From Acidimicrobiia bacterium (GTDB taxonomy: Bacteria > Actinomycetota > Acidimicrobiia > Acidimicrobiales > Poriferisodalaceae): a stretch of DNA of 64,000 nucleotides. Positions 1 to 64,000 of this stretch are shown here, piece by piece. The stretch is taken from assembly GCA_022820505.1 (NCBI GenBank), contig JAJEFK010000005.1:1-64000 (forward strand), read 5' to 3'. The notes under the pieces are model-generated. The model saw nothing but the letters and a program-made list of their open reading frames with translations. It ran no database searches and had not been told where the DNA came from. A program made the translations under genes and the position numbers. The first letter of the stretch is position 1, and each line of letters opens with the position of its first letter.

Positions 1-301
1 GACGCCCCAGACCCCCACCACACCGACCCCCAGGAGGCAACCGGCACCAAACTCGACCAAGCCCGATAGAACAACCAGCCAGAGGCAGACCCGACGATCA
101 CCGCGACCATCCGTTACACCACCTCACGGGACTTGACCCTCCTCACCCTTAGGCCCTAGCTCGCGGCGCCCCAGATACAACCCAACGATCGAAGCGGGCG
201 CGAAGAACCACCCGCCTCGTAGGTTCGAACGAACAGACACGATCCTGTTTCTCCTTGTTCGGCTCCTTTCCGTGTGATTTCGGGCCCTGACAGCCGTTCA
301 C
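1..301. other. left edge, no gene recognised
   Basis: Frame 1 is open from the window edge to a TAG at 67-69 and could be the last 22 codons of a gene that starts outside the window. The peptide is polar and matches no family I know. Nothing else in this stretch looks coding, and no RNA gene or clear terminator is visible. Confidence 0.3.
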
Positions 302-307
302 GTGCCG

Positions 308-478
308 CCCGGATACGGCCCGGTCGGCCTCGGCCTCCACATAGGGGCGAAGCTCGCTGCGAAGCGCCTTGTCGGTCACCAGATCGACAGGGTCGCCCAG
401 CAGGTCCTCGAGATAGAACTGCACGCCGAAACAGCGCCTCGAATCCGCGGGGCCCTCGAAGCGGACCGGGATGTCGAC
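308..478 (-). pseudogene. fragment of an MNT-type nucleotidyltransferase
   Basis: About 57 codons read like the C-terminal half of small MntA-type nucleotidyltransferases, the antitoxin partners of HEPN toxins. The recognisable parts are VRFEGP, a YLEDLLG segment, VDLVT and a RPYVE ending. The catalytic N-terminal half, with its GSxARG motif and first aspartates, is missing, because upstream codons run into unrelated sequence at the arsR promoter. Downstream the frame continues into an unrelated lysine-rich tail. No HEPN partner gene is nearby. I read it as a decayed toxin-antitoxin remnant; a diverged intact short protein is less likely. Confidence 0.5.
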
Positions 479-519
479 ATCGCTCGGCTGGTGCCTCCAG
501 AGTAGAAACGCCGGGAGAG

Positions 520-560
520 GCAAGTGCTGGCTTGCATGCAAGTGAGAACTTGCCTATAGT
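520..560 (+). promoter_or_regulatory. arsR promoter with two tandem operators
   Basis: Two 16-bp palindromes share the form GCAAG-N6-CTTGC: 520-535 (spacer TGCTGG) and 538-553 (spacer TGAGAA, with arms extended to GCAAGT/ACTTGC). A promoter overlaps them: -35 TTGCAT at 532-537, a 17-bp spacer, and -10 TATAGT at 555-560. The second operator fills the spacer exactly, so bound repressor should exclude RNA polymerase. The GTG start at 569 lies 8 nt past the -10, suggesting a leaderless transcript. Autoregulation by the ArsR protein encoded next is inferred. Confidence 0.75.
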
Positions 561-568
561 GTGCGGCC

Positions 569-850
569 GTGGCCGATGTCTTCGATGCACTGAACGCACC
601 GGCCCGCCGAGCGATCCTGGACGTCCTGGTCGCCCGGGACGACCAGACCCTGTTCGAGATCTGCGGCCGCCTCGCGGCCGACCATGACATCGGACTCAGC
701 CGGCAAGCGATCTCGCAGCACCTCGCCGTTCTGGAAGAGGCGCAGCTCGTTCGCAGCCGGCGGGAGGGTCGCTACAAGTTCCACACCATCGACGCAACGC
801 CGCTGCGAGCGGCGATGGCCCGATGGCTCAACGAGGAGACCAACCCATGA
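569..850 (+). CDS. ArsR-family transcriptional regulator
   Basis: A 93-residue winged-helix repressor of the ArsR/SmtB class. It begins with the typical ADVFDALNAPARRAILDVL helix. A helix-turn-helix follows around residues 40-60 (IGLSRQAISQHLAVLEEA), then the wing (SRREGRYKFHTID). No cysteine-rich metal site is visible, so the inducer may be organic or redox in nature. The GTG start is chosen because it fits the family N-terminus and sits 8 nt after the -10 box. The stop overlaps the start of the next gene as ATGA, so the two are translationally coupled. The paired palindromes upstream probably mediate autorepression. Confidence 0.88.
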   Translation: MADVFDALNAPARRAILDVLVARDDQTLFEICGRLAADHDIGLSRQAISQHLAVLEEAQLVRSRREGRYKFHTIDATPLRAAMARWLNEETNP

Positions 851-1233
851 CCATCCGCCTTCACCTGACCGGCGTGTTCGTCGACGACCAGGACGAAGCG
901 CTCCGCTTCTACACCGAGGTGCTCGGCTTCGAGCTGCGCACCGACGTGCCGGTCGGCAACGGCGACCGATGGCTCACCGTCGGCGCCGAGGGACAAGACG
1001 TCGAGCTGCTCCTCGAGCCATCAGGTCATCCCGCCGTCGCGCCGTACCGCGACGCCCTGGTGGCCGACGGGATCCCGCTGGCGAGCTTCGCCGTCGACGA
1101 CGTCCAATCCCACTACGAGCGCCTGCGGGCCGCTGGGGTCACTTTCACCCAGCCCCCCACGGAGATGGGACCGGTCACCACCGCAGTCCTCGACGACGGC
1201 TGCGGCAACCTCATCCAACTCCTCGCCTACTGA
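847..1233 (+). CDS. VOC (glyoxalase/bleomycin-resistance) family protein
   Basis: A 128-residue single-domain vicinal-oxygen-chelate protein. It has a beta-alpha-beta module at the start (LTGVFVDDQDEALRFYTEVLG) and the characteristic C-terminal strand with DDGCGNLIQLL, where the acidic or polar metal ligand normally lies. The family includes dioxygenases, glyoxalases and drug- or metalloid-binding proteins, so the substrate cannot be assigned. It is the second gene of an ArsR operon through a 4-bp ATGA overlap. ArsR-VOC pairs are common in actinobacteria and usually act in detoxification. Confidence 0.85.
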   Translation: MTIRLHLTGVFVDDQDEALRFYTEVLGFELRTDVPVGNGDRWLTVGAEGQDVELLLEPSGHPAVAPYRDALVADGIPLASFAVDDVQSHYERLRAAGVTFTQPPTEMGPVTTAVLDDGCGNLIQLLAY

Positions 1234-1307
1234 CGTCGAGCTGAGCGAGCGTGCCGGCTCGCGTGCGGCAAGTCGGTGAGTGGCAGGTTCCGCTGAATCG
1301 GACGCGA

Positions 1308-1341
1308 TTGTCACGTAGTCATGACTATTTTCATCTAGCTT
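1308..1341 (+). promoter_or_regulatory. palindrome and possible promoter upstream of the secreted protein
   Basis: A perfect 12-bp palindrome, TAGTCATGACTA, lies at 1316-1327. TTGTCA at 1308-1313 could serve as a -35, with TCATCT at 1331-1336 as a weak -10 17 bp later, so the palindrome would sit between the two boxes. This placement suits a repressor site. The promoter assignment itself is weak. Confidence 0.35.
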
Positions 1342-1391
1342 GATCGCTTCGACGACGCTCGCCCTCGACGGTGAGCACGAGGAGAGTTGCG

Positions 1392-1970
1392 ATGAGGACA
1401 GCGAGAGCAGCGGCCTGCGCAGTGCTTGCAGCCGGGCTGCTGGCGGTGGCCGCAGGACCCGCGGTGGCAACGAACGACATGACGATCACCGGCGTGTGCA
1501 TGAGCTATTCGCTGCACTACGAGGTCTCCTTGGACAACGTGGGCAACACGCCAGGTGCCACCTTGCACCCCGACACCGAAACGCCGGTGACCTTTGAGGT
1601 GGATCCGTCAGACGCCAGATTCATGGCGTACGGCGAGCGCTGGGATCTGCACTCCAATGGTCAGCAGTTCGTTTCCAACGACAAGACTGAACCCGTCACC
1701 GGTTCGACCTCGTGCGCTTCCTCTTCACCGTCGACCCCGAGATACACAGTGGTCGAGACCAAGTCCATTGCCGTGATGAACGCCTGGTTCGCCGCCGAGG
1801 AAGGCAAGACGCGTGCTTCTGGCTACACGGCTGTGGCGCAGGCATGGAACAGCTACTGTGCTGTGGAGAAGGGCTGCACCGACACGCTGCCGACGAGTCC
1901 AGCGACCTACTGCGCGGAACTCGGGATCACGGGCACGGGCTTCAAGCTTGTCGGCGGCTATGTGTGCTGA
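1392..1970 (+). CDS. secreted protein of unknown function
   Basis: I do not recognise this 192-residue protein. It begins with a clear Sec signal peptide (positive MRTARAAA, hydrophobic core to about residue 28, then an AVA-T cleavage site). The mature part is polar, and its cysteines suggest disulfides outside the cell. The ATG at 1392 is preferred to the GTG at 1371 because GAGGAG lies 7 nt upstream and the signal peptide then starts cleanly. It stands alone between the ArsR operon and a convergent surface-protein gene. A palindrome upstream suggests regulation. Confidence 0.6.
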   Translation: MRTARAAACAVLAAGLLAVAAGPAVATNDMTITGVCMSYSLHYEVSLDNVGNTPGATLHPDTETPVTFEVDPSDARFMAYGERWDLHSNGQQFVSNDKTEPVTGSTSCASSSPSTPRYTVVETKSIAVMNAWFAAEEGKTRASGYTAVAQAWNSYCAVEKGCTDTLPTSPATYCAELGITGTGFKLVGGYVC

Positions 1971-2023
1971 CAGGTTGACGTGATATGAGCGCTGATCTTC
2001 GCCAGCCTCACGTGACGCAGTAG

Positions 2024-3835
2024 CTAGCTCGTCGGCGGGCTGGACTGGCCGACCTCGTTGTCGCCCCAGCACTCGGCTGCGCCTTGGTGGTTCAGTGCGC
2101 AGGTGTGCCTGTTGCCTGCCGACACTGCGGCGTAGCCGGCGAACAGGCTGATGGTTCCCGGCTCGATGGCGACGGGGGCGAGCTGGCCGTACGAGTTGTC
2201 TCCCCAGCAGTACACCAGATCGTTGTCGATGATCCCGCACGCGTGGTTCCGCCCGGTCGACACGGCGGTGAACGCTGCGCCCGTCGGGCTTCTGACGGCC
2301 ACCGAATCGGCAGTGCCGTAAATCGGCCCTGCGCAGGTGAGGCCTCCGTTGGCGAACAGCACGCAGAGGTGGATGGCGCCGTCGGACGACAGCGTGGTGA
2401 AGTCGCCCTGATTGAGGGCCCTCAGGCGGCCCCAGCACTGAAACCAGTCGTCGATCATCAGAGCACACGTGGTGTCGAAGCCGGCCGAGACCATCCGGTA
2501 GCCCACGCTGGGCACGTCCGACTGGCCATGGACATTGCTTCCCCAGCATCGGATGGTGTTGTCGCTGAGCAGACCGCAGGTGTGGCCGCCGCCCGCCGAG
2601 ATGGCGGTGAAGCGCTCATCGGGCACGTCTGACTGGCCGTCCGTGTTGTTGCCCCAGCAGACAGCGGTGTTGTCGCTGCGCAGCGCGCACGAGTGCCAGC
2701 CGCCTGCGGACACGGCAGTGAAGGTGCCCTCGGGCGGCGTCGACTGGCCGTAGTTGTCGAGGCCCCAGCAGGCGACGGTGCTGTCGGTGCGCAGAGCGCA
2801 GGTGTGGAACTCCCCGGCCGACAGCGCTGTGTAGGTGGGCTGGGTGTCCTGTTCTTCTTCCTCTGCCTCTTCGGCTTCGTCGTCTTCGGCTTCGTCTTCT
2901 TCGGCGGGCTCCATGAGTGCGATGCTTCGAGCCGTACCGCCCACCTGCTGGGCGGTCTGCCAGCGGTCCTGGCCCGAGATCCGGCGCAACGAGTAGCCGA
3001 TCCCCTCGAACTTCTCGATGGGCACCGCTGCGGTGCCGCCCACGATGTAGCCGTTCAAGAAGTTGTTGGAACTCGCCGCTCGGGCCCGCTCCTGCTGGTC
3101 CTCGGGCCAGGCGCCGTCACGCGGGCCGGTGAGGATGATGCAGTCGGTGCCGATGACACCGGCGAGGGTGACCGCGCTGTAGAGGTCGGACCGGGCGGCT
3201 GCGTCGGACGCCACGAAGATCGGCGTGTCGCCGGTGCAGTCGGCGGCGGGGTCCTCCGCGCCGGCCGATGCCGCGACCGTGCCGGTGTCGGCGCCGCCCG
3301 CTGCCTTGAGCGCCTCGGCGCCCACGAGACGGGCGGTGTGCCAGCGATCATTGCCGGCCAGGCGAGTGAGGGTGCGGCCGGCGACCTTGGCGTCGGGAAT
3401 GGCGGCAGTGCCGCCCACGATGAAACCGCCCGGTGCTGCTGCGTCGAGGCGCGTGACCTGGTCTTGCGGCATGGGCTCGTCGCGAGGACCGGCCAGGACG
3501 ACGCACTCGGTGCTGAGCACGCCGGCGAGCGTGACGGCGCTGTAGAGGTCTGACTGGGCCGGGGCATCGGACGCCACCAAGACAGGGACCGCACCGGCGC
3601 AGTCGGAGGCGGTGTAGCTGCTGGGCGGGAGGACAGCTTGCTCTGGTTCAGACGCCTGTGCGCCGGCGGCAGGTGCCGCGCTGAGGACGGCGGCCGCGAT
3701 GACGAGCGCACCGGCCGCGGCGGCGAGACGTCTGCGCCGCGTGCGGTGCTGTCGGTTCGGTCGGCGTGGTTGCTGTTGCTGCTGTGCGGTCGGTTCGTGA
3801 TGTGGGCTCGTCTGCGCTGACGCGGCTTCGTTCAT
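2024..3835 (-). CDS. cell-wall-binding repeat 2 / RCC1-like repeat surface protein
   Basis: A 603-residue exported protein. A signal peptide lies near residues 20-60 and ends in a PAAGA-type site. Two CWB2-like units follow (about residues 75-180 and 200-300), each with SDLYSAVTLAGV, a GPRD turn, a GG-TAA segment and a DRW motif. This domain attaches proteins to cell-wall polymers in Gram-positives. An acidic Glu-rich linker leads to seven RCC1-type repeats (SAG-x-HTCAL ... CWG-x-N-x-x-GQ), enough for a seven-bladed propeller. Most blades carry a Cys pair, suggesting disulfides. The ATG at 3835 is chosen over 3904 because it begins a normal export signal. A GTAGT-TCGT-ACTAC inverted repeat (3837-3850) abuts the start. 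Confidence 0.82.
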   Translation of the reverse strand: MNEAASAQTSPHHEPTAQQQQQPRRPNRQHRTRRRRLAAAAGALVIAAAVLSAAPAAGAQASEPEQAVLPPSSYTASDCAGAVPVLVASDAPAQSDLYSAVTLAGVLSTECVVLAGPRDEPMPQDQVTRLDAAAPGGFIVGGTAAIPDAKVAGRTLTRLAGNDRWHTARLVGAEALKAAGGADTGTVAASAGAEDPAADCTGDTPIFVASDAAARSDLYSAVTLAGVIGTDCIILTGPRDGAWPEDQQERARAASSNNFLNGYIVGGTAAVPIEKFEGIGYSLRRISGQDRWQTAQQVGGTARSIALMEPAEEDEAEDDEAEEAEEEEQDTQPTYTALSAGEFHTCALRTDSTVACWGLDNYGQSTPPEGTFTAVSAGGWHSCALRSDNTAVCWGNNTDGQSDVPDERFTAISAGGGHTCGLLSDNTIRCWGSNVHGQSDVPSVGYRMVSAGFDTTCALMIDDWFQCWGRLRALNQGDFTTLSSDGAIHLCVLFANGGLTCAGPIYGTADSVAVRSPTGAAFTAVSTGRNHACGIIDNDLVYCWGDNSYGQLAPVAIEPGTISLFAGYAAVSAGNRHTCALNHQGAAECWGDNEVGQSSPPTS

Positions 3836-4061
3836 AGTAGTTCGTACTACACCAATGCCGGCCAGGGCTGCCGATGCGACGTGCGGTCGCGCTCGCCCGG
3901 CCAAATGGATGCGCGACAGCGAGGCAGCGAACCTGATGGTGTTTCGTTGAGCCTTGCTTGAGCCCGCAGGCCGTCATGTGCAGATATGAGCCGACATCAC
4001 AGCTCGCATTCGAGATGTGACGGCCAGCCGATGCTCGATGGCGCTGAGCCTGACAGGGTCG

Positions 4062-5456
4062 TCAGGAGCGGTGGGCGGCTATGGCGGCGAGGGCTTCTTC
4101 GAGGGTTTCGACGCCCACGACGGCGACTGAGGGCTCGGCCACGGCGGTCGCTTCTTCCACCTGGGCGGCGGGCACGAGGAAGAGGTCGGTGCCGGCTCGC
4201 ACGACGGCGTGGGACTTCTGGGGCACGCCGCCGATCGGGCCCACCGAGCCGTCGTGGTGGATGGTGCCGGTGGCGGCGACGTCGAGGTTGCCGGTGAGCG
4301 GCTCGGGCGTGAGGGCGTCGATGACCGACAGCGTGAAGGCGAGGCCGGCTGAGGGGCCGCCGATGTTCTCGATGTGAAGCCGCACGTCGATGGGCGGCTC
4401 GTCGAATTCGACGTGGGTGGTGACGATCACGCCGAGCAGGGCGACGCCGTCGCGGTCGGCCAGCGTGACGGTGACGGTGCGGGTCTGGCCGTCGGGGGCG
4501 AGGGCGGTGAACGTGGCGGTGGCGCCCGGCTCGTGGGCCTTGACCGTGTCGGACAGCTGCTGCGCCGTGGTGATGGCCGTGTCGCCGACCGCTTGCACGA
4601 TGTCGCCTTCGCGCAGGGCGTCGTCGGCCGGGGCGTCGGGCATGACCCTCTCGATGCGGGCGCCGATGGGGGTCATGATCTCGTGGCCCAAGTGCTCGAG
4701 TGCGACGGCCACGGCCACCTGGGTGGACTGGTCCATCTGGAGGCGGCCGGCGTCGCGGTTCTCGGCCACGGTGCGCTCGCCGAGGATGTCTTCGATGTCG
4801 ACCACCTCGAGGGCGCCGTCGAGCCAGCCGCCGATCACCTCGAACAGCGACGGGGCGAAGCTGGTGCGAACGCTGACGAGGGAGATGGAGGCGTCGGAGG
4901 CGTAGGCGGGGTGGTCGCGGACGTCGACGAATTCCTCGATGTCGGCCGTGTGGCCGGGGGCGATGACGGCTTTGTCGTTGAGCGTGATGGTGAAGCCGGT
5001 GATGATGAGGAGCGCCAGGACGAGCATGCTCCCGATGAAGGCGTTGGAGCCGCGGGAATACTGGCGGGGGCGTGGGTGGCCTGATCGCGTGGGAGCGGGG
5101 TCTGGGCGTTCGGCCGGGCCGGCGGCGGTGGTGGCGGTGTCGATTGCGGGAGCGCCGGTGTCGGCAGTGTCGGCGGCGGCGGGAGCGGGGGCGGGCGCGC
5201 CAGTTTCGACGGCGGGAGCGGGCGCGGCTGGCGCCGCGGTGTCGGCGGCGGGCGGCGGGGCGAAGCCCAGGTCGTCGAGTGAGCCGGCGAGGGCGCGCCA
5301 GCCGAGATCCGGGTCATCGTCGGGCCGGTCGTCGGGCTCGCCTTCGGGCGTGCTGCCAGGAGGGGCGTCGAGACGAGCGCCGGGATCGTCTTCCGGCGGG
5401 CCGCCGGTCGCGTCGGTCACAGGCGCACAGCGTGCCATGCGCTCTGTCGCGGGCAC
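4062..5456 (-). CDS. YlbL-type PDZ and Lon-protease-domain membrane protein
   Basis: 464 residues. The N-terminus is a Pro/Ala-rich cytoplasmic stretch of about 140 residues. One membrane span follows (SMLVLALLIITGFTITL). The outer part holds a PDZ domain (PIGARIERVMPDAPADDALREGDIV) and a Lon-type serine protease domain. The catalytic dyad is visible as Ser in GGPSAGLAF and Lys in GGVPQKSHAVV. The family (B. subtilis YlbL; similar actinobacterial proteins) is thought to cleave regulatory membrane or exported proteins. The long disordered N-terminus is unusual, and the start could also be the internal Met codon at 5438. It is divergent from a small membrane protein with only 17 bp between starts. 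Confidence 0.85.
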   Translation of the reverse strand: MPATERMARCAPVTDATGGPPEDDPGARLDAPPGSTPEGEPDDRPDDDPDLGWRALAGSLDDLGFAPPPAADTAAPAAPAPAVETGAPAPAPAAADTADTGAPAIDTATTAAGPAERPDPAPTRSGHPRPRQYSRGSNAFIGSMLVLALLIITGFTITLNDKAVIAPGHTADIEEFVDVRDHPAYASDASISLVSVRTSFAPSLFEVIGGWLDGALEVVDIEDILGERTVAENRDAGRLQMDQSTQVAVAVALEHLGHEIMTPIGARIERVMPDAPADDALREGDIVQAVGDTAITTAQQLSDTVKAHEPGATATFTALAPDGQTRTVTVTLADRDGVALLGVIVTTHVEFDEPPIDVRLHIENIGGPSAGLAFTLSVIDALTPEPLTGNLDVAATGTIHHDGSVGPIGGVPQKSHAVVRAGTDLFLVPAAQVEEATAVAEPSVAVVGVETLEEALAAIAAHRS

Positions 5457-5473
5457 GCGCGGTGGGGTCGCAA

Positions 5474-5761
5474 ATGGGGCATATTGGGCAAATGGAACCG
5501 GGGCGCATCGAGCCGGGGCACTTGGAATCGAGGCGCACAGAACCGGGGCGCATCGAAACGCAGCGCGCCGAGCCGGGGCACTTGGAATCTGGGTGCACAG
5601 AACCGGGGCGGTGGCCGTACAAGCCCACTGCGATCTGGCGCAAGCTGGTTGCAGTGCTCGGGCTGGGAGCCTTCACGGCTATCTGTGTGATTGCCCTGGT
5701 GGCGCTGGTGCTGGTTGGCGCAGTGGTCGGTGCGTTGGTGCTCGAAGCGCTGATCGGGTGA
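5474..5761 (+). CDS. small membrane protein with a pentad-repeat N-terminus
   Basis: A 95-residue protein of unknown function. Residues 8-47 are eight consecutive five-residue units that each start with Glu (EPGRI, EPGHL, ESRRT, EPGRI, ETQRA, EPGHL, ESGCT, EPGRW). A long hydrophobic helix covers about residues 57-92. The repeats should lie in the cytoplasm, by the positive-inside rule (WPYKPTAIWRK before the span). It is divergent from the PDZ-Lon protease gene, so a functional link is possible. The ATG at 5474 is the first start before the repeats; no good ribosome site is visible, and the ATG at 5492 is an alternative. Confidence 0.5.
   Translation: MGHIGQMEPGRIEPGHLESRRTEPGRIETQRAEPGHLESGCTEPGRWPYKPTAIWRKLVAVLGLGAFTAICVIALVALVLVGAVVGALVLEALIG
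5495..5614 (+). repeat. 15-nt tandem repeat (8 units) with a 60-nt higher-order period
   Basis: Eight degenerate 15-nt units, the commonest form being GAACCGGGGCGCATC. Units 2-4 match units 6-8 closely at a distance of 60 nt, so a four-unit block appears to have been duplicated. Because 15 is a multiple of 3, the reading frame is preserved and other frames stay open too. Confidence 0.8.
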
Positions 5762-5795
5762 ACGGCCGCAGGCCGCTGAGCAAGGCACTGACCAG

Positions 5796-6539
5796 ATGAC
5801 TTGCCGTGGCGAGCCGGAGGGCGAGGCGTACGCACGTCGGCTGGAAGCGATTGTGGCGGGTCATCGGGGCAAGGCGGCCGTGGCGGAGCGGTTGCTCAAC
5901 GATCCCGACGCGGGCGTGCGGGCGGCGGCGCTCGGGGCGCTGGCCCGGTGCGGCGCGCTGCAGGCGGAACAGGTCAGGCGGGCGTTGGGGGACGATGCGG
6001 CGGAGGTGCGGTGCCGAGCTGCGGAGCTGGCGCCTCCCGAAGTCGAGCTCGTGGGGCTGCTGAGCGATCCCGATGCGTCGGTGGTTGAGGTTGTGGCCGC
6101 GGCGCTCGGCGAGCGTGACCGGGATGCCGGGCCGGTCGGGGAGTTGTGCCGGGTGGCGGGCAGCCATGACGATCCGCTGTGTCGGGAAAGCGCCGTGGCA
6201 GCGCTGGGCGCGATCGCCGCCGGCCTGGACGCTGCCGCGGGCGCGCCGCGCGACGCTGCCGCGGGCGCGCCGCGCGACGCTCGCGCCGACCCAGAGTCCG
6301 GACCGGATGCGCCTGACTCCGCTGCTGCGGGAGCGTCGCCCGACGCTGCCCGGGCGATGGCGCTTGAAGTGCTGCTGGCCGCCATGGACGACCGGCCGCA
6401 GATCCGCCGCCGGGCGCTGCTCGGGCTGTACCAGTTCGATGACGACCGGGCCGCCCATGCCGTGCGGGCGGCGGTCGAGGATCGTGACCGCCAGGTGCGG
6501 GCCGTCGCCGGCGAACTGCTCGGCGTGCCCGTGCGCTGA
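5796..6539 (+). CDS. HEAT-repeat protein
   Basis: 247 residues made largely of alpha-helical HEAT-type pairs, for example AVAERLLNDPDAGVRAAALG, LVGLLSDPDASVVEVVAAAL, DDPLCRESAVAALGAI and HAVRAAVEDRDRQVRAVAGE. Such repeats form a curved protein-binding scaffold; the partner is unknown. A low-complexity Ala/Asp/Pro stretch (about residues 145-185) interrupts the solenoid and contains a perfect 24-bp duplication. There are no membrane spans. It follows the small pentad-repeat membrane protein by 34 bp on the same strand and may be cotranscribed with it. Confidence 0.75.
   Translation: MTCRGEPEGEAYARRLEAIVAGHRGKAAVAERLLNDPDAGVRAAALGALARCGALQAEQVRRALGDDAAEVRCRAAELAPPEVELVGLLSDPDASVVEVVAAALGERDRDAGPVGELCRVAGSHDDPLCRESAVAALGAIAAGLDAAAGAPRDAAAGAPRDARADPESGPDAPDSAAAGASPDAARAMALEVLLAAMDDRPQIRRRALLGLYQFDDDRAAHAVRAAVEDRDRQVRAVAGELLGVPVR
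6231..6278 (+). repeat. perfect 24-bp tandem duplication inside the HEAT gene
   Basis: Two identical 24-bp copies (6231-6254 and 6255-6278) encode AAAGAPRD twice in the low-complexity linker. The duplication is in frame, so it lengthens the linker without breaking the protein. Perfect identity suggests a recent slippage event. Confidence 0.85.
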
Positions 6540-6691
6540 GCCGGGTCGCTCGACGCCGACGCAACCTCGGTCGGCGGGCCGCACATACCACTCCGGCCCC
6601 TGCGATACCGTTTCACGTCATTCCCTCTTATTTCTGTTTGTTCGATTGTTCTCAGTCATTCGTGTCACACCCCGCTTCTACGGTTGTTCCC

Positions 6692-8017
6692 ATGTTGAGA
6701 AGCGGTTCTGGCAGTGCCGAGGCAACCCCGACAGCCCCCCAACCCACCGATCTCACGACCGATCGGCCAGGAATGCTCGTGTTGCGGCGCCTCGACCGAG
6801 GTGAGCTCACGCTGCTGCGCCGGGACGAGTTGGTCAATGCGCTGGGTGATATCGAACGGCTCGCCAATCGGCTGACGGGCTACCGGGCCGAAGTGCTCGG
6901 CGCGCTGCACGAGCTGAACCGCTCGGGCGTGGCTCCGGATCCGATGCCGCATCTGACGTTGCGGGACGCCACCGGTGTCTCCGAGCGGGAAGCACGCCGG
7001 CTGTGCCGCGTCGCGAGCAAGGCCCGCGAGCACGCAGCCGTTCTGGACGCGCTGGCGGCGGGCGACATCAACGCCGATCAGGCTGAATTACTGTGCGACG
7101 CTCGCGTGCCCGACGAGGTGCGCACGGAGCTGGTGGCCGCTGCCGCCTCACACGACACCGACACCACCCGTCGATGCCTACGCGAAGCCGAAGCCACACA
7201 CGGCGTCGAGACGCCGACCGAGCGGTTCCTGCGCCAGCGCGCGGCTCGGGGCGCTGGATGGGGCCGCGATCACGAAGGAATGCTCAAGCTGTGGGCAAGG
7301 TTCGATCCGGAGACGGGAGCCGGCATCGAAGCGGCGCTCGAACCGCTGCGCCGCGCCCTGTGGCAAGACGACAGGCACCAGCGCACCGACCGGCGCACAC
7401 CGGCGCAACGCGACGCCGACACGCTCGCGTACGCGCTGGCTGGCGTCACCCTCACCGAGCAGGACGCCGCTGCGGTCGACCGTCTGCATGCACGCGCATG
7501 TCGTGACGAGCATGCCGAGCAGGCGCAGCGGCTGTCTCCCGCGCAGATCAGCGTGCTCATTGGCCTTGATGCGTTGCGCGGCCACACCGACCAGGCCGGC
7601 GTCACCGACGCCGGCACCGAGCTCGCGCCGGAGACTGTGCGGCGCCTTGCATGCGACGCCGAGATCATTCCGATCATCTTGGGCGGGCGAGGGGGATCCG
7701 CCGACATCGGCTGGGCACGACGCACCGTGCCGTTGCGGCTCAGGCGGCTGCTCATCGCACGCGACAAGCACTGCCAGTGGCCCGGTTGCCATGCGCCCCC
7801 CTCACGCTGCGACGCGCATCACGTCGTCCACTGGGCCGACGGCGGCCCCACCAATCTCGACAACCTGGTGCTGCTGTGCCACACCCATCACCGGCACCTT
7901 CATGAGCACGGTTTCGAACTCGTTGTGGGCCCCGACGGCTGGATGCCAAGGCAGGTAGCCGTCGGGCGTCGAAAGGCCGAGCAGGGAGCCAATGCCCGAC
8001 AACCGAGGGCCCCGTGA
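6692..8017 (+). CDS. DUF222 / HNH endonuclease (13E12 repeat family)
   Basis: 441 residues. The N-terminal two thirds match DUF222 (segments such as LTLRDATGVSEREARRLCRVA and AAGDINADQAELL). The C-terminus carries an HNH nuclease motif with Cys and His metal ligands (RDKHCQWPGCHAP, CDAHHVVHWADGGPTNLDNLVLL, HHRHLHEHGF). This family is present in many copies in actinobacterial genomes and probably belongs to mobile or selfish elements; the target is unknown. The ATG at 6692 is chosen because TACGGT at 6679-6684 lies 7 nt before it, giving a leaderless transcript. An upstream in-frame start at 6638 would lie outside the transcript. Confidence 0.88.
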   Translation: MLRSGSGSAEATPTAPQPTDLTTDRPGMLVLRRLDRGELTLLRRDELVNALGDIERLANRLTGYRAEVLGALHELNRSGVAPDPMPHLTLRDATGVSEREARRLCRVASKAREHAAVLDALAAGDINADQAELLCDARVPDEVRTELVAAAASHDTDTTRRCLREAEATHGVETPTERFLRQRAARGAGWGRDHEGMLKLWARFDPETGAGIEAALEPLRRALWQDDRHQRTDRRTPAQRDADTLAYALAGVTLTEQDAAAVDRLHARACRDEHAEQAQRLSPAQISVLIGLDALRGHTDQAGVTDAGTELAPETVRRLACDAEIIPIILGGRGGSADIGWARRTVPLRLRRLLIARDKHCQWPGCHAPPSRCDAHHVVHWADGGPTNLDNLVLLCHTHHRHLHEHGFELVVGPDGWMPRQVAVGRRKAEQGANARQPRAP

Positions 8018-8025
8018 CCCGCTCG

Positions 8026-8099
8026 GGCCGGGTCAGCGCACTGCGGCCAGGCCAGAACTGCGGCCGGGCCAGCGCACTGCGGCCGGGCCAGCGCACTGC
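8026..8099. repeat. 19-bp tandem repeat between convergent genes
   Basis: Four units of about 19 bp, form GGCCGGGCCAGCGCACTGC: 8026-8044, 8045-8061 (a 17-nt variant), 8062-8080 and 8081-8099. They fill most of the gap between the HNH gene and a convergent lipoprotein gene. GGCC-rich units can fold back on themselves, so the array may help both transcripts terminate. Confidence 0.75.
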
Positions 8100-8125
8100 G
8101 GCATTCTGAGAGAACGAGACGCCAG

Positions 8126-9523
8126 CTAACCCACGTCGCTCAGGCGGTCTCGCAGCTCAGCCACGAGGTGGGTCACGTCGAGGGCGAGTACTTGGCGCAG
8201 CCCGAGCTCGTCGGCGGCGACATCGCTGCGTCCGTAGAGACGGAGAGTGCGCAGGGGTCCGCCGCCGATCGGCTCGGAGATGTCCATGCCGATGCGAGGC
8301 ACGCCGGGCAGCGTGTTGCGGTCGGGATCGACCGGCTCGATATGCGGCGCCAGGGCGACGAGCCGTTCCCGGCTCACATCGCCGGCAGCGACCGCTTGTT
8401 CCAGCAACAGGTGCAGGCGGAGCTGTGACAGCCATCCGGCCCGCACCCGGGGGTCTGCCAGAGGGCGGTCGCCGGGCTGGGTGGGCGACGTCGGCTGCGC
8501 AAGCGGCTCGGCCGCAGCGTCGGCGATGAAGCTTGCCCAGTCGGCGGCGAACCCATCCATCACGGCGGAGCGATCGGTCTGCCAGGGCGGGGCGGGGTCG
8601 ATAAGCAGCTCCACCTGTCCGGGCAGCTCATGGCCGGCGGCAAGGGTGGAGCGCCGCACGACGGTCAGGTTCGGCGGGAGCCGTTCGAGCACGTGGATTG
8701 CCCCGGGTTCGGCCGCCTCGACGAGTACGTACCGGCACTGGCGGTCGCTGACCGCGTCGGTGACGTCGAACACGGACGCGTCCAAGTCGAGCACCTCGAT
8801 CTCGCCCACGTCGAGGTCGAGCATTGCCGGCACCGTCTCACGGGCAGCGCCTGCGGCATAGGCCGCCGCGGCGACGCGGCGGCCCAGGGGTGAGCCGTCG
8901 ACGATGACGCACCAGGTGGCGCCTGGTCCGCTGGCACGGAAGCGGTCCAGCAGGGCCACGGTGGTCAGCTCCACGGGCGCCGCTCTCGTGAGCACCCAGT
9001 CCAGGTCCTCGCCGGCCAGCGTCGCGACGGCCGGCACCACGGGCAACGGCAGCTCGGCCGTTACGTCGGCGGCGTCGATCCCGCTGCTCACGTAGGCCAG
9101 CGCTGCAACGTCCCACTCCCCGAGCGCAGCGCCTGCGTCGGCGTCCCCGTTCCCGAGCGGCGGCGCGTCCCCGTCCGAGGTGACGGCACGGTCGCGGTGC
9201 CTCACCGACAGCTCGACCGGGTAGAGCCCGGTGATGCCGCCTCGGGCATTGACGCCGGCCCAGTAGGCCTGCACGCCGGCGAGTGCCGCACGGTCGGCCT
9301 CGTCTTGACCCAGGTCCATCAGCACGCCCAAGGTGAACATGCCGGCGTCGTAGCCAGCGGCAGGCGCCAGCTGCGGCTGCGCTGGTGGGCTGACGGCCGG
9401 AGGCGATTCCGAACAGCCTGCTGCAAGCAACACCGCTGCGAGAAGCGCCGCAGCCCGAAACACCGCAGCCCGAAACACCGCAACCCGAGACACCGCCAAG
9501 CGCGCCAGCACAGCGTTCAACAC
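8126..9523 (-). CDS. lipoprotein, periplasmic-binding-protein-like receptor
   Basis: A 465-residue lipoprotein. The signal sequence ends in a lipobox LAAGC (Cys about residue 36), followed by a Pro-rich spacer. The body looks like a type I periplasmic binding protein of the branched-chain amino-acid class (FTLGVLMDLGQDEADRAALAGVQAYWAGVNARGG, then alternating Rossmann-like segments). No ABC permease or ATPase genes lie beside it, so it may be an orphan receptor or a diverged sensor subunit. The signal peptide contains three 15-nt tandem repeats. The start is a GTG without an obvious ribosome site. Confidence 0.65.
   Translation of the reverse strand: MLNAVLARLAVSRVAVFRAAVFRAAALLAAVLLAAGCSESPPAVSPPAQPQLAPAAGYDAGMFTLGVLMDLGQDEADRAALAGVQAYWAGVNARGGITGLYPVELSVRHRDRAVTSDGDAPPLGNGDADAGAALGEWDVAALAYVSSGIDAADVTAELPLPVVPAVATLAGEDLDWVLTRAAPVELTTVALLDRFRASGPGATWCVIVDGSPLGRRVAAAAYAAGAARETVPAMLDLDVGEIEVLDLDASVFDVTDAVSDRQCRYVLVEAAEPGAIHVLERLPPNLTVVRRSTLAAGHELPGQVELLIDPAPPWQTDRSAVMDGFAADWASFIADAAAEPLAQPTSPTQPGDRPLADPRVRAGWLSQLRLHLLLEQAVAAGDVSRERLVALAPHIEPVDPDRNTLPGVPRIGMDISEPIGGGPLRTLRLYGRSDVAADELGLRQVLALDVTHLVAELRDRLSDVG
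9450..9494 (-). repeat. 15-bp tandem repeat in the lipoprotein signal peptide
   Basis: Three adjacent 15-bp units (9450-9464, 9465-9479 identical; 9480-9494 with two changes). In the coding strand they add repeated AVFRA-like residues to the hydrophobic leader. Repeat-number change here would change leader length without altering frame. Confidence 0.75.
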
Positions 9524-9647
9524 GCGCAGAACCCCATCGACTCAGCCTTGTACAGGCCTCGTCGTGTCACACCCCCGCGAGAGCATGACCTCATGAACAG
9601 CAACCCGATGAGCACGCCCAACCAGCGTGCCCCACCGCCGGGGCGGT

Positions 9648-10652
9648 TCAGCGGCCGGGGATCGTGTGCGAAGCGTGGAGCGACTCGAAGTTCTCGAGCG
9701 CCCGGCCGGCGCCCAGCACAACCGTCTCGAGCGGCGACTCCGAGCGCAGTACGGGCACACGTGCCTCGGACGCGATGCGCTGGTCGAGGCCCTGCAGCAG
9801 CGAGCCGCCGCCGACCATGAGGGCGCCCGTGTGGATGAGGTCTTGTGCCAGCTCGGGCGGCGCCTCGCCCAGGCATTCCAGGACAGCTTCCACGATGAGC
9901 TCGACCGTGTCGGCCAATGCGGAGCGCACCTCGGTGGGGGTGATGACGAACGTGCGGGGCAGACCCGTCGACAGGTCACGGCCCTTCACCTCGGCGTCGA
10001 ACTTGTCGTCGACCGGCCATGCCGAGCCGATGCTGATCTTCAGTTCCTCCGCCGTGCGCTCGCCGATGGCGATGCCGTGCACCCGGCGGGCGTAGTTCAT
10101 CAGCGCAGTGTCGAAGTCGAACGACCCCACACGGACAGCGCGCAGCGATACGAGGCCGCCGAGCGACACCATGGCGATCTCGGCGGTGCCGCCGCCGATG
10201 TCGATCACCAGCGAGCCGGTGGGCTCGTGGATCGGCAGGCCCGAGCCGATGGCTGCAGCGATCGGCTGCTCGATGAGCCGGACGTCTGACGACCCGGCAC
10301 GCCGGGCCGCCTCGATCACCGCTCGCCGTTCGACCGGGGTGATCAGCGAGGGCACGCAGACGGCGACACGGGTGCGGCCGAAACGGCCGACGCCCACGCC
10401 CTGCAGGATGAGCCGGATCATGCGCTGGGTGATGTCGAAGTCGGTGATGGCGCCATTGCGCAGCGGCCGCGCAGCGATGATGTAGCTCGGCGTGCGCCCG
10501 ATCATCTGCCAGGCCTCGCGCCCCACCGACAGCACGTCGCCAGAACGCTCATTGAGCGCTATGACCGACGGCTCGTTGAAGACGATGCCGCGCCCCCGCT
10601 CGTACACCAGCGTGTTCGCGGTGCCGAGATCGATCGCCAGGTCACGAGCCAG
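9648..10652 (-). CDS. mreB: MreB/Mbl rod-shape actin, apparent CTG start
   Basis: 334 residues of bacterial actin fold, a cytoskeletal ATPase that positions cell-wall synthesis. Phosphate-1 motif DLGTANT is at about residues 8-14, phosphate-2 DIGGGTAEIA is near the middle, and an ILQGVGVGRFGR segment lies between them. The family N-terminus (M)ARDLAIDLGTANTLVY is encoded only if translation begins at the CTG at 10652-10650. The same frame has a TGA 13 codons upstream (10691-10689) and no ATG, GTG or TTG between. AGAGG lies 7 nt before the CTG. Starting at the GTG at 10607 would remove the first nucleotide-binding motif. The start overlaps the upstream gene by 11 nt, so coupling is likely. No mreC or mreD follows. 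Confidence 0.88.
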   Translation of the reverse strand: MARDLAIDLGTANTLVYERGRGIVFNEPSVIALNERSGDVLSVGREAWQMIGRTPSYIIAARPLRNGAITDFDITQRMIRLILQGVGVGRFGRTRVAVCVPSLITPVERRAVIEAARRAGSSDVRLIEQPIAAAIGSGLPIHEPTGSLVIDIGGGTAEIAMVSLGGLVSLRAVRVGSFDFDTALMNYARRVHGIAIGERTAEELKISIGSAWPVDDKFDAEVKGRDLSTGLPRTFVITPTEVRSALADTVELIVEAVLECLGEAPPELAQDLIHTGALMVGGGSLLQGLDQRIASEARVPVLRSESPLETVVLGAGRALENFESLHASHTIPGR

Positions 10653-11163
10653 AACGATGCCTCTGGTCGGGCCTCTGATTGGCGGAGATCACGCGGTCGT
10701 GCCGCCGTTCGGCTTCGGGCGGACGGGGTACCGCCCGGCGGCTCCTCCGCTCGCCTGCCTGCAGCGGGAGCTCTTCAAGGTCGGCGCTCAGCGGCGGCAG
10801 CAGCGGCACCGAGTAGTCGCGTTCGACCAGCCGGATGCTGGCCGGCGCCGGCTGCTGCTGGGCCCCGGCGGACGATGCGGGTTGGCCGGCGGCCGTTGCA
10901 CCGTCGGACGCGGCGGCGGCTTGGCCGGATGATTGCTTGGCGGCTCTCCCGCCTCTGCGCCGGCGCATTGCCCGAACGAGCCCAGGCGTGCCGGACGGCA
11001 TGTCCTGCGAGTCAGGAGGGGCGATCGACTCGAGCTTGCGTCGGAACGGCTCCGTCTCGTCGTCGGTCACCTTCCCGCGCTTGATGCGAGCCCCTACGCC
11101 CAGCACGATCATCCCCAGCAACGGCACCACGATCGCTATCGCCAGGAACAGCAGCGGGCTCAT
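10642..11163 (-). CDS. small membrane-anchored hypothetical protein
   Basis: 173 residues, unknown. One N-terminal membrane helix (LLFLAIAIVVPLLGMIVLGVGA) is followed by a basic segment and a long disordered Ala/Gln/Ser/Pro-rich tail. It begins in a 4-bp ATGA overlap with the moaE stop and ends 11 nt inside mreB. This makes it part of a tightly coupled operon. Lying directly before mreB, it could be a divisome or elongasome accessory, but that rests only on position. The C-terminal 15 or so residues are constrained by the mreB overlap. Confidence 0.6.
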   Translation of the reverse strand: MSPLLFLAIAIVVPLLGMIVLGVGARIKRGKVTDDETEPFRRKLESIAPPDSQDMPSGTPGLVRAMRRRRGGRAAKQSSGQAAAASDGATAAGQPASSAGAQQQPAPASIRLVERDYSVPLLPPLSADLEELPLQAGERRSRRAVPRPPEAERRHDRVISANQRPDQRHRSGS

Positions 11164-11633
11164 GACCGGGGCACCTGCGCGATCGGCTGCGACTGCAGGC
11201 CCCAGTCGGTGCCGGCGTCATGATGCTCTTGCTTCCAGATCGGCACCGTGGCCTTCAACGTATCGATGCCGAAACGGGCAGCTTCGAACGCTGCATCCCG
11301 GTGCGGTGCCGAGGCGGCCACCACGACCGAGCTCTCGGTCAGACTCAGCATGCCCACCCGGTGCAGCAGCGCCACCTTGCGCACGCTCGGCCACCGCCGA
11401 CGCAGCTCGGCGGCAATGTCGGCGAAGCGAGGCGCCACCTCCGACTCGTACGCCTCGTACACCAGCTGGGTCACGCCCGTGCGGTGCTCTGCGTGGTCGC
11501 GGACCGTGCCGGAGAACAGCACGACCGCTCCCGCCGCCGGATCGAGCGCCCATTCATAGACGGCGGCAATCGGCAGCTCGTCGTGAGTCAGCTCCACCCA
11601 CGTGTCGGCATGGATCCCGTCGGGCGACATCAT
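11160..11633 (-). CDS. moaE: molybdopterin synthase catalytic subunit
   Basis: 157 residues. MoaE moves sulfur from the MoaD thiocarboxylate to precursor Z, making the dithiolene of molybdopterin. Family marks are GAVVLFSGTVRDHAEHR, YEAYESEV, HRVGMLSLTESSVVVAASAPHR and the catalytic-lysine region DTLKATVPIWKQE. Length is normal. The start overlaps the stop of the SDR gene and the stop overlaps the next start, both by 4 bp. moaD is not adjacent. A molybdopterin enzyme-like protein is encoded at 36609-38255. Confidence 0.93.
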   Translation of the reverse strand: MMSPDGIHADTWVELTHDELPIAAVYEWALDPAAGAVVLFSGTVRDHAEHRTGVTQLVYEAYESEVAPRFADIAAELRRRWPSVRKVALLHRVGMLSLTESSVVVAASAPHRDAAFEAARFGIDTLKATVPIWKQEHHDAGTDWGLQSQPIAQVPRS

Positions 11634-12637
11634 CGCAAAGCGTAGGAGCGCCGGAGCCAGGCCGCGGCAGCCCAGCCGCCTGCCGCCACCGCGGCCCCCG
11701 CGCCGACCAGCGTGGCGTACTGGCGCTGGCGGGCATTGAGGTCGTCCCAGGGCATCCCGACGTCGGCGATCACGAACGCCTGGGCGCTGCTGTAGCGGGG
11801 TTCCCAGCCCTCCGCCCGCAGCCGGTCATTGGCCACCACCCAGCTGTAGCGGGTGTACGGGAGCAGACCTTCGGGTGCCGCATGGCCCACCCGCCGGGCC
11901 ACGTAGCGGTCGAGCCGCTTGGGCAGCGGCATCGGCAGACGGATCTTGGGGCGAGCCCCCAGCAACGCCCGCAGCTCTCCCGGCGACAGCCAGCCGTCGG
12001 GAGCCACGTTGAACACGCCCGACAACCGGCGCTGCGTGGCCAGCACCACAGCAGACGCCAGATCGTCGAGGTGCAGGAACTGCACCGGAGGGTCGTCGCT
12101 GCCGGTGCGGATCGGGGCCGCGGCCAGCATCGCCTCGCCGATCGGGCCGCCCAGGCCGCTCGACACCACCGGCGCCGGCCGCAGGATCGCCACCGAGCGA
12201 TCACCCTGATCGCACCACTCCAGCACCATCCGCTCGGCGTCGGCATGATGCACAGCCCACGAAGCCTCCAGGTTGGGGCGCACGGGCAGATCCTCAGAGA
12301 TCGGCGTGGGATGGTTCGGCCAGGCCCCGTACACGCTGGCGCTCGACACCATCGTCAGGTGCCGCACGCCGTCGGCCGCGGCCAGCACCCGCCGCACCCG
12401 GTCGGAGGTCACCTCCCGGGTCAGCCGCAGGTGCACCAGCACCTCGGCGCCGCCCAGGTCGTGCTGATCGTCGGCACCGCTCCCCGTCCCGGTTTCGTTG
12501 CCGGGGGTGGCGGCGAGGGTGGCGGCGGCCGCGGGGGTGCCGGCGTCGACGTCGAGCACGTCGAACGACTGGGCCAGCCACTGCAGCACCCGGGCGCCGA
12601 TCACGCCGCCCGCACCCGACACGGCAATCCGGCTCAT
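11630..12637 (-). CDS. NAD-dependent epimerase/dehydratase (extended SDR)
   Basis: 335 residues. The Rossmann fold begins with IAVSGAGGVIGARVL, matching the GxxGxxG dinucleotide site. The SDR body continues with VSSASVYGAWPN (Ser in the expected active-site strand). The usual YxxxK is not clearly present, so catalysis may be altered. A short C-terminal hydrophobic segment may anchor it. It is the first gene of the SDR-moaE-membrane protein-mreB set, each overlapping the next. The start at 12637 is preferred for the Rossmann N-terminus; 12655 is the other option. The substrate is unknown. Confidence 0.75.
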   Translation of the reverse strand: MSRIAVSGAGGVIGARVLQWLAQSFDVLDVDAGTPAAAATLAATPGNETGTGSGADDQHDLGGAEVLVHLRLTREVTSDRVRRVLAAADGVRHLTMVSSASVYGAWPNHPTPISEDLPVRPNLEASWAVHHADAERMVLEWCDQGDRSVAILRPAPVVSSGLGGPIGEAMLAAAPIRTGSDDPPVQFLHLDDLASAVVLATQRRLSGVFNVAPDGWLSPGELRALLGARPKIRLPMPLPKRLDRYVARRVGHAAPEGLLPYTRYSWVVANDRLRAEGWEPRYSSAQAFVIADVGMPWDDLNARQRQYATLVGAGAAVAAGGWAAAAWLRRSYALR

Positions 12638-12777
12638 TTCCCTACCATGCCTCACTCATGGCCCTGCCCCCGGTCACTGCGCCCGACAGCAGCGGCGGTT
12701 GGCAGCCGTAGCCGACCGCAGCACACAGCGGCGAGGGCGCTGTTCCGGTGCACCGTGACCCGTCGTACGATGCCGTT

Positions 12778-13905
12778 GTGGCCGACGATGACGACAACCC
12801 GTTCTCGGGCATCCCGTTCCTCGGCGACATCGCATCCATCTTCGGGGGCAGCGAAGAGCAGCTCTGGGAAGGCGCCCGCCAGGCCGCCAACCAGCTCGCC
12901 ACCGGCGGCGAGCTCGAGCACAACGTCGACCCGGTCGAGCGGCATCGCCTCAGCGAGATCAGCCGGGTGGCAGAGCTGCACGTGGCGCATGTCACCGGCC
13001 TGCAAGTTGCCGGGCAGCTCGAACCGGTCACCCGCTCGGGCTGGGCCACCAGCGCGCTCGAGACCATCCGCCCGCTCATGGACCGGTTGTCGGAACGGCT
13101 GAAGCAGCCCGATCCGGCTGAACAAGACCCCTTCGCCGGCCTGCTCGCCATGATGAGCCCCATGACGGTGGCGATGACCGCCGGCATGATGGCCGGCCAT
13201 CTCGCCACCAGCGCATTCGGCAACTCGGATCTCATGATCCCCATGCCCCGCGTGCTCATCGTGACCGCCAACATCGCCGAGTTCGCCAACGAATGGAGCC
13301 TCGACGTCGACGACGTGATGCTGTGGGTGGCCATCCGGGAGCACACCATGCACGCGGTGCTGGCGATACCTGAGGTTCATGCCGAGTTGCACTCACTGCT
13401 CCTACGACATATCGACGGTTTCCGCCGCGGCGACCCCATGAGTCTCGACCTGGAGCTGCCCACTTCGCTCGGCGACGTCAGCGACCCGCAGCAGCTCCAG
13501 GCGCAGTTCGGCGAGCAGCTCCAGCGCATCTTCGGCAATCCCGAGCTGCTGCTCGGCGTGACCCGCGACGAGCAACAGGCGCATCTCGAAACGCTGATCT
13601 GCGTGCTCACCGCCTACGTCGACGACGTGGTCGCCCAGGCGGGCCCGCGCCTCATCGGCGGATTCGGCGCGCTCAGCGAGGCTGTGCGCCGCCGTGCCCT
13701 CGCGGGCGCCGACTATGCCGACCGGCTGCTCGGCGTGCGGCTGACCGCCGAAGCACGTGATCGGGGAGACAGCTTCATCGCCGGCGTGATCGAGCGAGCC
13801 GGACGGGAGGGGCTGGCCCGCCTCTTCGAGCCCGGCGGCCTTCCCACGCCGAACGAGCTCGTCGCCCCCGGACTCTGGCTCGCCCGCCTCGACCTGCCGC
13901 TCTAG
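12778..13905 (+). CDS. DUF2342 (zinc-metalloprotease-like) protein with an altered motif
   Basis: 375 residues resembling the actinobacterial DUF2342 / F420-biosynthesis-associated family. It opens with NPFSGIPFLGD and has the helical body with MPRVLIVTANIAEFA and VMLWVAI. In relatives the segment after VMLWVA carries a zinc-binding HExxH; here it reads REHTMH, so the first His is Arg and the second is Met, with a new His one position later. Activity as a protease is therefore doubtful. GTG at 12778 is chosen because TACGAT (12766-12771) lies 6 nt upstream, a leaderless arrangement, and because the family usually starts near this point. Confidence 0.75.
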   Translation: MADDDDNPFSGIPFLGDIASIFGGSEEQLWEGARQAANQLATGGELEHNVDPVERHRLSEISRVAELHVAHVTGLQVAGQLEPVTRSGWATSALETIRPLMDRLSERLKQPDPAEQDPFAGLLAMMSPMTVAMTAGMMAGHLATSAFGNSDLMIPMPRVLIVTANIAEFANEWSLDVDDVMLWVAIREHTMHAVLAIPEVHAELHSLLLRHIDGFRRGDPMSLDLELPTSLGDVSDPQQLQAQFGEQLQRIFGNPELLLGVTRDEQQAHLETLICVLTAYVDDVVAQAGPRLIGGFGALSEAVRRRALAGADYADRLLGVRLTAEARDRGDSFIAGVIERAGREGLARLFEPGGLPTPNELVAPGLWLARLDLPL

Positions 13906-13970
13906 CTGTCCGCCTCCAGCTCTCCCCCGAACCTCAGCGGACCGGCACAGACGCGGAGCTGAGGACGCAC

Positions 13971-15401
13971 CTATCCGGGCGGCTGCGCTCTGTTGCGGCG
14001 GACGCGGGCGCGAACCCGTGTGCGGACCCGGGTGACGATGATCTCCGACGGCGGACGGCGGCCGCGCGCCAGCGCCCACAGCCCGCCCGCATACAGCACC
14101 ACCGCAACCAACCCGGCAATGCCCAGCAGCATCACCCCGGCCCGCAGCGGCAGGATGCCGCTGGGCGCCGCCACCGGCACCAGCCCGCCGATCACCCACA
14201 TGAGCTGGAAGCGGGTCTCGAACCGGGCGAATGTGCGCCCCCGGTCGGCGGGCACCTCGTCGCGCTGCACGATCGCGTCGAAGCACAGCTTCCCCAGCGC
14301 GGACATGAGGCCGATCACCATGGCCAGCACCAGCACCGAGAACCGGTCGGGCGCGGTCACCACATAGAACGACACCGCAGCCGCCAGCACCAGGGTGCTG
14401 GCCAGCAGCACCTCCTCGCGGACACGGCGTCTCAGCCACGGCGCGCCCACAGCGCCGATGAGCTGGCCCACAGCGCTGGCGGTGAACATGAAGCCGAACC
14501 ACCACGGCGCTGCGTCGTCGGTGCGCAGCCAGAACGCGATCAGGAACAGCGTGAAGCCGGTCATGGCCCGCACCACGCCCATGGCCGAGCCCGCAAGCAG
14601 CATCCCGCCCCGCCGCCCCGAAGCCTGTCCAGCCGGGGTGGGCCGGCCACGTCGGCGGCGCTGGGAGGGCCGGCCCGGTTCCTCACTCCAAGGACCCGTG
14701 TAGAGATCGGACGGCTGCCGCCAGCGATCAATTGGCCCAGTCGGTGGCTCGTTGGCCAGACCTGGCCGCTCGAATCGGCTGTGCTGATCGGGTGGCGCAG
14801 GGGACTCGCCTGCAGGCGGCGCGTCGTCCAAGGTCCGCGGCCGCACGGCAAAGCGGGGCAGCCGCCGTGCCGGGAACGTCATCAGCACGAACACCACCGA
14901 CGCCAGCACCAGCACCCAGCGCGACGACGCCAGGCTCAGCAGCACACCGGGCCCCGCAGCCAGCGCACCCCCCAGCCCGCTCAGCAGCATCAGCTTCGAA
15001 TTGGCCTCGACCAGGTCGCGCTCCTCGCGCACCAGCCCCGGCACCACCGCGCTCTTGGCCACGTGATACGTCTTGCCCGCCACCAACGCGCCGAACGCCT
15101 CGGGGAACAGCAGCAGCGAATCGAGATGGCGCACCATCAACAGCGCCAGCACCGCCCGGGCAATGCCGGCGCCGATGATCATCCCCCGCCGCCCGCCACG
15201 GCTGCGATCCACCAGCGGCCCTATCAGCGGCCCCACCACCGCGAACGGCGCCATGGTCACCAGCAGGTACAGCGCCACCCTGGGCCGGGCAGCCGCCGGA
15301 TCGAGGTTGAAGAACAGCGACCCAGCCAGCGCGATCGCAATCAGCGCATCGCCGGCAGCAGACAGCAGATGCGTGCGGGCAAGCCACGTGAATGGCTGCA
15401 T
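13971..15401 (-). CDS. MFS transporter
   Basis: 476 residues with about twelve membrane helices. The loop between helices 2 and 3 reads GPLIGPLVDRSRGGRRG, matching the major-facilitator signature. A long polar insert of about 85 residues (Pro/Arg/Gln-rich) splits the two six-helix halves, longer than usual. Such proteins export drugs or metabolites; the substrate cannot be told from sequence. It starts 62 nt after the phosphate regulator gene on the same strand and could be read through from it, but it is also a plausible separate unit. Confidence 0.8.
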   Translation of the reverse strand: MQPFTWLARTHLLSAAGDALIAIALAGSLFFNLDPAAARPRVALYLLVTMAPFAVVGPLIGPLVDRSRGGRRGMIIGAGIARAVLALLMVRHLDSLLLFPEAFGALVAGKTYHVAKSAVVPGLVREERDLVEANSKLMLLSGLGGALAAGPGVLLSLASSRWVLVLASVVFVLMTFPARRLPRFAVRPRTLDDAPPAGESPAPPDQHSRFERPGLANEPPTGPIDRWRQPSDLYTGPWSEEPGRPSQRRRRGRPTPAGQASGRRGGMLLAGSAMGVVRAMTGFTLFLIAFWLRTDDAAPWWFGFMFTASAVGQLIGAVGAPWLRRRVREEVLLASTLVLAAAVSFYVVTAPDRFSVLVLAMVIGLMSALGKLCFDAIVQRDEVPADRGRTFARFETRFQLMWVIGGLVPVAAPSGILPLRAGVMLLGIAGLVAVVLYAGGLWALARGRRPPSEIIVTRVRTRVRARVRRNRAQPPG

Positions 15402-15463
15402 CAGCCGCTGCCCCAGGTCATCGGCACCATTGTGCGCCCTCGATGTGACAAATGGGCTGTGCG

Positions 15464-16201
15464 TTATTCAGCAAGCAGGTCCAGTCCGCGCACGTTCTCA
15501 GCAACAGGCGGCGCGGCCCGCTCGTAGCGGTAGCCCAGCCCACGAATGGTGGTGATGCGCTGCGGGTTCGACGGATCGTCCTCGATCTTGGCCCGCAGCC
15601 GCTTGACGTGAACGTCGATCGTCTTGGTGTCGCCCACGTAGTTGTACTCCCACACGTTCTGCATGAGGCTGTCACGGGTCACCACCCGCCCGGCATGGGC
15701 CAGCAGGTACGCCAGCAGCTCGAATTCCTTCAGCGCCAGGGTGACCAGCTCGCCGCGCACGCGCAGCTCGTGGCGGTCGATATCGAGCACCACATCGCCC
15801 TCCACCAGGCACGCAGCGTCGATGTTCTCAGGCGGCTGGCCTGACGCACGCCGCAGCACCGCCCGCATGCGGGCCACCAGCTCACGCATCCGGTACGGCT
15901 TGGCCACGTAGTCGTCGGCCCCCACCTCCAAGCCCACCACGGCGTCGATCTCCTCGGCCCGGGCGGTCACCATGATGAGCGGCACCCGCGACTGCTTGCG
16001 AATCTCCCGGCAGACATCGAGGCCGGACATGCCGGGCAGCATCACGTCGAGCAGCACCAGGTCGGGCTCGGCTTCGTTGATCTCGGCCAGCGCCGCCCGG
16101 CCGTCCGCCGCCGTGCGCACCTCGAAGCCCTCGCGCCGCAGGCCCACCGTGAGGGCCTCGGTGAACGACGGCTCGTCGTCGACCACCAGTACCGATGTCA
16201 T
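15464..16201 (-). CDS. OmpR-family response regulator of the phosphate block (RegX3/PhoP-like)
   Basis: 245 residues. The receiver domain has the acidic pair VVDDEPS, the phosphorylated Asp in LVLLDVMLPGMSG and the Lys in VAKPYRMREL. The C-terminal winged helix ends VDVHVKRLRAKIEDDPSNPQRITTIRGLGYRYE. It overlaps the upstream kinase gene by ATGA. As the last gene of pstSCAB-phoU-kinase-regulator it is the expected activator that binds GTTCAC repeats, such as the four-unit box upstream of pstS. That assignment is by gene order and family, not by direct proof. Confidence 0.92.
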   Translation of the reverse strand: MTSVLVVDDEPSFTEALTVGLRREGFEVRTAADGRAALAEINEAEPDLVLLDVMLPGMSGLDVCREIRKQSRVPLIMVTARAEEIDAVVGLEVGADDYVAKPYRMRELVARMRAVLRRASGQPPENIDAACLVEGDVVLDIDRHELRVRGELVTLALKEFELLAYLLAHAGRVVTRDSLMQNVWEYNYVGDTKTIDVHVKRLRAKIEDDPSNPQRITTIRGLGYRYERAAPPVAENVRGLDLLAE

Positions 16202-17499
16202 GTGCTCGCCCCGTCCTGTCCTGCCGGCAGCCTCAGCGTGAACGTGGTGCCCACGCCCTCACGGGTCTGCAGCATCACCTCGCCGCCATGGTTCATCACC
16301 ACGTGGCGCACGATGCTCAGACCCAGCCCGGTGCCGCCCGTGGCCCGGGCACGGGCCTTGTCGACCCGGTAGAAGCGCTCGAACACCCGCTCGGTCTCGT
16401 CGGCGGGAATGCCGATGCCGTCGTCGGCCACCACCACGTCCACCCACGCCTGCTCGTCGGCATCGGCCGGCACCTCCGACGGGGGCCGATCATCCTGAGA
16501 GCCCAGCGCAGCAGACAGGCGAACCTCTGCGCCCGGATCGCTGTACTTGATGGCGTTGTCGACCAGGTTCCCCACCGCCCGCAGCAGCTGACCCCGGTCG
16601 GCATGAAGGACAAGCTGTTCGCCGACATCCGGGCTCACCAGCGACACATCGTGCTTGCGAGCGTGCTCGGAATACTGGTGCGCCACCTCGCACAGCAGCG
16701 GCACCACCGACACCGGCTCCTGCCGCATCGAGCCCTCCAGCTCCACCCGGCTCAGCTCCAGCAGGTCGTCGATGATGTGCCGCACCCGATCGGCCTCAGC
16801 ACCGATCCGGTCGACCAGCCGGGTGCGCACCGCAGCGTCATCCTCCCCGGCCAGCGTCTCCGACAGCAGCGCAATGGCACCCACCGGCGTGCGCAGCTCA
16901 TGGCTGAGGTTGGCCACGAAGTCTCGCCGCACCTCGTCCACCCGCACGCCGTCGGTGCGGTCGGCCATCACTGCCACCGCCCCCAGCGCATGGCTGTCGC
17001 TCGCAACCGGATGCCCGCTGATCTCGATCACCTGCGGCGGCGGCCCGGTCAGCTTCACCGTGCGGGAACGAGCCTGCCCCTCCTGGGCCGACTCCAAGAG
17101 CTGCGTCACCCCCGCACCCACCAGCGCCATCGCATCACGTGCCGACATCATCTCGTCGGCCAGCGCATTGCTGGCGCACACGTTGCCGTCCTCGTCCACC
17201 AGCACCACGCCCACCGCCAGCTCATTCATCGCGAGCTGCCAGCGAGCCCGGTCGCGCTCGGCCAGGTTGGCCGTCATGGCCGCCGTGGTGGCAATCGACT
17301 CCAAGTAGGTGATCCAGTCGTCGAGGCTGTTGTGGTCGAGCCGTGCCTCGCCCGGACGGGGTGCCTCGCCTTCCCCGGCAAACCGGTGCACCACACGCCC
17401 CAGCCGCTCCGCGGCCGAACTGCGCCCTCGCACCAGCAGCAACACCGCAACCAGCGCAACTGCCAGTGCGGCCGCCACCGCCACCAGCGCCGCAATCAC
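16198..17499 (-). CDS. sensor histidine kinase (SenX3/PhoR-like)
   Basis: 433 residues. One N-terminal membrane helix (residues 1-25), a short linker and a PAS-like domain (about 90-200) precede the HisKA box DFVANLSHELRTPVGA. The ATPase domain has the N box (VGNLVDNAIKYSDPG), G1 (VVADDGIGIP) and G2 (ATGGTGLGLSIVRHVVMNHGG). There is no extracytoplasmic sensor loop, as in PhoR/SenX3 kinases that read phosphate flux through PstB and PhoU. GTG start overlaps the phoU stop as GTGA, and the stop overlaps the regulator start. Confidence 0.92.
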   Translation of the reverse strand: MIAALVAVAAALAVALVAVLLLVRGRSSAAERLGRVVHRFAGEGEAPRPGEARLDHNSLDDWITYLESIATTAAMTANLAERDRARWQLAMNELAVGVVLVDEDGNVCASNALADEMMSARDAMALVGAGVTQLLESAQEGQARSRTVKLTGPPPQVIEISGHPVASDSHALGAVAVMADRTDGVRVDEVRRDFVANLSHELRTPVGAIALLSETLAGEDDAAVRTRLVDRIGAEADRVRHIIDDLLELSRVELEGSMRQEPVSVVPLLCEVAHQYSEHARKHDVSLVSPDVGEQLVLHADRGQLLRAVGNLVDNAIKYSDPGAEVRLSAALGSQDDRPPSEVPADADEQAWVDVVVADDGIGIPADETERVFERFYRVDKARARATGGTGLGLSIVRHVVMNHGGEVMLQTREGVGTTFTLRLPAGQDGAST

Positions 17500-18203
17500 A
17501 TCTCGTCCTGCTCCCGGCGGGCTCGGGCCCGGTTGGCGCCCAGATGCTCGGGCAGCTCCCCGGTCACCAGGAACTCGACGCGCTCGGCCACGTTCACCGC
17601 GTGATCGCCGATGCGCTCGTAGAAGCGGCCCACCACCGCGAGCTGCACCGCATGCTGAATGCTGATCTTGCCGAGCTCGTGCGAGGCGAACACCGACACG
17701 ATGTACTCATTGTGCAGGTCGTCGAGCACGTCGTCCATGTCGTTGAGCACCGACGCCAGGCCGGCATCGCGCTCGGCGTAAGCGTCCATGGCCTTGGCCG
17801 TCAGCTTCACCGCCTGCTCGCGCATCCGGTCGATCAGCCCCCGCACCCGGGGCTCCAGCTCCGCCCCGTGCAGCCGGGCCACCGCCTTGGCGATGTTGGT
17901 GACCAGGTCGCCGCTGCGCTCGATCTCCGAGATCATCCGCAGGTCGGTCAGGATCGTGCGAAGGTCCACCGCCACCGGCTGCTGCAGCGCGAGCAGCTGC
18001 ACGCACTTCTCCTCCGCTTCGAGGCTCAGCAGGTCGAGCTCGTCGTCGGCAGCGATGATCTGGTCGGCCCCGCCGATGTCGCCGGCGAGCAGCGCAGCGC
18101 TCACCGCCGAGATCCCCTCGGCCACCATGCCGCCCATCTGCACGAGATCGGCACGAACCTCGTCCATCAGCTGATGGAACTCGGTCCGTACTTCTTCGGT
18201 CAT
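17496..18203 (-). CDS. phoU: phosphate signalling protein PhoU
   Basis: 235 residues, normal length. Two PhoU three-helix bundles are visible, each with its acidic metal-binding signature: EIERSGDLVTNIAKA (about residue 90) and FYERIGDHAVNVAERVEFL (about residue 200). PhoU links the PstSCAB importer to the kinase and keeps the system off when phosphate is plentiful. The ATG at 18203 is chosen because the protein then begins with the usual EFHQLMDEV helix. It lies 20 nt after pstB and overlaps the kinase gene. Confidence 0.95.
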   Translation of the reverse strand: MTEEVRTEFHQLMDEVRADLVQMGGMVAEGISAVSAALLAGDIGGADQIIAADDELDLLSLEAEEKCVQLLALQQPVAVDLRTILTDLRMISEIERSGDLVTNIAKAVARLHGAELEPRVRGLIDRMREQAVKLTAKAMDAYAERDAGLASVLNDMDDVLDDLHNEYIVSVFASHELGKISIQHAVQLAVVGRFYERIGDHAVNVAERVEFLVTGELPEHLGANRARARREQDEM

Positions 18204-18223
18204 GTCATGCAGTGTGGCGCAAA

Positions 18224-19180
18224 TCAACCAACCCGCCCGGTGATGTAGGCCTCCGTGCGGGGATCGTCGGGATTGGTGAAGATCAACGAGGTCGGCGCGT
18301 ACTCGACCAGCTCGCCGGTGCGGTGACCCATCTCGTTCGCCTGCACCGAGAAGAAGGCCGTCATGTCGCTGATGCGAGCGGCCTGCTGCATGTTGTGCGT
18401 CACGATGATGATCGTGTAGTCGTTCTTCAGCTCGGCGATGAGCTCCTCGATGCGGCCCGTGGCGATCGGGTCGAGCGCGGAGCAGGGTTCGTCCATCAGC
18501 ACCACGTCGGGCTGCACCGCAATGGCCCGCGCAATGCACAGCCGTTGCTGCTGGCCGCCCGACAGGCCGTAGGCCGACATCTTGAGGCGGTCCTTCACCT
18601 CATCCCACAGCGCCGCCCGGGTGAGCGAGCCCTCCACCACGTCGTCCAGCTCGGACCGTTTCACGCCCGCCAGCCGCGGCCCGTACGCGATGTTGTCGTA
18701 GATCGACTTGGGGAACGGGTTCGGCTTCTGGAACACCATGCCCACCCGCCGCCGCACCTCCACCGGGTCGACCTCGTCTTGGTACAGGTTGACGCCGTGG
18801 TAGTGGATGGTGCCGTCGACCCGGGCACCCTCGATGAGGTCGTTCATCCGGTTGAAGCAGCGCAGGAAGGTGGTCTTGCCGCAGCCCGACGGGCCGATCA
18901 GCGCCGTCACCTCATGCTCGGCCACATCCAGCGAGACGTCGCGCAGCGCCCGGAAATCGCCGTAGTACACGTCGACATCGGCACACTCGAATACCGTGCC
19001 GGCATCGGGGCGCTGGCCTGGCGCAGCCGCGACCCCGCTCACGTCGATGCGCGCATGAACCCCCGTCGCCCCGGTTGTTCCCGCCGTCGCCGCCGGCGCG
19101 CCTGGCGCCGACACCTCGGACGCAGTCGCATCTGACGCATCGGAAACATCTGACGCTCTCGCATCAGGCTCTTGGGTCAT
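18224..19180 (-). CDS. pstB: phosphate ABC transporter ATPase
   Basis: 318 residues. Walker [10 protein letters not shown] at about 96-104, Q-loop VFQKPNPFP, signature LSGGQQQRL, Walker [14 protein letters not shown] and H-loop VTHNMQQA identify PstB. It powers high-affinity phosphate import through PstC and PstA. The first 60 or so residues are an extra Ala/Ser/Asp-rich tail not usual in PstB. The ATG at 19180 is chosen because GAGAAGG lies 5 nt upstream; a GTG at 19201 would add seven residues. Downstream phoU follows after 20 nt. Confidence 0.95.
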
Positions 19181-19259
19181 CAGGGCCTTCTCGGGGTTCA
19201 CATTTCACCTGTATCGGCTGTTGATCTATCGGCTGTTCGGTTGGGTCATGGAGGCGGGG

Positions 19260-20198
19260 TCACCACTGCTTCTCGAAGCGGTTGCGCAGGTAGATGGCCA
19301 ATCCGTTCACCGCCAGCACCAGCACCAGGATGACGACGCTGGCTGCAGCGGCGTTCACCCCCCAGTCTGCGCCGGGCAGGCGGGCGAAGTTGAAGATCTG
19401 CACCGGCAGCGCCGTATAGGGACCGGTGAAGGTCTCGAGCATGTTGGCGTCGCCGAAGCTGAGGAAGCCCGTGGCGGCGCCCACCAGGATCAGGGGCGCC
19501 GCTTCGCCGAGGGCGCGCGCCAGCGCCAGCACGGTGCCCGTGAGGATCGTGGACAGCGCGGCAGGCAGAACCTGACGTGAGAGCACCTCCCACTTGGTGG
19601 CTCCCACACCGTACGCGGCCTCGCGCAGCGACGACGGCACGGCCTTGAGCGCTTCGACCGAGGTGATGACGATGATCGGCAGCACCATCGCCGCCAGCGT
19701 CATGCCGCCGGCAATCACCGTCTTGCCCTGGGTGAAGCCGTGGATGGTCTGCACGAACACCGCCAGGCCCAGCAGGCCGTAGACGATCGACGGCACGCCG
19801 GCCAGGTTGCGGATGTTCAGCTCGACGATGCGGGCGAAGCGGGAATCCTGGGCGTACTCGACGAGGTAGATGGCGGTGGCGACACCGATCGGCACGGCGA
19901 ACACGCCGGTCACCAGCGCCACCTGCAGGCTGCCGATGATGCCCTGCCAGACGCCCGCCTCGGCGGCCGAGCGCTGGGAGAAACCGTGGGTCAGGAAGTG
20001 CCAGAGGTTGCCCGACAGCACGTCCCAGCCGTCGACGATCATGACCGCGAGCAGCACGGCCAGGAAGCCCGTGGCGAACACGGTGGCGCCGATCAGCAGC
20101 CACTTGAAGACAGCGCCGGCCACATCGGCCCCGGGGCGGCGACGCAGGGCATCTGCTGTGTCGGCGGCGATGCCCGCAGGGCTGGTGAGCACAGACAT
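19260..20198 (-). CDS. pstA: phosphate ABC transporter permease PstA
   Basis: 312 residues with about six membrane helices. The cytoplasmic loop that contacts PstB reads EALKAVPSSLREAAYGVGATKWEV, the family EAA motif. Also typical are GVPSIVYGLLGLAVFV and ARALGEAAPLILVG. With PstC it forms the membrane channel. The ATG at 20198 gives the expected N-terminus and lies 8 nt after pstC. The 79-nt gap to pstB contains two copies of TATCGGCTGTT. Confidence 0.95.
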   Translation of the reverse strand: MSVLTSPAGIAADTADALRRRPGADVAGAVFKWLLIGATVFATGFLAVLLAVMIVDGWDVLSGNLWHFLTHGFSQRSAAEAGVWQGIIGSLQVALVTGVFAVPIGVATAIYLVEYAQDSRFARIVELNIRNLAGVPSIVYGLLGLAVFVQTIHGFTQGKTVIAGGMTLAAMVLPIIVITSVEALKAVPSSLREAAYGVGATKWEVLSRQVLPAALSTILTGTVLALARALGEAAPLILVGAATGFLSFGDANMLETFTGPYTALPVQIFNFARLPGADWGVNAAAASVVILVLVLAVNGLAIYLRNRFEKQW

Positions 20199-20206
20199 GG
20201 CGTGCT

Positions 20207-21133
20207 TCAGTACCTGTTCTGCAGCCGGCGGACGATCACGTCGCCGACCATGTTGAGCACCAGGGTCATCGCGAACAGCAGGGCGCCCAGGAAGAAGAGG
20301 CTCTGGAACGCCAGGTTGTTGCCGGCGACCTGGTCGGTGCCGAGGCCCAGCGCGGCCATGGCCGAGGTGAGCGTGCCGCCGGACTCGTACAGCGACAGGT
20401 TGTACAGCGACGTGTCGCCGCCGCCCGACGCGATCGTCACCACCATGGTCTCGCCGATGGCCCGGCTGAAGCCCACGATGGTGGCGGCCATGAGGCCGGA
20501 CATGGCTGCGGGCAGCACCACCCGGATCGACGTGGTGACCCGGCGGGCGCCGAGACCCGCCGACGCCTCCCGCAGCGCCTGGGGCACTGCCCGCAGGGCG
20601 TCCTCGGAGATGGAGGCGATGAGCGGGATGACCAGCAGGCCCACCGCGATGCCCGCTGCCAGCTTGTTGAAGAAGTTGATGTCGCTGAAGAAGTTGGTGA
20701 GGATCGACGGGGTGATGAAGCTGATGGCGAACACGCCGAGCACCACGCTGGGAACGCTGGCGAGCAGCTCGAGCGTGGGCTTCATCACCCTGCGCACCCG
20801 GGGGTGGGCGTACTCGGAGAGGTAGAACGCAGCGCCGAAGCCCGAGGGCACCGCCACCGCCATGGCGATCACCGAGATCTGCGCCGAATTCACGAGCAGG
20901 GTGGTGAGGTCGAACAGGCCCCGGCGGGGGAACCAGCCGATGTCGGCGAGCCTGGTGAGCTCGACCTGGCTGATGAAGGTCCACGCCCCCGAGGCGACCG
21001 TCCAGATGATGAGTGCGCTCACCAGCACGGTGACGGCCGCTGCCCCCATGAACAGCCAGCGGACCGTCCGGGATCGGATCCGACGACCGAGCGAGGTCTG
21101 CAGGTCGGCGGCGGTCAGATGATCCGGTGTCAT
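20207..21133 (-). CDS. pstC: phosphate ABC transporter permease PstC
   Basis: 308 residues with about six membrane helices. Recognised by ASVPSVVLGVFAISF, the EAA loop EDALRAVPQALREASAGLGARR, and SRAIGETMVVTIASGG. The start at 21133 (MTPDHLTAADLQ) is chosen over 21256, which would run back into pstS coding sequence. It is 46 nt after pstS and 8 nt before pstA, consistent with one transcript. Confidence 0.95.
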   Translation of the reverse strand: MTPDHLTAADLQTSLGRRIRSRTVRWLFMGAAAVTVLVSALIIWTVASGAWTFISQVELTRLADIGWFPRRGLFDLTTLLVNSAQISVIAMAVAVPSGFGAAFYLSEYAHPRVRRVMKPTLELLASVPSVVLGVFAISFITPSILTNFFSDINFFNKLAAGIAVGLLVIPLIASISEDALRAVPQALREASAGLGARRVTTSIRVVLPAAMSGLMAATIVGFSRAIGETMVVTIASGGGDTSLYNLSLYESGGTLTSAMAALGLGTDQVAGNNLAFQSLFFLGALLFAMTLVLNMVGDVIVRRLQNRY

Positions 21134-21179
21134 GGGTGTCGTGCTGTCATATTGCTCGGGCGGCTGTTCAGACGGCTGC

Positions 21180-22247
21180 TCAGAATGTCGTGCCCGTCGT
21201 GAGGTTGTTCCAGTTGCTCCGAGACTGTTCCAGATCCGCGGGGCTGAGGCCGACATACCCAGCCTCGACCACGTAGGGCTGGCCCTCGTCGCTCAGCATG
21301 AAGTCGACGAATGCCTTGACGGCAGGATCGGAGGCCTGCCCGGCGTCGATGTAGGTGTAGAGGAAGCGGGCGATCGGGAACTCGGCCGATGCGATGGTCT
21401 CGGGCGTGGGCGCCACGCAGCCGTCGCCGCCGTCGACGTCCACCAACTTCACCTTGTCGCGGTTCTCATCGGCGAAGGCGAAGCCCACCCAGCCGAGGCT
21501 GTGCTCGTTGCCGGAGACGCCGTCGATGATGACGTTGTCGTTGGCCGAAGCGTTGTAGTCGGGCCGGACGGCGAAGTTCTCGTCGGCATGTCCCGCCTCG
21601 ACACGGTGCTCCCAGACATCTTCGAGGGCGATCTCGATGAAGCTGTCGAAGGTGCCCGACTCCTCGCCGGGAGCGAAGATCTCGAGCGCGCCGTCGCCGA
21701 ACGGACCGCTGCCGCCCAGCTCGGCGTTGAGGCTGTTGGCGTCGGCCCATGAGTCAAATCCGGTCGACTCGACACCGACCAGGCTGTACAGGTCCTCGAA
21801 GTTCAGGCAGCCGATTGCATCGTTGCCGGCCGCGGTGATCACCGAGATGCCGTCGATGGCGACGCGCAGCTCGATGAACTCGATGCCGGCGCCGTTGATG
21901 CACTCGGCCTCTTCGTCCTTGATCTGCCGTGAGCTGTTCCAGATCTGCACCTCGCCGGCGCATGCCGCCTTGTGGCCGTCGCCCGATCCGGGGCCGGCGA
22001 CCGAGAACGCCACGCCGCCGTGGGTCTCGGCGAAGGCCTCGGCCAGCAGGCTCGTGATGGGCTCGACGGTGGACGAGCCGGTGACGCTGATCGAGCCGCT
22101 CAGCGATGAGCCGTCAGCGCCGGTGGCAGCGGTCGCCGAGCCGCCGTCGCCGTCGTCGTCGTCGCTCCCGCCGCAGGCAGCGGCGAGCAGGGCGAATGCA
22201 GCGAGCAATGCCACGAGCAGCTTGGTGCTTGAACAGATCTTCTGCAT
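21180..22247 (-). CDS. pstS: phosphate-binding lipoprotein PstS
   Basis: 355 residues. Lipobox LAAAC (Cys about 25) anchors it outside the membrane after an Asp-rich spacer. The phosphate site is visible as SGSISVTGSSTVEPI near the N-terminus and EESGTFDSF in the second lobe. It captures phosphate and passes it to PstCA. Its ATG lies 8 nt after TAGCGT (22256-22261), suggesting a leaderless transcript, and a four-unit PHO box ends 28 nt upstream of that -10. First gene of the seven-gene phosphate block. Confidence 0.95.
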   Translation of the reverse strand: MQKICSSTKLLVALLAAFALLAAACGGSDDDDGDGGSATAATGADGSSLSGSISVTGSSTVEPITSLLAEAFAETHGGVAFSVAGPGSGDGHKAACAGEVQIWNSSRQIKDEEAECINGAGIEFIELRVAIDGISVITAAGNDAIGCLNFEDLYSLVGVESTGFDSWADANSLNAELGGSGPFGDGALEIFAPGEESGTFDSFIEIALEDVWEHRVEAGHADENFAVRPDYNASANDNVIIDGVSGNEHSLGWVGFAFADENRDKVKLVDVDGGDGCVAPTPETIASAEFPIARFLYTYIDAGQASDPAVKAFVDFMLSDEGQPYVVEAGYVGLSPADLEQSRSNWNNLTTGTTF

Positions 22248-22288
22248 GCACGCGCACGCTACGAACGGCCGGTGACAGCACCGCGGTT

Positions 22289-22332
22289 TCAGGGTGAACG
22301 GCGGGAACGGATGCCGTGAACAATCCGTGAAC
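22289..22332 (-). promoter_or_regulatory. PHO box, four 11-nt units upstream of pstS
   Basis: On the minus strand, four consecutive 11-nt units read GTTCACGGATT, GTTCACGGCAT, CCGTTCCCGCC and GTTCACCCTGA. Three are in phase and begin GTTCAC; the third is degenerate and shifted by two bases. Actinobacterial PhoP/RegX3 regulators are known to bind direct repeats of this kind. The box sits just upstream of the pstS promoter, as expected for activation under phosphate starvation. Confidence 0.82.
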
Positions 22333-22361
22333 GCGTCTGTTCGCGTCTACTCGTCTTCTTC

Positions 22362-22625
22362 TTAGGGCATGCCGAGGTCCCAGTGCAGCTCGTAGTTCTC
22401 GCGCTCGGCGTCACGCACGACCCGCTCGCGATTGCGGCGGAACTGCGGGTCGTGGGGCGGCAGGAGCTGCAGGCGCGCGTTGGTCCGGCGGCGGAACTCG
22501 TCGACGGCTGCTTCGTCGCCGTAGATGCCCTCGATCTCCCAGTGCGGTGCCACGGGGCCCAGGTAGATGATGCGGATGCCGACCTCGGGGGGGAGCTGCT
22601 CGGCTTCGGTGGCGATGTCGGTCAC
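22362..22625 (-). CDS. small hypothetical protein
   Basis: 87 residues, not recognised. It is highly charged, with PEVGIRIIYLGPVAPHWEIEGIYGDEAAVDEF followed by a basic helix and an acidic C-terminus (ENYELHWDLGMP). No signal or membrane segment. GTG start at 22625 has AAGGA nearby (AAGGACCACC then GTG). It lies upstream of pstS on the same strand, with the PHO box in between, so it is probably a separate unit. Base composition and codon use match its neighbours, which supports a real gene. Confidence 0.6.
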   Translation of the reverse strand: MTDIATEAEQLPPEVGIRIIYLGPVAPHWEIEGIYGDEAAVDEFRRRTNARLQLLPPHDPQFRRNRERVVRDAERENYELHWDLGMP

Positions 22626-22731
22626 GGTGGTCCTTGTCTGCGGTGGCGCAAGGGTACCGACGCGCTTCCTGAGAATTCGATGAGAGTGGCTGAATCAGGG
22701 AACCGGTTGGCTGGTTGGGGCGTTGGTTCTC

Positions 22732-23037
22732 ATGATGTTGCAGATCAATCCGGTCTATGAGCCGCAGATGTCTCAGGGCTCCGAGAGCCTGGCCGCGGAG
22801 TGGGTCCCGTTCCGCAGGTGTGCCGACATCGACCCCAACGTGTTCTTTCCCAATGACGGTGCCGGCGTGATCGTGGCTCAGAAGGTGTGCGCCCTGTGCC
22901 CGGTGGCCGACGCCTGCCGCGAATACGCGCTGGCCAACAACATCACCCACGGCGTGTGGGGCGGCACCTCAGAACGGCAGCGTCGGCGGATCCTGCGGGA
23001 CCGTCGCCGGGCCAACAAGGCCGCCCGCGCTGCCTGA
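22732..23037 (+). CDS. WhiB-family Fe-S transcription factor (copy 1)
   Basis: 101 residues. The four cluster cysteines are C30, C53, C56 and C62, in the usual C-x(n)-C-x2-C-x5-C order. GVWGG at 74-78 is the family turn, and an Arg/Lys-rich C-terminus (SERQRRRILRDRRRANK) contacts DNA. These proteins are confined to actinobacteria and their phages. They bind an O2- and NO-sensitive [4Fe-4S] cluster and usually act through the principal sigma factor. It converges with tatA, with only one base between stop codons. Confidence 0.93.
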   Translation: MMLQINPVYEPQMSQGSESLAAEWVPFRRCADIDPNVFFPNDGAGVIVAQKVCALCPVADACREYALANNITHGVWGGTSERQRRRILRDRRRANKAARAA

Positions 23038-23038
23038 A

Positions 23039-23236
23039 TCAGGAGTCGCTTGACGAGCTGTCGCCAGACGCCTTGTCGCCGGCCGCCTTGTCCTCGTCGT
23101 TCACGCCCTCACGGAACTCGCGCTGAGCCTGGCCCAGCGAGCGCGCCAGCTTGGGCAGCTTGGCTCCTCCGAACAGCACGAGCACGATGATGAGCAGGAT
23201 CAGCAGTTCGGGCGGTCCGAGCGCGATGGCCATCAC
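23039..23236 (-). CDS. tatA: Sec-independent translocase subunit TatA
   Basis: 65 residues. A short membrane helix (ELLILLIIVLVLFG) is followed by the hinge GGAKLPKLARSLGQAQREF, which forms the amphipathic helix, and an acidic tail. TatA multimerises to let folded proteins cross the membrane. The GTG at 23236 is chosen because TACGCT (23244-23249) lies 7 nt upstream; translation could also begin at the next codon, an ATG. tatC is not adjacent. Confidence 0.93.
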   Translation of the reverse strand: MMAIALGPPELLILLIIVLVLFGGAKLPKLARSLGQAQREFREGVNDEDKAAGDKASGDSSSSDS

Positions 23237-23301
23237 GCTCGCGAGCGTACCAGTGCCCGATCAGACCGGTAGCCGGGACAGGTCAGCCGGCTTGAAACAG
23301 G

Positions 23302-23580
23302 TCAGCCGGCGGCGGCGCGCCTCGTGAGGGCTCGCTGGCGGCGTACGCGGCGGCGTTCCCGCTCGCTCATGCCGCCCCAGATGCCGAACTTCTCGCTGTT
23401 CTGCAATGCGTATTCGAGGCATTCGTCGCTGACGACGCAGCCGCGGCAGACCGCCTTGGCCTCGCGGGTGCTCGCCCCGCGCTCGGGAAAGAACAGGTCG
23501 GGATCGACCCCGAGGCAATTTGCCTCGTCCCACCAGTTCCCTGCTGGTAGCTCGACTGCTACGTCAGTTGCGAATGCCAT
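23302..23580 (-). CDS. WhiB-family Fe-S transcription factor (copy 2)
   Basis: 92 residues. Cluster cysteines C22, C45, C48 and C54, GIWGG at 66-70, and a basic tail SERERRRVRRQRALTRR. The N-terminal WWDEANCLGVDPDLFFPE is close to WhiB2/WhmD-type proteins, which in other actinobacteria act in septation; that subtype is a guess. GGGGAGG lies 4 nt before the ATG, a strong ribosome site, so unlike many genes here it has a leader. It sits 65 bp upstream of tatA on the same strand. Confidence 0.93.
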   Translation of the reverse strand: MAFATDVAVELPAGNWWDEANCLGVDPDLFFPERGASTREAKAVCRGCVVSDECLEYALQNSEKFGIWGGMSERERRRVRRQRALTRRAAAG

Positions 23581-23724
23581 GGGCCCTCCCCGATTTCAAC
23601 TCGGCGGCCGTGTCCGCTGCGCTCATCGGCGGCCGAGATCGCTCGCTTGTAATTACAGGTGTGTGACTTGCCATTGAACCCCATGGGTGTGACATGCGCA
23701 AGCGGCAATTTCGGCCGCTGTTCT

Positions 23725-24150
23725 CTAGCGATGCCGGCGCTCGTCGGGCATCGCCGCGGACTCGGTCAGATGGACGTCGCCGACCAGTGCACCTGCCAGC
23801 GGAACCTCAGTTGCGGAGCGGTAGCGCACGGTGACGCGCACCAGTTCTGCCTCGATTCGTCGTTCCACTTCCAGCCGGTCCGGATCGAGCGGGGCAGCCT
23901 GCACCACGGCCGTGCGGACGGCGTCCATCGACGGCTCCACCGCGGCAATGCGCGCGCCCACCCGGGCCGCGTGCGACACCAGCACCGCGTCGCGCGCGAC
24001 CAGCGCCGTCTGGACGATGCACATGAGCAGCAGCACCAGGAAGGGCAGCAGCAGGGCCAGCTCGACGGTGGCCTGCCCGCGCTCCTGCGCCGCGCCTGCG
24101 CTCGGTGGCTGAACTGGCGGGAGCGTTCGTCTCGCCAGGCTTGATTTCAG
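23725..24150 (-). CDS. TadE-like pseudopilin, apparent CTG start
   Basis: 141 residues. A class III (prepilin-peptidase) signal is seen as RG-QATVEL, with Gly-25 before the cut and Glu at +5, then a hydrophobic helix (LALLLPFLVLLLMCIVQTALVA). This is the TadE/pseudopilin layout. No ATG, GTG or TTG occurs in frame for more than 30 codons before this motif. The best start is CTG at 24150-24148, which overlaps the pilin stop as CTGA and has AAGG 7 nt upstream. A start at the internal ATG at 24036 would cut off the processing site. Last gene of the tad operon. Confidence 0.75.
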   Translation of the reverse strand: MKSSLARRTLPPVQPPSAGAAQERGQATVELALLLPFLVLLLMCIVQTALVARDAVLVSHAARVGARIAAVEPSMDAVRTAVVQAAPLDPDRLEVERRIEAELVRVTVRYRSATEVPLAGALVGDVHLTESAAMPDERRHR

Positions 24151-24416
24151 GAGATGGCCTTGGTCAGGTAGTTGAAGACCGCATCGAGCAGGCGGCCGAT
24201 CTTGCCGGTGCTGGTTGCCCAGGCGGTGACCGCCGCAACCAGCAGTGCGATGGCGCCGGTGAGCAGCGCGTACTCGGCCGTGGTCTGCCCGGCCTCGCCG
24301 GTCGCCTCGGCCGGGTCAGGCGCATTGGCCGCATCGGCCTGGTCGGATGCAAGCCGGTACGTGCGGCGCAGCTGGGCGCAGGGGCCTGTGGCAGGGGCAG
24401 TCGAGCGTTCGGACAT
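24147..24416 (-). CDS. Flp/Fap-type pilin
   Basis: 89 residues. A long leader ends EAG-QTTAEYAL: cleavage would follow Gly-43, with Glu at +5 and Tyr at +6 as in Flp pilins. It is followed by a hydrophobic helix (LLTGAIALLVAAVTAWA). The mature pilin is about 46 residues. AAGGAG lies 5 nt before the ATG. It is encoded between tadC and the TadE-like gene and is the likely structural subunit of the tight-adherence pilus. It could instead belong to the related DUF4244 group. Confidence 0.85.
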   Translation of the reverse strand: MSERSTAPATGPCAQLRRTYRLASDQADAANAPDPAEATGEAGQTTAEYALLTGAIALLVAAVTAWATSTGKIGRLLDAVFNYLTKAIS

Positions 24417-24459
24417 GATGACTCCTTCTGGTTCTGTTGATTTGGGCAGGCGAGGCATG

Positions 24460-25227
24460 TCAGCCGCCGAACGCCGCAACGAGGACCGGCACGATGGCGA
24501 CCAGCCCGAGCGCCGGCAGCACGCACAGCACGAGCGGGAACAGCAGCAGCACCGGCAGGCGGCGCACCTTGCCCTCGAGCCGGCGGCGGCGGTCTTCGCG
24601 CAGCTCCCGGCCGAGGCGTTCCATCTCGGGCGCCAGCGGGATGCCGGTGCGCATGGAACCCGTGACCGCGGCAGCGAAGGCACGGGCGCGCGGGCCGCAG
24701 GTGTGTCCGAACTCCTCCAGGGTTTCGTCGAGATGTTCGAAGGCGGTCTGTCCTGCCAGCCGGCGCCTGATGGCGCTCGCCCTGTCGAGATGACCGAGCG
24801 CGAGCTGCAGCGAGGCGATGATCGACAGCCCTGACGTCAGGGCCACGTTCATCACGTCGACGACTGCGCTGAGCTCGGCGGCCACGCGATCCGGATGCGG
24901 GAGGTCGCGGCGACGCAGCCACCGCGTCATCAGGCCGGCGGAATTGTGGGCGCCGCGGAATGCGCCGCTGGCAGGCCAGTTGGGAACCGCGAGCTGCAGC
25001 ACTCGGCGGCGGCCTGGATCGGGTCGAGTCACGAAGCCGCCCCAGCACACCGCCCCTGCTGCCAAGACGCCGATGACGATCGGGTTCGACAGCACAACGC
25101 TGTTGAGGGCCAGCGCGCCGACCGGCGAACCCGTCACCCCGCCAAGTGGCAGCGCGGCGGCGAGACGGGCAGGTGCCGACATGAGCCCGGCGGCGAGCGG
25201 CAGGACGGCAAAGAAGGCGGGGGTCAT
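24460..25227 (-). CDS. tadC: Tad pilus inner-membrane platform protein TadC-like
   Basis: 255 residues. A type II secretion F-type domain with LSAVVDVMNVALTSGLSIIASLQLAL in the middle and a C-terminal hydrophobic pair (VLLLFPLVLCVLPALGLVAIV). It pairs with TadB to form the platform through which the TadA ATPase drives pilus assembly. The start at 25227 overlaps the tadB stop by ATGA. The pilin gene starts 43 nt downstream. Confidence 0.85.
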   Translation of the reverse strand: MTPAFFAVLPLAAGLMSAPARLAAALPLGGVTGSPVGALALNSVVLSNPIVIGVLAAGAVCWGGFVTRPDPGRRRVLQLAVPNWPASGAFRGAHNSAGLMTRWLRRRDLPHPDRVAAELSAVVDVMNVALTSGLSIIASLQLALGHLDRASAIRRRLAGQTAFEHLDETLEEFGHTCGPRARAFAAAVTGSMRTGIPLAPEMERLGRELREDRRRRLEGKVRRLPVLLLFPLVLCVLPALGLVAIVPVLVAAFGG

Positions 25228-25862
25228 CGCAGCGCCCGCGCGACCGTGGCGCGCATCCATGACACGCCTGCCAGCTCGAGCACGAGCGCGCCGCCGGCGC
25301 AGAACCAGCCCAGCGGCGTGGAGGTGAGCACCCGGGCCGCAGCGCCGCCCTCGGCGAGCAGCGCCAGCGCCACTGCCCAGGGCAGCGCCGCCACCACCCA
25401 CACCGACGCACGAGCCTGCGCCGCATGCACCCGAGCCTCGGCGGCCATGTCGGCGCGGGCCCGCACGTTCGCAGCCACATGATCGAAGAGCTGCGGCTGC
25501 GCGCCCACCCGATCCGAGGCCAGCGTGACCGCCGTCGAGAGCAGCGCAGCTTCGGAGGTCTGCTCGCGCGCCGCCCAGCGCTGCACGGCACGGCTCAGCG
25601 TGACGCCGCGCTCGTGCTCGGCTGCGATCTGCTCCACCGGTGCCCGCATGGGCCCGGCGGCGGCGGCCCGCAGGGCTTGCAGCATCGTGTCGCCGCCCCC
25701 CAGCCCGCGCGACACCGCAGCGCAGAAGTCGCCGATGCCCGCCGAGCGAGCCGCCACTGCCATCGCGCCGCGACGCCGGTCTCGACGCCAGCGAAGCCAG
25801 TCGCGTGCCGCCGGCGACGTGACGCCGCCCACGCACGCCAGCAACACCACGAGCCTCAGCAC
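25224..25862 (-). CDS. tadB: Tad pilus inner-membrane platform protein TadB-like
   Basis: 212 residues. Shorter than usual TadB, with a hydrophobic N-terminus, a cytoplasmic F-type domain (FCAAVSRGLGGGDTMLQALRAAA, then LSTAVTLASDRVGAQPQLFDHVA) and C-terminal membrane helices. It overlaps tadA by 7 bp and tadC by 4 bp, so the three are translationally coupled. The small size is typical of the compact actinobacterial tad loci. Confidence 0.82.
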   Translation of the reverse strand: MLRLVVLLACVGGVTSPAARDWLRWRRDRRRGAMAVAARSAGIGDFCAAVSRGLGGGDTMLQALRAAAAGPMRAPVEQIAAEHERGVTLSRAVQRWAAREQTSEAALLSTAVTLASDRVGAQPQLFDHVAANVRARADMAAEARVHAAQARASVWVVAALPWAVALALLAEGGAAARVLTSTPLGWFCAGGALVLELAGVSWMRATVARALR

Positions 25863-26944
25863 AGCGCCGCGAGCGAGCCGTCGTGGCGCACTTCATATAT
25901 GGCGGCAACCGCCCGGCGGCCGGCCGTGCCGCGGCTCATGTGAACCAGGCCGTCGAGCACCGACACGATGTGCGCGGCCACATCGCCGACTGCGCCGCCA
26001 GCGCGGGCGAGCTGTTCGAACCGCCACAGCGCATGGGCGGGATCGTCGGCATGCAGCGTCGACAGCGAGCCGCGATGGCCCGTGGTGAGCGCCTGCAGCA
26101 GCGCCGCCGCCTCGGGTCCGCGCACCTCGCCGATCACCAGGCGATCGGGTCGCATCCGCAGGGCCGCCGCCACCAGCTCGGCCATCGTCACCGCGCCGAC
26201 GCCGTCGACATTGGGCGGCTGACCTTCGAGGCGCACGGTGCCGGCACCGAGCCGGGGCAGCTCCGCGGCTTCCTCCACCACCACGAGCCGTTCCCGCTCG
26301 GCAACTGTGGCCAGCAGGCTTGCCAGCAGCGACGTCTTGCCGGTGCTGGTGGGGCCGAAGACGATCAGGTTGGCCCGCTCGGCGATCAGACGGTCGAGGC
26401 AGGCAGCGAAGCCGGGGCCGGCCAGCTCGTCGAGGCGGCGGGCGCCGGCGGGAAAGCGGCGCAGCGTGATGTACGGCCCGTCCACCGCCACCGGCGGCAC
26501 GGCAATGTGGCAGCGGGTGCGGTCGTCGAGCCGCACATCCACCATGGGCAGGCGACGGTCGACACGCCGCCCCGTGGGCCCCAGCAGGTACTCGACCAGG
26601 CGATGCACCTCCGCGGTGCTGATCCGGCCTGCTTGCGACAACCTGCCGCGCCGCTCGATGACGATCGGTCCGGGGCCGTTGATCATCACCTCGGTCACCT
26701 CGTCGTCGGCCCAGATCTCCGCCAGCGGCCCGATGCCCGCGAGGCGGGCCAACACCTCGGACACGAGATCGGCTGCGTGATCGCGATCGAGCAGCGGCGC
26801 CGCTCCCTCGACCGCAGCGGCCACCTCGCGGGCCGCCGGCGCAGGTGCAGGAAGGAACCGTTCGTGGATCTCCTCCACAAACGCCGGGTCGGCCGGCATC
26901 CGGCCCGACGGGTGGCGGGCAACAGCACGCGCGACGCGGTTCAC
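25856..26944 (-). CDS. tadA: Tad pilus assembly ATPase (CpaF/TadA)
   Basis: 362 residues of the secretion/pilus hexameric ATPase class. Walker A GPTSTGKT at 197-204, the Asp/His box region, and a Walker B with MRPDRLVIGEVRGPEA (about 267-282) are intact, followed by TTGHRGSLSTLHADDP. The N-terminal domain (residues 60-160) has VTEVMINGPGPIVIERRG typical of CpaF. It supplies energy for Flp pilus assembly. It overlaps the upstream ATPase gene by 4 bp. Confidence 0.92.
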   Translation of the reverse strand: MNRVARAVARHPSGRMPADPAFVEEIHERFLPAPAPAAREVAAAVEGAAPLLDRDHAADLVSEVLARLAGIGPLAEIWADDEVTEVMINGPGPIVIERRGRLSQAGRISTAEVHRLVEYLLGPTGRRVDRRLPMVDVRLDDRTRCHIAVPPVAVDGPYITLRRFPAGARRLDELAGPGFAACLDRLIAERANLIVFGPTSTGKTSLLASLLATVAERERLVVVEEAAELPRLGAGTVRLEGQPPNVDGVGAVTMAELVAAALRMRPDRLVIGEVRGPEAAALLQALTTGHRGSLSTLHADDPAHALWRFEQLARAGGAVGDVAAHIVSVLDGLVHMSRGTAGRRAVAAIYEVRHDGSLAALC

Positions 26945-27573
26945 AGGAACGCATCCAGCGATCGCGCCGACTTCGCGCAGCGGTCCAGCAGCAGACCGGC
27001 GTCGGCCCAGCGCGAGACCGAGCGATCAACAGCAACGACCGCGTCGGCGTGCCGCCCCAGCGCGGCCTCGATGTCAGCGAGCCCCAGCGCTCGCTGCGTG
27101 TCGGTCAGCACGATCACGTCGTCGACGTGGGCCACGAGCCCACGGGCGCGGTGCAGCGCCTGGTAACAGCAGGTCATCGTGAGCAGGCGCCTCACCCGCG
27201 GGCCCGTCACCCGCTCGAGGGCGCCCGTGCCGCGCCCCGCATCGATGATGTTGACCCGCGGCTTGCCGGCGAGCAGCGACCACAGCGTGCCCAGCCGGCC
27301 GTCGTCGATGTCGCCGCTGCCACGCGGCAGCAGGCTGACGCCCGGCGCGACATCCACCGCGAGCGCAGAGGCCGCACCCAGCGACAGCTCTTCCGCCGCA
27401 GTCCACTCGGCGATTCCCGGCAGATCAGGCGCAGTGCCCAGCACCACGCCGAAGTCGCCGGTCAGATCGACAAGAACCACATCGCGGCCGGCGCGCTTGG
27501 CACTGCTGGCAGCGAGCAGGGCGGTCACGGTATTGCCGACGCCTCCCTTGGCGCCCACATAGGCATAGATCAT
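26941..27573 (-). CDS. TadZ/CpaE-like MinD-family ATPase with a deviant P-loop
   Basis: 210 residues. A MinD/ParA-like fold begins MIYAYVGAKGGVGNTVTALL. The first, signature Lys of the deviant Walker A is kept, but the usual second Lys (GKT) is Asn, as is often the case (with Ala) in CpaE/TadZ proteins. Asp-rich switch (VVLVDLTGDFG) follows. TadZ places the pilus machine, often at a pole. The ATG at 27573 is chosen because GGGAG lies 5-6 nt upstream. First gene of the tad operon, overlapping tadA by 4 bp. Confidence 0.82.
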   Translation of the reverse strand: MIYAYVGAKGGVGNTVTALLAASSAKRAGRDVVLVDLTGDFGVVLGTAPDLPGIAEWTAAEELSLGAASALAVDVAPGVSLLPRGSGDIDDGRLGTLWSLLAGKPRVNIIDAGRGTGALERVTGPRVRRLLTMTCCYQALHRARGLVAHVDDVIVLTDTQRALGLADIEAALGRHADAVVAVDRSVSRWADAGLLLDRCAKSARSLDAFL

Positions 27574-27721
27574 TGGTGCTCCCGAATACATGACAACAAA
27601 TGAAATTCATCGTGAGCACGGACCTTGGCCGATGCATGGGCGTGCGGTCAACTGGTTTTCCGGCGGGTCGGAGGGGCTCGGCGGCTGGCGCGGGCTGCGA
27701 CCGTGGGCAAAGATGGCGAGC

Positions 27722-27817
27722 GGAGGTGTCTGAGCGCCTGGTGGGCTCCCCCGCCTTCAAAGCGGGCGGGACGGGCGATCCCCGTCCGGCGGGTTCGATT
27801 CCCGTCCACCTCCGCCA
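27722..27817 (+). tRNA. selC: tRNA-Sec (UCA anticodon)
   Basis: A 96-nt tRNA with the marks of selenocysteine tRNA. The anticodon loop CTTCAAA carries TCA and is closed by a CCCGC/GCGGG stem. The extra arm is long (GGACGGG/CCCGTCC around CGAT). The acceptor arm GGAGGTG pairs with CACCTCC, followed by discriminator G and an encoded CCA (27815-27817). The T arm contains GGTTCGATTCC. It reads in-frame UGA as selenocysteine together with SelA and SelB, encoded 12-15 kb away. Confidence 0.93.
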
Positions 27818-27874
27818 TTTCGTGCGTGCGTTGTTCGGGAGATGTGCGCCTAGCATTCGCTGTGCCGGTGACCC

Positions 27875-27913
27875 CAGTCATCCCGCACAGTCATTACGCA
27901 CAGTCATCCCGCA
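27875..27913 (+). repeat. 13-nt direct repeat, three units
   Basis: CAGTCATCCCGCA at 27875-27887 and 27901-27913 flank CAGTCATTACGCA at 27888-27900. The array ends 16 nt before the start codon of a 24-residue protein and could hold operator sites for its promoter. No function is known. Confidence 0.75.
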
Positions 27914-27929
27914 CAGAGGACGCTGCACC

Positions 27930-28004
27930 ATGAAAAAGCTGTTGCTCGCCGTGATCGTCGGCGCTCTGATCGTCATCGTGGTTCGACGCCTGACCGACGC
28001 CTGA
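27930..28004 (+). CDS. 24-residue single-span membrane peptide
   Basis: Encodes MKKLLLAVIVGALIVIVVRR followed by LTDA. It is a positively charged start, one hydrophobic helix and an Arg pair. AGAGGA at 27915-27920 is a plausible ribosome site 9 nt before the ATG. It resembles the first part of actinobacterial DLW-39-type mini-proteins but lacks their tail. Its role is unknown. The length is short enough for chance, but the well-formed ribosome site and helix favour translation. Confidence 0.5.
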   Translation: MKKLLLAVIVGALIVIVVRRLTDA

Positions 28005-28020
28005 GCCACGACAGGCTGAG

Positions 28021-28905
28021 TTAAAGCTGCGGCGCTCCCCCCGCGGCCGCGGGTTCTGCCGGTCGCACCTGCAGCGTCACCGGATCGAGCACCGCCAGGC
28101 TGCCCGGCTCGCCGTTCGCTGCCAGGCCCACCACCTCGGTGGGGCACTCGCGCCCGACGTCGAGCAGCGACGAGTGCGCCAGATGCCAGTGCCCATGCAC
28201 CACCAGCCGTGGCCCGGTGCGGCAGACGGCCGCGCGCACCTGGGCGCTGTTGGCTTCGCCGATCTGGGTATCGCCCCGGCGGGCGAACCTGGATCCCTCG
28301 CCGACGAGCGCTCGGTCGGGCACGTCGTGGCACACCAGCACGTCCAACGGCTCATCGCCGAGCGCGTCGAGATCGCGCCGGCTGATCGTCTCGCGCGGGA
28401 ACCAGCGCCAGCCCCGCCGGCGGTAGTGCCAGCCAGGCGACCAGGCGCCGCCCAGCGCGCCGAAGCGCGATCCGCCCCACGTCCAGCGAGCGCCACGGGC
28501 TGCCCACCACAGCATCGGGGCGATCGGGATCGGCGCCGCCGGCCCCCACAGCCCGTCGGGGTCCGGATCGAAGTCACGACCGGCGCGGTGACGGCGGTGC
28601 GTTGCCGCCGTGGCGGCCAACTCGCCCAAGTGGTCGTGATTGCCGTCAACGAAGACCCACGGCACACCGGCTGCGGCGATCGCCTCGCACATCTCGACGC
28701 TGGACGGGTCGCCGGGCCGCCACCCCAGGTCGCCCACCTGCAGCACCACCTCGCAGCCGAGCGCGGCCGCGGCGGCCGACGCTCGAGCCGCCGTGTTCGC
28801 ATTGCTGTGGATGTCGCCGCAGAGCAGCACCGAGCCGGGACGGCCGCCTGATCGCAGCGCGCTCAGCTCGTCGATCTCGACCTCGGACCCGGCGTCGGTC
28901 GGCAC
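28021..28905 (-). CDS. metallophosphoesterase (calcineurin-like)
   Basis: 294 residues. Metal-binding blocks appear in order: GDIHSN, GDLGWRPGD, GNHDHLGE, VCHDVPDR and GHWHLAHS, which together make a di-metal phosphoesterase site. The substrate could be a nucleotide, phosphoprotein or nucleic acid. The GTG at 28905 is chosen because it lies just past the stop of the sigma gene (28919); longer versions overlap sigma coding sequence. It is 13 bp downstream of the sigma factor and probably cotranscribed. Confidence 0.85.
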   Translation of the reverse strand: MPTDAGSEVEIDELSALRSGGRPGSVLLCGDIHSNANTAARASAAAAALGCEVVLQVGDLGWRPGDPSSVEMCEAIAAAGVPWVFVDGNHDHLGELAATAATHRRHRAGRDFDPDPDGLWGPAAPIPIAPMLWWAARGARWTWGGSRFGALGGAWSPGWHYRRRGWRWFPRETISRRDLDALGDEPLDVLVCHDVPDRALVGEGSRFARRGDTQIGEANSAQVRAAVCRTGPRLVVHGHWHLAHSSLLDVGRECPTEVVGLAANGEPGSLAVLDPVTLQVRPAEPAAAGGAPQL

Positions 28906-28918
28906 CGGCGTCGTGCGC

Positions 28919-29854
28919 TCAGACAGACAGCAGGTCGCGGGCGCCGGTGTCGGTGCTGGGATGGCGCAGCTTGGACATCGCCCGGGCCTCGATCTGGCGG
29001 ATGCGCTCGCGGGTGAGCTGGAAGTGCTCGCCCACCTCCTCGAGCGTGCGGGGCTCGCCCCGGTCGAGGCCGTAACGCAGCTTGAGGATCTCACGCTCGC
29101 GCTCATCCAGCGGCGACAGCAGCCGGGTGATCTCGCTGGGCAGCAGCGTGGTGGCGGCCACCTCGAACGGCGACTCGGCGGCCCGGTCCTCGACCACGTC
29201 GCCCAGCTCGGCGTCGCTGTCCTCGCGCAGCGGCTCCGACAGCGACAGCGGCTCGGCAGCGAACCGCAGCGCCTCGGTCACCTTCTGCTCGGGCATGTCC
29301 ACTTCGATCGCCAGCTCGCCCAACGTGGCCGGGCGGCCGTACTTCAGCTCGAGCCGGGAGCGGGCCTTCTGCAGGCGTGCCAGCGTGTCGCCCGCATGCA
29401 CGGGCAGCCGGATCGTGCGGCCGGTGTTGGCGATGCCGCGGGTGATCGCCTGGCGGATCCACCACGTGGCATACGTGGAGAACTTGAAGCCCTTGCGCCA
29501 GTCGAACTTCTCGACCGCGTGCATCAGGCCCAAGTTGCCCTCCTGGATGAGATCCAGCAGCGGCAGCCCCGAGGCCTGGTACTTCTTCGCGATCGACACC
29601 ACCAGCCGCAGGTTCGACTGCACGAACGTGCGCTCGGCACGGGCGCCCTCGCGCTGGGTGCGCATGAGCCGGCGACGCTGCGCGCCCGATATCTCGCGCG
29701 GCGACTCGAGCTGCTCCTTGGCCGCGATGCCCTTTTCGATCTGCTGGGCGAGGCGGACCTCGTCGTCCTTGTTCAGCAGGGGGTACTGGCCGATGTCGGT
29801 CAGGTACAGGCGGACGAGATCTTCCTCGTCACGTTCGACCCTCTCTTTGGCCAC
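28919..29854 (-). CDS. sigma-70 family RNA polymerase sigma factor (RpoD-like, group 2)
   Basis: 311 residues. Region 1.2 (DLVRLYLTDIGQYPLL), region 2 (LRLVVSIAKKYQASGLPLLDLIQEGNLGLMHAVEKFD with the -10 reading helix STYATWWIRQAI), region 3 and region 4 (TLEEVGEHFQLTRERIRQIEARAMSKLR) are all present. There is no long acidic region 1.1, so it is probably a SigB/HrdB-like group 2 factor rather than the principal one, though a short principal factor cannot be excluded. GTG start with GAGGTGG about 4 nt upstream. Confidence 0.9.
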   Translation of the reverse strand: MAKERVERDEEDLVRLYLTDIGQYPLLNKDDEVRLAQQIEKGIAAKEQLESPREISGAQRRRLMRTQREGARAERTFVQSNLRLVVSIAKKYQASGLPLLDLIQEGNLGLMHAVEKFDWRKGFKFSTYATWWIRQAITRGIANTGRTIRLPVHAGDTLARLQKARSRLELKYGRPATLGELAIEVDMPEQKVTEALRFAAEPLSLSEPLREDSDAELGDVVEDRAAESPFEVAATTLLPSEITRLLSPLDEREREILKLRYGLDRGEPRTLEEVGEHFQLTRERIRQIEARAMSKLRHPSTDTGARDLLSV

Positions 29855-29984
29855 CGCGCCACCTCGACTGGTCGTCCCCCGCTTGCTGCTACCGGGGGTT
29901 GCTGTTGCTTCCCCCGGTCGGGGGGAGCGTACCTATGACTTGCTCCGTTGCCTCCGCGCGCTGGTGCTTGCGTAGGGTGAGCCG

Positions 29985-31868
29985 ATGTCGGTGCGCGTCG
30001 GGCTGGCTCAGCTCAATTTGCGTCTTGGCGATCTGGATGGGAACGCCGGGATGATCGTGGACGCTTACGACGCGGCGGTTGCTGATGGCGCGCGGGTGGT
30101 GGTGTTCAGTGAGCTGACTGTTACTGGGTATCCGCCTGAGGATCTGTTGCTGAAGCCTGCGTTTGTGGAGGGGGCTGCTGCCGCGCTGGCGCGGATTGCT
30201 GGGCATACGGGTGACGTGCCTGCGGTGGTGGGGTTTCCTGAGGACAGCGGTGCCGGCGGGCCGATTCGGTTGTGGAATTCGGCTGCTCTTTGCTGGGGTG
30301 GAGCGGTGCGCGGGGTGTTTCGCAAGCATCTGCTGCCGAATTACGCCGTGTTCGATGAGCAGCGTTACTTCGTGCCTGGCAGCGACGCAGGGCCGCTGCT
30401 CGATGTCGACGGCGTGGCGGTGGGCGTTTCGGTGTGCGAGGACTTGTGGGGGCCGCCTCGCACTGCGGATGCATCCGCTGAGGATGGTGGGCTGCCTTCG
30501 ATCGTGGGGGGCGAGGCTGATACGAGTCCGGCGCTGGCGCAGGTTGCGATGGGGGCGCAGTTGCTGGTGAACCTGAATGGGTCGCCGTACCGGCGGGGCA
30601 AGCAGGCAGACCGGGAGTCTGTGGCGCGGATGCGGGCCGCGGCGCTCGGGGTTCCTGTCGTCTATGTGAACCAGGTGGGCGGGCAGGACGAGCTGGTCTT
30701 CGACGGCAGCTCGTTCGTGACCGATGCCGCCGGGCAGGTGATCTGCCGGCTGCCGGCGTTCGTCGAGCAGGTTGCCGTCTGCGACGTTGCCATTCTCGGC
30801 AGCGAGGACTCCTCTTCAGCAGGATCCGGCGGCTCAGCGCCAGTAGGTGGAGCGGAGCTGCGCCGCAGCGGAGCAGGCGATGGCGCGGCACTCAACGTGC
30901 TGACGCCGATGCTGGATCCGTTGGAGGAGGTGTGGCAGGCCTTGGTGGCGGCGACTCGTGACTATGTGCGCAAGAACGGCTTCAGCGATGTGGCGGTGGG
31001 GCTGTCCGGCGGCATCGACTCGAGTGCGGTGGCCGCCATCGCCGCCGACGCGCTCGGGCCTGAACATGTGCATGGCGTGTCGATGCCGTCGCGCTATTCC
31101 AGCGAGGGGTCGCGCACCGACGCCGCCCAGCTCGCCGCCAACCTCGGCATCGACTTTCGCACGGTGCCCATCGAGCCCGCGCATTCGGCCCTGGCCGGCA
31201 TGCTCGACCGGTCCACCGGGGCTGGCCCGGGCGCTGCTGGCATCGGCTCGATCGCCGACTCGGCAGGCGCCACCGGCTCAACTGACGCCGACGACTCGAC
31301 GGGTGACGCTGCGGCGGCCGATCTCACCGATCAGAACCTGCAGAGCCGCATCCGCGGCGTGCTGCTGATGGCACTGTCGAACCGGTTCGGCTGGCTCGTG
31401 CTCACCACCGGCAACAAGACCGAGACCTCCGTGGGCTACACGACGCTGTACGGCGACACCGCCGGGGCGTACGCCGTCATCCGGGATGTGCCCAAGCTGC
31501 TGGTGTACGAGCTGTGCGCATGGCGCAACCGCCAGGGCGACGGCGAGCGCATCCCGCAGGCCTGCATCGACAAGCCGCCCTCGGCCGAGCTGCGGCCCGA
31601 CCAGCGCGACGATCAGAGCCTGCCGCCCTATGAGCTGCTCGACCCGCTGGTGGAGGCGTACGTGGAGGGCGACTTGAGCGCCTCCGAGATGCTCGAGCAG
31701 CCCGAGCTATTGGATCAGTACGGGGCCGATCCCGAGGTCGTGCACCGCATCACGCGGCTGGTCGACATCGCCGAGTACAAGCGGCGTCAGTCACCGCCCG
31801 GTCCTCGCATCACTGCCAAGAGCTTCGGCAAGGACCGGCGCATGCCGATCACGAATTTCTTTCGCTGA
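29985..31868 (+). CDS. nadE: glutamine-dependent NAD+ synthetase
   Basis: 627 residues. The N-terminal amidase has the triad E43 (FSELTVTGYP), K114 (VFRKHLLPNY) and C151 (VSVCEDLWG), which frees ammonia from glutamine. The C-terminal synthetase has the P-loop SGGIDSS (about residue 340) and TGNKTETSVGYTTLYGD, and converts deamido-NAD to NAD. A low-complexity Ala/Gly/Ser/Asp insert of about 40 residues (around 405-445) is unusual. The start is 6 nt after TAGGGT (29973-29978), a leaderless layout. The first 650 bases are G- and T-rich compared with the rest. Confidence 0.95.
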   Translation: MSVRVGLAQLNLRLGDLDGNAGMIVDAYDAAVADGARVVVFSELTVTGYPPEDLLLKPAFVEGAAAALARIAGHTGDVPAVVGFPEDSGAGGPIRLWNSAALCWGGAVRGVFRKHLLPNYAVFDEQRYFVPGSDAGPLLDVDGVAVGVSVCEDLWGPPRTADASAEDGGLPSIVGGEADTSPALAQVAMGAQLLVNLNGSPYRRGKQADRESVARMRAAALGVPVVYVNQVGGQDELVFDGSSFVTDAAGQVICRLPAFVEQVAVCDVAILGSEDSSSAGSGGSAPVGGAELRRSGAGDGAALNVLTPMLDPLEEVWQALVAATRDYVRKNGFSDVAVGLSGGIDSSAVAAIAADALGPEHVHGVSMPSRYSSEGSRTDAAQLAANLGIDFRTVPIEPAHSALAGMLDRSTGAGPGAAGIGSIADSAGATGSTDADDSTGDAAAADLTDQNLQSRIRGVLLMALSNRFGWLVLTTGNKTETSVGYTTLYGDTAGAYAVIRDVPKLLVYELCAWRNRQGDGERIPQACIDKPPSAELRPDQRDDQSLPPYELLDPLVEAYVEGDLSASEMLEQPELLDQYGADPEVVHRITRLVDIAEYKRRQSPPGPRITAKSFGKDRRMPITNFFR

Positions 31869-31895
31869 AGGCGTACGCGCCCGGCGGGGCTCAGG

Positions 31896-31912
31896 CCAGG
31901 GCTTCGCCTTGG
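31896..31912. terminator. hairpin between convergent nadE and glnII
   Basis: CCAGGGC-TTC-GCCTTGG forms a 7-bp stem with one G-U pair and a three-base loop. It lies between the nadE stop and the convergent glnII stop, so it can serve both. No U-tract follows on either strand, which is common for high-GC actinobacteria. Confidence 0.45.
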
Positions 31913-31919
31913 CTGGCCG

Positions 31920-32933
31920 TCAGGCCAGCGCCTCGCCGATCGTCTGGCTCAGCAGCGCCGTCACCACGTAGGGATCGGCGTTGGCGTTCGGCCGGCGATC
32001 CTCGATGTAGCCCTTGCCGTCCTGGTGGACCTGCCAGGGGATGCGCACCGAGGCGCCGCGGTCGGACACGCCGAAGCTGAACGTGTCGTAGCGCTCGGTC
32101 TCGTGCTCGCCGGTCAGGCGCAGCTCGATGCCGTGGCCGTAGCCGGCAATGTGCTCTTCGGGCTTGCCCGGCGCACCCAGCGACTCGGCGGCCTTCACCA
32201 CGGCGTCGTAGTTCTCGCGCATGGCCTTGGTGGACACGTTGGTGTGCATGCCCGCACCGTTCCAGTCGCCCTGCATGGGCTTGGCGGCCAGGCTCACCTC
32301 GATCTCGTGATCCTCGCCGGCGCGGTACAGCAGGTAGCGGGCCAGCCAGATCTCGTCGCCCACGGTCAGCGCATCGCACGGGCCGATCTGGAACTCCCAC
32401 TGGCCGGGCATGACCTCGGCGTTGGTGCCCGAGATGTTCAGGCCCGCCTCGATGCACCAGGTGGTGTGCTGCTCCACGACGTCACGGCCGTGGATGCGCA
32501 GCGCGCCCACGCCGCAGTAGTACGGCCCCTGGGGGCCGGGGAAACCGTTGGGCGGGAAGCCCGAGGGCCACTTCGTGACCGGGTCGAGCATGGTGTACTC
32601 CTGCTCGAGGCCGAACCAGAAGTCCTGATCGCCGTACTTGTCGAGGATCGCCCGGGTCTTGGCCCGCATGTTGGTGGGGTGCGGCTCCATCGTCTCGGGC
32701 AGGAAGGTCTCGCACATCACCATGATGTCGTTGCCGCCCCGCAGCGGATCGGGGCAGGTGTAGACCGGCTGCAGCACGACATCGGAGTCGCTGCCTTCGG
32801 CCTGGTTGGTGCTCGAACCGTCGAAGCCCCAGATGCCCGGCTCGTCGCCGTCGGCCAAGACTCTCGTCTTGGACCGAACCTCGGCCGTGGGCTCGGTGCC
32901 GTCAGTCCAGATGTACTCGGCCCGGTAGGTCAC
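31920..32933 (-). CDS. glnII: glutamine synthetase type II
   Basis: 337 residues, the length of eukaryote-like GSII rather than the 450-470 of GSI. Marks are YIWTDGT, WGFDGSSTNQAEGSDSDVVL, the glutamate/ATP site EQEYTMLD, WEFQIGPCDAL, KPMQGDWNGAGMHTNVST and the C-terminal DRGASVRIP. It makes glutamine from glutamate, ammonia and ATP and is not controlled by adenylylation. GTG start is fixed by AAGGAG (32940-32945), 6 nt upstream. Divergent from a GSI gene across a 340-bp regulatory gap. Confidence 0.95.
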   Translation of the reverse strand: MTYRAEYIWTDGTEPTAEVRSKTRVLADGDEPGIWGFDGSSTNQAEGSDSDVVLQPVYTCPDPLRGGNDIMVMCETFLPETMEPHPTNMRAKTRAILDKYGDQDFWFGLEQEYTMLDPVTKWPSGFPPNGFPGPQGPYYCGVGALRIHGRDVVEQHTTWCIEAGLNISGTNAEVMPGQWEFQIGPCDALTVGDEIWLARYLLYRAGEDHEIEVSLAAKPMQGDWNGAGMHTNVSTKAMRENYDAVVKAAESLGAPGKPEEHIAGYGHGIELRLTGEHETERYDTFSFGVSDRGASVRIPWQVHQDGKGYIEDRRPNANADPYVVTALLSQTIGEALA

Positions 32934-33273
32934 TGCATGCTCCTTCGCTGATTCGCATGTACGTCAACTGCGGATCGGGTCAACCGCATCGCCCAGCCGG
33001 GCGGCCTGCGGGCCCGCGCTCGGCTGGCCCGGTTGGCGGCTGACACCAACATCCGTGCGCACGATACAAACCACCCAGGGTTTCCGGGCCATTGCCCAAT
33101 TGTGAACAGCGCGTGAAGCTCGCTCTCACCCCTAGATCGGGCGCCGGTACACCGCCGACAATGGGGGTTCAGCCAATGGGCCCATTCAATGCGGCCCCGA
33201 CACGCCCTGCTGCGGGCCCAGCCAGCCCCCAGTGCCCAGCCAGCAGAGTCCCGACCGGAAGGGGAAGGCCACC
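32934..33273. promoter_or_regulatory. divergent regulatory region between glnII and glnA
   Basis: A 340-bp gap with no gene. It contains two 11-nt direct repeats, GTGAACAGCGC and GTGAAGCTCGC (33102-33123), the spacing used by OmpR-type dimers. Two GTCAAC words lie near glnII (about 32963 and 32980); on the minus strand they give TTGAC, one of which may be the glnII -35. A ribosome site GGGGAAGG precedes glnA. Since a GlnR-like regulator is encoded next to glnA, nitrogen control here is a fair guess. Confidence 0.5.
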
Positions 33274-34656
33274 GTGACTATCCCGAGCCCGACGATCCCG
33301 AATCCAGCCAACCCAGCACGCGAACGACCCCAGGACTACGTGCTGCGCCGCGTCACCGAGCGACGCGTGCGGCTGATCCGCCTGTGGTTCACCGACGTGG
33401 CCGGGCAGCTCAAGTCGTTCGCCATCTCGCCTGCAGAGCTGGAGGCCGCGTTCGAGCAGGGCATGGTGTTCGACGGCTCGTCCATCGAGGGCTTCAGCCG
33501 CGTCGCCGAAGCCGACATGGTGGCCGTGCCCGACCCCGAGACGTTCGAGCTCATGCCGGCTCGGAACGGCAACGGCGAGGACATCTCGGCCCGCATGTTC
33601 TGCGACATCACCGCCGCCGACGGCACCCCGTTCGACGGCGACCCGAGAGGTGTGCTGCGCCGCGTCATGGACCGGGCGCGCGCCGCCGGCTACACGTTCT
33701 ACGTCGCGCCCGAGATGGAGTACTTCCTGTTCGAGCCCGACCGGGTGGACGGGCGGCCGGTGCCGCTCGACGCCGGCAGCTACTTCGACCTGACCACCGC
33801 CGACATCGCGTCCGACATCCGGCACCGCACGCTGAGCGCGCTCGAGACCATGGGCATCCCGGTGGAGTACTCGTTCCACGAGGACGCGCCCTCCCAGCAC
33901 GAGATCGACCTGCGCTACGCCGATGCGCTCACCATGGCCGACAGCGTGATGACCTTCCGGCTGCTGGTGCGCGAGATCGCCTTCGAGCACGGCGTGCACG
34001 CCACCTTCATGCCCAAGCCGCTCGCCGGGGTGCAGGGCTCGGGCATGCACACCCACATGTCGCTGTTCGCCGACGGGCGCAACGCGTTCAGCGACCCCGG
34101 CTCGGCCGACGGGCTGTCCGACGTGGCACGGGGCTTCGTGGCCGGGCTGCTCAGCCATGCCCGCGAGATCACGGCCGTCACCAACCAGCTCGTCAACAGC
34201 TACAAGCGGCTGATCGCCGGGTACGAGGCACCGGTGGCGATCTCGTGGGCCCGCAGCAACCGTGCGGCGCTCATCCGGGTGCCGCCGACGCGCAACGAGG
34301 GCGAGGAGGCCACACGGGTGGAGTACCGGGCGCCCGACCCCGCCTGCAACCCGTACCTGGCGTTCGCCGTGATCCTGGCGGCGGGGCTGAAGGGCATCGA
34401 GGAGGGCTACGAGCTGCCGCCCGAGACTCCCCCGTCGATCACCGGCTACAGCGACCACGGCGGGCCGGCCTACGGGCATCATCTGCCGGCCTCGCTGGAT
34501 GAGGCGCTCGACGAGATGGAGGGCAGCGCGCTGGTGGCGGAAACGCTCGGGCAGCACCTGTTCCGATGGTTCCTGCGCAACAAGCGGCGAGAATGGTCGT
34601 CGTACCAGACGCAAGTGACCCAATTCGAACTGGACAACTATTTCGCTGCCGTGTGA
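33274..34656 (+). CDS. glnA: glutamine synthetase type I
   Basis: 460 residues of the GSI fold. N-terminal beta-grasp with VFDGSSIEGF, metal sites EMEYFLFE and VEYSFHEDAPSQHEIDLRY, the ATP region GSGMHTHMSLF, the flap-side RSNRAALIRVPPTRNEGE and RAPDPACNPYLAFA. The Tyr-containing NLYDLP-type adenylylation site of the GSI-beta form is not seen, so it is probably GSI-alpha or a GlnA4-like variant, which in some actinobacteria ligates other amines. The GTG at 33274 is chosen for the strong GGGGAAGG ribosome site 7-8 nt before it. Confidence 0.9.
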   Translation: MTIPSPTIPNPANPARERPQDYVLRRVTERRVRLIRLWFTDVAGQLKSFAISPAELEAAFEQGMVFDGSSIEGFSRVAEADMVAVPDPETFELMPARNGNGEDISARMFCDITAADGTPFDGDPRGVLRRVMDRARAAGYTFYVAPEMEYFLFEPDRVDGRPVPLDAGSYFDLTTADIASDIRHRTLSALETMGIPVEYSFHEDAPSQHEIDLRYADALTMADSVMTFRLLVREIAFEHGVHATFMPKPLAGVQGSGMHTHMSLFADGRNAFSDPGSADGLSDVARGFVAGLLSHAREITAVTNQLVNSYKRLIAGYEAPVAISWARSNRAALIRVPPTRNEGEEATRVEYRAPDPACNPYLAFAVILAAGLKGIEEGYELPPETPPSITGYSDHGGPAYGHHLPASLDEALDEMEGSALVAETLGQHLFRWFLRNKRREWSSYQTQVTQFELDNYFAAV

Positions 34657-34666
34657 AGTTGCACTC

Positions 34667-35368
34667 ATGTACGCCGTCCACCCCGCCGCTGTCAGCACCG
34701 AGCTGGCGCAGTTCCTGGACCTCGGCGGCTACGCCTGGAAGCCGGTGGCCACCACGGCCGACGTGACAGCGGGCGCGCCGCCCGAGGGCTGGGCGGGAGC
34801 GATCATCCGGCTGGGCGGCGGCGACCCGAACAGCGACAGTGCGGACAGCGGAGGCACCGATGTGGCCTGGGCGGTGGCGCGGGCGCTGCGGGACCACGCT
34901 GCGTCCACGCTGCCGGTGCTGGTGCTGGTGCGCGGCAACGCGCTCGACGAGCTGACCATGCGCGACGAACTGTTCGACGACTTCTGCCTCGACCCGTTCC
35001 ACCCGCGCGAGCTCGAAGCGCGCTTGGCACACCTGGCTGCCGCGTCGAACGGCGGGTCGACCGAGATCATCGAGTACGGGCCGCTGCGCATCAACCTCGA
35101 CACCTACGAGGCAGTGGTGGACGAGCGCCCGCTCGACCTCACCTACATGGAGTACGAGCTGCTGCGCTTCCTGGCATCTCAGCCGGGGCGCGTGTTCACG
35201 CGTGAGGCGCTGCTGAACCAGGTGTGGGGGTACGAGTACTACGGGGGGGCGCGGACCGTGGACGTTCATGTGCGGCGTTTGCGGGCGAAGCTGGGCGAGG
35301 AGAACGCGGATCTGATCCAGACCGTACGGTCGGTCGGCTACCGGCTCGGGACCTACCGCTGGCGCTAA
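34667..35368 (+). CDS. GlnR-like OmpR-family regulator with a degenerate receiver
   Basis: 233 residues. The C-terminal winged helix is typical (LTYMEYELLRFLASQPGRVFTREALLNQVWG, then TVDVHVRRLRAKLGEENADLIQTVRSVGYRLG). The N-terminal receiver-like half lacks the acidic pair and the phosphorylated Asp, so it should act without a kinase. This matches GlnR, the orphan nitrogen regulator of actinobacteria. It starts 10 nt after glnA, which strengthens that link. It could bind the 11-nt repeats upstream of glnA. Confidence 0.8.
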   Translation: MYAVHPAAVSTELAQFLDLGGYAWKPVATTADVTAGAPPEGWAGAIIRLGGGDPNSDSADSGGTDVAWAVARALRDHAASTLPVLVLVRGNALDELTMRDELFDDFCLDPFHPRELEARLAHLAAASNGGSTEIIEYGPLRINLDTYEAVVDERPLDLTYMEYELLRFLASQPGRVFTREALLNQVWGYEYYGGARTVDVHVRRLRAKLGEENADLIQTVRSVGYRLGTYRWR

Positions 35369-35371
35369 CGG

Positions 35372-35527
35372 CTACACGTTGGTCTGGATGAGGGAGCTGC
35401 CTTCGTGGCGCTGCTCGGCGTCGTCGGTGAGGAGCTTGCCGAGGGCTGCTGCTACTGCTGCCAGGGAGATCGTGATGATGAAGGGGCTCAGCAGGAGCAC
35501 GACCACGATGACGATGGCGCCGGCCAT
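35372..35527 (-). CDS. 51-residue membrane protein
   Basis: Encodes a hydrophobic N-terminal helix (MAGAIVIVVVLLLSPFIITI, then a second hydrophobic stretch) and a polar tail ending LLTDDAEQRHEGSSLIQTNV. TACGCT at 35535-35540 lies 7 nt before the ATG, the same leaderless layout as larger genes here, which supports it being real. It converges with the GlnR-like gene, with 3 bases between the stops. I believe similar short proteins with a DAExRHEGS tail occur in related actinobacteria, but cannot check. Function unknown. Confidence 0.7.
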   Translation of the reverse strand: MAGAIVIVVVLLLSPFIITISLAAVAAALGKLLTDDAEQRHEGSSLIQTNV

Positions 35528-35563
35528 GGATCGCAGCGTACTGATGCGCAGTGTGCGGCGTGA

Positions 35564-35911
35564 CTATTCGGGGAGGTGGGCGATGGCTTCGATCTCTACC
35601 TCGGCGCCCAGGGGGAGGGCGGCTACGCCGATGGCGCTTCTTGCCGGGCGGTGGTCGCCGAAGGCTTCGGCGTAGATCGAGTTGATGAGCGAGAAGTTGC
35701 CGATGTCGGTCATGAACACGAGGCACTTGACCACGTCGTTGAGGGTGCCGCCGGCCTCTTCGAGGGCCTCGACGACGTTGGCGAGCACGACTCGGGCCTG
35801 AGACTCCACGCCTTCGACGAGTGCGCCGTCGGCGAGGCCGATCTGGCCGGAGACGAACACGAAGTCGCCGGCCCGGTACCACTTCGAATAGTGAGCGACT
35901 GGTGCGGCCAT
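35564..35911 (-). CDS. RidA-family enamine/imine deaminase
   Basis: 115 residues, the normal length. The family pattern is present: GDFVFVSGQIGL, QARVVLANVVEALEEAGGTLNDVVKCLVFMTDI and RPARSAIGVAALPLGAEVEIEAIA, with the substrate-binding Arg in PARSAIG. RidA hydrolyses reactive 2-aminoacrylate and related enamines from PLP enzymes. It is 33 bp from the PPOX gene upstream on the same strand and may share its promoter. Confidence 0.9.
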   Translation of the reverse strand: MAAPVAHYSKWYRAGDFVFVSGQIGLADGALVEGVESQARVVLANVVEALEEAGGTLNDVVKCLVFMTDIGNFSLINSIYAEAFGDHRPARSAIGVAALPLGAEVEIEAIAHLPE

Positions 35912-35944
35912 GGGCGTTGCCCCTGTTCTGTCAGCCTGTGTTGT

Positions 35945-36400
35945 TCAGGAAATGGTGCCGGTGTTGGAGGTGATGTGGTCGAGGGTGACGAAGATGGCCA
36001 GGCGGCGCTCCTTGGCCATCACCCGGTCGTACTCGTCCCAGTCCTCGTGGGTGCCGCCGGCCGAGCGGAACACGTCGCGCAGCAGCTCGGGAATGTCGGT
36101 GACGCCCTCGGCCGGGTCGTCGAGGCCGATGAGCTGCGCTGTGCCGTGGACGGCCACCCAGTCCCACCGGTGGCGGAAGGCGACTGCGGCGCGGGGGTCG
36201 CTGCGCAGCAGGCGGGCCTTGCGGGCGTTGGCACGCACTACGCAGGCCACGCTGGTCTCGCCGGTTACGGGGTTGTCCATCACGCCGGCGTTGATGATGG
36301 ATACGTGGGGGCTTCCGCTTCCGTCTAGGCAGACGAAGCTGCACAGGCCGTTTTCTGCGGCTACTAGGCGGCGGAGTTTGTCTTGTGCTGGTTCTGCCAT
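35945..36400 (-). CDS. PPOX-class (pyridoxamine oxidase-like) flavin/F420 protein
   Basis: 151 residues. A split-barrel fold: N-terminal helix, then PHVSIINAGVMDNPVTGETSVACVVRANARKARLLRSDPRAAVAF, as in the F420-dependent TIGR03618/Rv1155-like proteins. Cofactor (F420, FMN or heme) cannot be fixed from sequence. Start ATG at 36400 lies 9 nt after TAGCGT (36410-36415). A copy of the covarying hairpin element lies 64 bp upstream. Confidence 0.82.
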   Translation of the reverse strand: MAEPAQDKLRRLVAAENGLCSFVCLDGSGSPHVSIINAGVMDNPVTGETSVACVVRANARKARLLRSDPRAAVAFRHRWDWVAVHGTAQLIGLDDPAEGVTDIPELLRDVFRSAGGTHEDWDEYDRVMAKERRLAIFVTLDHITSNTGTIS

Positions 36401-36464
36401 CGGTGGGTGACGCTAGCGCAGTGGGCGGTGTTGGCCCGGGGGGCGATGGGGCACTTGTCGGCCC

Positions 36465-36583
36465 GGGCGGCGATGGGGCAGGCTCACCCGTGCTTCAAAC
36501 AGATGAAGCGCTTCGTGCACTTGTTGGGTGTGGCTTGGGGCGCTTCATAACTGCGCGCGGGCGATCCTGCCCCATCGCCCCCC
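36465..36583. repeat. covarying hairpin element, copy 1
   Basis: 119 nt. The outer stem GGGCGGCGATGGGGCAGG (36465-36482) pairs with 36566-36583 with one mismatch. Next come a 4x4 internal loop and CCCG/CGGG. A large conserved internal loop has TGCTTCAAACAG on one side and AACTGCGCG on the other. A perfect 9-bp inner stem, ATGAAGCGC/GCGCTTCAT, closes a variable tip. Part of the left flank is tandemly duplicated (about 36433-36453). It lies between the Mo-enzyme-like gene and the PPOX gene. Copies 2 and 3 keep the loop bases but use other inner-stem bases. Confidence 0.85.
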
Positions 36584-36608
36584 TCGATCGTCTGCGCCTT
36601 ACGGATCG

Positions 36609-38255
36609 TCAATTGCCGGTGGGGAGTCTTGGCGGAGCGCCTTGGCTGAGCCAGGTGGCTGCTGCTACTGCTGCGAAGACTGCGTTGCCTGCTTGGACAG
36701 GGGGGTGTTGCGAGGATTTGATCGTGACGTCTATGTGGGGTGTGTCGGCTGAGCGGGCTATGCCGAAGCTTCGGATCGTCAGGTCTTGGATTTCGCCGTT
36801 GGCTTCGACTGTGAGTGACTCGGATGTCACCCAGCTCCAGGCCATGTGGGTGGCTCCTATGGCGTAGCTGCGCAGGGTGACTTCGTCTAGGGGGTTGCCT
36901 GCGTCGATGTGTAGCTCGATGCCGTCTGGGCTGACTGTGGCGCTTGCTGTGGCGCCTTCGGGTGAAGTCAGCTCGACGGTGGCGGTGGTTGCTTCGAGCG
37001 AATCGCCGGTGCGGAGTTGGTTGAGGGCTGCGGCGAGCATTTGGGCTTCGGCCCAGACTGCTGCGCGTAGGTCCATTGACGTTGGTGGGCCTGGTAGGTC
37101 GACTTCGACTATGTCGGCGTGCGGTAGCACCGCTTGCAGCACTTCTGTGGCGCCGGGGGTGCGGGCTATTTGGATGATGCCGGTGCCGTCGGTTTGTAGG
37201 CCTGCTGCTAGTGGGGGGCGTTTGGGGCCGCGGCGGACTGTGTCTTCTCTGGACCAGAGGACGCGGACTGGCTGGTCGAGGTTGGTGGCGAGCTGCCTTG
37301 CCTCTTCGCCGACTGGTGACTCGGCTTTGCCGCCGAAGGCTCCTCCGTTGGCTAGGGGGTCGGAGGGGTTGCCTCCGGGGGAGCACCAGGCGGCGTCGGT
37401 TTCTAGGTAGGCGGGTTCGGTCCAGCAGGTGGCGAGCTGGACGTCCCATTGGGTGCCGGGCGGGGGCTCGGGGATCTGGATGGGGGGGGTGGGTTCGAGG
37501 GTGGTTCGACGGCCCTGGACTTTGCCGGCTTGGCGGCGGGCCTCGGTGAGGCTTCCGGCCGCGTGCCAGTCGCCGGTCGGTCCGGCGATGGCGGTGATAG
37601 TGCCTGGGGGGGCGCCGTCGGCGCCGAAGTCGAACCTGCCGAGGACGCTGGCCGGCACCGATCGCTGGGGTCCGCCGGTCTCGATCGACGCGCGGCGGGC
37701 GGCTGCGTCGGGATCGCGTTCGGCCCTATCACCAAGTGAAGGCGCGGCGTCGGTGGTGGTGGCATCGGGCACGGGAGCCTGGGGAGGTGGGGAGGCGGCG
37801 TGGGTGGCGGCTTCGCGGATGGTTTGCCAGCCGGTGCAGCGGCAGAGGTGTGCGGCTAGGGCCTTGTCGACCGTGGCGCGATCGGTTAGGTCGGCGCCTC
37901 GGCGTTCGTGGCCGACGAACCGGCAGACGATGCCGGGGGTGCAGAAGCCGCATTGGGTTGCGCCGCAGGCGAGGAACGCGTCGGACCATCGCTGCTGCTC
38001 GTCGGGGCTCAGACCGGCGGCAGTGGTGACGTGCCGCCCGGCTACCCGGCGCGCCGGGGTGACGCACGCCACGCGGGGCGCGTCGTCGACCAGCACGGTG
38101 CAGCAGCCGCACTGCCCCTGCGGGCTGCAGCCGTCGAGGACCGTCTCGATGCCGAGGCGGTCGCGCAGCACGCCGAGCAGGGTGTCGCCGTCGTCGGGAA
38201 CTTCGACGGCGCGGCCGTCAACAGTGAATTGGAGTGATTCGCCGGTCTGCGCCAA
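36609..38255 (-). CDS. xanthine-dehydrogenase-like [2Fe-2S] plus truncated Mo-domain fusion
   Basis: 548 residues. The N-terminal ferredoxin domain has GCSPQGQCGCCTVLVDD; the helical second [2Fe-2S] domain has CGATQCGFCTPGIV and LCRCTGW. A Pro/Ala linker leads to about 350 residues that keep only pieces of a molybdopterin domain (EPAYLETDAAW, GGAFGGK, DLRAAVWAEAQ), whereas the usual catalytic subunit has over 700. It may be a degenerate or specialised electron-transfer protein. Start is a TTG at 38255 with no clear ribosome site. The 3' half is G/T-rich on the plus strand. Confidence 0.72.
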   Translation of the reverse strand: MAQTGESLQFTVDGRAVEVPDDGDTLLGVLRDRLGIETVLDGCSPQGQCGCCTVLVDDAPRVACVTPARRVAGRHVTTAAGLSPDEQQRWSDAFLACGATQCGFCTPGIVCRFVGHERRGADLTDRATVDKALAAHLCRCTGWQTIREAATHAASPPPQAPVPDATTTDAAPSLGDRAERDPDAAARRASIETGGPQRSVPASVLGRFDFGADGAPPGTITAIAGPTGDWHAAGSLTEARRQAGKVQGRRTTLEPTPPIQIPEPPPGTQWDVQLATCWTEPAYLETDAAWCSPGGNPSDPLANGGAFGGKAESPVGEEARQLATNLDQPVRVLWSREDTVRRGPKRPPLAAGLQTDGTGIIQIARTPGATEVLQAVLPHADIVEVDLPGPPTSMDLRAAVWAEAQMLAAALNQLRTGDSLEATTATVELTSPEGATASATVSPDGIELHIDAGNPLDEVTLRSYAIGATHMAWSWVTSESLTVEANGEIQDLTIRSFGIARSADTPHIDVTIKSSQHPPVQAGNAVFAAVAAATWLSQGAPPRLPTGN

Positions 38256-38305
38256 TCGCCCGGCCGATTCAGGCTCGGGCAGTTCTGGACTGGGTTCCGG
38301 GTGGC

Positions 38306-38641
38306 TCAGCTGAACGAGTTGCCGCAGCCGCAGGTGCGCTGCGCGTTCGGGTTGTCGATCGCGAAGCCCGATCCCATCAGGCCGTCGGTGAAGTCGAGCG
38401 TGGCGCCTTCGAGCAGCTGCGCGCTCATCGGATCGGACACGACCTTGATATCGCCGTAGGCCTGCGACATGTCGTCGTTGGCCACCTCGGAATCGAAGAA
38501 CATCTCGTAGCTGAAGCCCGAGCAGCCGCCCGGCCGCACGGCGACACGCAGCGCCAGCTCGGTCTCGCCTCCCGCCTCGGACTGCTCCTGGGCGATGAGC
38601 TCGTGGACCTTCTCAGCGGCAGTATCGGTCAGGGTGATCAC
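38306..38641 (-). CDS. HesB/IscA-type iron-sulfur carrier
   Basis: 111 residues. The three ligand cysteines are seen: GGCSGFSYEM and the C-terminal CGCGNSF. A-type carriers (ErpA/IscA) hand [4Fe-4S] or [2Fe-2S] clusters to apoenzymes. The gene lies next to a [2Fe-2S] protein and is divergent from apbC, another Fe-S assembly protein, so this is a small cluster-assembly neighbourhood. GGGAG lies about 9 nt before the GTG start. Confidence 0.92.
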   Translation of the reverse strand: MITLTDTAAEKVHELIAQEQSEAGGETELALRVAVRPGGCSGFSYEMFFDSEVANDDMSQAYGDIKVVSDPMSAQLLEGATLDFTDGLMGSGFAIDNPNAQRTCGCGNSFS

Positions 38642-38817
38642 AACAGCGACTCCCGAATCAGCCCCACATGGGCGAACGTTCTGCGACCGATGCTAGTGCC
38701 ATCTGGCCCTTTTGCACCGGCGAGCGCCGTGCGCCGGTGTTGCCCGGCAGGCCTGGCAGCGTGCCACCGCATGCGCGGATTCGTGGGCCCGCGCACAGCG
38801 CCATTACCCTGCGCTCC

Positions 38818-40011
38818 GTGAGCGCGTCCACCGATGCTCCGGCGAATGACGAGGCGATGATCGCCATCCTGCGGGGCGTCATGGATCCCGAGCTGGGCGA
38901 CAACATCGTCGACCTGGGCATGGTGCGCAACGCCTACCGCGAGGGCACCACCGGGCACGTGACCGTGGCATTGACCACCGCCGGCTGCCCGCTGCGCGCC
39001 ACCATCAAGCGAGACTGCGAGACGAGAGTCGCCGGGCTGGCCGGCATCGAGAACGTGCGGCTGCACTGGGACGAGCTGAACGCTGCCGAGAAAGCCCGTG
39101 TGATGGAACGCGCCCGGCGCACTGCGCGCGACAACGCCGCGCCGACGCAGGTGCACGCCAGCACACGGGTGCTGGCCGTGGCGTCAGGCAAGGGCGGCGT
39201 GGGCAAGTCGTCGGTGACGGTGAACCTGGCTGCGGCGCTGGCCGCACGCGGCTTCGTCGTGGGCGTGCTCGACGCAGACATCTGGGGGTTCAGCATCCCC
39301 CGCATGCTCGGCATGGAGGGGCGTCTCGGCGCCCGTCCCCCGGCCGACGGCGAGGAGCGGGGCAAGATCGTGCCCGACGAGCGCCCTGCCGGCGAGGGCC
39401 TGCTGAAGGTGGTCTCCACCGGGCTGCTGGTGGAGACCGAGGAAACCGCCCTGATGTGGCGGGGGCTCATGCTGGCCAAGGCCGTGGAGCAGTTCCTGCA
39501 CGACGTGGACTGGGGCGAGCTCGACTACCTGCTCATCGACATGCCGCCCGGCACCGGCGACGTGCAGATGGCGCTCGCCCGACTGCTGCCCCAAGCCGAG
39601 ATGCTGGTGGTGACCACCCCGGCGCTGAGCGCGCAGAAGGTGGCCGTGCGCGTGGCCGACATGGCCCGCCGCAGCCACATGCCGATCGTGGGCGTGGTGG
39701 AGAACATGGGTGCGTTCACCGCACCTGACGGCCAGCGGTGGTCGTTCTTCGGCGAGGGCGGCGGGGAGCGCCTGGCTGCCGATCTGGGCGTGCCGCTGCT
39801 GGGTTCGATCCCCTTGGAGCCTGCGGTGTCCGCCGGCGGCGATGCCGGCGAGCCGGTGACTGGCAATGCGCCCGGCGGGCTGGCGGCCGGGGTGTTCGAG
39901 GCGATCACCGAGCTGCTGGTGACCGAGATCTGCCCGCCCGTGGACATGGGCACCTGCACCGCTCGCATGGACGGGCCCATCCCCGTCACGCTCGGCGCTC
40001 GCCGCGGCTGA
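38818..40011 (+). CDS. Mrp/ApbC iron-sulfur carrier ATPase with DUF59
   Basis: 397 residues. The N-terminal DUF59/MIP18 domain (DPELGDNIVDLGMVR, LTTAGCPLRATI) is fused to a Mrp/NBP35 P-loop ATPase with deviant Walker A SGKGGVGKSS (about 122-131) and LIDMPPGTGDVQ. Such proteins store and deliver Fe-S clusters. The usual CxxC near the C-terminus is not obvious; single Cys residues occur at EICPP and GTCTA. GTG at 38818 is chosen because TACCCT (38805-38810) is 7 nt upstream. Followed 14 nt later by selA. Confidence 0.92.
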   Translation: MSASTDAPANDEAMIAILRGVMDPELGDNIVDLGMVRNAYREGTTGHVTVALTTAGCPLRATIKRDCETRVAGLAGIENVRLHWDELNAAEKARVMERARRTARDNAAPTQVHASTRVLAVASGKGGVGKSSVTVNLAAALAARGFVVGVLDADIWGFSIPRMLGMEGRLGARPPADGEERGKIVPDERPAGEGLLKVVSTGLLVETEETALMWRGLMLAKAVEQFLHDVDWGELDYLLIDMPPGTGDVQMALARLLPQAEMLVVTTPALSAQKVAVRVADMARRSHMPIVGVVENMGAFTAPDGQRWSFFGEGGGERLAADLGVPLLGSIPLEPAVSAGGDAGEPVTGNAPGGLAAGVFEAITELLVTEICPPVDMGTCTARMDGPIPVTLGARRG

Positions 40012-40025
40012 AGCGAGGCCGGGCG

Positions 40026-41339
40026 ATGAGGCCGCCGTCGGTGAACGACCTGGCGCTGCGGATCGCGGACGCGGGCTTGCCGCACCCGCTGCTGGTCATC
40101 GCCGCCCGGGCAGCCATCGCCGCCGGCGACCCCGACTCGGCGGCCGACGAAGCGCACCGGCTGCGCCGCAGCCTGCTGGGGCCTGCGGTGAACGCCACCG
40201 GCGTCTTGCTGCACACGAATCTGGGCCGAGCCCCGCTCGGGAATCAACACAGCCGAGCCCCGCTCGGCCATCAACACAGCCGAGCGCTGCTTGATCTGGA
40301 ACTTGACGACCAGCCGGTGCGGTTCAGCAACCTGGAGTTCGACCTGGCGTCGGGCCGGCGCGGCTCGCGCACCACGCACGCGTCGCTGCTGCTGGCCACG
40401 CTGACCGGCGCCGAAGCAGCGCTCGTGGTCAACAACTGCGCCGCCGCGGTGACGCTCGTGCTGGCGGCCCTGGCCCGTGACCGCGGCGTGGCCGTGTCAC
40501 GCGGCGAGCTGGTGGAGATCGGCGGCGGCTTCCGGGTGCCCGAGGTGATGGAGCAGTCAGGCGCACAGCTCGTGGAGGTGGGCACCACCAACCGCACCCG
40601 GGCCGCCGACTACCGGGCCGCCGCCGAGCGGGACGACATCGCGCTGCTGCTGAAGGTGCACCCCTCCAACTACCGCATCACCGGCTTCACCGAGGAAGCC
40701 GCCGTTGCAGACCTGGCTGCGATCGGGCCGCCGGTGGTGTCCGACCTGGGCTCGGGCCTGCTGGATGAACGCTGCGATTGGCTGGGGCAGCGCCCCGACT
40801 GGCTGGCCGGCGAGCCGGGTGCCCGCCAGACGCTGGCAGCGGGAGCGGCGCTGGTCACGTTCTCGGGCGACAAGCTCATGGGCGGGCCCCAAGCCGGGAT
40901 CATCTGCGGCCGGGCCGACCTGATCGCCGCCTGCGCAGCGCACCCGCTGATGCGGGCCTTCCGGCCCGGATCGCTGGTGCTGGACGCGTTGCAGTCGGTG
41001 GCACTGGCGTACCTGCGCCGCGATGCCGACGCGATCCCGTTCTGGCGCATGGCCAGGGTGCCGGTTGACGAGCTGGCCCAGCGAGCCGAGGCGCTCGGCG
41101 TGGGCCGGCCGTCGCGAACGACTGCGCTGGCGGGTGCAGGGTCGCTGCCCGGCCAAGAGATTCCCTCCGCGGGCATCGAGCTCGACGGCGACTACGCGGC
41201 TGCGCTGCGGGCGTTCGACCCGCCGGTCATCGCCCGCGTCAACGAGCAGACCACCGTGATCGACCTGCGCACCGTGGATCCCGCCGATGACACCGTCGTG
41301 GCGGCTGCCGTCCGCCAAGCACTCGGCGAGCAGGCCTGA
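40026..41339 (+). CDS. selA: L-seryl-tRNA(Sec) selenium transferase
   Basis: 437 residues. A PLP enzyme that turns Ser-tRNA(Sec) into Sec-tRNA(Sec) with selenophosphate. Family blocks are NATGVLLHTNLGRAPL, SNLEFDLASGRRGSR, VNNCAAAVTLVL, LVEVGTTNRTRAADY, KVHPSNYRI, and the PLP lysine K283 in SGDKLMGGPQAG. Two 27-bp palindromic repeats add about 18 residues after GRAPLG (RAPLGNQHS, RAPLGHQHS). They replace a helix that is usually of normal length, so folding there may be looser. It lies 37 bp before selB. Confidence 0.93.
   Translation: MRPPSVNDLALRIADAGLPHPLLVIAARAAIAAGDPDSAADEAHRLRRSLLGPAVNATGVLLHTNLGRAPLGNQHSRAPLGHQHSRALLDLELDDQPVRFSNLEFDLASGRRGSRTTHASLLLATLTGAEAALVVNNCAAAVTLVLAALARDRGVAVSRGELVEIGGGFRVPEVMEQSGAQLVEVGTTNRTRAADYRAAAERDDIALLLKVHPSNYRITGFTEEAAVADLAAIGPPVVSDLGSGLLDERCDWLGQRPDWLAGEPGARQTLAAGAALVTFSGDKLMGGPQAGIICGRADLIAACAAHPLMRAFRPGSLVLDALQSVALAYLRRDADAIPFWRMARVPVDELAQRAEALGVGRPSRTTALAGAGSLPGQEIPSAGIELDGDYAAALRAFDPPVIARVNEQTTVIDLRTVDPADDTVVAAAVRQALGEQA
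40226..40279 (+). repeat. 27-bp in-frame palindromic tandem repeat within selA
   Basis: Units 40226-40252 and 40253-40279 differ at few positions, and the start of a third follows. Each begins with CCGAGC-CCC-GCTCGG, a 6-bp inverted repeat, then an AATCAACACAG-like spacer. The insertion keeps the selA frame. Confidence 0.85.
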
Positions 41340-41376
41340 ACCGAGAAGCCTCGACGGCATCGGGCAAGCTGGCAGC

Positions 41377-43101
41377 GTGCACATCGTCGGCACTGCAGGC
41401 CACGTGGACCACGGCAAGTCGACGCTGGTGCGCGCCCTCACCGGCACCGACCCTGACCGGCTGGCCGAGGAGAAGGAGCGCGGGCTCACCATCGACCTCG
41501 GCTTCGCGTTCTGCACGCTGCCGTCGGGCCGGCAGGTCAGCTTCGTGGACGTGCCCGGTCACATCCGCTTCGTGAAGAACATGCTGGCCGGCGTGGGGGC
41601 GGTCGACGCTTCCCTGTTCGTGGTGGCAGCGCCGGAGGGCTGGAAACCGCAGTCGGCCGAGCACCTGGCGATCCTGGAACTGCTCGGCATCTCGCACGGC
41701 GTGGTGGTGCTCAGCCAGATCGGCCTCGTCGACGACGAGCTGGCCGAGCTGGCCCGGCTGGACGTGCTGGAGCATGTCGACGGCACGTTCCTGGAGCATG
41801 CGCCGGTGGTGGCCACCGACGCGATCGACGGCACCGGTCTGGACGAGCTGCGCAGCGCGCTCGACGACCTGTGCGCGGCCACGCCTACCGCAGCCGACCG
41901 TGACCGGCCCCGCCTGTGGATCGACCGGTCGTTTGCCGCGACCGGGGCGGGGCGGATCGTGACCGGCACGCTCGCGGGCGGCAGCATCTCGGCCGGCGAC
42001 GAGCTGCGTACGGCGCCCGGCGGCCGGGCGGCCCGGGTGCGGGCGATCCAGACCCAGAGCACCGCAGTCGAGCGCATCGGTCCGGGGCACCGCGTCGCGC
42101 TCAATCTCACCGGCGTCGACGCCGACGACCTGGGCCGCGGCATCGCCCTCGTGCGATCCGACCAGTGGCACCACACCCGCAGCGTCGACGTGGAGCTGAC
42201 CGTGCTCGGCAGCCTCGGCAGCGATGTGACCCGGCGGGGCGCCTACGCCCTGTACCTGGGCTCGGGCGAGTGGCCGGTGCGGCTGCGCGTGCTCGGGCCC
42301 GAGCGCATCGGCCCCGGCGAGACCGGCTACGCCCGGCTGCACCTGCCGGTCGCACTGCCGCTTGTGATGGGAGACCGCTTCGTGCTGCGCGACTTCGGCC
42401 GGGGACAGACCGTGGGCGGCGGCAGCGTGCTCGATCCCGATCCGCAGCTGCGGGCTGCGGTGGCCCAGCCCGACGCCCGTGTCGAGCGCATGATCGCCGA
42501 GCGCGGGTGGATCGAGGCGACGCAGCTCGAGCGGCTGACCGGCGAGCGGGTGGAGCCGGTGCTGGGCGGCTGGGTGGCGGCGCCGGAACTGGTCGAGGCA
42601 CTGGTGGACGATCTTCGGGAGCAGATCGAGCGCGCCGGTCCCCTCGGCTTGGACCTGGCCGGGCTCGACGAACGTCAGCGGCTGGCGATCGGCACACTCG
42701 ACGGCGTCGCCATCGAAACCGGCCGGGCCCGACCGGCAGACGCCGCCGACGTCCTCGCCGACCACCCGGTCATCGCCGAGCTGGCCGCAGCGCCCTTCTC
42801 CCCGCCCGCACCCAGCGGTGTCAGCCAGCGGGAGCTCCTGGCGCTGGCAGCGCGCGGCGACCTCGTGCACGCGGACGGGGTCTGGTTCGCGGCGTCCGCC
42901 ATCGCGGCCGCAGCCGAGCGAATCGCCGGGCTGCTCAGCGCTCAGCCCGACGGCGTCACCGTGGCCGAGATCCGCGAAGAACTCGGCACCACGCGGAAGT
43001 ACGCGCTGCCGCTGGTGGGCTACCTGGACCGGACAGGGGTGACGCGGCGGCGCGGGGACCTGCGCATCGGCGGGCCGCGGCTGCCCGAAGTATCTGGCTG
43101 A
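41377..43101 (+). CDS. selB: selenocysteine-specific elongation factor
   Basis: 574 residues. The GTPase domain has AGHVDHGKSTLVRALTG, EKERGLTIDLGFA and DVPGHIRFVKNMLAG. Domains 2 and 3 follow (GAGRIVTGTLAGGSI; MGDRFVLRDFGRGQTVGGG). The C-terminal winged helices end TRKYALPLVGYLDRTGVTRRRGDLR and bind the SECIS hairpin next to UGA. SelB brings Sec-tRNA to the ribosome. The GTG at 41377 gives the family N-terminus (HIVGTAGHVDHGKS). Confidence 0.95.
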   Translation: MHIVGTAGHVDHGKSTLVRALTGTDPDRLAEEKERGLTIDLGFAFCTLPSGRQVSFVDVPGHIRFVKNMLAGVGAVDASLFVVAAPEGWKPQSAEHLAILELLGISHGVVVLSQIGLVDDELAELARLDVLEHVDGTFLEHAPVVATDAIDGTGLDELRSALDDLCAATPTAADRDRPRLWIDRSFAATGAGRIVTGTLAGGSISAGDELRTAPGGRAARVRAIQTQSTAVERIGPGHRVALNLTGVDADDLGRGIALVRSDQWHHTRSVDVELTVLGSLGSDVTRRGAYALYLGSGEWPVRLRVLGPERIGPGETGYARLHLPVALPLVMGDRFVLRDFGRGQTVGGGSVLDPDPQLRAAVAQPDARVERMIAERGWIEATQLERLTGERVEPVLGGWVAAPELVEALVDDLREQIERAGPLGLDLAGLDERQRLAIGTLDGVAIETGRARPADAADVLADHPVIAELAAAPFSPPAPSGVSQRELLALAARGDLVHADGVWFAASAIAAAAERIAGLLSAQPDGVTVAEIREELGTTRKYALPLVGYLDRTGVTRRRGDLRIGGPRLPEVSG

Positions 43102-43113
43102 AGCGGGAGACCG

Positions 43114-43380
43114 CTAGCTGGCGTCGGTGCGCAGCAGCAGCATGTTGCGGCGCTCGATCTCGTTGCGCCCGCCCCAGATGCCGTGCGCCTCACCGACGTC
43201 GAGCGCATGGTCGAGACAGTCGTCGATCACCGAGCACTGGCCGCAGATGGCCTTGGCTCGGGCTTCGCGCTCAGCTTTCTCGTCGCGCCGCTCGGTGCGG
43301 GGCGGCGGGAAGAAAACCGCCGCCTGAGGTCCCCTGCAGGCTGCCTTGTCCTGCCACTCATCGACCAGCAGAGCGCTCAT
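43114..43380 (-). CDS. WhiB-family Fe-S transcription factor (copy 3)
   Basis: 88 residues. Cluster cysteines C15, C46, C49 and C55; GIWGG at 67-71; a short basic tail. A charged insert (TERRDEKAEREARAKA) separates the first and second cysteines. AAGGGGG lies 4 nt before the ATG. It converges with selB, 12 bp between stops, and lies downstream of nfeD on the same strand. The third whiB in 20 kb. Confidence 0.93.
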   Translation of the reverse strand: MSALLVDEWQDKAACRGPQAAVFFPPPRTERRDEKAEREARAKAICGQCSVIDDCLDHALDVGEAHGIWGGRNEIERRNMLLLRTDAS

Positions 43381-43445
43381 ATGTCCCCCTTGTCGGAGGG
43401 GACACTAGATCAGGAAAATTCGCTTGACAAGAGGTAAACGAAACC

Positions 43446-44891
43446 TCATTCGGTTTCGGAAACCGTCGAATCAGTTTGTTTTCGGCGCATCTGCCGGTAG
43501 TCGACCGCAGCACCTTCGAGCGGCTCCACCTCCAGCACCACCCCGCTCAGGCCGCTGACCCGCAGCGGCTCGCCCGCCTGCAGCGGTGTGAGGCGGTTGA
43601 CGCGGGCCCGCCACCGGGCGCCGTGGACCTCGACGGTGCCGTCGGGATCGATGTCGGTCACCGCAGCGCCCTCCACCCCGATCAGCCACTCCCGCCCCAC
43701 GGTGGCAGTGCCGTAGCGGGTGCGGACCAGCGCAGGCAGGCCCGACAGCACGAAGGCGCCGACGCCCACCAGGCCCACCAGCAGCGGGATCCAGCTCATC
43801 GAGTGCTGGCCGAACAGCGTCAGCGAGCCGACGAGCACCGCTGCGCCGCCCGCTGCCGTCCAGAAGCGCGGCACACCGGTCTGGATGTCCACCGCGAATG
43901 CAACGAATCCGGCGATGAGCAGCACCAGCGCCCACAGCCGGATGTCGAGCGTTCCCAAGCCGAACGCGGCGAGCAGCACGCACACCGCGGCGACCATGGC
44001 AGCGATGCCGATGCCGCCGGTGTAGAAGTCGAGCAGCAGCAGCGACAGCCCGGCCAGCAGCAGCAGGTAGGCGACCGCCGGGCTGGCAGCGGTGTGGAAG
44101 AGCCCGTCGAGCAGCGGCAGCTTGACGAACGACACGACCACGTCGTCGGCCGGGGCCCGCCGGACCACACCGTCGTCGCCGGTCACGTTCTGGCCGATCG
44201 GCGGCAGCAGACCCTCATCGGACATGGCGAAGAGGAACTCGCCGATCACCGGTGCTCTGCTGTGGGTGAGACCGGCACCCTTCGCAGTGTCGGCGTCGTA
44301 GTAGCGGACGCTTGTGCCCGAGTGGAGCCCGTCGCCCTCGTGGCTGTGGACATCACCCGCCTCGAGTCCGTGAGCGCCAGAGCCGTGAGCATGGACGAGG
44401 CCCGCCACCGCGGTGAACTCGCCGATGCGGCCGCCGGGCGCGATCGCGGCGAAGTCGGCTGCCGTGGCCAAGTGGGCGGCGCCGCCGAGCGCCTGCGCCC
44501 CGCTGGGACCCACCCACACGCCCACCGGCAGATGCGCGAGGCGAACGCTGTCGAGCAGGTCGACCAGCTCATCGTCGTCGAGCGTTGACCCGGCGCTGTC
44601 GATCTGCAGCACCACACCGATCGCGTGGAGTCCGTCCGCGGTGACGAGCTGGCGCTTGATGTACGAGGCCATGATCGGGTCGATGAGCCCGTTCACCTCC
44701 ACCACCACGATCTGGCGCGGGCGCGCCTCCCCGGTGATATGGGGCGTGGTGGGATCATCGGGGATCACGTGCGGTGTTTCGGGGTCGTCGTGCGCCGATG
44801 CCGGCATGGCGACCAGACCCAATACCGCCGACAGCAGCAGCGCGGCAGCCACGAGCCGCGCGAGCCCGCGACGGTGCAGACGTACCTTCAC
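43446..44891 (-). CDS. NfeD-family membrane protein with a ClpP-like domain
   Basis: 481 residues. A signal peptide, then a ClpP-class domain (IVVVEVNGLIDPIMASYIKRQL, QIDSAGSTLDDDELVDLL, VWVGPSGAQALGGAAHLATAADFAAIAPGGRIGE), five or so membrane helices and a C-terminal OB-like NfeD domain. In active homologues the nucleophile is Ser in an AASAG stretch after PxGA; here that stretch reads QALGG, so it is probably not a protease. NfeD proteins partner flotillin/stomatins. The GTG at 44891 is chosen because AAGGAG lies 5 nt upstream; an ATG at 44906 is weaker. Confidence 0.82.
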   Translation of the reverse strand: MKVRLHRRGLARLVAAALLLSAVLGLVAMPASAHDDPETPHVIPDDPTTPHITGEARPRQIVVVEVNGLIDPIMASYIKRQLVTADGLHAIGVVLQIDSAGSTLDDDELVDLLDSVRLAHLPVGVWVGPSGAQALGGAAHLATAADFAAIAPGGRIGEFTAVAGLVHAHGSGAHGLEAGDVHSHEGDGLHSGTSVRYYDADTAKGAGLTHSRAPVIGEFLFAMSDEGLLPPIGQNVTGDDGVVRRAPADDVVVSFVKLPLLDGLFHTAASPAVAYLLLLAGLSLLLLDFYTGGIGIAAMVAAVCVLLAAFGLGTLDIRLWALVLLIAGFVAFAVDIQTGVPRFWTAAGGAAVLVGSLTLFGQHSMSWIPLLVGLVGVGAFVLSGLPALVRTRYGTATVGREWLIGVEGAAVTDIDPDGTVEVHGARWRARVNRLTPLQAGEPLRVSGLSGVVLEVEPLEGAAVDYRQMRRKQTDSTVSETE

Positions 44892-44982
44892 TACGACTCC
44901 TTGCATCGGCGGCCGCCCGAACTCTAGAGGTTGACCCCGCGGGCAGAGCCGGGGCCTGCGGGTCCCATTACGCTGCGCCACC

Positions 44983-45369
44983 GTGACCGACGTGCTGCTG
45001 GCCACCGATGCCGACTGGGTCGTCGAAGAGGTGGCAGCGGCGCTTGCCGCCCCCGAGGTGACCTTCCGGGTGGTGCGCTCAGGCCAGGATGTCCGGCCTG
45101 CCGTGGAGGCGAGCACGCCGGACCTGGTGATCCTCGACTTCCAGATCGGGAACATGGGCGGCATGGCCACCTGCCTGGACCTGCGCCTGGAATCGGGCAT
45201 GGGGCGGCTGCCGCGGGTGCCGGTGCTGATGCTGGCCGACCGCGAGGCCGACGTCTTCCTGGCCCGGCGCTCCGAAGCCGACGCCTGGCTGATCAAGCCG
45301 CTCAACCCGCTGCTGCTGCGGCGCACCGCGCAGGAACTGCTGCAGCGGGACGCCGCGAGCGCGGGCTGA
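44983..45369 (+). CDS. stand-alone response-regulator receiver protein
   Basis: 128 residues forming one receiver domain: acidic start DVLLATDADW, phospho-acceptor Asp in DLVILDFQIGNMGG, Thr/Ala switch region VLMLADREAD and Lys in WLIKPLNPLLL. No output domain. The first acidic pocket has one Asp instead of two. GTG at 44983 sits 8 nt after TACGCT (44969-44974). It may accept phosphate from an unlinked kinase. Divergent from nfeD. Confidence 0.82.
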   Translation: MTDVLLATDADWVVEEVAAALAAPEVTFRVVRSGQDVRPAVEASTPDLVILDFQIGNMGGMATCLDLRLESGMGRLPRVPVLMLADREADVFLARRSEADAWLIKPLNPLLLRRTAQELLQRDAASAG

Positions 45370-45449
45370 GCTGGCTCGTATTGCTGTAGCGCTCCTGCTT
45401 GCTTGACCGGTAGCTTCGGCCGGAGCGATCCGCCTGTGGCGGTCGCGTA

Positions 45450-45523
<74 letters not shown>

Positions 45524-45532
45524 CTGGCTAGT

Positions 45533-45563
45533 GCGAGCGAGAAGGGCTTCGCCCCTCGCTCGC
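45533..45563 (+). terminator. hairpin after tRNA-Pro
   Basis: GCGAGCGAG pairs with CTCGCTCGC, followed inward by a two-base AA bulge and GGGC-TTC-GCCC. It starts 9 nt past the tRNA and is a likely end of that transcript. Confidence 0.7.
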
Positions 45564-45570
45564 GACAACA

Positions 45571-45597
45571 GAAAGCGCAGGCTTTGCCTGCGCTTTC
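45571..45597. terminator. second strong hairpin after tRNA-Pro
   Basis: GAAAGCGCAGGC and GCCTGCGCTTTC form a perfect 12-bp stem with a TTT loop. It is symmetric and could stop transcription from either side, insulating the next gene at 45664. Confidence 0.7.
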
Positions 45598-45663
45598 GAC
45601 AATTGGTGGCGCAGAGTCTCGGTGGGTTCTCAGCCTGGGTCGCGGGCGGCGGATACTTGCGTT

Positions 45664-46677
45664 ATGGCAGAGGTACTTTCCGGATCCACCCGCGCTCGGG
45701 TGGGGTTCATTGGGTTGGGGAACGTGGGCGGCAAGCTGGCTGGGTCTTTGTTGCGCAATCGGTTTGAGCTGGTGGTGCGCGACTTGGATACGGGGGCTAT
45801 GGCGCCGTTCTTGGAGGCTGGTGCTTCGACGGCCGGCTCTGGGGCGGAGCTGGCGGAACGCTGTGATGTGGTGATTACTTGCTTGCCTTCTCCTGCTGCG
45901 GTTGCTTCGGTGCTGGAAGGGCCCGATGGGGTGTTGGCTGGGTTCGGCTCGGGCCAAGCGCCAGCCCCGAAGATCTGGGCTGAGATGAGCACTACTGATC
46001 ATCATGAGGTGCGCCGGCTGGGTGCGCTGGTGGAGGCTGCGGGCGGTGCCGCCATCGACTGCCCGGTGTCGGGCGGCTGCCACCGGGCCGCTACCGGCAA
46101 CATCTCGATCTTCGCCGGCGGCGAGCGCGACACCTTCGAGGCAATGCTGCCGCTGCTCGTGACCATGGGGCGGCGCATCCTGCACACTGGGCCGCTGGGC
46201 TCGGCATCGATTCTGAAAGTGGTGACGAACTACCTGGCCACCGCCAACCTGGTCTCGCTGTGCGAGGCCCTGGCCACCTCCCAGGCGGCGGGCATGGACC
46301 TGGCCACCACCTACGAGGCCATCCGCATCAGCTCGGGCAACTCGTTCGTCCACGAGACCGAGAGCCAGGTGATCCTGAACGGCTCGCGTGACATCAACTT
46401 CACCATGGACCTGGTGTGCAAGGACATCGGCCTGTTCGCCGACATCGCTGCCGAGCACGGCCTGCCACTGGAGCTGTCGCCAGTGCTGGTGGACGTGTTC
46501 GCCGACGGGGCCGCTCGCTACGGCGACCGGGAGTGGTCGCCGAACATCATCCGGCGGCTCGAGGATGCGACTGGGCAGAGTGTCACGGCGGCCGGCTTTC
46601 CGGCTGAGATCGTTGATGACAAGCCCGAAGTGCTAGGTGCCGAGGTCGTAGTTCGCCGCGATCCGCGTTCGCCTTGA
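45664..46677 (+). CDS. beta-hydroxyacid dehydrogenase (3-hydroxyisobutyrate dehydrogenase-like)
   Basis: 337 residues. The N-terminal Rossmann domain begins RVGFIGLGNVGGKLAGSLL. Substrate-binding block DCPVSGGCHRAATGNISIFAGG and the catalytic Lys region LGSASILKVVTNYLA place it in the HIBADH/GLYR family. These enzymes oxidise 3-hydroxyisobutyrate, tartronate semialdehyde or similar acids with NAD(P). The start lies 6 nt after GATACT (45652-45657). The first 350 bases are G/T-rich compared with the rest of the gene. Confidence 0.85.
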   Translation: MAEVLSGSTRARVGFIGLGNVGGKLAGSLLRNRFELVVRDLDTGAMAPFLEAGASTAGSGAELAERCDVVITCLPSPAAVASVLEGPDGVLAGFGSGQAPAPKIWAEMSTTDHHEVRRLGALVEAAGGAAIDCPVSGGCHRAATGNISIFAGGERDTFEAMLPLLVTMGRRILHTGPLGSASILKVVTNYLATANLVSLCEALATSQAAGMDLATTYEAIRISSGNSFVHETESQVILNGSRDINFTMDLVCKDIGLFADIAAEHGLPLELSPVLVDVFADGAARYGDREWSPNIIRRLEDATGQSVTAAGFPAEIVDDKPEVLGAEVVVRRDPRSP

Positions 46678-46704
46678 TGCTCAGAATCTGAGTGTGCATA
46701 AAAT
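46674..46704 (+). promoter_or_regulatory. promoter and palindrome before the recombinase
   Basis: TTGATG (46674-46679) and TAAAAT (46699-46704) form a possible promoter with a 19-bp spacer. Inside the spacer lies a perfect inverted repeat, CTCAGA-A-TCTGAG (46680-46692). The stretch from 46693 to 46725 is A/T-rich, unlike the surroundings, which fits the edge of acquired DNA. The palindrome may be an operator or part of a recombination site. Confidence 0.5.
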
Positions 46705-46718
46705 ACCGGAATAATGAT

Positions 46719-47507
46719 ATGTTACCGCTCGTGACGCGGGCGGTCGGCTCTCCTCAAGGCACTCCTAGGCAAGCCAGTGAATCAATAGCTGGGGTGGTGC
46801 TCAGCTACGCCCGCTGCTCTACCTCAGAACAGGGCCGAAGCGGCTTCGGCTTGGATGCCCAGCACGACGCTGTGGACGCTTGGGCAGCAGTCAGCGGCCG
46901 AACGGTTGAGCACCACAGCGAGGACGGCGCCTCGGGGTTGCTGGCGCCCGACGCCCGCCCGGTGCTGGCCGCACTGCTGAACCGTCTCGCAGACGGCGAC
47001 AACCCCGCCGACACGCTCGCAGTGAGCCGGCTCGACCGTCTCGGCCGCAGCGCTCTTGACGTGCTGAGCCTGCTGGACCGCGCCGAGCGCGAGAGATGGC
47101 ACGTCGTCATGCTCGATGTCGCCGTGGACACCACCACCCCCGTCGGCCTGATGGTCGCCACGGTGATGGCCGCTATGGCCCGCATGGAACGCGACATGAC
47201 AGCCCAACGCACCCGCGATGCCCTCGCCAGGAAGGCCGCTACCGGAGCACGGCTCGGTCGTCCTGTCTCTGACGCCACGCGGGCTGCCGCCGCGCGAGCC
47301 GAGGCTCTCGCCGCCGAGGGCCTCAGCCAGCACGCCATAGCCGACAAGCTCACTGCGGAACAGTGGCCCCGCGCCACCCCCGCCGCTGGGCCCTGGACTG
47401 CCCGCGCCGTCGGCCTCGCTCTGCACTCACTGCACCTCGACCGCGCCGCCGAGCAAGCAGCCGTCGCCCATCGCAGCGGCGGCACCACATCGGCGCCCGA
47501 TGCCTGA
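46719..47507 (+). CDS. serine recombinase (resolvase/invertase type)
   Basis: 262 residues. The catalytic domain begins LSYARCSTSEQGRSGFGLDAQ, with the nucleophilic Ser in YARCS and the Arg. VSRLDRLGRSALDVL and MARMERDMTAQRTRDAL are the other conserved blocks. A C-terminal helix-turn-helix (AAEGLSQHAIADKLTAE) binds DNA. It is larger than Tn3 resolvases and much shorter than large serine integrases. Start choice is uncertain: ATG 46719, GTG 46692 or a later GTG at 46795, where the domain begins. The N-terminal 25 residues are not conserved-looking. Confidence 0.85.
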   Translation: MLPLVTRAVGSPQGTPRQASESIAGVVLSYARCSTSEQGRSGFGLDAQHDAVDAWAAVSGRTVEHHSEDGASGLLAPDARPVLAALLNRLADGDNPADTLAVSRLDRLGRSALDVLSLLDRAERERWHVVMLDVAVDTTTPVGLMVATVMAAMARMERDMTAQRTRDALARKAATGARLGRPVSDATRAAAARAEALAAEGLSQHAIADKLTAEQWPRATPAAGPWTARAVGLALHSLHLDRAAEQAAVAHRSGGTTSAPDA

Positions 47508-47931
47508 GAGACGACATCTGCGGCCAACCGTCTGAGTCGCCCGACACCGAGCGCCCGCCGACAGCCGCCCCGATGAAACCCCTAATGGCCGCCGGCCATC
47601 CAGCATGGGACGTGTCAACGCGGACCGGGGCGGGCGGCACGACGAGCGCGGCGAATGGGCACGGCGCGAGCCGGTGCGCCACCCAGAGCCACCTCGGCCG
47701 CAGCCGGCACAGCTCGGCTTGCCGGGCGGCATTCTCGGCGACCACGTCGGGCGGCCCCGCGTCAGGCTCGACGGCCGCCAGTTCATCGGCCGCGGCGGTG
47801 GCTTCGGCCTCTGACGCGAACAGCAGCCCGGAGGCGCTCACGGTCCGGGGTCGGCCCCCCGGCGCGCCAACGCGTGCTCGATGGCCACGGGTGCTGTAAC
47901 GCTGCGTTGCGCTCCTGCGGGCCCCGCCCAA
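47350..47931 (-). CDS. hypothetical island protein, overlaps the recombinase end
   Basis: A 193-codon frame. The middle part (LLFASEAEATAAADELAAVEPDAGPPDVVAENAARQAELCRLRPR in pieces) looks like a normal soluble acidic protein, but the last 50 residues are Arg-rich and run antisense to the recombinase gene. It follows the 153-residue island gene by 21 bp on the same strand. The C-terminus may be an artefact of the frame staying open by chance. Confidence 0.3.
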   Translation of the reverse strand: MGGARRSATQRYSTRGHRARVGAPGGRPRTVSASGLLFASEAEATAAADELAAVEPDAGPPDVVAENAARQAELCRLRPRWLWVAHRLAPCPFAALVVPPAPVRVDTSHAGWPAAIRGFIGAAVGGRSVSGDSDGWPQMSSLRHRAPMWCRRCDGRRLLARRRGRGAVSAERGRRRGQSRAQRRGWRGATVPQ

Positions 47932-47952
47932 CGTCAGCCCGACGAGACCGCC

Positions 47953-48414
47953 TCAGCCTCGCGACGCGCCTGCCTCACGAAACCTGTACACCACACGCTC
48001 GACGCGCTCCCCGACACCGACCGGCGGCTGATCTGGGAGATCGTCGAGAGCGAGCCGCCGGTCCGGCTCGACGCGACGCGGGTCGGCTGGCGGCTCGGGC
48101 CGCGCTCTGCCGAGCGTGGCCGGCTCGACGCTCGGAACGCGCCGCCGCTGCCAGCGGGCCAGCAGCGGCACAACCGCCAGCCAGTAGATCGTCAGCGTTC
48201 CCGTCGCCGCTAGGAACACAGGAAGCTGAAACGGGACCCAGCCGATTGCTAGGCCCGTCAGCACTCCGGCAGCTGCTGCGGCCGGTGCTCCGGTAGCGAG
48301 GAAGACCAGCCGTTCGCAGCGGTCGCGAGGGCGTAGCCCTTTTACGAATAGCCGCCAGAACGGCCTAGTCGATGTGCCCGCAGACATGGTGTGAGGGTAG
48401 TTCGGGGTGTTCAT
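47953..48414 (-). CDS. hypothetical membrane protein of the island
   Basis: 153 residues. After a polar start (MNTPNYPHTMSAGTSTRPF) it has two hydrophobic stretches (PAAAAAGVLTGLAIG and LPVFLAATGTLTIYWLAVVPLL) and a charged Arg/Asp/Pro-rich tail. It does not match a family I know. It begins 14 bp after the stop of the secreted acidic protein gene and is probably cotranscribed with it. Confidence 0.5.
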   Translation of the reverse strand: MNTPNYPHTMSAGTSTRPFWRLFVKGLRPRDRCERLVFLATGAPAAAAAGVLTGLAIGWVPFQLPVFLAATGTLTIYWLAVVPLLARWQRRRVPSVEPATLGRARPEPPADPRRVEPDRRLALDDLPDQPPVGVGERVERVVYRFREAGASRG

Positions 48415-48428
48415 CGTCGTTTCCCGCC

Positions 48429-49703
48429 TCACTTGTTGCAGTAGTAGCTGTCGCCACGGTCGCACCAGGACTTGTAGATGATCCGGTAGTACTCCGCGTC
48501 GGTGAGTTCCCCGGCCTCGTATCTGAGGGCTGCCTCGTGCGCTTCCTCGGCCGTGGTCTTGCCGTCGCCGTCGTAGTCGCCGTCGGGATCGTTCGGGTCC
48601 GGCGTCGGCTGCTGGCTGGAGCCGCCCGAGCCGGAGCCGCTGCCCGAGCCTGAGCCGCTGTCGTCGCTCGGCGGGGTCCACCCTTCCGGGATCAGCTGCG
48701 GCAGCGGCACTTTGGTGGACCCGTACGCCAATGCGCTACATCCCCCAGCAAACGCAGCGCCGCCGGCAGTCGCGACTGCGCCACTCCCGACGGCGATAGC
48801 TCCGCCGGCCCCGTAACACACCACGCCGCCGATGGCGGCCTGCGCTGCGGGGTTGAGCTTCTGCCAGCCCTCCAACATGGAACGGACCGCCGCAAGGTCG
48901 GCGTTGATGCGCTGCCGCTCGGACTCGCTGAGGGACTTCACGAACGCTTCCAACCCGGTGGCCACTCCCTTCGCTGCGGACGCAGCGGCGTTCTTGGTGG
49001 CTTCCGATTGCGCCTCCCAGGCCTTCGCCTCGGCTTCGGATACCTCGGCGTTGTTGTCGGCTACCCATTTCACAGCGCCGCTCAGCCAAGACCACCCCGT
49101 CGCCAGCGCAGCCCTCACAGCGCTCTGCGTGGGCCGCTGGCCCGAACCGCCCGAACCGCCGCCCTTGCCGTTCTTGTTCGGCTCGGTGCAGTTCGGCGGC
49201 GTGCCGGTCTGCCCGTCGGGGCACACGTCATCGGGGCCGCCGGAGTCGTCGCCGCTGCCCGTGTCGTCATCGCCGCTGTCGCCGCTGTCGGTGTTGGTGC
49301 TGTCATCGTCGCCGTCGCTGTCGTCGTCCGAGCCGCCGGCCTGGCGGTTTGAGCGCGTCCCTTTCTGGCCGCTCTTGCCGCCCGAGTCGTCGTCGGTGCT
49401 GGTGCCTTCGCCCCCATCGTCGCCGTCGTTACCGTCGTCGTCGTTGTTGGGGTCGTGGTTCTCGTTGGTGGACGGGACCGGTGAGCAGTTGGGCGGCGTG
49501 CCGGTCGTTCCGGCCGGGCACGACGGCGGCGGCGCGTGCTTGTGCGCGACGTTCTCGTTCCAGCACTGGTTTCCGGCGAACGGATCGAAGGCGCAGTAGC
49601 GCTTGGTCTGCGTGTGAGCGCCGGCGGGCGCTGCGGCTACGGCGGTGAGCGTGGACGCTGCGACGAGCAGCGCGCACAGCGCTGCGAGGGTCCGTTGGGT
49701 CAT
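48429..49703 (-). CDS. secreted acidic low-complexity protein with a calcium-type motif
   Basis: 424 residues. A signal peptide (to about residue 28), two CPxGxTGTPPNC-like modules (CPAGTTGTPPNC, CPDGQTGTPPNC) flank a 90-residue Asp/Ser/Gly/Asn stretch. A helical region (residues 190-290) and a hydrophobic Gly/Ala segment follow. Near the C-terminus DPDGDYDGDGKTTAEEA has the spacing of EF-hand or thrombospondin-3 calcium loops. GGAGG lies 9 nt upstream of the ATG. The architecture suggests a surface or matrix protein; the function is unknown. Confidence 0.65.
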   Translation of the reverse strand: MTQRTLAALCALLVAASTLTAVAAAPAGAHTQTKRYCAFDPFAGNQCWNENVAHKHAPPPSCPAGTTGTPPNCSPVPSTNENHDPNNDDDGNDGDDGGEGTSTDDDSGGKSGQKGTRSNRQAGGSDDDSDGDDDSTNTDSGDSGDDDTGSGDDSGGPDDVCPDGQTGTPPNCTEPNKNGKGGGSGGSGQRPTQSAVRAALATGWSWLSGAVKWVADNNAEVSEAEAKAWEAQSEATKNAAASAAKGVATGLEAFVKSLSESERQRINADLAAVRSMLEGWQKLNPAAQAAIGGVVCYGAGGAIAVGSGAVATAGGAAFAGGCSALAYGSTKVPLPQLIPEGWTPPSDDSGSGSGSGSGSGGSSQQPTPDPNDPDGDYDGDGKTTAEEAHEAALRYEAGELTDAEYYRIIYKSWCDRGDSYYCNK

Positions 49704-50159
49704 GGGTGGGTGCCTCCGGGCGTGCTGGGCGGATGTGGGCGATCCGTGTCCGCGCCGGCTGCAACGGGGGACCCATGCAACTGATGCCGTCCGTGCAGCC
49801 GGCGCAGTCACGAATCGTTCGTTTTGTGCACGCCCGAATCGGACAGCAACCGACATCCGCGGCCCGTCGGCGAACGGACACGCCCAGAGGGGCACGGAAG
49901 GCGGAAGCCCAGCAGCCATGGGGGGTTGGGGCTCTCGGCCGTGGCCGCGCCCGCTCAGCGTCGGGCAGGTGTGCGGCCGGGTTGCAGGGCCTGTCTGGAC
50001 TGGGTACTATACGAACGTATACCGCGCATCAGAAACGCGTGCCCTGCCAGCGAACACGGGCACCGAACCGACACCGCACAGCACCACGCAAGCAGTTAGC
50101 CCGAGCCGAATATCTCCGCTCGGCCGAACGCCGAGACAGCGGCCGGCGGGCAGGAAGAG
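49704..50159. other. gene-poor right edge of the island
   Basis: 456 bp with no convincing gene; open frames here have skewed codon use. It includes the upstream region of the acidic secreted gene. A 14-bp palindrome, TATACG-AA-CGTATA (50008-50021), is A/T-rich and stands out; TACTAT at 50005-50010 could be a -10. The site may be an operator or recombination site. Confidence 0.45.
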
Positions 50160-51221
<1,062 letters not shown>

Positions 51222-51226
51222 TTACC

Positions 51227-51343
51227 GGGGTGGGCGGGGGCAGGCGCACCCGTGCTTCAAACAAGCGCAGCGCCGCCCGCTACGAGGCGGACGGGCTGTG
51301 GCGCTGCGAACTGCGCGCGGGCACACCTGCCCCCGCCCACCCC
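51227..51343. repeat. covarying hairpin element, copy 2
   Basis: 117 nt. Outer stem GGGGTGGGCGGGGGCAGG (51227-51244) pairs perfectly over 18 bp with 51326-51343. Then a 4x4 internal loop (CGCA/CACA), CCCG/CGGG, the conserved internal loop TGCTTCAAACAAG / AACTGCGCG, and an inner stem CGCAGCGCC/GGCGCTGCG. It begins 16 bp past the lysC stop and ends 35 bp before the asd -10 box, so it may end lysC transcripts. Confidence 0.88.
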
Positions 51344-51359
51344 TCGTTCCGCGTGGATC

Positions 51360-52586
51360 TCAATCCAGGCCGAAGGCTGTGTGCAGGGCGACGGTGGCTC
51401 GGTCTACGTCTGCCTCGGCTACTACGCAGGAGATGCGGATTGGGGAGGTGGAGATCATCTCGATGTTGATGTCTTGGGATGCCAGCGTCTCGAACATGGT
51501 AGCGGCCACGCCGGGGTGGCTGGCCATGCCGGCACCGACGAGCGAGACCCGGGCGATGTCGGCATCGGTGTTCGTCGACGAGAAGCCCACCGTGTCCACC
51601 ATTCCCTCGCAGATGCCGCGCACCTCCTCGGCGCTCTCCGCGGGAACCGTGAACGAGATGTCAGTGCGATCGTGGTCGCCCACGTTCTGCACGATCATGT
51701 CGACCACGACCGCCGCATCGGCGAGCGTGCGGAACACCTTGGCGGCGATGCCCGGCTCGTCGCGGACGCCGACCAGCGTCACCTTGGCCTGCGATGTGTC
51801 CGGCACGATGCCGGTCACGATCGGCTTTTCCATTTCCCTCGCGTCCATGCCTGACTCCGTGTCAACGACCCATGTTCCCGGTTCCCACGTGAATGCCGAG
51901 CGCACGTGCAGGGGAACGCCATACGTGCGGGCAACCTCGACCGAGCGGGCAGCCGGCTTGGGGCAGCCCATCGCGGTCATCTCGAGCAGCTCATCGAACC
52001 CGATACGCGCAATCTTGCGAGCGGCGGGGCACACCCGTGGATCGGTGGTGAACACTCCCGACACATCGGTGTAGAGCTCGCAGGCGTCGGCGCCGAGGCC
52101 GTGCGCCAGGGCAACGGCCGTGGTGTCTGACCCGCCGCGTCCCAGGAACGTCACGTCGTTGTCGGTCGACACGCCCTGCGCGCCGGCGACCACAGCGACG
52201 CGACCGGCTTCGAGCGACTCGGTGACCCGCTTGGGCGTGACCGACAGGATCTTGGCGTTGCGGTGGTTCGTGTCGGTGAGAAAGCCAGCCTGGCTGCCGG
52301 TGAACGAGTCGGCCGGCACGCCCACGTCGTGCAGCGCCATGCACATCAGCGCGATGGCCTTGCGCTCGCCCGCGGTGATGAGCATGTCGAGCTCGCGGCC
52401 CGACGGCTCGTCGGTGATCTGGGTGGCCAGCGCGATGAGCTCGTCGGTTTCGGAGCCCATGGCGCTGACGACGAGCACAATCTCGTCGCCGCGGGTGCGG
52501 CAGTGCTTTACGTGGTCGGCTACCTCGCGCATGCGCGCCGCGCTGGCGATTGACGTTCCGCCGAACTTCTGCACGACTAGGGGCAC
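51360..52586 (-). CDS. lysC: aspartate kinase
   Basis: 408 residues. The kinase domain begins LVVQKFGGTSIASAARM, with ITAGERKAIALMCMAL, FLGRGGSDTTAVALA and the ELYTDVSGVFTTDPRVCP loop. Two C-terminal ACT domains (VTLVGVRDEPGIAAKVF; ARVSLVGAGMASHPGVAATMF) bind inhibitory amino acids. It catalyses the first step of the aspartate pathway. GTG at 52586 lies 8 nt after TACCCT (52595-52600 on the minus strand). Hairpin elements lie on both sides of the gene. Confidence 0.96.
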   Translation of the reverse strand: MPLVVQKFGGTSIASAARMREVADHVKHCRTRGDEIVLVVSAMGSETDELIALATQITDEPSGRELDMLITAGERKAIALMCMALHDVGVPADSFTGSQAGFLTDTNHRNAKILSVTPKRVTESLEAGRVAVVAGAQGVSTDNDVTFLGRGGSDTTAVALAHGLGADACELYTDVSGVFTTDPRVCPAARKIARIGFDELLEMTAMGCPKPAARSVEVARTYGVPLHVRSAFTWEPGTWVVDTESGMDAREMEKPIVTGIVPDTSQAKVTLVGVRDEPGIAAKVFRTLADAAVVVDMIVQNVGDHDRTDISFTVPAESAEEVRGICEGMVDTVGFSSTNTDADIARVSLVGAGMASHPGVAATMFETLASQDINIEMISTSPIRISCVVAEADVDRATVALHTAFGLD

Positions 52587-52657
52587 GTTGGGCGAGGGTA
52601 TCGGGGGGGCTTGCGGGCGCTTTCTGATCAGGTGGGTTCGGGGTGGAGGATGCGTCC

Positions 52658-52774
52658 GGGGTGGGCGGGGGCAGGCGCACCCGTGCTTCAGACAAGCGCA
52701 GCGCCGCCCGCTGCAGGGTGGATGGGCTTTGGCGCTGCGAACTGCGCGCGGGCACACCTGCCCCCGCCCTCCCC
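52658..52774. repeat. covarying hairpin element, copy 3
   Basis: 117 nt. Outer stem 52658-52675 pairs with 52757-52774 with a single mismatch. The CCCG/CGGG stem, the loop TGCTTCAGACAAG / AACTGCGCG and the inner stem CGCAGCGCC/GGCGCTGCG are as in copy 2, with one loop change (AAA to AGA). It lies about 58 bp upstream of the lysC -10 box and 76 bp before the divergent cyclophilin gene. Confidence 0.88.
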
Positions 52775-52850
52775 TTGTTGCTTTGTGTCTTTGCCCGAGG
52801 TGTCGACTGGGCGTCGGTAGTGTGACCGTCGGCACATCTCAGGGGCACTT

Positions 52851-53774
52851 ATGAGCAGCGAGAAACGACAGCGGCAGCGGGAGAACCGCATGCGGGCGGT
52901 TGCCGAAGCGGAACGCGCGAAGAAGCGTTCCAGCACCACTCGCAAGGTGTTGCGAGTGGTGATCATCGCGGCGGCTGTGCTGCTTGCGATCTTCCTTTGG
53001 AGCTACTTCAGCGGGGACGACAGTGACGATGGCGGCGATGCTGCGGTCGCTGCTGAGGCGACTGAGGTCACTTCGTTTGAGACTGATGAGCCGGGCGACG
53101 AAGCGGCGCCGGTTACTGAGGCTGCGGCCGAGTCTGAGGCCGACAGCGGTCCCGATGAGGCGGCTGCGCCGGACCCGACGTCGTGTCCTGCCGAGGATGG
53201 CAGCGATGGGCCGCTCAACCAGTTCGATGCCCCGCCGCCGCTCTGCATCGATCCCGACACCATGTACGCCGCGGCCTTCGACACGAACATGGGCAGCTTC
53301 ACGATGCTGCTCAACCCGGCACTCGACATCGACAGCGTCAACAACTTCGTGGTGCTGGGCCGCTGGGGCGCATTCGACGGCACGCTGTTCCACCGGATCA
53401 TCTCCGACTTCGTGATCCAGGGCGGCGATGTGCAGCTCGACTTCGGCCGCGGCGGGCCCGGCTACCAGTTCACCGGCGCCTTCCCGCCCGCAGACGACTG
53501 GTACCGGATCGGATCCGTGGCCATGGCCAACCGGGGCAATCCGGCTACCAACGGCTCGCAGTTCTTCGTGATCACCGGCCCCAACGGCGCCGGCTTGCCG
53601 CCGCTCTACTCGCCGCTCGGCCATGTCGTCGAGGGCATGGACGTCGTGATGGAGATCGAAGGCGTCGCTACCGGCGCAGGCGACGTGCCGGTCCAGGATG
53701 TCGTGGTCAAGAGCGTGACCATCAGCGAAGCCAGCCAAGCTCAGATCGACGCATACACCGATGCGCGCAGCTAA
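52851..53774 (+). CDS. membrane-anchored cyclophilin-type peptidyl-prolyl isomerase
   Basis: 307 residues. A basic N-terminus, one membrane helix (VLRVVIIAAAVLLAIFLW) and an acidic linker of about 70 residues lead to the cyclophilin domain. Active-site marks are FDGTLFHRIISDFVIQGGD, NGSQFFVITGPNG and PLGHVVEGMDVV. It helps proteins fold outside the membrane. Some aromatic drug-binding residues of human cyclophilin are absent, as in many bacterial forms. The first 350 bases are G/T-rich. Confidence 0.9.
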   Translation: MSSEKRQRQRENRMRAVAEAERAKKRSSTTRKVLRVVIIAAAVLLAIFLWSYFSGDDSDDGGDAAVAAEATEVTSFETDEPGDEAAPVTEAAAESEADSGPDEAAAPDPTSCPAEDGSDGPLNQFDAPPPLCIDPDTMYAAAFDTNMGSFTMLLNPALDIDSVNNFVVLGRWGAFDGTLFHRIISDFVIQGGDVQLDFGRGGPGYQFTGAFPPADDWYRIGSVAMANRGNPATNGSQFFVITGPNGAGLPPLYSPLGHVVEGMDVVMEIEGVATGAGDVPVQDVVVKSVTISEASQAQIDAYTDARS

Positions 53775-53830
53775 CCCGTACAAGGCGTCGGGCCCAACGC
53801 GTCGAACCGATCAGGCGTAGGCTCGCTCCG

Positions 53831-54538
53831 ATGCAGCGCCAGTCAGAAGACGTCCCCACGGAGCCGCCCGAGTCGGGATGGTCATTCCCTCCCGCGTCGA
53901 CCGCAGATGAGAACGGTCTCGTCGGTGCGGGCGCCGACCTCGAGGCGGGCACGCTGCTCGGTGCCTACCGGGCAGGGCTGTTTCCCATGCCGCTGGGCGA
54001 CACCGTGGGCTGGTGGTCGCCCGATCCGCGCGGCATCCTGCCGCTCAGCTACCTGCGGGTGAGCCGCTCGCTGCGGCGAGCCTGCCGCCGCTTCGACATC
54101 CGCATCGACACCGCCTTCGAACAGGTGCTGGAGTCGTGCGCCGATCCCGCCCGCCCGCACGGCTGGATCAGCGACGACATGCACAATGCCTACCTGCAGC
54201 TCCATGAGCTCGGGTGGGCCCACAGCGTGGAGACCTGGCTCGACGACGAGCTGGTGGGCGGCCTGTACGGCGTGGCCGTGGGCGCCTTCTTCGCCGGCGA
54301 GTCGATGTTCCACACCGAGACCGACGCCTCCAAGGTGGCCCTCGTGGCGCTGGTGGATGCGCTCAAGGTGACCGGGGGCGCGCTGCTCGACGTGCAGTGG
54401 ACCACACCGCACCTGGCCGGGCTCGGCGCCGTGGAGGTCGAGCGTGCGGCATACCTGGAGCTGCTGGCCGAAGCCATCACCCGGCCGCTGCCTGAAATCT
54501 GGCTGCGCCCGATGGTCTTCCGCATGCTCGACGGCTGA
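53831..54538 (+). CDS. aat: leucyl/phenylalanyl-tRNA-protein transferase
   Basis: 235 residues, normal length. Typical blocks: LLGAYRAGLFPMP, GWWSPDPRGILPL, SRSLRRACRRFDIRIDTAFEQVL, THGWI-like HGWISDDMHNAYLQLHELGWAHSVETW, GGLYGVAVGAFFAGESMFH and LLDVQWTTPHLAGLGA. It adds Leu or Phe to basic N-termini, marking proteins for ClpAP-type degradation. ATG lies 7 nt after TAGGCT (53818-53823). It is 13 bp upstream of the mutase gene. Confidence 0.95.
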   Translation: MQRQSEDVPTEPPESGWSFPPASTADENGLVGAGADLEAGTLLGAYRAGLFPMPLGDTVGWWSPDPRGILPLSYLRVSRSLRRACRRFDIRIDTAFEQVLESCADPARPHGWISDDMHNAYLQLHELGWAHSVETWLDDELVGGLYGVAVGAFFAGESMFHTETDASKVALVALVDALKVTGGALLDVQWTTPHLAGLGAVEVERAAYLELLAEAITRPLPEIWLRPMVFRMLDG

Positions 54539-54551
54539 GAGGCTGAGCCGA

Positions 54552-56513
54552 ATGGCGACACCACGGCGCTCGCGGCCGTGGCTGATGCGCACGTACTCGG
54601 GACACTCCACCGCCCAGGCCTCCAACGAGCTGTACCGGTCGATGCTGGCCAAGGGCCAGACCGGGCTGTCGGTGGCGTTCGACCTGCCGACGCAGACCGG
54701 CTACGACCCCGACCACTCGATGGCGCGCGGCGAGGTGGGCAAGGTGGGCGTGCCGGTCACCCACCTGGGCCACATGGCCCAGCTCATGGACGGCATCCCG
54801 CCCGATGCCATGAACACCTCCATGACCATCAACGCCACGGCGCCCTGGCTGCTGAGCCTCTACATCGCCAACGCGCAGAACGCGGGGGTGGCGGCCGAGG
54901 CGCTGCGGGGCACCACCCAGAACGACATCGTGAAGGAGTACCTGAGCCGGGGCACGTTCATCTTCCCGCCCGAGGCCAGCCGCCGGCTCACCGTCGACGT
55001 GGTGGCGTACTGCTCGCAGCACGTGCCGCAGTGGAACCCGATCAACGTGTGCAGCTACCACCTGCAGGAAGCCGGCGCCACGCCCACCCAGGAGATCGCC
55101 TACGCGCTGGCCACCGCGATCGACGTGCTGGACGCGGTGCGCGACAGCGGCAAGGTGCCACCTGAGCGCTTCGACGCCACGGTGGGCAGCATCTCGTTCT
55201 TCGTGAACGGCGGCATCCGGTTCATCGAAGAGGTCTGCAAGGTGCGGGCCTTCACCCAGATGTGGGACCAGATCTGCGCCGAGCGCTACGGCGTGGCCGA
55301 CCCCAAGCTGCGGCGCTTCCGCTACGGCGTGCAGGTGAACTCGCTCGGGCTCACCGAGGCCCAGCCCGAGAACAACGTGGCCCGGATCACGCTGGAGGCC
55401 CTGGGCGTGACGCTGTCGCAGCGGGCGCGCACCCGCTCGCTGCAGCTGCCTGCTTGGAACGAGGCGCTGGGGCTGCCGCGGCCCTGGGACCAGCAGTGGT
55501 CGCTGCGCATCCAGCAGGTGCTGGCGCACGAGACCGACCTGCTGGAGTACGGCGACATCTTCGACGGCTCGGTGGTGGTCGAGGGACGCACCGCCGAGCT
55601 GGCGGACGCGGCACAGGCTGAGCTGGACGACGTGCTCGCGTTGGGGGGCGCGTTCGCCGCGATCACCGAGCTGAAGCGGCGCCTGGTGGCGAGCCACACC
55701 GAGCGGGTGCGCCAGATCGAGGCCAGCGAGCTGACCGTGGTGGGGGTGAACGAATTCACCGAGACGGCACCGTCGCCGCTGGAAGGCGACGAGTCGATCC
55801 TGCGGGTGGATCCCGAGGTGGAAGCCGAGCTGGTTGCCGATCTCGAACGCTGGCGCAGCGCACGCGACTCGAACCGGGTCGTCGCAGCCCTCGACGACCT
55901 GCGGGTGGCCGCATCGGGCGATGTGAACATCATGGGACCGAGCATCGAGGCCGCCCATGCCGGGGTGACCACCGGCGAGTGGGCCCAAGCCCTGCGCGAG
56001 GTGTTCGGCGAGTTCCGAGCGCCGACCGGTTTGGGAGGCGCCGCCCGGGCGTCGGCGGGGACGGCACTGGCGACCGTGGCCCAGCGATGCGCCGCGATGG
56101 AGGGCGGGCCGCCCAGGGTGCTGGTTGCCAAGCCAGGCCTCGACGGCCATTCCAACGGGGCCGAGCAGGTGGCGGTTGCGGCCCGCGACGCCGGCATGGA
56201 AGTGGTGTACGAGGGCATCCGGCTGACCCCGAGCCACATCGCCGCAACCGCACGTGACGAGGATGTGGACGTGGTGGGCCTGTCGATCCTGTCGGGCAGT
56301 CACCTGGAGCTGGTGCCCGAGGTGCTGGCGTGCCTCGACGCTGAGGGCGTGAGCGCTCCGGTGGTGGTCGGCGGCATCATCCCGCCCGCGGACCATCAGG
56401 CGCTGCGAGACGCCGGGGTGGCTGCGGTCTACACCCCGAAGGACTTCGAGCTGGCCGCGATCATGGCCGACATCGCCGGCCTGGCCGAGCAGTCACGCGC
56501 CGGCATCGGCTGA
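54552..56513 (+). CDS. MeaA/ethylmalonyl-CoA-mutase-type B12 mutase
   Basis: 653 residues. The N-terminal barrel begins PWLMRTYSGHSTAQASNELYR and has GQTGLSVAFDLPTQTGYDPDH, MNTSMTINATAPWLL and WNPINVCSYHLQEAGATP, closest to MeaA/ethylmalonyl-CoA mutases. The C-terminal cobalamin domain has the base-off motif DGHSNG (about residue 533). One chain carries both domains. It rearranges a branched acyl-CoA, either ethylmalonyl-CoA or a near relative; sequence alone does not separate these. The nearby pccB and CoA-transferase genes fit that pathway. Confidence 0.88.
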   Translation: MATPRRSRPWLMRTYSGHSTAQASNELYRSMLAKGQTGLSVAFDLPTQTGYDPDHSMARGEVGKVGVPVTHLGHMAQLMDGIPPDAMNTSMTINATAPWLLSLYIANAQNAGVAAEALRGTTQNDIVKEYLSRGTFIFPPEASRRLTVDVVAYCSQHVPQWNPINVCSYHLQEAGATPTQEIAYALATAIDVLDAVRDSGKVPPERFDATVGSISFFVNGGIRFIEEVCKVRAFTQMWDQICAERYGVADPKLRRFRYGVQVNSLGLTEAQPENNVARITLEALGVTLSQRARTRSLQLPAWNEALGLPRPWDQQWSLRIQQVLAHETDLLEYGDIFDGSVVVEGRTAELADAAQAELDDVLALGGAFAAITELKRRLVASHTERVRQIEASELTVVGVNEFTETAPSPLEGDESILRVDPEVEAELVADLERWRSARDSNRVVAALDDLRVAASGDVNIMGPSIEAAHAGVTTGEWAQALREVFGEFRAPTGLGGAARASAGTALATVAQRCAAMEGGPPRVLVAKPGLDGHSNGAEQVAVAARDAGMEVVYEGIRLTPSHIAATARDEDVDVVGLSILSGSHLELVPEVLACLDAEGVSAPVVVGGIIPPADHQALRDAGVAAVYTPKDFELAAIMADIAGLAEQSRAGIG

Positions 56514-56581
56514 AGCACGCACCACGCTCATGTCGTGCACGCATCGCCGACGACAGCCCTTTTCGGAGACGTGAGGATCCT

Positions 56582-57127
56582 GTGACGGGCACCGCCGCAC
56601 GCACCAAGCGCCGCCGTCTGTGGAAGCTGCTTGTGCCGGGCTTCATCGTGCTGTACATCGCCATGATCCCGCTGAATTCCGTGCTCGAGTCCGAGCACGT
56701 CGAGGTCTTCCCCTTCTTCAAGTGGAAGCTCTTCACCCACATTCCCGATTGGGAATCGTTCGAGTACGGCCTCGTCATCGACGCGATCGACGGCGAGCCG
56801 CCCGCAGAGACCTATTACCTGATCCCGAGCGACGACGTCCGCGACTGGAAGGCGCTGCGACGCGTCGCGATCGCGTGTGCAAAGGACCGTGGCTGCGAAG
56901 AGGACGTCACCGGCGTGCTGTACCCGATCATCGAGCGGGCACTCGGCGAGCGCAGCATCGATTTCAGCATCGTCAAGGCCGACGTCGACCTGCATGAGCT
57001 GCAGGACAACATCGACGATTTCGCCGACGGACGGTTGACCAGGACGGATTTCTTCCGACCCAGCGAAGTCATCGCCCAGTGGAATACCCGCACGGGCCGT
57101 CTCGACGCCACGCTGGACGGCGGCTGA
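56582..57127 (+). CDS. hypothetical membrane-anchored protein
   Basis: 181 residues. A basic start and one membrane helix (LWKLLVPGFIVLYIAMIPLN) precede a soluble domain with WKLFTHIPDWESFEYGLVID and a Cys pair (IACAKDRGCEED). It lies 3 bp upstream of a membrane DCC fusion gene, so the two are surely linked. Such a short partner is often encoded beside vitamin-K-carboxylase-like (HTTM) proteins, but that is an inference from position and hydrophobic pattern. GTG start with GAGGA upstream. Confidence 0.7.
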   Translation: MTGTAARTKRRRLWKLLVPGFIVLYIAMIPLNSVLESEHVEVFPFFKWKLFTHIPDWESFEYGLVIDAIDGEPPAETYYLIPSDDVRDWKALRRVAIACAKDRGCEEDVTGVLYPIIERALGERSIDFSIVKADVDLHELQDNIDDFADGRLTRTDFFRPSEVIAQWNTRTGRLDATLDGG

Positions 57128-57130
57128 GCC

Positions 57131-58501
57131 ATGTCGCTGCGAATCCGGCAGGGCTTGCGACAAATCCGCAGGGGGATGCTCAGCGTCGACACCGCCGAGC
57201 ATCGAACTCCCGCCGAACTGACGCGCAGTGCGAACAACGTGGTGCTGCTGAGCCGCTTCTACTACGTGTTCCTTGCCTACCTCGTCGGCACGGGTCACTA
57301 CCCGTTCGGCGATGCGTACTCCGGCGGTCCTCCGACCGCGCCGCTGTGGCCTATCAGGCTGGCGGAGCAGCTCGTGGGAACGGATTGGCTCGGCTACGAG
57401 ATCGCGCTCACGGCAGCCGGTCTGCTGTTCGCCCTCGGGGCAGCGGCGGCCCCGGGCACCTTCGTCTTGCGGTTCGGTGCGTTCCTGCACCTGTTCGTGC
57501 ACGTAGCGATACGGAATTCGTACGGCTCCATCAACCACGGCGTCCATGTGCTGCTGCTGGTCGGCTTCGCGCTGCTGTTCCTGCCGGGCCGTCGGCATCG
57601 CCAGCTCCACGGGCGGAACAGCGTGCGGCGGTGCCTCACGTCCTTGTGGCTGGCGCAAAGCGTCATCTTGCTTTCGTACACCTTGTCGGGCGTCTGGAAG
57701 ATCTGGTACGGCCGGCTCGAGCTGTTCTCGTCGGATGCCCTGACGCGCATCCTGCTGGACCGGTTGCTCGCCGAGGCCGACGAGATTCCGCTGCTGCTGC
57801 CGTTCGTGGCGCAGCACAACTGGCTGGCGCAGTCGATGTGGTTGCTGACGCTCTACATCGAGATCTTTGCGCTGCTGGTGGTGTTCCGGCCTCATCTGCA
57901 CCGGCCGATCGGCGCTGTCCTGATGCTGTTCCACATCACCAGCGATCTGCTCATGAACATCTCGTTTTCCCTCAACATCGTGATGGTGGGCTTGTTTCTG
58001 CTGCTGTCGCCGCTTGCCCCTGACCGGTTCTCGCTGTCGGGGACCGTTCGGTCGCTGCCGATCGTGGGCCTACCGTTCCGCATCATGAAGCGCCGGCAGC
58101 GGTCGCAACGGCCGCAGCAGACCGAGCGGGTCTGGCTCGTGTACGACGGCGAGTGCCCGATGTGCAACAACTACGCCCGGTACCTGCGGCTGCGGCAATC
58201 TGTCGGCGAGTTCGTGCTGGTGGACGCACGCCAGGGCGGCCCGATCGTCGACGAGGTCCGGCGGCTGCCGCACGACCTGAATGACGGGATGGTGGTGAAG
58301 ATCGGCGACCGGCACTACGTCGGTCATGAAGCGCTGCACGTGCTCGCGCTGCTGTCGACGGATCATGGTGCTTTCAACAAGTTCAACCGGCTGGCGTTCA
58401 GCTCGCCGCTGATCTCGCGCTTCACGTACCCGCTGATGAAGGCCGGGCGCTGGGTGCTGTTGAAGCTGAAGGGTGTGGCGCCTATTTCGCCCGACGGCTG
58501 A
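57131..58501 (+). CDS. HTTM-like membrane protein fused to a DCC thiol-oxidoreductase domain
   Basis: 456 residues. Some eight membrane helices (residues 35-305) with HHxxG-like polar spots (HLFVHVAIRNSYGSINHGVHVLL) resemble HTTM proteins related to vitamin-K carboxylase. The C-terminal 110 residues are a DUF393/DCC domain with redox motif VYDGECPMCNNYARYL (CxxC). The domain fusion suggests electron or thiol exchange at the membrane. It shares an operon with the preceding small protein and converges with the CoA-transferase gene, whose stop is the next base. Confidence 0.82.
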   Translation: MSLRIRQGLRQIRRGMLSVDTAEHRTPAELTRSANNVVLLSRFYYVFLAYLVGTGHYPFGDAYSGGPPTAPLWPIRLAEQLVGTDWLGYEIALTAAGLLFALGAAAAPGTFVLRFGAFLHLFVHVAIRNSYGSINHGVHVLLLVGFALLFLPGRRHRQLHGRNSVRRCLTSLWLAQSVILLSYTLSGVWKIWYGRLELFSSDALTRILLDRLLAEADEIPLLLPFVAQHNWLAQSMWLLTLYIEIFALLVVFRPHLHRPIGAVLMLFHITSDLLMNISFSLNIVMVGLFLLLSPLAPDRFSLSGTVRSLPIVGLPFRIMKRRQRSQRPQQTERVWLVYDGECPMCNNYARYLRLRQSVGEFVLVDARQGGPIVDEVRRLPHDLNDGMVVKIGDRHYVGHEALHVLALLSTDHGAFNKFNRLAFSSPLISRFTYPLMKAGRWVLLKLKGVAPISPDG

Positions 58502-59635
58502 TCATGGCTCGGGCCAGGGGTCGGCGGTGTCTGGGATGTCGGGGATGTCGGCCAGGGAGTCGTTGTCGGCGCCTTCTTTGCGGCCGGTCCAGCGGACGTG
58601 ACCGGGTGTGGCGCTGAGGCGGGCAATCACGTTCTGCTGCATGAGGCCGTCGACTTCCACGAACACCTCGCGGGACGTGGCATGGGGGTCGTCTGCGAGC
58701 TGGCTCATGTCGAGGACCGGAGCCGCGGCTGCCTGGGCGTTGTCGAAGGCCTCGACTGCTTCGGCCAGCGTGCGCTGTGACACCCAGTCGGCCATTGCCT
58801 CGTCGAGCTCGGCGCGATGGGCCATGCGGCCCTCGAAGGTGGTGAAGCGCTCGTCGTCGCCGATGCCGATCATCTCCATGACCCGTGCAGCAACCGAGTC
58901 AGTGGAGCTGCTGACGGCCAGCCACCCGCCGTCGGCGGCCTGGTAGGTGCCGCGGGGGACGCTGTAGGGGATGCCTGAACCGAGGCGGGGCTGCAGGTAG
59001 CCCTCGGTATGCCATGCGGTCATGAGCGGGCCCATCGCCTGCGACATCGACTCGAGCAGGTTGACGTCGACCACCTGGCCGATGCCGCTGCGCAGGGCCA
59101 CCAATGCCGCGAACGCCCCGGCCAGGCCGGCCATCTCGTCGGTGAGCGCCACCGGCGGCAGCAGCGGCGCGCCGTCGGCCTCGCCGTTCATCGAGGCGAA
59201 GCCGCTCATCGCCTCGGCGAGCGTGGCGAAGCCCGGCCGGTCGCGGTAGGGACCGTCCTGGCCGAAGCCGGTCAGCCGCACGACGACCAGCTTCGGGTTG
59301 GCTGCGATCAGCTCGTCGGGCACCAGGCCGAGCGCTTCGAGCTTGCCGGGCCGGAAGTTCTCCACCAGCACATCGGCGACAGCGAGCAGCCGGCGCAGCA
59401 GCGCGAGGTCGTCGGCGGCCTTGAGATCGAGCGTGACGCAGCGTTTGTTGCGGTTGACCAGACGCCACCAGAGGGTCTCGCCCTGTGCGTCACGCCATCC
59501 CATGTTGCGGACGGTGTCGCCTCCCGGCCGCTCCACCTTGATGACATCAGCACCGAAGTCGGCGAGGTAGCGGGCGCAGTGCGGCCCGGCGAACACCGAC
59601 GACAGGTCGATGACTCGCAGGCCGTCGAGCGGCAT
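58502..59635 (-). CDS. CaiB/BaiF family CoA transferase
   Basis: 377 residues. Begins PLDGLRVIDLSSVFAGPHCARYLADFGADVIKVERPGGD, with the family blocks NRNKRCVTLDLK, DVLVENFRPGKLEALGL and ALTDEMAGLAGAF, where the catalytic Asp is expected. Class III CoA transferases move CoA between acids such as succinate, mesaconate or carnitine. The acceptor is not clear here; pccB and meaA nearby suggest dicarboxylic or branched acids. ATG at 59635 is the usual N-terminus. Confidence 0.9.
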   Translation of the reverse strand: MPLDGLRVIDLSSVFAGPHCARYLADFGADVIKVERPGGDTVRNMGWRDAQGETLWWRLVNRNKRCVTLDLKAADDLALLRRLLAVADVLVENFRPGKLEALGLVPDELIAANPKLVVVRLTGFGQDGPYRDRPGFATLAEAMSGFASMNGEADGAPLLPPVALTDEMAGLAGAFAALVALRSGIGQVVDVNLLESMSQAMGPLMTAWHTEGYLQPRLGSGIPYSVPRGTYQAADGGWLAVSSSTDSVAARVMEMIGIGDDERFTTFEGRMAHRAELDEAMADWVSQRTLAEAVEAFDNAQAAAAPVLDMSQLADDPHATSREVFVEVDGLMQQNVIARLSATPGHVRWTGRKEGADNDSLADIPDIPDTADPWPEP

Positions 59636-59667
59636 GGCCGCAGCGTGGTTCGGGCCTTCGGGCACGG

Positions 59668-59874
59668 CTAGCGGTAGCGGACGGCGGGCCAGGACGTGGG
59701 GGCTTGCCAGGGACGGCCGCTGAAGCGCCATCTGCTGGACGTCGCCGCGTGCGGGTCGGCCGGGGCGGGACGGGGCCACAGCAGCTCGAGCGCCGTGACG
59801 ATCGCGGCGGCCTCTTCCGCGGTCGCCGCGGGAGTGATGGCCACGTGCGAAGCGTCGATCACAGGTGCTGTCAC
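59668..59874 (-). CDS. acyl-CoA carboxylase epsilon subunit
   Basis: 68 residues. A helical stretch TAEEAAAIVTALELLW, a Pro/Ala linker, and a C-terminal SRWRFSGRPWQAPTSWPAVRYR, the pattern of AccE/PccE proteins. In actinobacteria this small chain bridges the alpha and beta subunits of acyl-CoA carboxylase and stimulates it. It starts 14 nt after pccB on the same strand, which supports the call. GTG start. Confidence 0.85.
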   Translation of the reverse strand: MTAPVIDASHVAITPAATAEEAAAIVTALELLWPRPAPADPHAATSSRWRFSGRPWQAPTSWPAVRYR

Positions 59875-59888
59875 CGGTCGCTCGCCCG

Positions 59889-61445
59889 TTAGAGCGGCAC
59901 GTTGCCGTGCTTGCGGCGCGGCAACTCCTCACGCTTGGCGCCGATCATGTCGAACGCGGCGATGACCTTCTGGCGGGTCTCGGCGGGGTCGATGACCGCA
60001 TCCACGATTCCCCGCTCGGCCGCGATGTAGGGGTTCGCGTACTTGCGGCTGTACTCGTCGACCAGCGCTGCCTTGCGAGCCTCGGGATCGGCGGCCTGCT
60101 GCAGCTCGCGCCGGTTCAGGATCTCCACCGCTCCCTGCGGGCCCATGACGGCCAGCTCGGCGGTGGGCCACGCGAAGCTGACATCGCAGCCGACGGACTT
60201 GGAGTCCATCACGACGTAGGCGCCGCCGTAGGCCTTGCGGGTGATGACCTGCACCCGGGGCACGGTCGCCTCGCAGTAGGCGTACAGAAGCTTGGCGCCG
60301 TGGCGGATGATGCCGCCGTGTTCCTGGTCGACGCCGGGCAGGAAGCCGGGCACGTCCACGAAGGTCAGCAGCGGGATGTTGAAGGCGTCGCAGAAGCGCA
60401 CGAACCGGGCCGCCTTCTCTGACGACTCGATGTCGAGCACGCCGGCCATCACCATCGGCTGGTTGCCCACAACGCCCACCGAGCGGCCGCCGACGCGTGC
60501 GAAACCGCACACGATCGAACCGGCCCACGCGGCGTGGTACTCGAAGAACTCGCCGTCGTCGACGACCTCGGCGATCACCTGCTTCATGTCGTAGGGCACG
60601 TTGGGGCTCTGCGGCATGAGGTCGCGCAGCGTCGGGCACCAGCGATCGGGCTCGTCTGCGGTTTCAACGACCGGCGGTGCGTCAAGGTTGTTCGACGGCA
60701 GGAACGACAGCAGGTAGCGCACGTCGTCGAGCACGGCCTTCTCGTCGGCAGCGACGAACGTGGCCACGCCCGACTTGGTGCTGTGCGAGCCGGTGCCGCC
60801 GAGCTCTTCGAGCGTCACGTCCTCGCCGGTGACCGTCTTCACCACGTCGGGGCCGGTGATGAACATGTGGCTGGAGTCGCGCACCATGAAGATGAAGTCG
60901 GTCATGGCGGGCGAATAGACGGCGCCGCCGGCGCACGGGCCCATGATCACGCTGATCTGCGGGATCACACCCGACGCGAGCACGTTGCGGCGGAAGATGC
61001 CGCCGTAGCCCGCCAGCGAGACCACGCCCTCCTGGATGCGGGCACCGGCGCCGTCGTTGAGGCCGATGATCGGCGCGCCGACCGACTCGGCGAGGTCCAT
61101 GACCTTGTGGGTCTTCTCGGCGAACACCTCGCCCAGGGCGCCGCCGAACACGGTGAAGTCCTGGCTGGCCACGAACACCTTGCGGCCGTCGATGTTGCCC
61201 CAGCCGGTGATGATGCCGTCGGTGTAGGGGCGCTCGTCGAGGCCGACATCGTGGGCCCGGTGGCGGGCCAGCATGTCAAGCTCGTGGAAGGTGCCTTCGT
61301 CGAAGAGGTACTCGATGCGCTCGCGGGCGAGCATCTTGCCCTTGTCGTGCTGCCGCTGGACAGCACGCTCGGTGCCGGCGTTCAGCGCCTCGTCGCGTCG
61401 GCGGGACAGCTCTTCCAGCCGCTCGTCCATGGTCGGCTCAGACAT
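59889..61445 (-). CDS. pccB: propionyl/acyl-CoA carboxylase beta subunit
   Basis: 518 residues of the carboxyltransferase fold. MDERLEELSRRRDEALNAG begins the family, then KVFVASQDFTVFGGALGEV, GLNDGAGARIQEG, GPCAGGAVYSPAMTDF, and in the second half GVVGNQPMVMAGVLDIES, DVPGFLPG and KAYGGAYVVM. It transfers carboxyl from biotin to propionyl- or acetyl-CoA. The alpha/biotin subunit is not in this window. ATG lies 7 nt after TAGGCT (61453-61458). Confidence 0.95.
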   Translation of the reverse strand: MSEPTMDERLEELSRRRDEALNAGTERAVQRQHDKGKMLARERIEYLFDEGTFHELDMLARHRAHDVGLDERPYTDGIITGWGNIDGRKVFVASQDFTVFGGALGEVFAEKTHKVMDLAESVGAPIIGLNDGAGARIQEGVVSLAGYGGIFRRNVLASGVIPQISVIMGPCAGGAVYSPAMTDFIFMVRDSSHMFITGPDVVKTVTGEDVTLEELGGTGSHSTKSGVATFVAADEKAVLDDVRYLLSFLPSNNLDAPPVVETADEPDRWCPTLRDLMPQSPNVPYDMKQVIAEVVDDGEFFEYHAAWAGSIVCGFARVGGRSVGVVGNQPMVMAGVLDIESSEKAARFVRFCDAFNIPLLTFVDVPGFLPGVDQEHGGIIRHGAKLLYAYCEATVPRVQVITRKAYGGAYVVMDSKSVGCDVSFAWPTAELAVMGPQGAVEILNRRELQQAADPEARKAALVDEYSRKYANPYIAAERGIVDAVIDPAETRQKVIAAFDMIGAKREELPRRKHGNVPL

Positions 61446-61582
61446 TCAGGAAAGCCTACGAGAGCGAGCCGTCCCCTAGCTCAGGCGGTCCCTACCAGCC
61501 CATTTCTCCCGCTCTTGTTCGCTGCGCTCACGGGCCGCTCGGGCCACGGCTTCGCCTTCGGCTCAGCCTCTAGGCTGCCCGT

Positions 61583-61942
61583 ATGGAACTGGGGCCTGTG
61601 CATCACGTTTCGATCAACTGCGCCGATGTGGATGCTGCGGCGCCGTTCTACACCGACGTCCTGGGCATGAAGCAGCTCGACCGGCCCGACTTCGGCTTCA
61701 ACGGGCGGTGGCTGCAGACGCCCGGCGGTGGCGAGGTGCACTTGATCGAGGTGGCCGACTGGGTGGCGCCCAAGGGCCAGCACTGGGCCTTCAAGGTGGA
61801 CGACATCGATGCCACCGTGGCCGAGCTGCGCGATGCCGGCGTGAGGGTCAAGGACCCGGTGGCGCTGCCGGGCACCACGGCCCGCCAGACGTTCTTCTTC
61901 GACCCGGCCGGCAACATGATCGAGCTGAACCAGCCCGCCTGA
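61583..61942 (+). CDS. VOC family protein (glyoxalase-like)
   Basis: 119 residues. HHVSINCADVDAAAPFYTDVLGM and WAFKVDDIDATVAELRDAGVRV mark the paired beta-alpha-beta modules; FFFDPAGNMIELNQ holds the C-terminal metal Glu. Next to carboxylase genes it might act as an epimerase, but methylmalonyl-CoA epimerases are usually longer, so it is left unassigned. ATG lies 6 nt after TAGGCT (61571-61576). Confidence 0.85.
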   Translation: MELGPVHHVSINCADVDAAAPFYTDVLGMKQLDRPDFGFNGRWLQTPGGGEVHLIEVADWVAPKGQHWAFKVDDIDATVAELRDAGVRVKDPVALPGTTARQTFFFDPAGNMIELNQPA

Positions 61943-61959
61943 GCCCAGCCTCGCTCCGA

Positions 61960-62880
61960 CTAGGTGTCCGTCCGGTAGGCCGCGAGGTTCATCACCCGGT
62001 CGAACAGGCTTTCGGCGCCGATCCGTTCGCAGAGCTCTTCGAAACCCCGGTGCGGGCCGCGCCAGGCCATCTCGTCGACGCTGTCTGACACCGGCGCATC
62101 CGTTCGCACCGTGGCGATGCGGCGGAACAGCAGGGCGAGTTCTCGCTCGTCGGCGAGCGTTGCAGCGAGCCCGGCCGCACCCCGGACCTTGGGCGCCCAG
62201 TCGTCGTGCGAGTCCGGGATGTTCTCGATGTGGCCGTAGTGCGACAGCATCACCGACGTCGACTTGGCGCCCCAGCCCCGCAGGCCCGGAAACCCATCGG
62301 CGCTGTCGCCCACCAAGCCCAGGTAGTCGGGTATGGACTCAGGGCTGACGCCGAACTTCGCCTCCACGCCGGCCACGTCGATGATCTCGTCGGCCCGGCG
62401 GTCCCACTGGACGACCTTGCCGCCGACGCACTGGCCCAAGTCCTTGTCGGGCGTGCAGATCAGCACCTGCCGGACACGGTCGTCGTCGGCAGCCATCGCC
62501 GCGCCTGCTGCCATGGCGTCATCGGCTTCGAACTCGATCATCGGCCACACGGCCACGCCCAGCGACCTCAGGGCATCCTCGGTGGGATGGAACTGCGCCA
62601 GCAGGTCGGGCTCGATCCCCGAGCCGTCCTTGTACCCGGGCCACAGATCGTTGCGGAACGACTCCACGACATGGTCGGTAGCCACAGCCACATGGGTGGC
62701 GCCGCCTTCCAGCAGCATCACGATGTTGCCGAGCACGCCTCGCAACGCCCCGACCTCGCTGCCGTCGGGCGCCTTCCGGCTGGGTACCGCGAAGAAGTGA
62801 CGGAACAGCTCGTAGGTGCCGTCGATCAGGTGAACATCGACCTGCCCGCCGGCGGGCGGCGCTCCCGCTGATCCCTCCAT
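61960..62880 (-). CDS. 5'-3' exonuclease (PolA N-terminal-domain type)
   Basis: 306 residues. VHLIDGTYELFRHFF, FEADDAMAAGAAMA, LICTPDKDLGQCV and GDSADGFPGLRGWGAKS are the metal-binding and helix-3-turn motifs of the flap/5'-nuclease family. As a stand-alone protein it could remove RNA primers or flaps. ATG is 7 nt after TAGGGT (62888-62893 on the minus strand). It converges with the VOC gene. Confidence 0.9.
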   Translation of the reverse strand: MEGSAGAPPAGGQVDVHLIDGTYELFRHFFAVPSRKAPDGSEVGALRGVLGNIVMLLEGGATHVAVATDHVVESFRNDLWPGYKDGSGIEPDLLAQFHPTEDALRSLGVAVWPMIEFEADDAMAAGAAMAADDDRVRQVLICTPDKDLGQCVGGKVVQWDRRADEIIDVAGVEAKFGVSPESIPDYLGLVGDSADGFPGLRGWGAKSTSVMLSHYGHIENIPDSHDDWAPKVRGAAGLAATLADERELALLFRRIATVRTDAPVSDSVDEMAWRGPHRGFEELCERIGAESLFDRVMNLAAYRTDT

Positions 62881-63038
62881 GGCCGCGACCCTAGGAGGCA
62901 GCTCAGCCTCCGCAGGGCACTGCCGCCACGGCCCGCTCTAGAGTTGGCGCGGCCGATCCGCCGGGACACACCTCCGGCAACGCGCTGCACACCACGGCCA
63001 CCACCGCATACGACAGCCCATGACCCTGAGGGGACGAC

Positions 63039-64000
63039 ATGAAGGTTCCGTTTACTGTTTCCGACTTCCTGTACCGGGCCGAGAACGTGTACCCGGACCG
63101 GGTGGCGCTGGCCGACGAACCCGAAGCGCCCGGCGGCGGGCTCGGGGAGATCACCTATGCCCAGTTCGGCGACCTCGTGCGCGCCCAGGCAGCCAAGCTG
63201 GACCAGCTCGGCATCGGGCACGGCGAACGGGTGGCGATGGTGTCGCAGAACGCCGGCCGGCTGATGACGTCGTTCTACGGCGTGTCGGGCTACGGCCGCA
63301 TCTTCGTGCCGATCAACTTCCGGCTCAGCCACGACGAGATCAGCTACATCATCGATCACTGCGGCGCCACGATGCTGCTGGTGGACCCCTCCATGGAGGA
63401 CACCTGCAAGGACATCGACGTGGAGCACTTCGTAGTGATGGGCACCGACGCCGACGACCAGATGTACGCGCCGGGCGCGGAGCCGGCCCCGTGGACGCCC
63501 GACGAGGACGTCACCGCCACCATCAACTACACCTCGGGCACCACCGCACGCCCAAAGGGCGTGCAGCAGACCCACCGGGCGCTGTGGGTGAACGCCACCA
63601 CGTTCGGCTGGCACTCGGGCGTCAGCGACCGTGACGTGTACCTGCACACGCTGCCGATGTTCCACTGCAACGGCTGGGGCATGCCCTACGCCGTCACAGG
63701 CATGGGCGGCAAGCACGTGGTGCAGCGCGAGGTGCGCGGCCCCGAGATCCTGAAGCGCATCGAGCACCACGGCGTGACGCTGATGTGCGGCGCTCCTGCC
63801 GTGGTGGCCGCGGTGCTGGATGCAGCGGCCGAGTGGGAGGGCCCCATTCCCGGCAGCGGGCAGGTGCGGATGGTGGTGGCGGGCGCGCCGCCGCCCACGC
63901 GCACCATCGCCCGCATGGAGACCGAGCTGGGCTGGGAGTTCATCCAGATCTACGGCCTCACCGAGACGGCGCCGCTGCTGACCATGAACCGCTGCCGGCC
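63039..64000 (+). CDS. acyl-CoA synthetase (AMP-dependent ligase), partial
   Basis: First 320 residues; the gene continues past the window edge. The adenylation domain shows VPINFRLSHDEISYIIDHCG, the P-loop INYTSGTTARPKGVQQTHRAL (about residue 160), HCNGWGMPYAV and the A5 block QIYGLTETAP. These fit fatty-acyl-CoA ligases of the FadD type. It activates a carboxylic acid with ATP and CoA. GAGGGG lies upstream of the ATG at 63039. Confidence 0.93.
   Translation, partial: MKVPFTVSDFLYRAENVYPDRVALADEPEAPGGGLGEITYAQFGDLVRAQAAKLDQLGIGHGERVAMVSQNAGRLMTSFYGVSGYGRIFVPINFRLSHDEISYIIDHCGATMLLVDPSMEDTCKDIDVEHFVVMGTDADDQMYAPGAEPAPWTPDEDVTATINYTSGTTARPKGVQQTHRALWVNATTFGWHSGVSDRDVYLHTLPMFHCNGWGMPYAVTGMGGKHVVQREVRGPEILKRIEHHGVTLMCGAPAVVAAVLDAAAEWEGPIPGSGQVRMVVAGAPPPTRTIARMETELGWEFIQIYGLTETAPLLTMNRCR

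Follow-up and report, generated by a model that had tools for sequence, protein, structure and literature searches.

The window analysed here, a stretch of 64,000 nucleotides from the genome of an Acidimicrobiia bacterium, contains three copies of an intergenic hairpin at 36465, 51227 and 52658, and reading the sequence at each site directly confirmed that all three are real. Copy 1 occupies a gap between two minus-strand genes, and copy 2 is located between lysC and asd, both on the minus strand, upstream of asd and 8 nt past the stop codon of lysC, in agreement with its earlier placement directly after that gene. Copy 3 is likewise intergenic and lies upstream of lysC (minus strand), with a cyclophilin gene (plus strand) on its other side, so that its two neighbors are divergent. 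The identities of asd, lysC and the cyclophilin gene were confirmed. The units and their parts are as follows:

36438 to 36459, plus strand: partial tandem copy of the left arm, GGGGGGCGATGGGGCACTTGTC, just before copy 1
36463 to 36590, plus strand: copy 1, whole unit, with an inner stem of type A (GATGAAGCGC); 129.1 bits
36487 to 36501, plus strand: copy 1, left strand of the core, CCCGTGCTTCAAACA
36549 to 36561, plus strand: copy 1, right strand of the core, AACTGCGCGCGGG
51225 to 51348, plus strand: copy 2, whole unit, consisting of the 5' foot CC, outer arms, core, inner hairpin and 3' foot TCGTT (covariance-model match at 51222-51351, 122 bits)
51227 to 51244, plus strand: copy 2, 5' arm of the outer stem, GGGGTGGGCGGGGGCAGG
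51249 to 51263, plus strand: copy 2, left strand of the core, CCCGTGCTTCAAACA, invariant in alignments A2 and A4
51309 to 51321, plus strand: copy 2, right strand of the core, AACTGCGCGCGGG
51326 to 51343, plus strand: copy 2, 3' arm of the outer stem, CCTGCCCCCGCCCACCCC
52656 to 52779, plus strand: copy 3, whole unit; covariance-model score 116.8 bits
52680 to 52694, plus strand: copy 3, left strand of the core, CCCGTGCTTCAGACA
52740 to 52752, plus strand: copy 3, right strand of the core, AACTGCGCGCGGG

Elsewhere in the window, a selenocysteine tRNA was matched by Rfam at 27722-27813 and, with the selA- and selB-like genes recognized by open reading frame (ORF) reading at 38668-43101, makes up a selenocysteine system; an ORF at 46692-47507 resembles a serine recombinase of the resolvase family.

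All three copies contain the motif CACCCGTGCTTCARACA, which has exactly three matches in the window, all on the plus strand (0.42 expected at up to three mismatches), consistent with the common strand reported in the initial annotation. Their folding z-scores against dinucleotide shuffles were -6.3, -6.9 and -5.4, and none of 200 shuffles reached the native stability. In copy 2, the two arms form an outer stem of 18 bp, separated by a CGCA x CACA internal loop from the CCCG/CGGG pairing; its left strand reads TTCAAACA (the counterpart in copy 3 is TTCAGACA) and its right strand reads AACTGCGCG, followed by the inner stem. The unpaired strands that had been described as conserved are present in each of the three copies, as CCCGTGCTTCARACA on the left and AACTGCGCGCGGG on the right. 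The previously noted CCCG/CGGG pairing also exists, but it belongs to a longer, 7-bp helix, CCCGTGC/GCGCGGG, with one T.G. Similarly, the proposed single architecture holds for the layout but not for the sequence of the inner stem, of which there are two main types (GATGAAGCGC... and GCGCAGCGCC...), and the count of three holds for the window but not for the 3.29-Mb source genome, where an exact motif search detected seven copies and a covariance model an eighth.

Comparison of the copies across the family revealed a unit of about 76-130 bp that is built, from the outside inward, of feet, an outer stem, a ring (CCGTGC/GCGCGG, a loop and a CA/TG step) and an inner hairpin. The feet consist of CC on the 5' side of the stem and T(C/G/A)(C/G)G on its 3' side; in the genus, CC is conserved in 33-35 of 37 copies and the T in 36 of 37, with a similar trend in the other carriers. 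Both the outer stem, usually 15-25 bp long (a few copies have arms of 40-60 bp), and the inner hairpin of 10-60 nt are free in sequence, and different inner stems were found even at orthologous sites (L009 versus L025/L037, and copy 1 versus L034). The ring is invariant, with CCGTGC pairing to GCGCGG with one fixed T.G, and in the variant CCCATGC/GCGTGGG one pair is changed while the T.G is retained. It also includes the unpaired loop, TCAAA or TTCAAA opposite C, and then the CA/TG step. In the family alignments the loop bases are more conserved than the stems. The core stays constant across phyla, the arms and inner stem are unrelated between groups, and each half of the core is an imperfect inverted repeat of the other. 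Three hairpins of locus L116 in genome G005, at 4001-4120, 5149-5268 and 9771-9894 (minus strand), share inner stem type B and have another core (CTGGGCGACA ... AAATACGCCCAG), perhaps that of a sister family. At the end of contig JAJDEP010000013.1 (L191), the element is embedded in a perfect inverted repeat, which extends over at least 113 bp up to the contig boundary and is either a fold-back artefact or a real long palindrome.

The covariance-model search advised in the initial annotation yielded further copies in the source genome, in the genus and in other phyla. Ten of the 11 genomes of the genus (Acidimicrobiia MAGs) carry the repeat, with about 48 full copies, and the exact motif was found in none of the 50 genomes sampled outside the genus but within the family and order. 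At the level of the phylum, weak matches in other families share GTGCTCAAACAG ... GGAACTGCGCGCGG and differ in their stems. A cross-phylum scan of 85,000 species genomes with the pattern TCAAACA-N(16-46)-AACTGCGCGCGG returned at least 115 matching stretches. Among the matches listed, most are flanked by inverted arms of 15-29 bp, and almost all of these armed matches carry CCGTGC before TCAAACA, though this hexamer was absent from the search pattern. The shared core reads CCGTGC-TCAAACA-(inner hairpin)-AACTGCGCGCGG, with inner and outer stems that are unrelated between groups. The armed matches listed belong to Coriobacteriia (Collinsella, Olsenella, Enorma, Eggerthellaceae and Atopobiaceae), Omnitrophota, a Planctomycetota MAG and a few unplaced MAGs; the repeat family spans at least three bacterial phyla. 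Pattern matches without arms, e.g. in Pseudomonas, look like chance. A second covariance model, R2, built on alignment A4 for the wider family, detected it in 21 of 396 Actinomycetota genomes (11 genera). The same model counted at least 101 copies in RUG13877, a Coriobacteriaceae MAG from the rumen, 4 in the Planctomycetota MAG and, in five MAGs of Omnitrophota, 12, 14, 10, 1 and 10. Among viral records, IMG/VR gave no match to three core patterns, phages gave no match and plasmids no full match, and a phage- or plasmid-borne element was rejected on these grounds.

The repeat prefers gene 3' ends. Its copies in the genus lie in intergenic gaps, commonly 5-20 nt off a stop codon, and occur in either orientation relative to genes about equally. 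With genes called by a simple home-made codon-usage finder, which may be wrong in single cases, the genus sites were classified by gene context as << (16), >< (15), >> (12) and <> (8), and none of the 48 classified sites in Coriobacteriia lay between divergent genes. Copies in plus orientation in Coriobacteriia are located about 16-28 nt past the upstream stop codon. Many copies in this class form convergent dimers, of which the source genome has none; the close pairs there are always plus then minus, with 84-298 bp between the cores.

Orthologous sites in relatives further revealed how the unit comes and goes. Site 1 is empty in five relatives (G002, G003, G005, G008 and G009), site 2 in four (G001, G003, G004 and G005) and site 3 in eight, being filled only in G000 and G004. 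Since both outer arms are missing at empty sites 1-3, the unit is present or absent as a whole and would arrive or leave together, and since copies 2 and 3 are 93% identical across 124 nt, outer arms included, units would also duplicate whole. Presence and absence could partly reflect loss, and the intergenic DNA around the empty sites is too diverged to define a target duplication. Insertion into a pre-existing terminator or palindrome and inverted duplication of the native flank at insertion were both ruled out by empty sites that hold neither arm. In the Eggerthellaceae-type genus that includes G232, two species lack the unit at one site, again without either arm there, several others carry it and two have it inverted. 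Tandem half-units and one nested copy were also observed, with solo core halves occurring as tandem half-units. At one insertion site, L280 and L278 carry the element in the opposite orientation to L276 and L275, with a leftover arm adjoining. At site 1 in L259 (G010:C24:53400-54300), L260 and L256 (G004 contig ends), the left half-unit CCCCGGGGTGCGCTGGGGCAGGCTCACCCGTGCGGTTGTCAC (42 bp) stands in tandem; this array breaks the G010 and G004 assemblies and is longer there than beside copy 1 of the window. In G002, G009 and G010 (L249, L244 and L250), element copies or their remnants border a segment of about 1 kb in the lysC-asd gap that contains a DUF3467 gene along with another small gene.

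Across 28 copies from the genus, 95.5% of the cells pair and 23 of the 40 pairs have changed on both sides; none of 500 shuffles was as high, and no shuffle or slide came near this value. The grounds on which the element might have been dismissed at the outset, namely no further copies, no base-pair covariation and loop bases no more conserved than stems, are all contradicted by these data. Ortholog comparisons, counted as pairs of sequences and not as independent events, gave 131 double compensated changes, 98 single A.C, 52 other single and 13 G.T changes. Outer-stem pairs jump between Watson-Crick types almost without a G.U step on the plus strand. The outer-stem mismatches on this strand comprise 76 A.C versus 4 G.T in the genus and 67 versus 25 elsewhere (the latter mainly within three pairs of the core), an asymmetry that recurs among the ortholog differences (98 versus 13) and that template switching alone would not predict; coming from related sequences, it is a hint of a pairing constraint on minus-strand RNA. 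Moreover, the strand clues conflict, as the fixed T.G of the core favors the plus strand, whereas A.C in the arms (G.U on minus-strand RNA) favors the minus strand. Template switching is known to yield arm homogenization, stem extension and spacer inversion (PMC8794818, PMC8604942), and arms that vary between sites and orthologs yet stay complementary, together with cores flipped in place, are its signature. Because the compensated changes fit template switching, covariation by itself is no proof of an RNA function. The conserved unpaired bases, however, are unexplained by template switching, which implies their recognition by something.

These findings suggest, with a probability that we put at roughly 0.6, a dispersed, REP-like palindromic repeat that is non-autonomous and is moved in trans via recognition of its folded core. 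A REP-like sequence, a mobile miniature element and a noncoding RNA had all been suggested earlier for the hairpin; a new structured element is supported, and a REP-like or mobile nature is favored over a noncoding RNA, since template switching can produce covariation (PMC8794818, PMC8604942) and insertions occur in both orientations relative to genes. In the proposed mechanism, an enzyme supplied in trans would recognize the ring and feet in folded DNA, either single-stranded or cruciform, and would move or copy the whole unit. The arms would need only to pair, hence the drift of their sequence. One arm is strongly suggested to be re-copied from the other, either by template switching at the hairpin or when a folded intermediate is filled in, a process that would keep complementarity, flip the core in place, extend the arms and create tandem half-units. 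Insertions would survive mainly beside stop codons and, once there, might terminate or stabilize transcripts as a side effect. We also consider, as a tentative and rather doubtful extension, a cross-phylum class of mobile DNA in which only a folded mid-stem ring is conserved, the arms are re-made complementary at each move and the enzyme family is new to small palindromic repeats.

No helper gene for the repeat was found among neighboring proteins, by a search for Y1_Tnp or among the genes between copies. In particular, no transposase family is prominent in the most frequent Pfam families of 96 neighboring proteins, no gene was found between core halves that would mark an autonomous version, and in the 101-copy genome the genes between opposed copies read, by eye, as housekeeping genes. 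Small palindromic repeats are common in bacteria, but only those linked to RAYT have a known dedicated transposase, the CGTC type having none (PMC3733652). With a clear core that can be searched for, a lineage with at least 101 copies in one genome and clear presence and absence at orthologous sites, the presumed enzyme behind the repeat can be hunted. The repeat also carries a caution, in that template switching in DNA can produce the kind of stem covariation that commonly passes as proof of an RNA function (PMC8794818).

A structured RNA element at transcript 3' ends, serving as a stabilizer, processing site or terminator, with an internal loop that binds a conserved protein and stems that covary for folding, would account for the covariation unmatched by 500 shuffles, for the conserved unpaired bases and for the stop-codon neighborhood, including, in Coriobacteriia, the lack of divergent sites and the position of plus-orientation copies about 16-28 nt past the upstream stop. 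The mismatch asymmetry, which would be G.U in a minus-strand RNA, keeps this explanation alive, although we regard it as unlikely, given that copies face either way relative to genes, that copy 3 lies between divergent genes, that the core T.G and the arm mismatches disagree on the strand and that double compensated changes outnumber plus-strand G.U-type singles. In addition, most genes have no copy, and orthologous sites freely lose theirs. Rfam 15 holds no family matching at gathering score, and relaxed searches gave only sub-threshold matches, mostly to eukaryotic miRNA; a known RNA family was rejected on this basis.

The core halves (CCGTGCTCAAACA / CCGCGCGCAGTT) could also be viewed as short imperfect terminal inverted repeats of a palindrome-targeting, DDE-type transposon, with the outer stem as its target. 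Such a conventional MITE would fit the inverted relation of the two halves and outer stems that vary from site to site, with arms not common to unrelated copies; it is nevertheless improbable, as empty sites have no palindrome or arm, copies 2 and 3 carry the same arms to a new site, and no full-length form whose halves enclose a transposase was detected. Still harder to credit is membership in a known REP/REPIN system mobilized by RAYT (a Y1 tyrosine transposase), even though an intergenic palindrome near stop codons, with feet and dimers, shows REP habits (PMC3733652). Stem, length and tag all differ from such systems, Y1_Tnp (PF01797) is absent from all 11 genomes of the genus, and in other carriers no repeat copy lies within about 1.5 kb of any of the 28 Y1_Tnp genes, so RAYT mobilization was rejected. 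Moreover, the inverted repeat around the Y1_Tnp gene of G201 is a different one that contains GGGGACAG, an arrangement resembling known TIRtrons. In L271, TGGCATAAAAGGGGACAGTCCCC inverted repeats at 1406-1438 and 2227-2259 flank a Y1_Tnp gene in a TIRtron-like manner.

The family is apparently undescribed. Searches by sequence and by topic in the main texts of openly available papers returned nothing matching; a prior listing is possible, and PMC8040213 lists 250 palindromic microbiome candidates. The closest kind to the repeat proposed here are the REP/BIME/REPIN elements of the GTAG and CGTC families (PMC3733652, PMC3116915). Both are dispersed imperfect palindromes with unpaired feet that are intergenic and lie within about 20 nt of stop codons, and both occur as singletons, inverted dimers and clusters, patchily across phyla; the habits of REPs are thus reproduced in intergenic placement, proximity to 3' ends and, in Coriobacteriia, inverted dimers. 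Like the new repeat, CGTC families have no known transposase. The new repeat is, however, larger (about 76-130 bp versus 20-40 bp), has a longer outer stem (mostly 15-25 bp versus 5-13 bp) and, unlike REPs, places an invariant mid-stem ring between arms of free sequence. It has no GTAG/CGTC end tag, with CGTCC preceding some copies only, and the arrangement of a REPtron/RAYT, a Y1 gene flanked by the repeat, was not seen.

Intrinsic terminators resemble the new repeat as GC-rich hairpins after stop codons, often between convergent genes, yet the repeat has no consistent T run (its 3' foot is TCGTT or variants), and it differs further in its conserved internal loop, in the divergent-gene site of copy 3 and in having only eight copies in the genome. 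Integron attC sites are recognized as folded single strands in which extrahelical bases are conserved and the inner hairpin varies; they conserve the outer R boxes (AAC/GTT) and mark gene cassettes. The folded plan of the new repeat is similar, but its conserved part is central, its outer stem is free and it forms no cassette array. Correia, BOX and RPE elements are mid-size, intergenic, palindromic repeats that are probably mobilized in trans. ERIC/RU-1 (127 bp; PMC2759123) is similar in length, intergenic, palindromic and probably also mobilized in trans. By their descriptions, all four are set apart by being known from one or a few related groups and by arms common to their copies, whereas the new repeat has site-specific arms and only its ring in common, across phyla.
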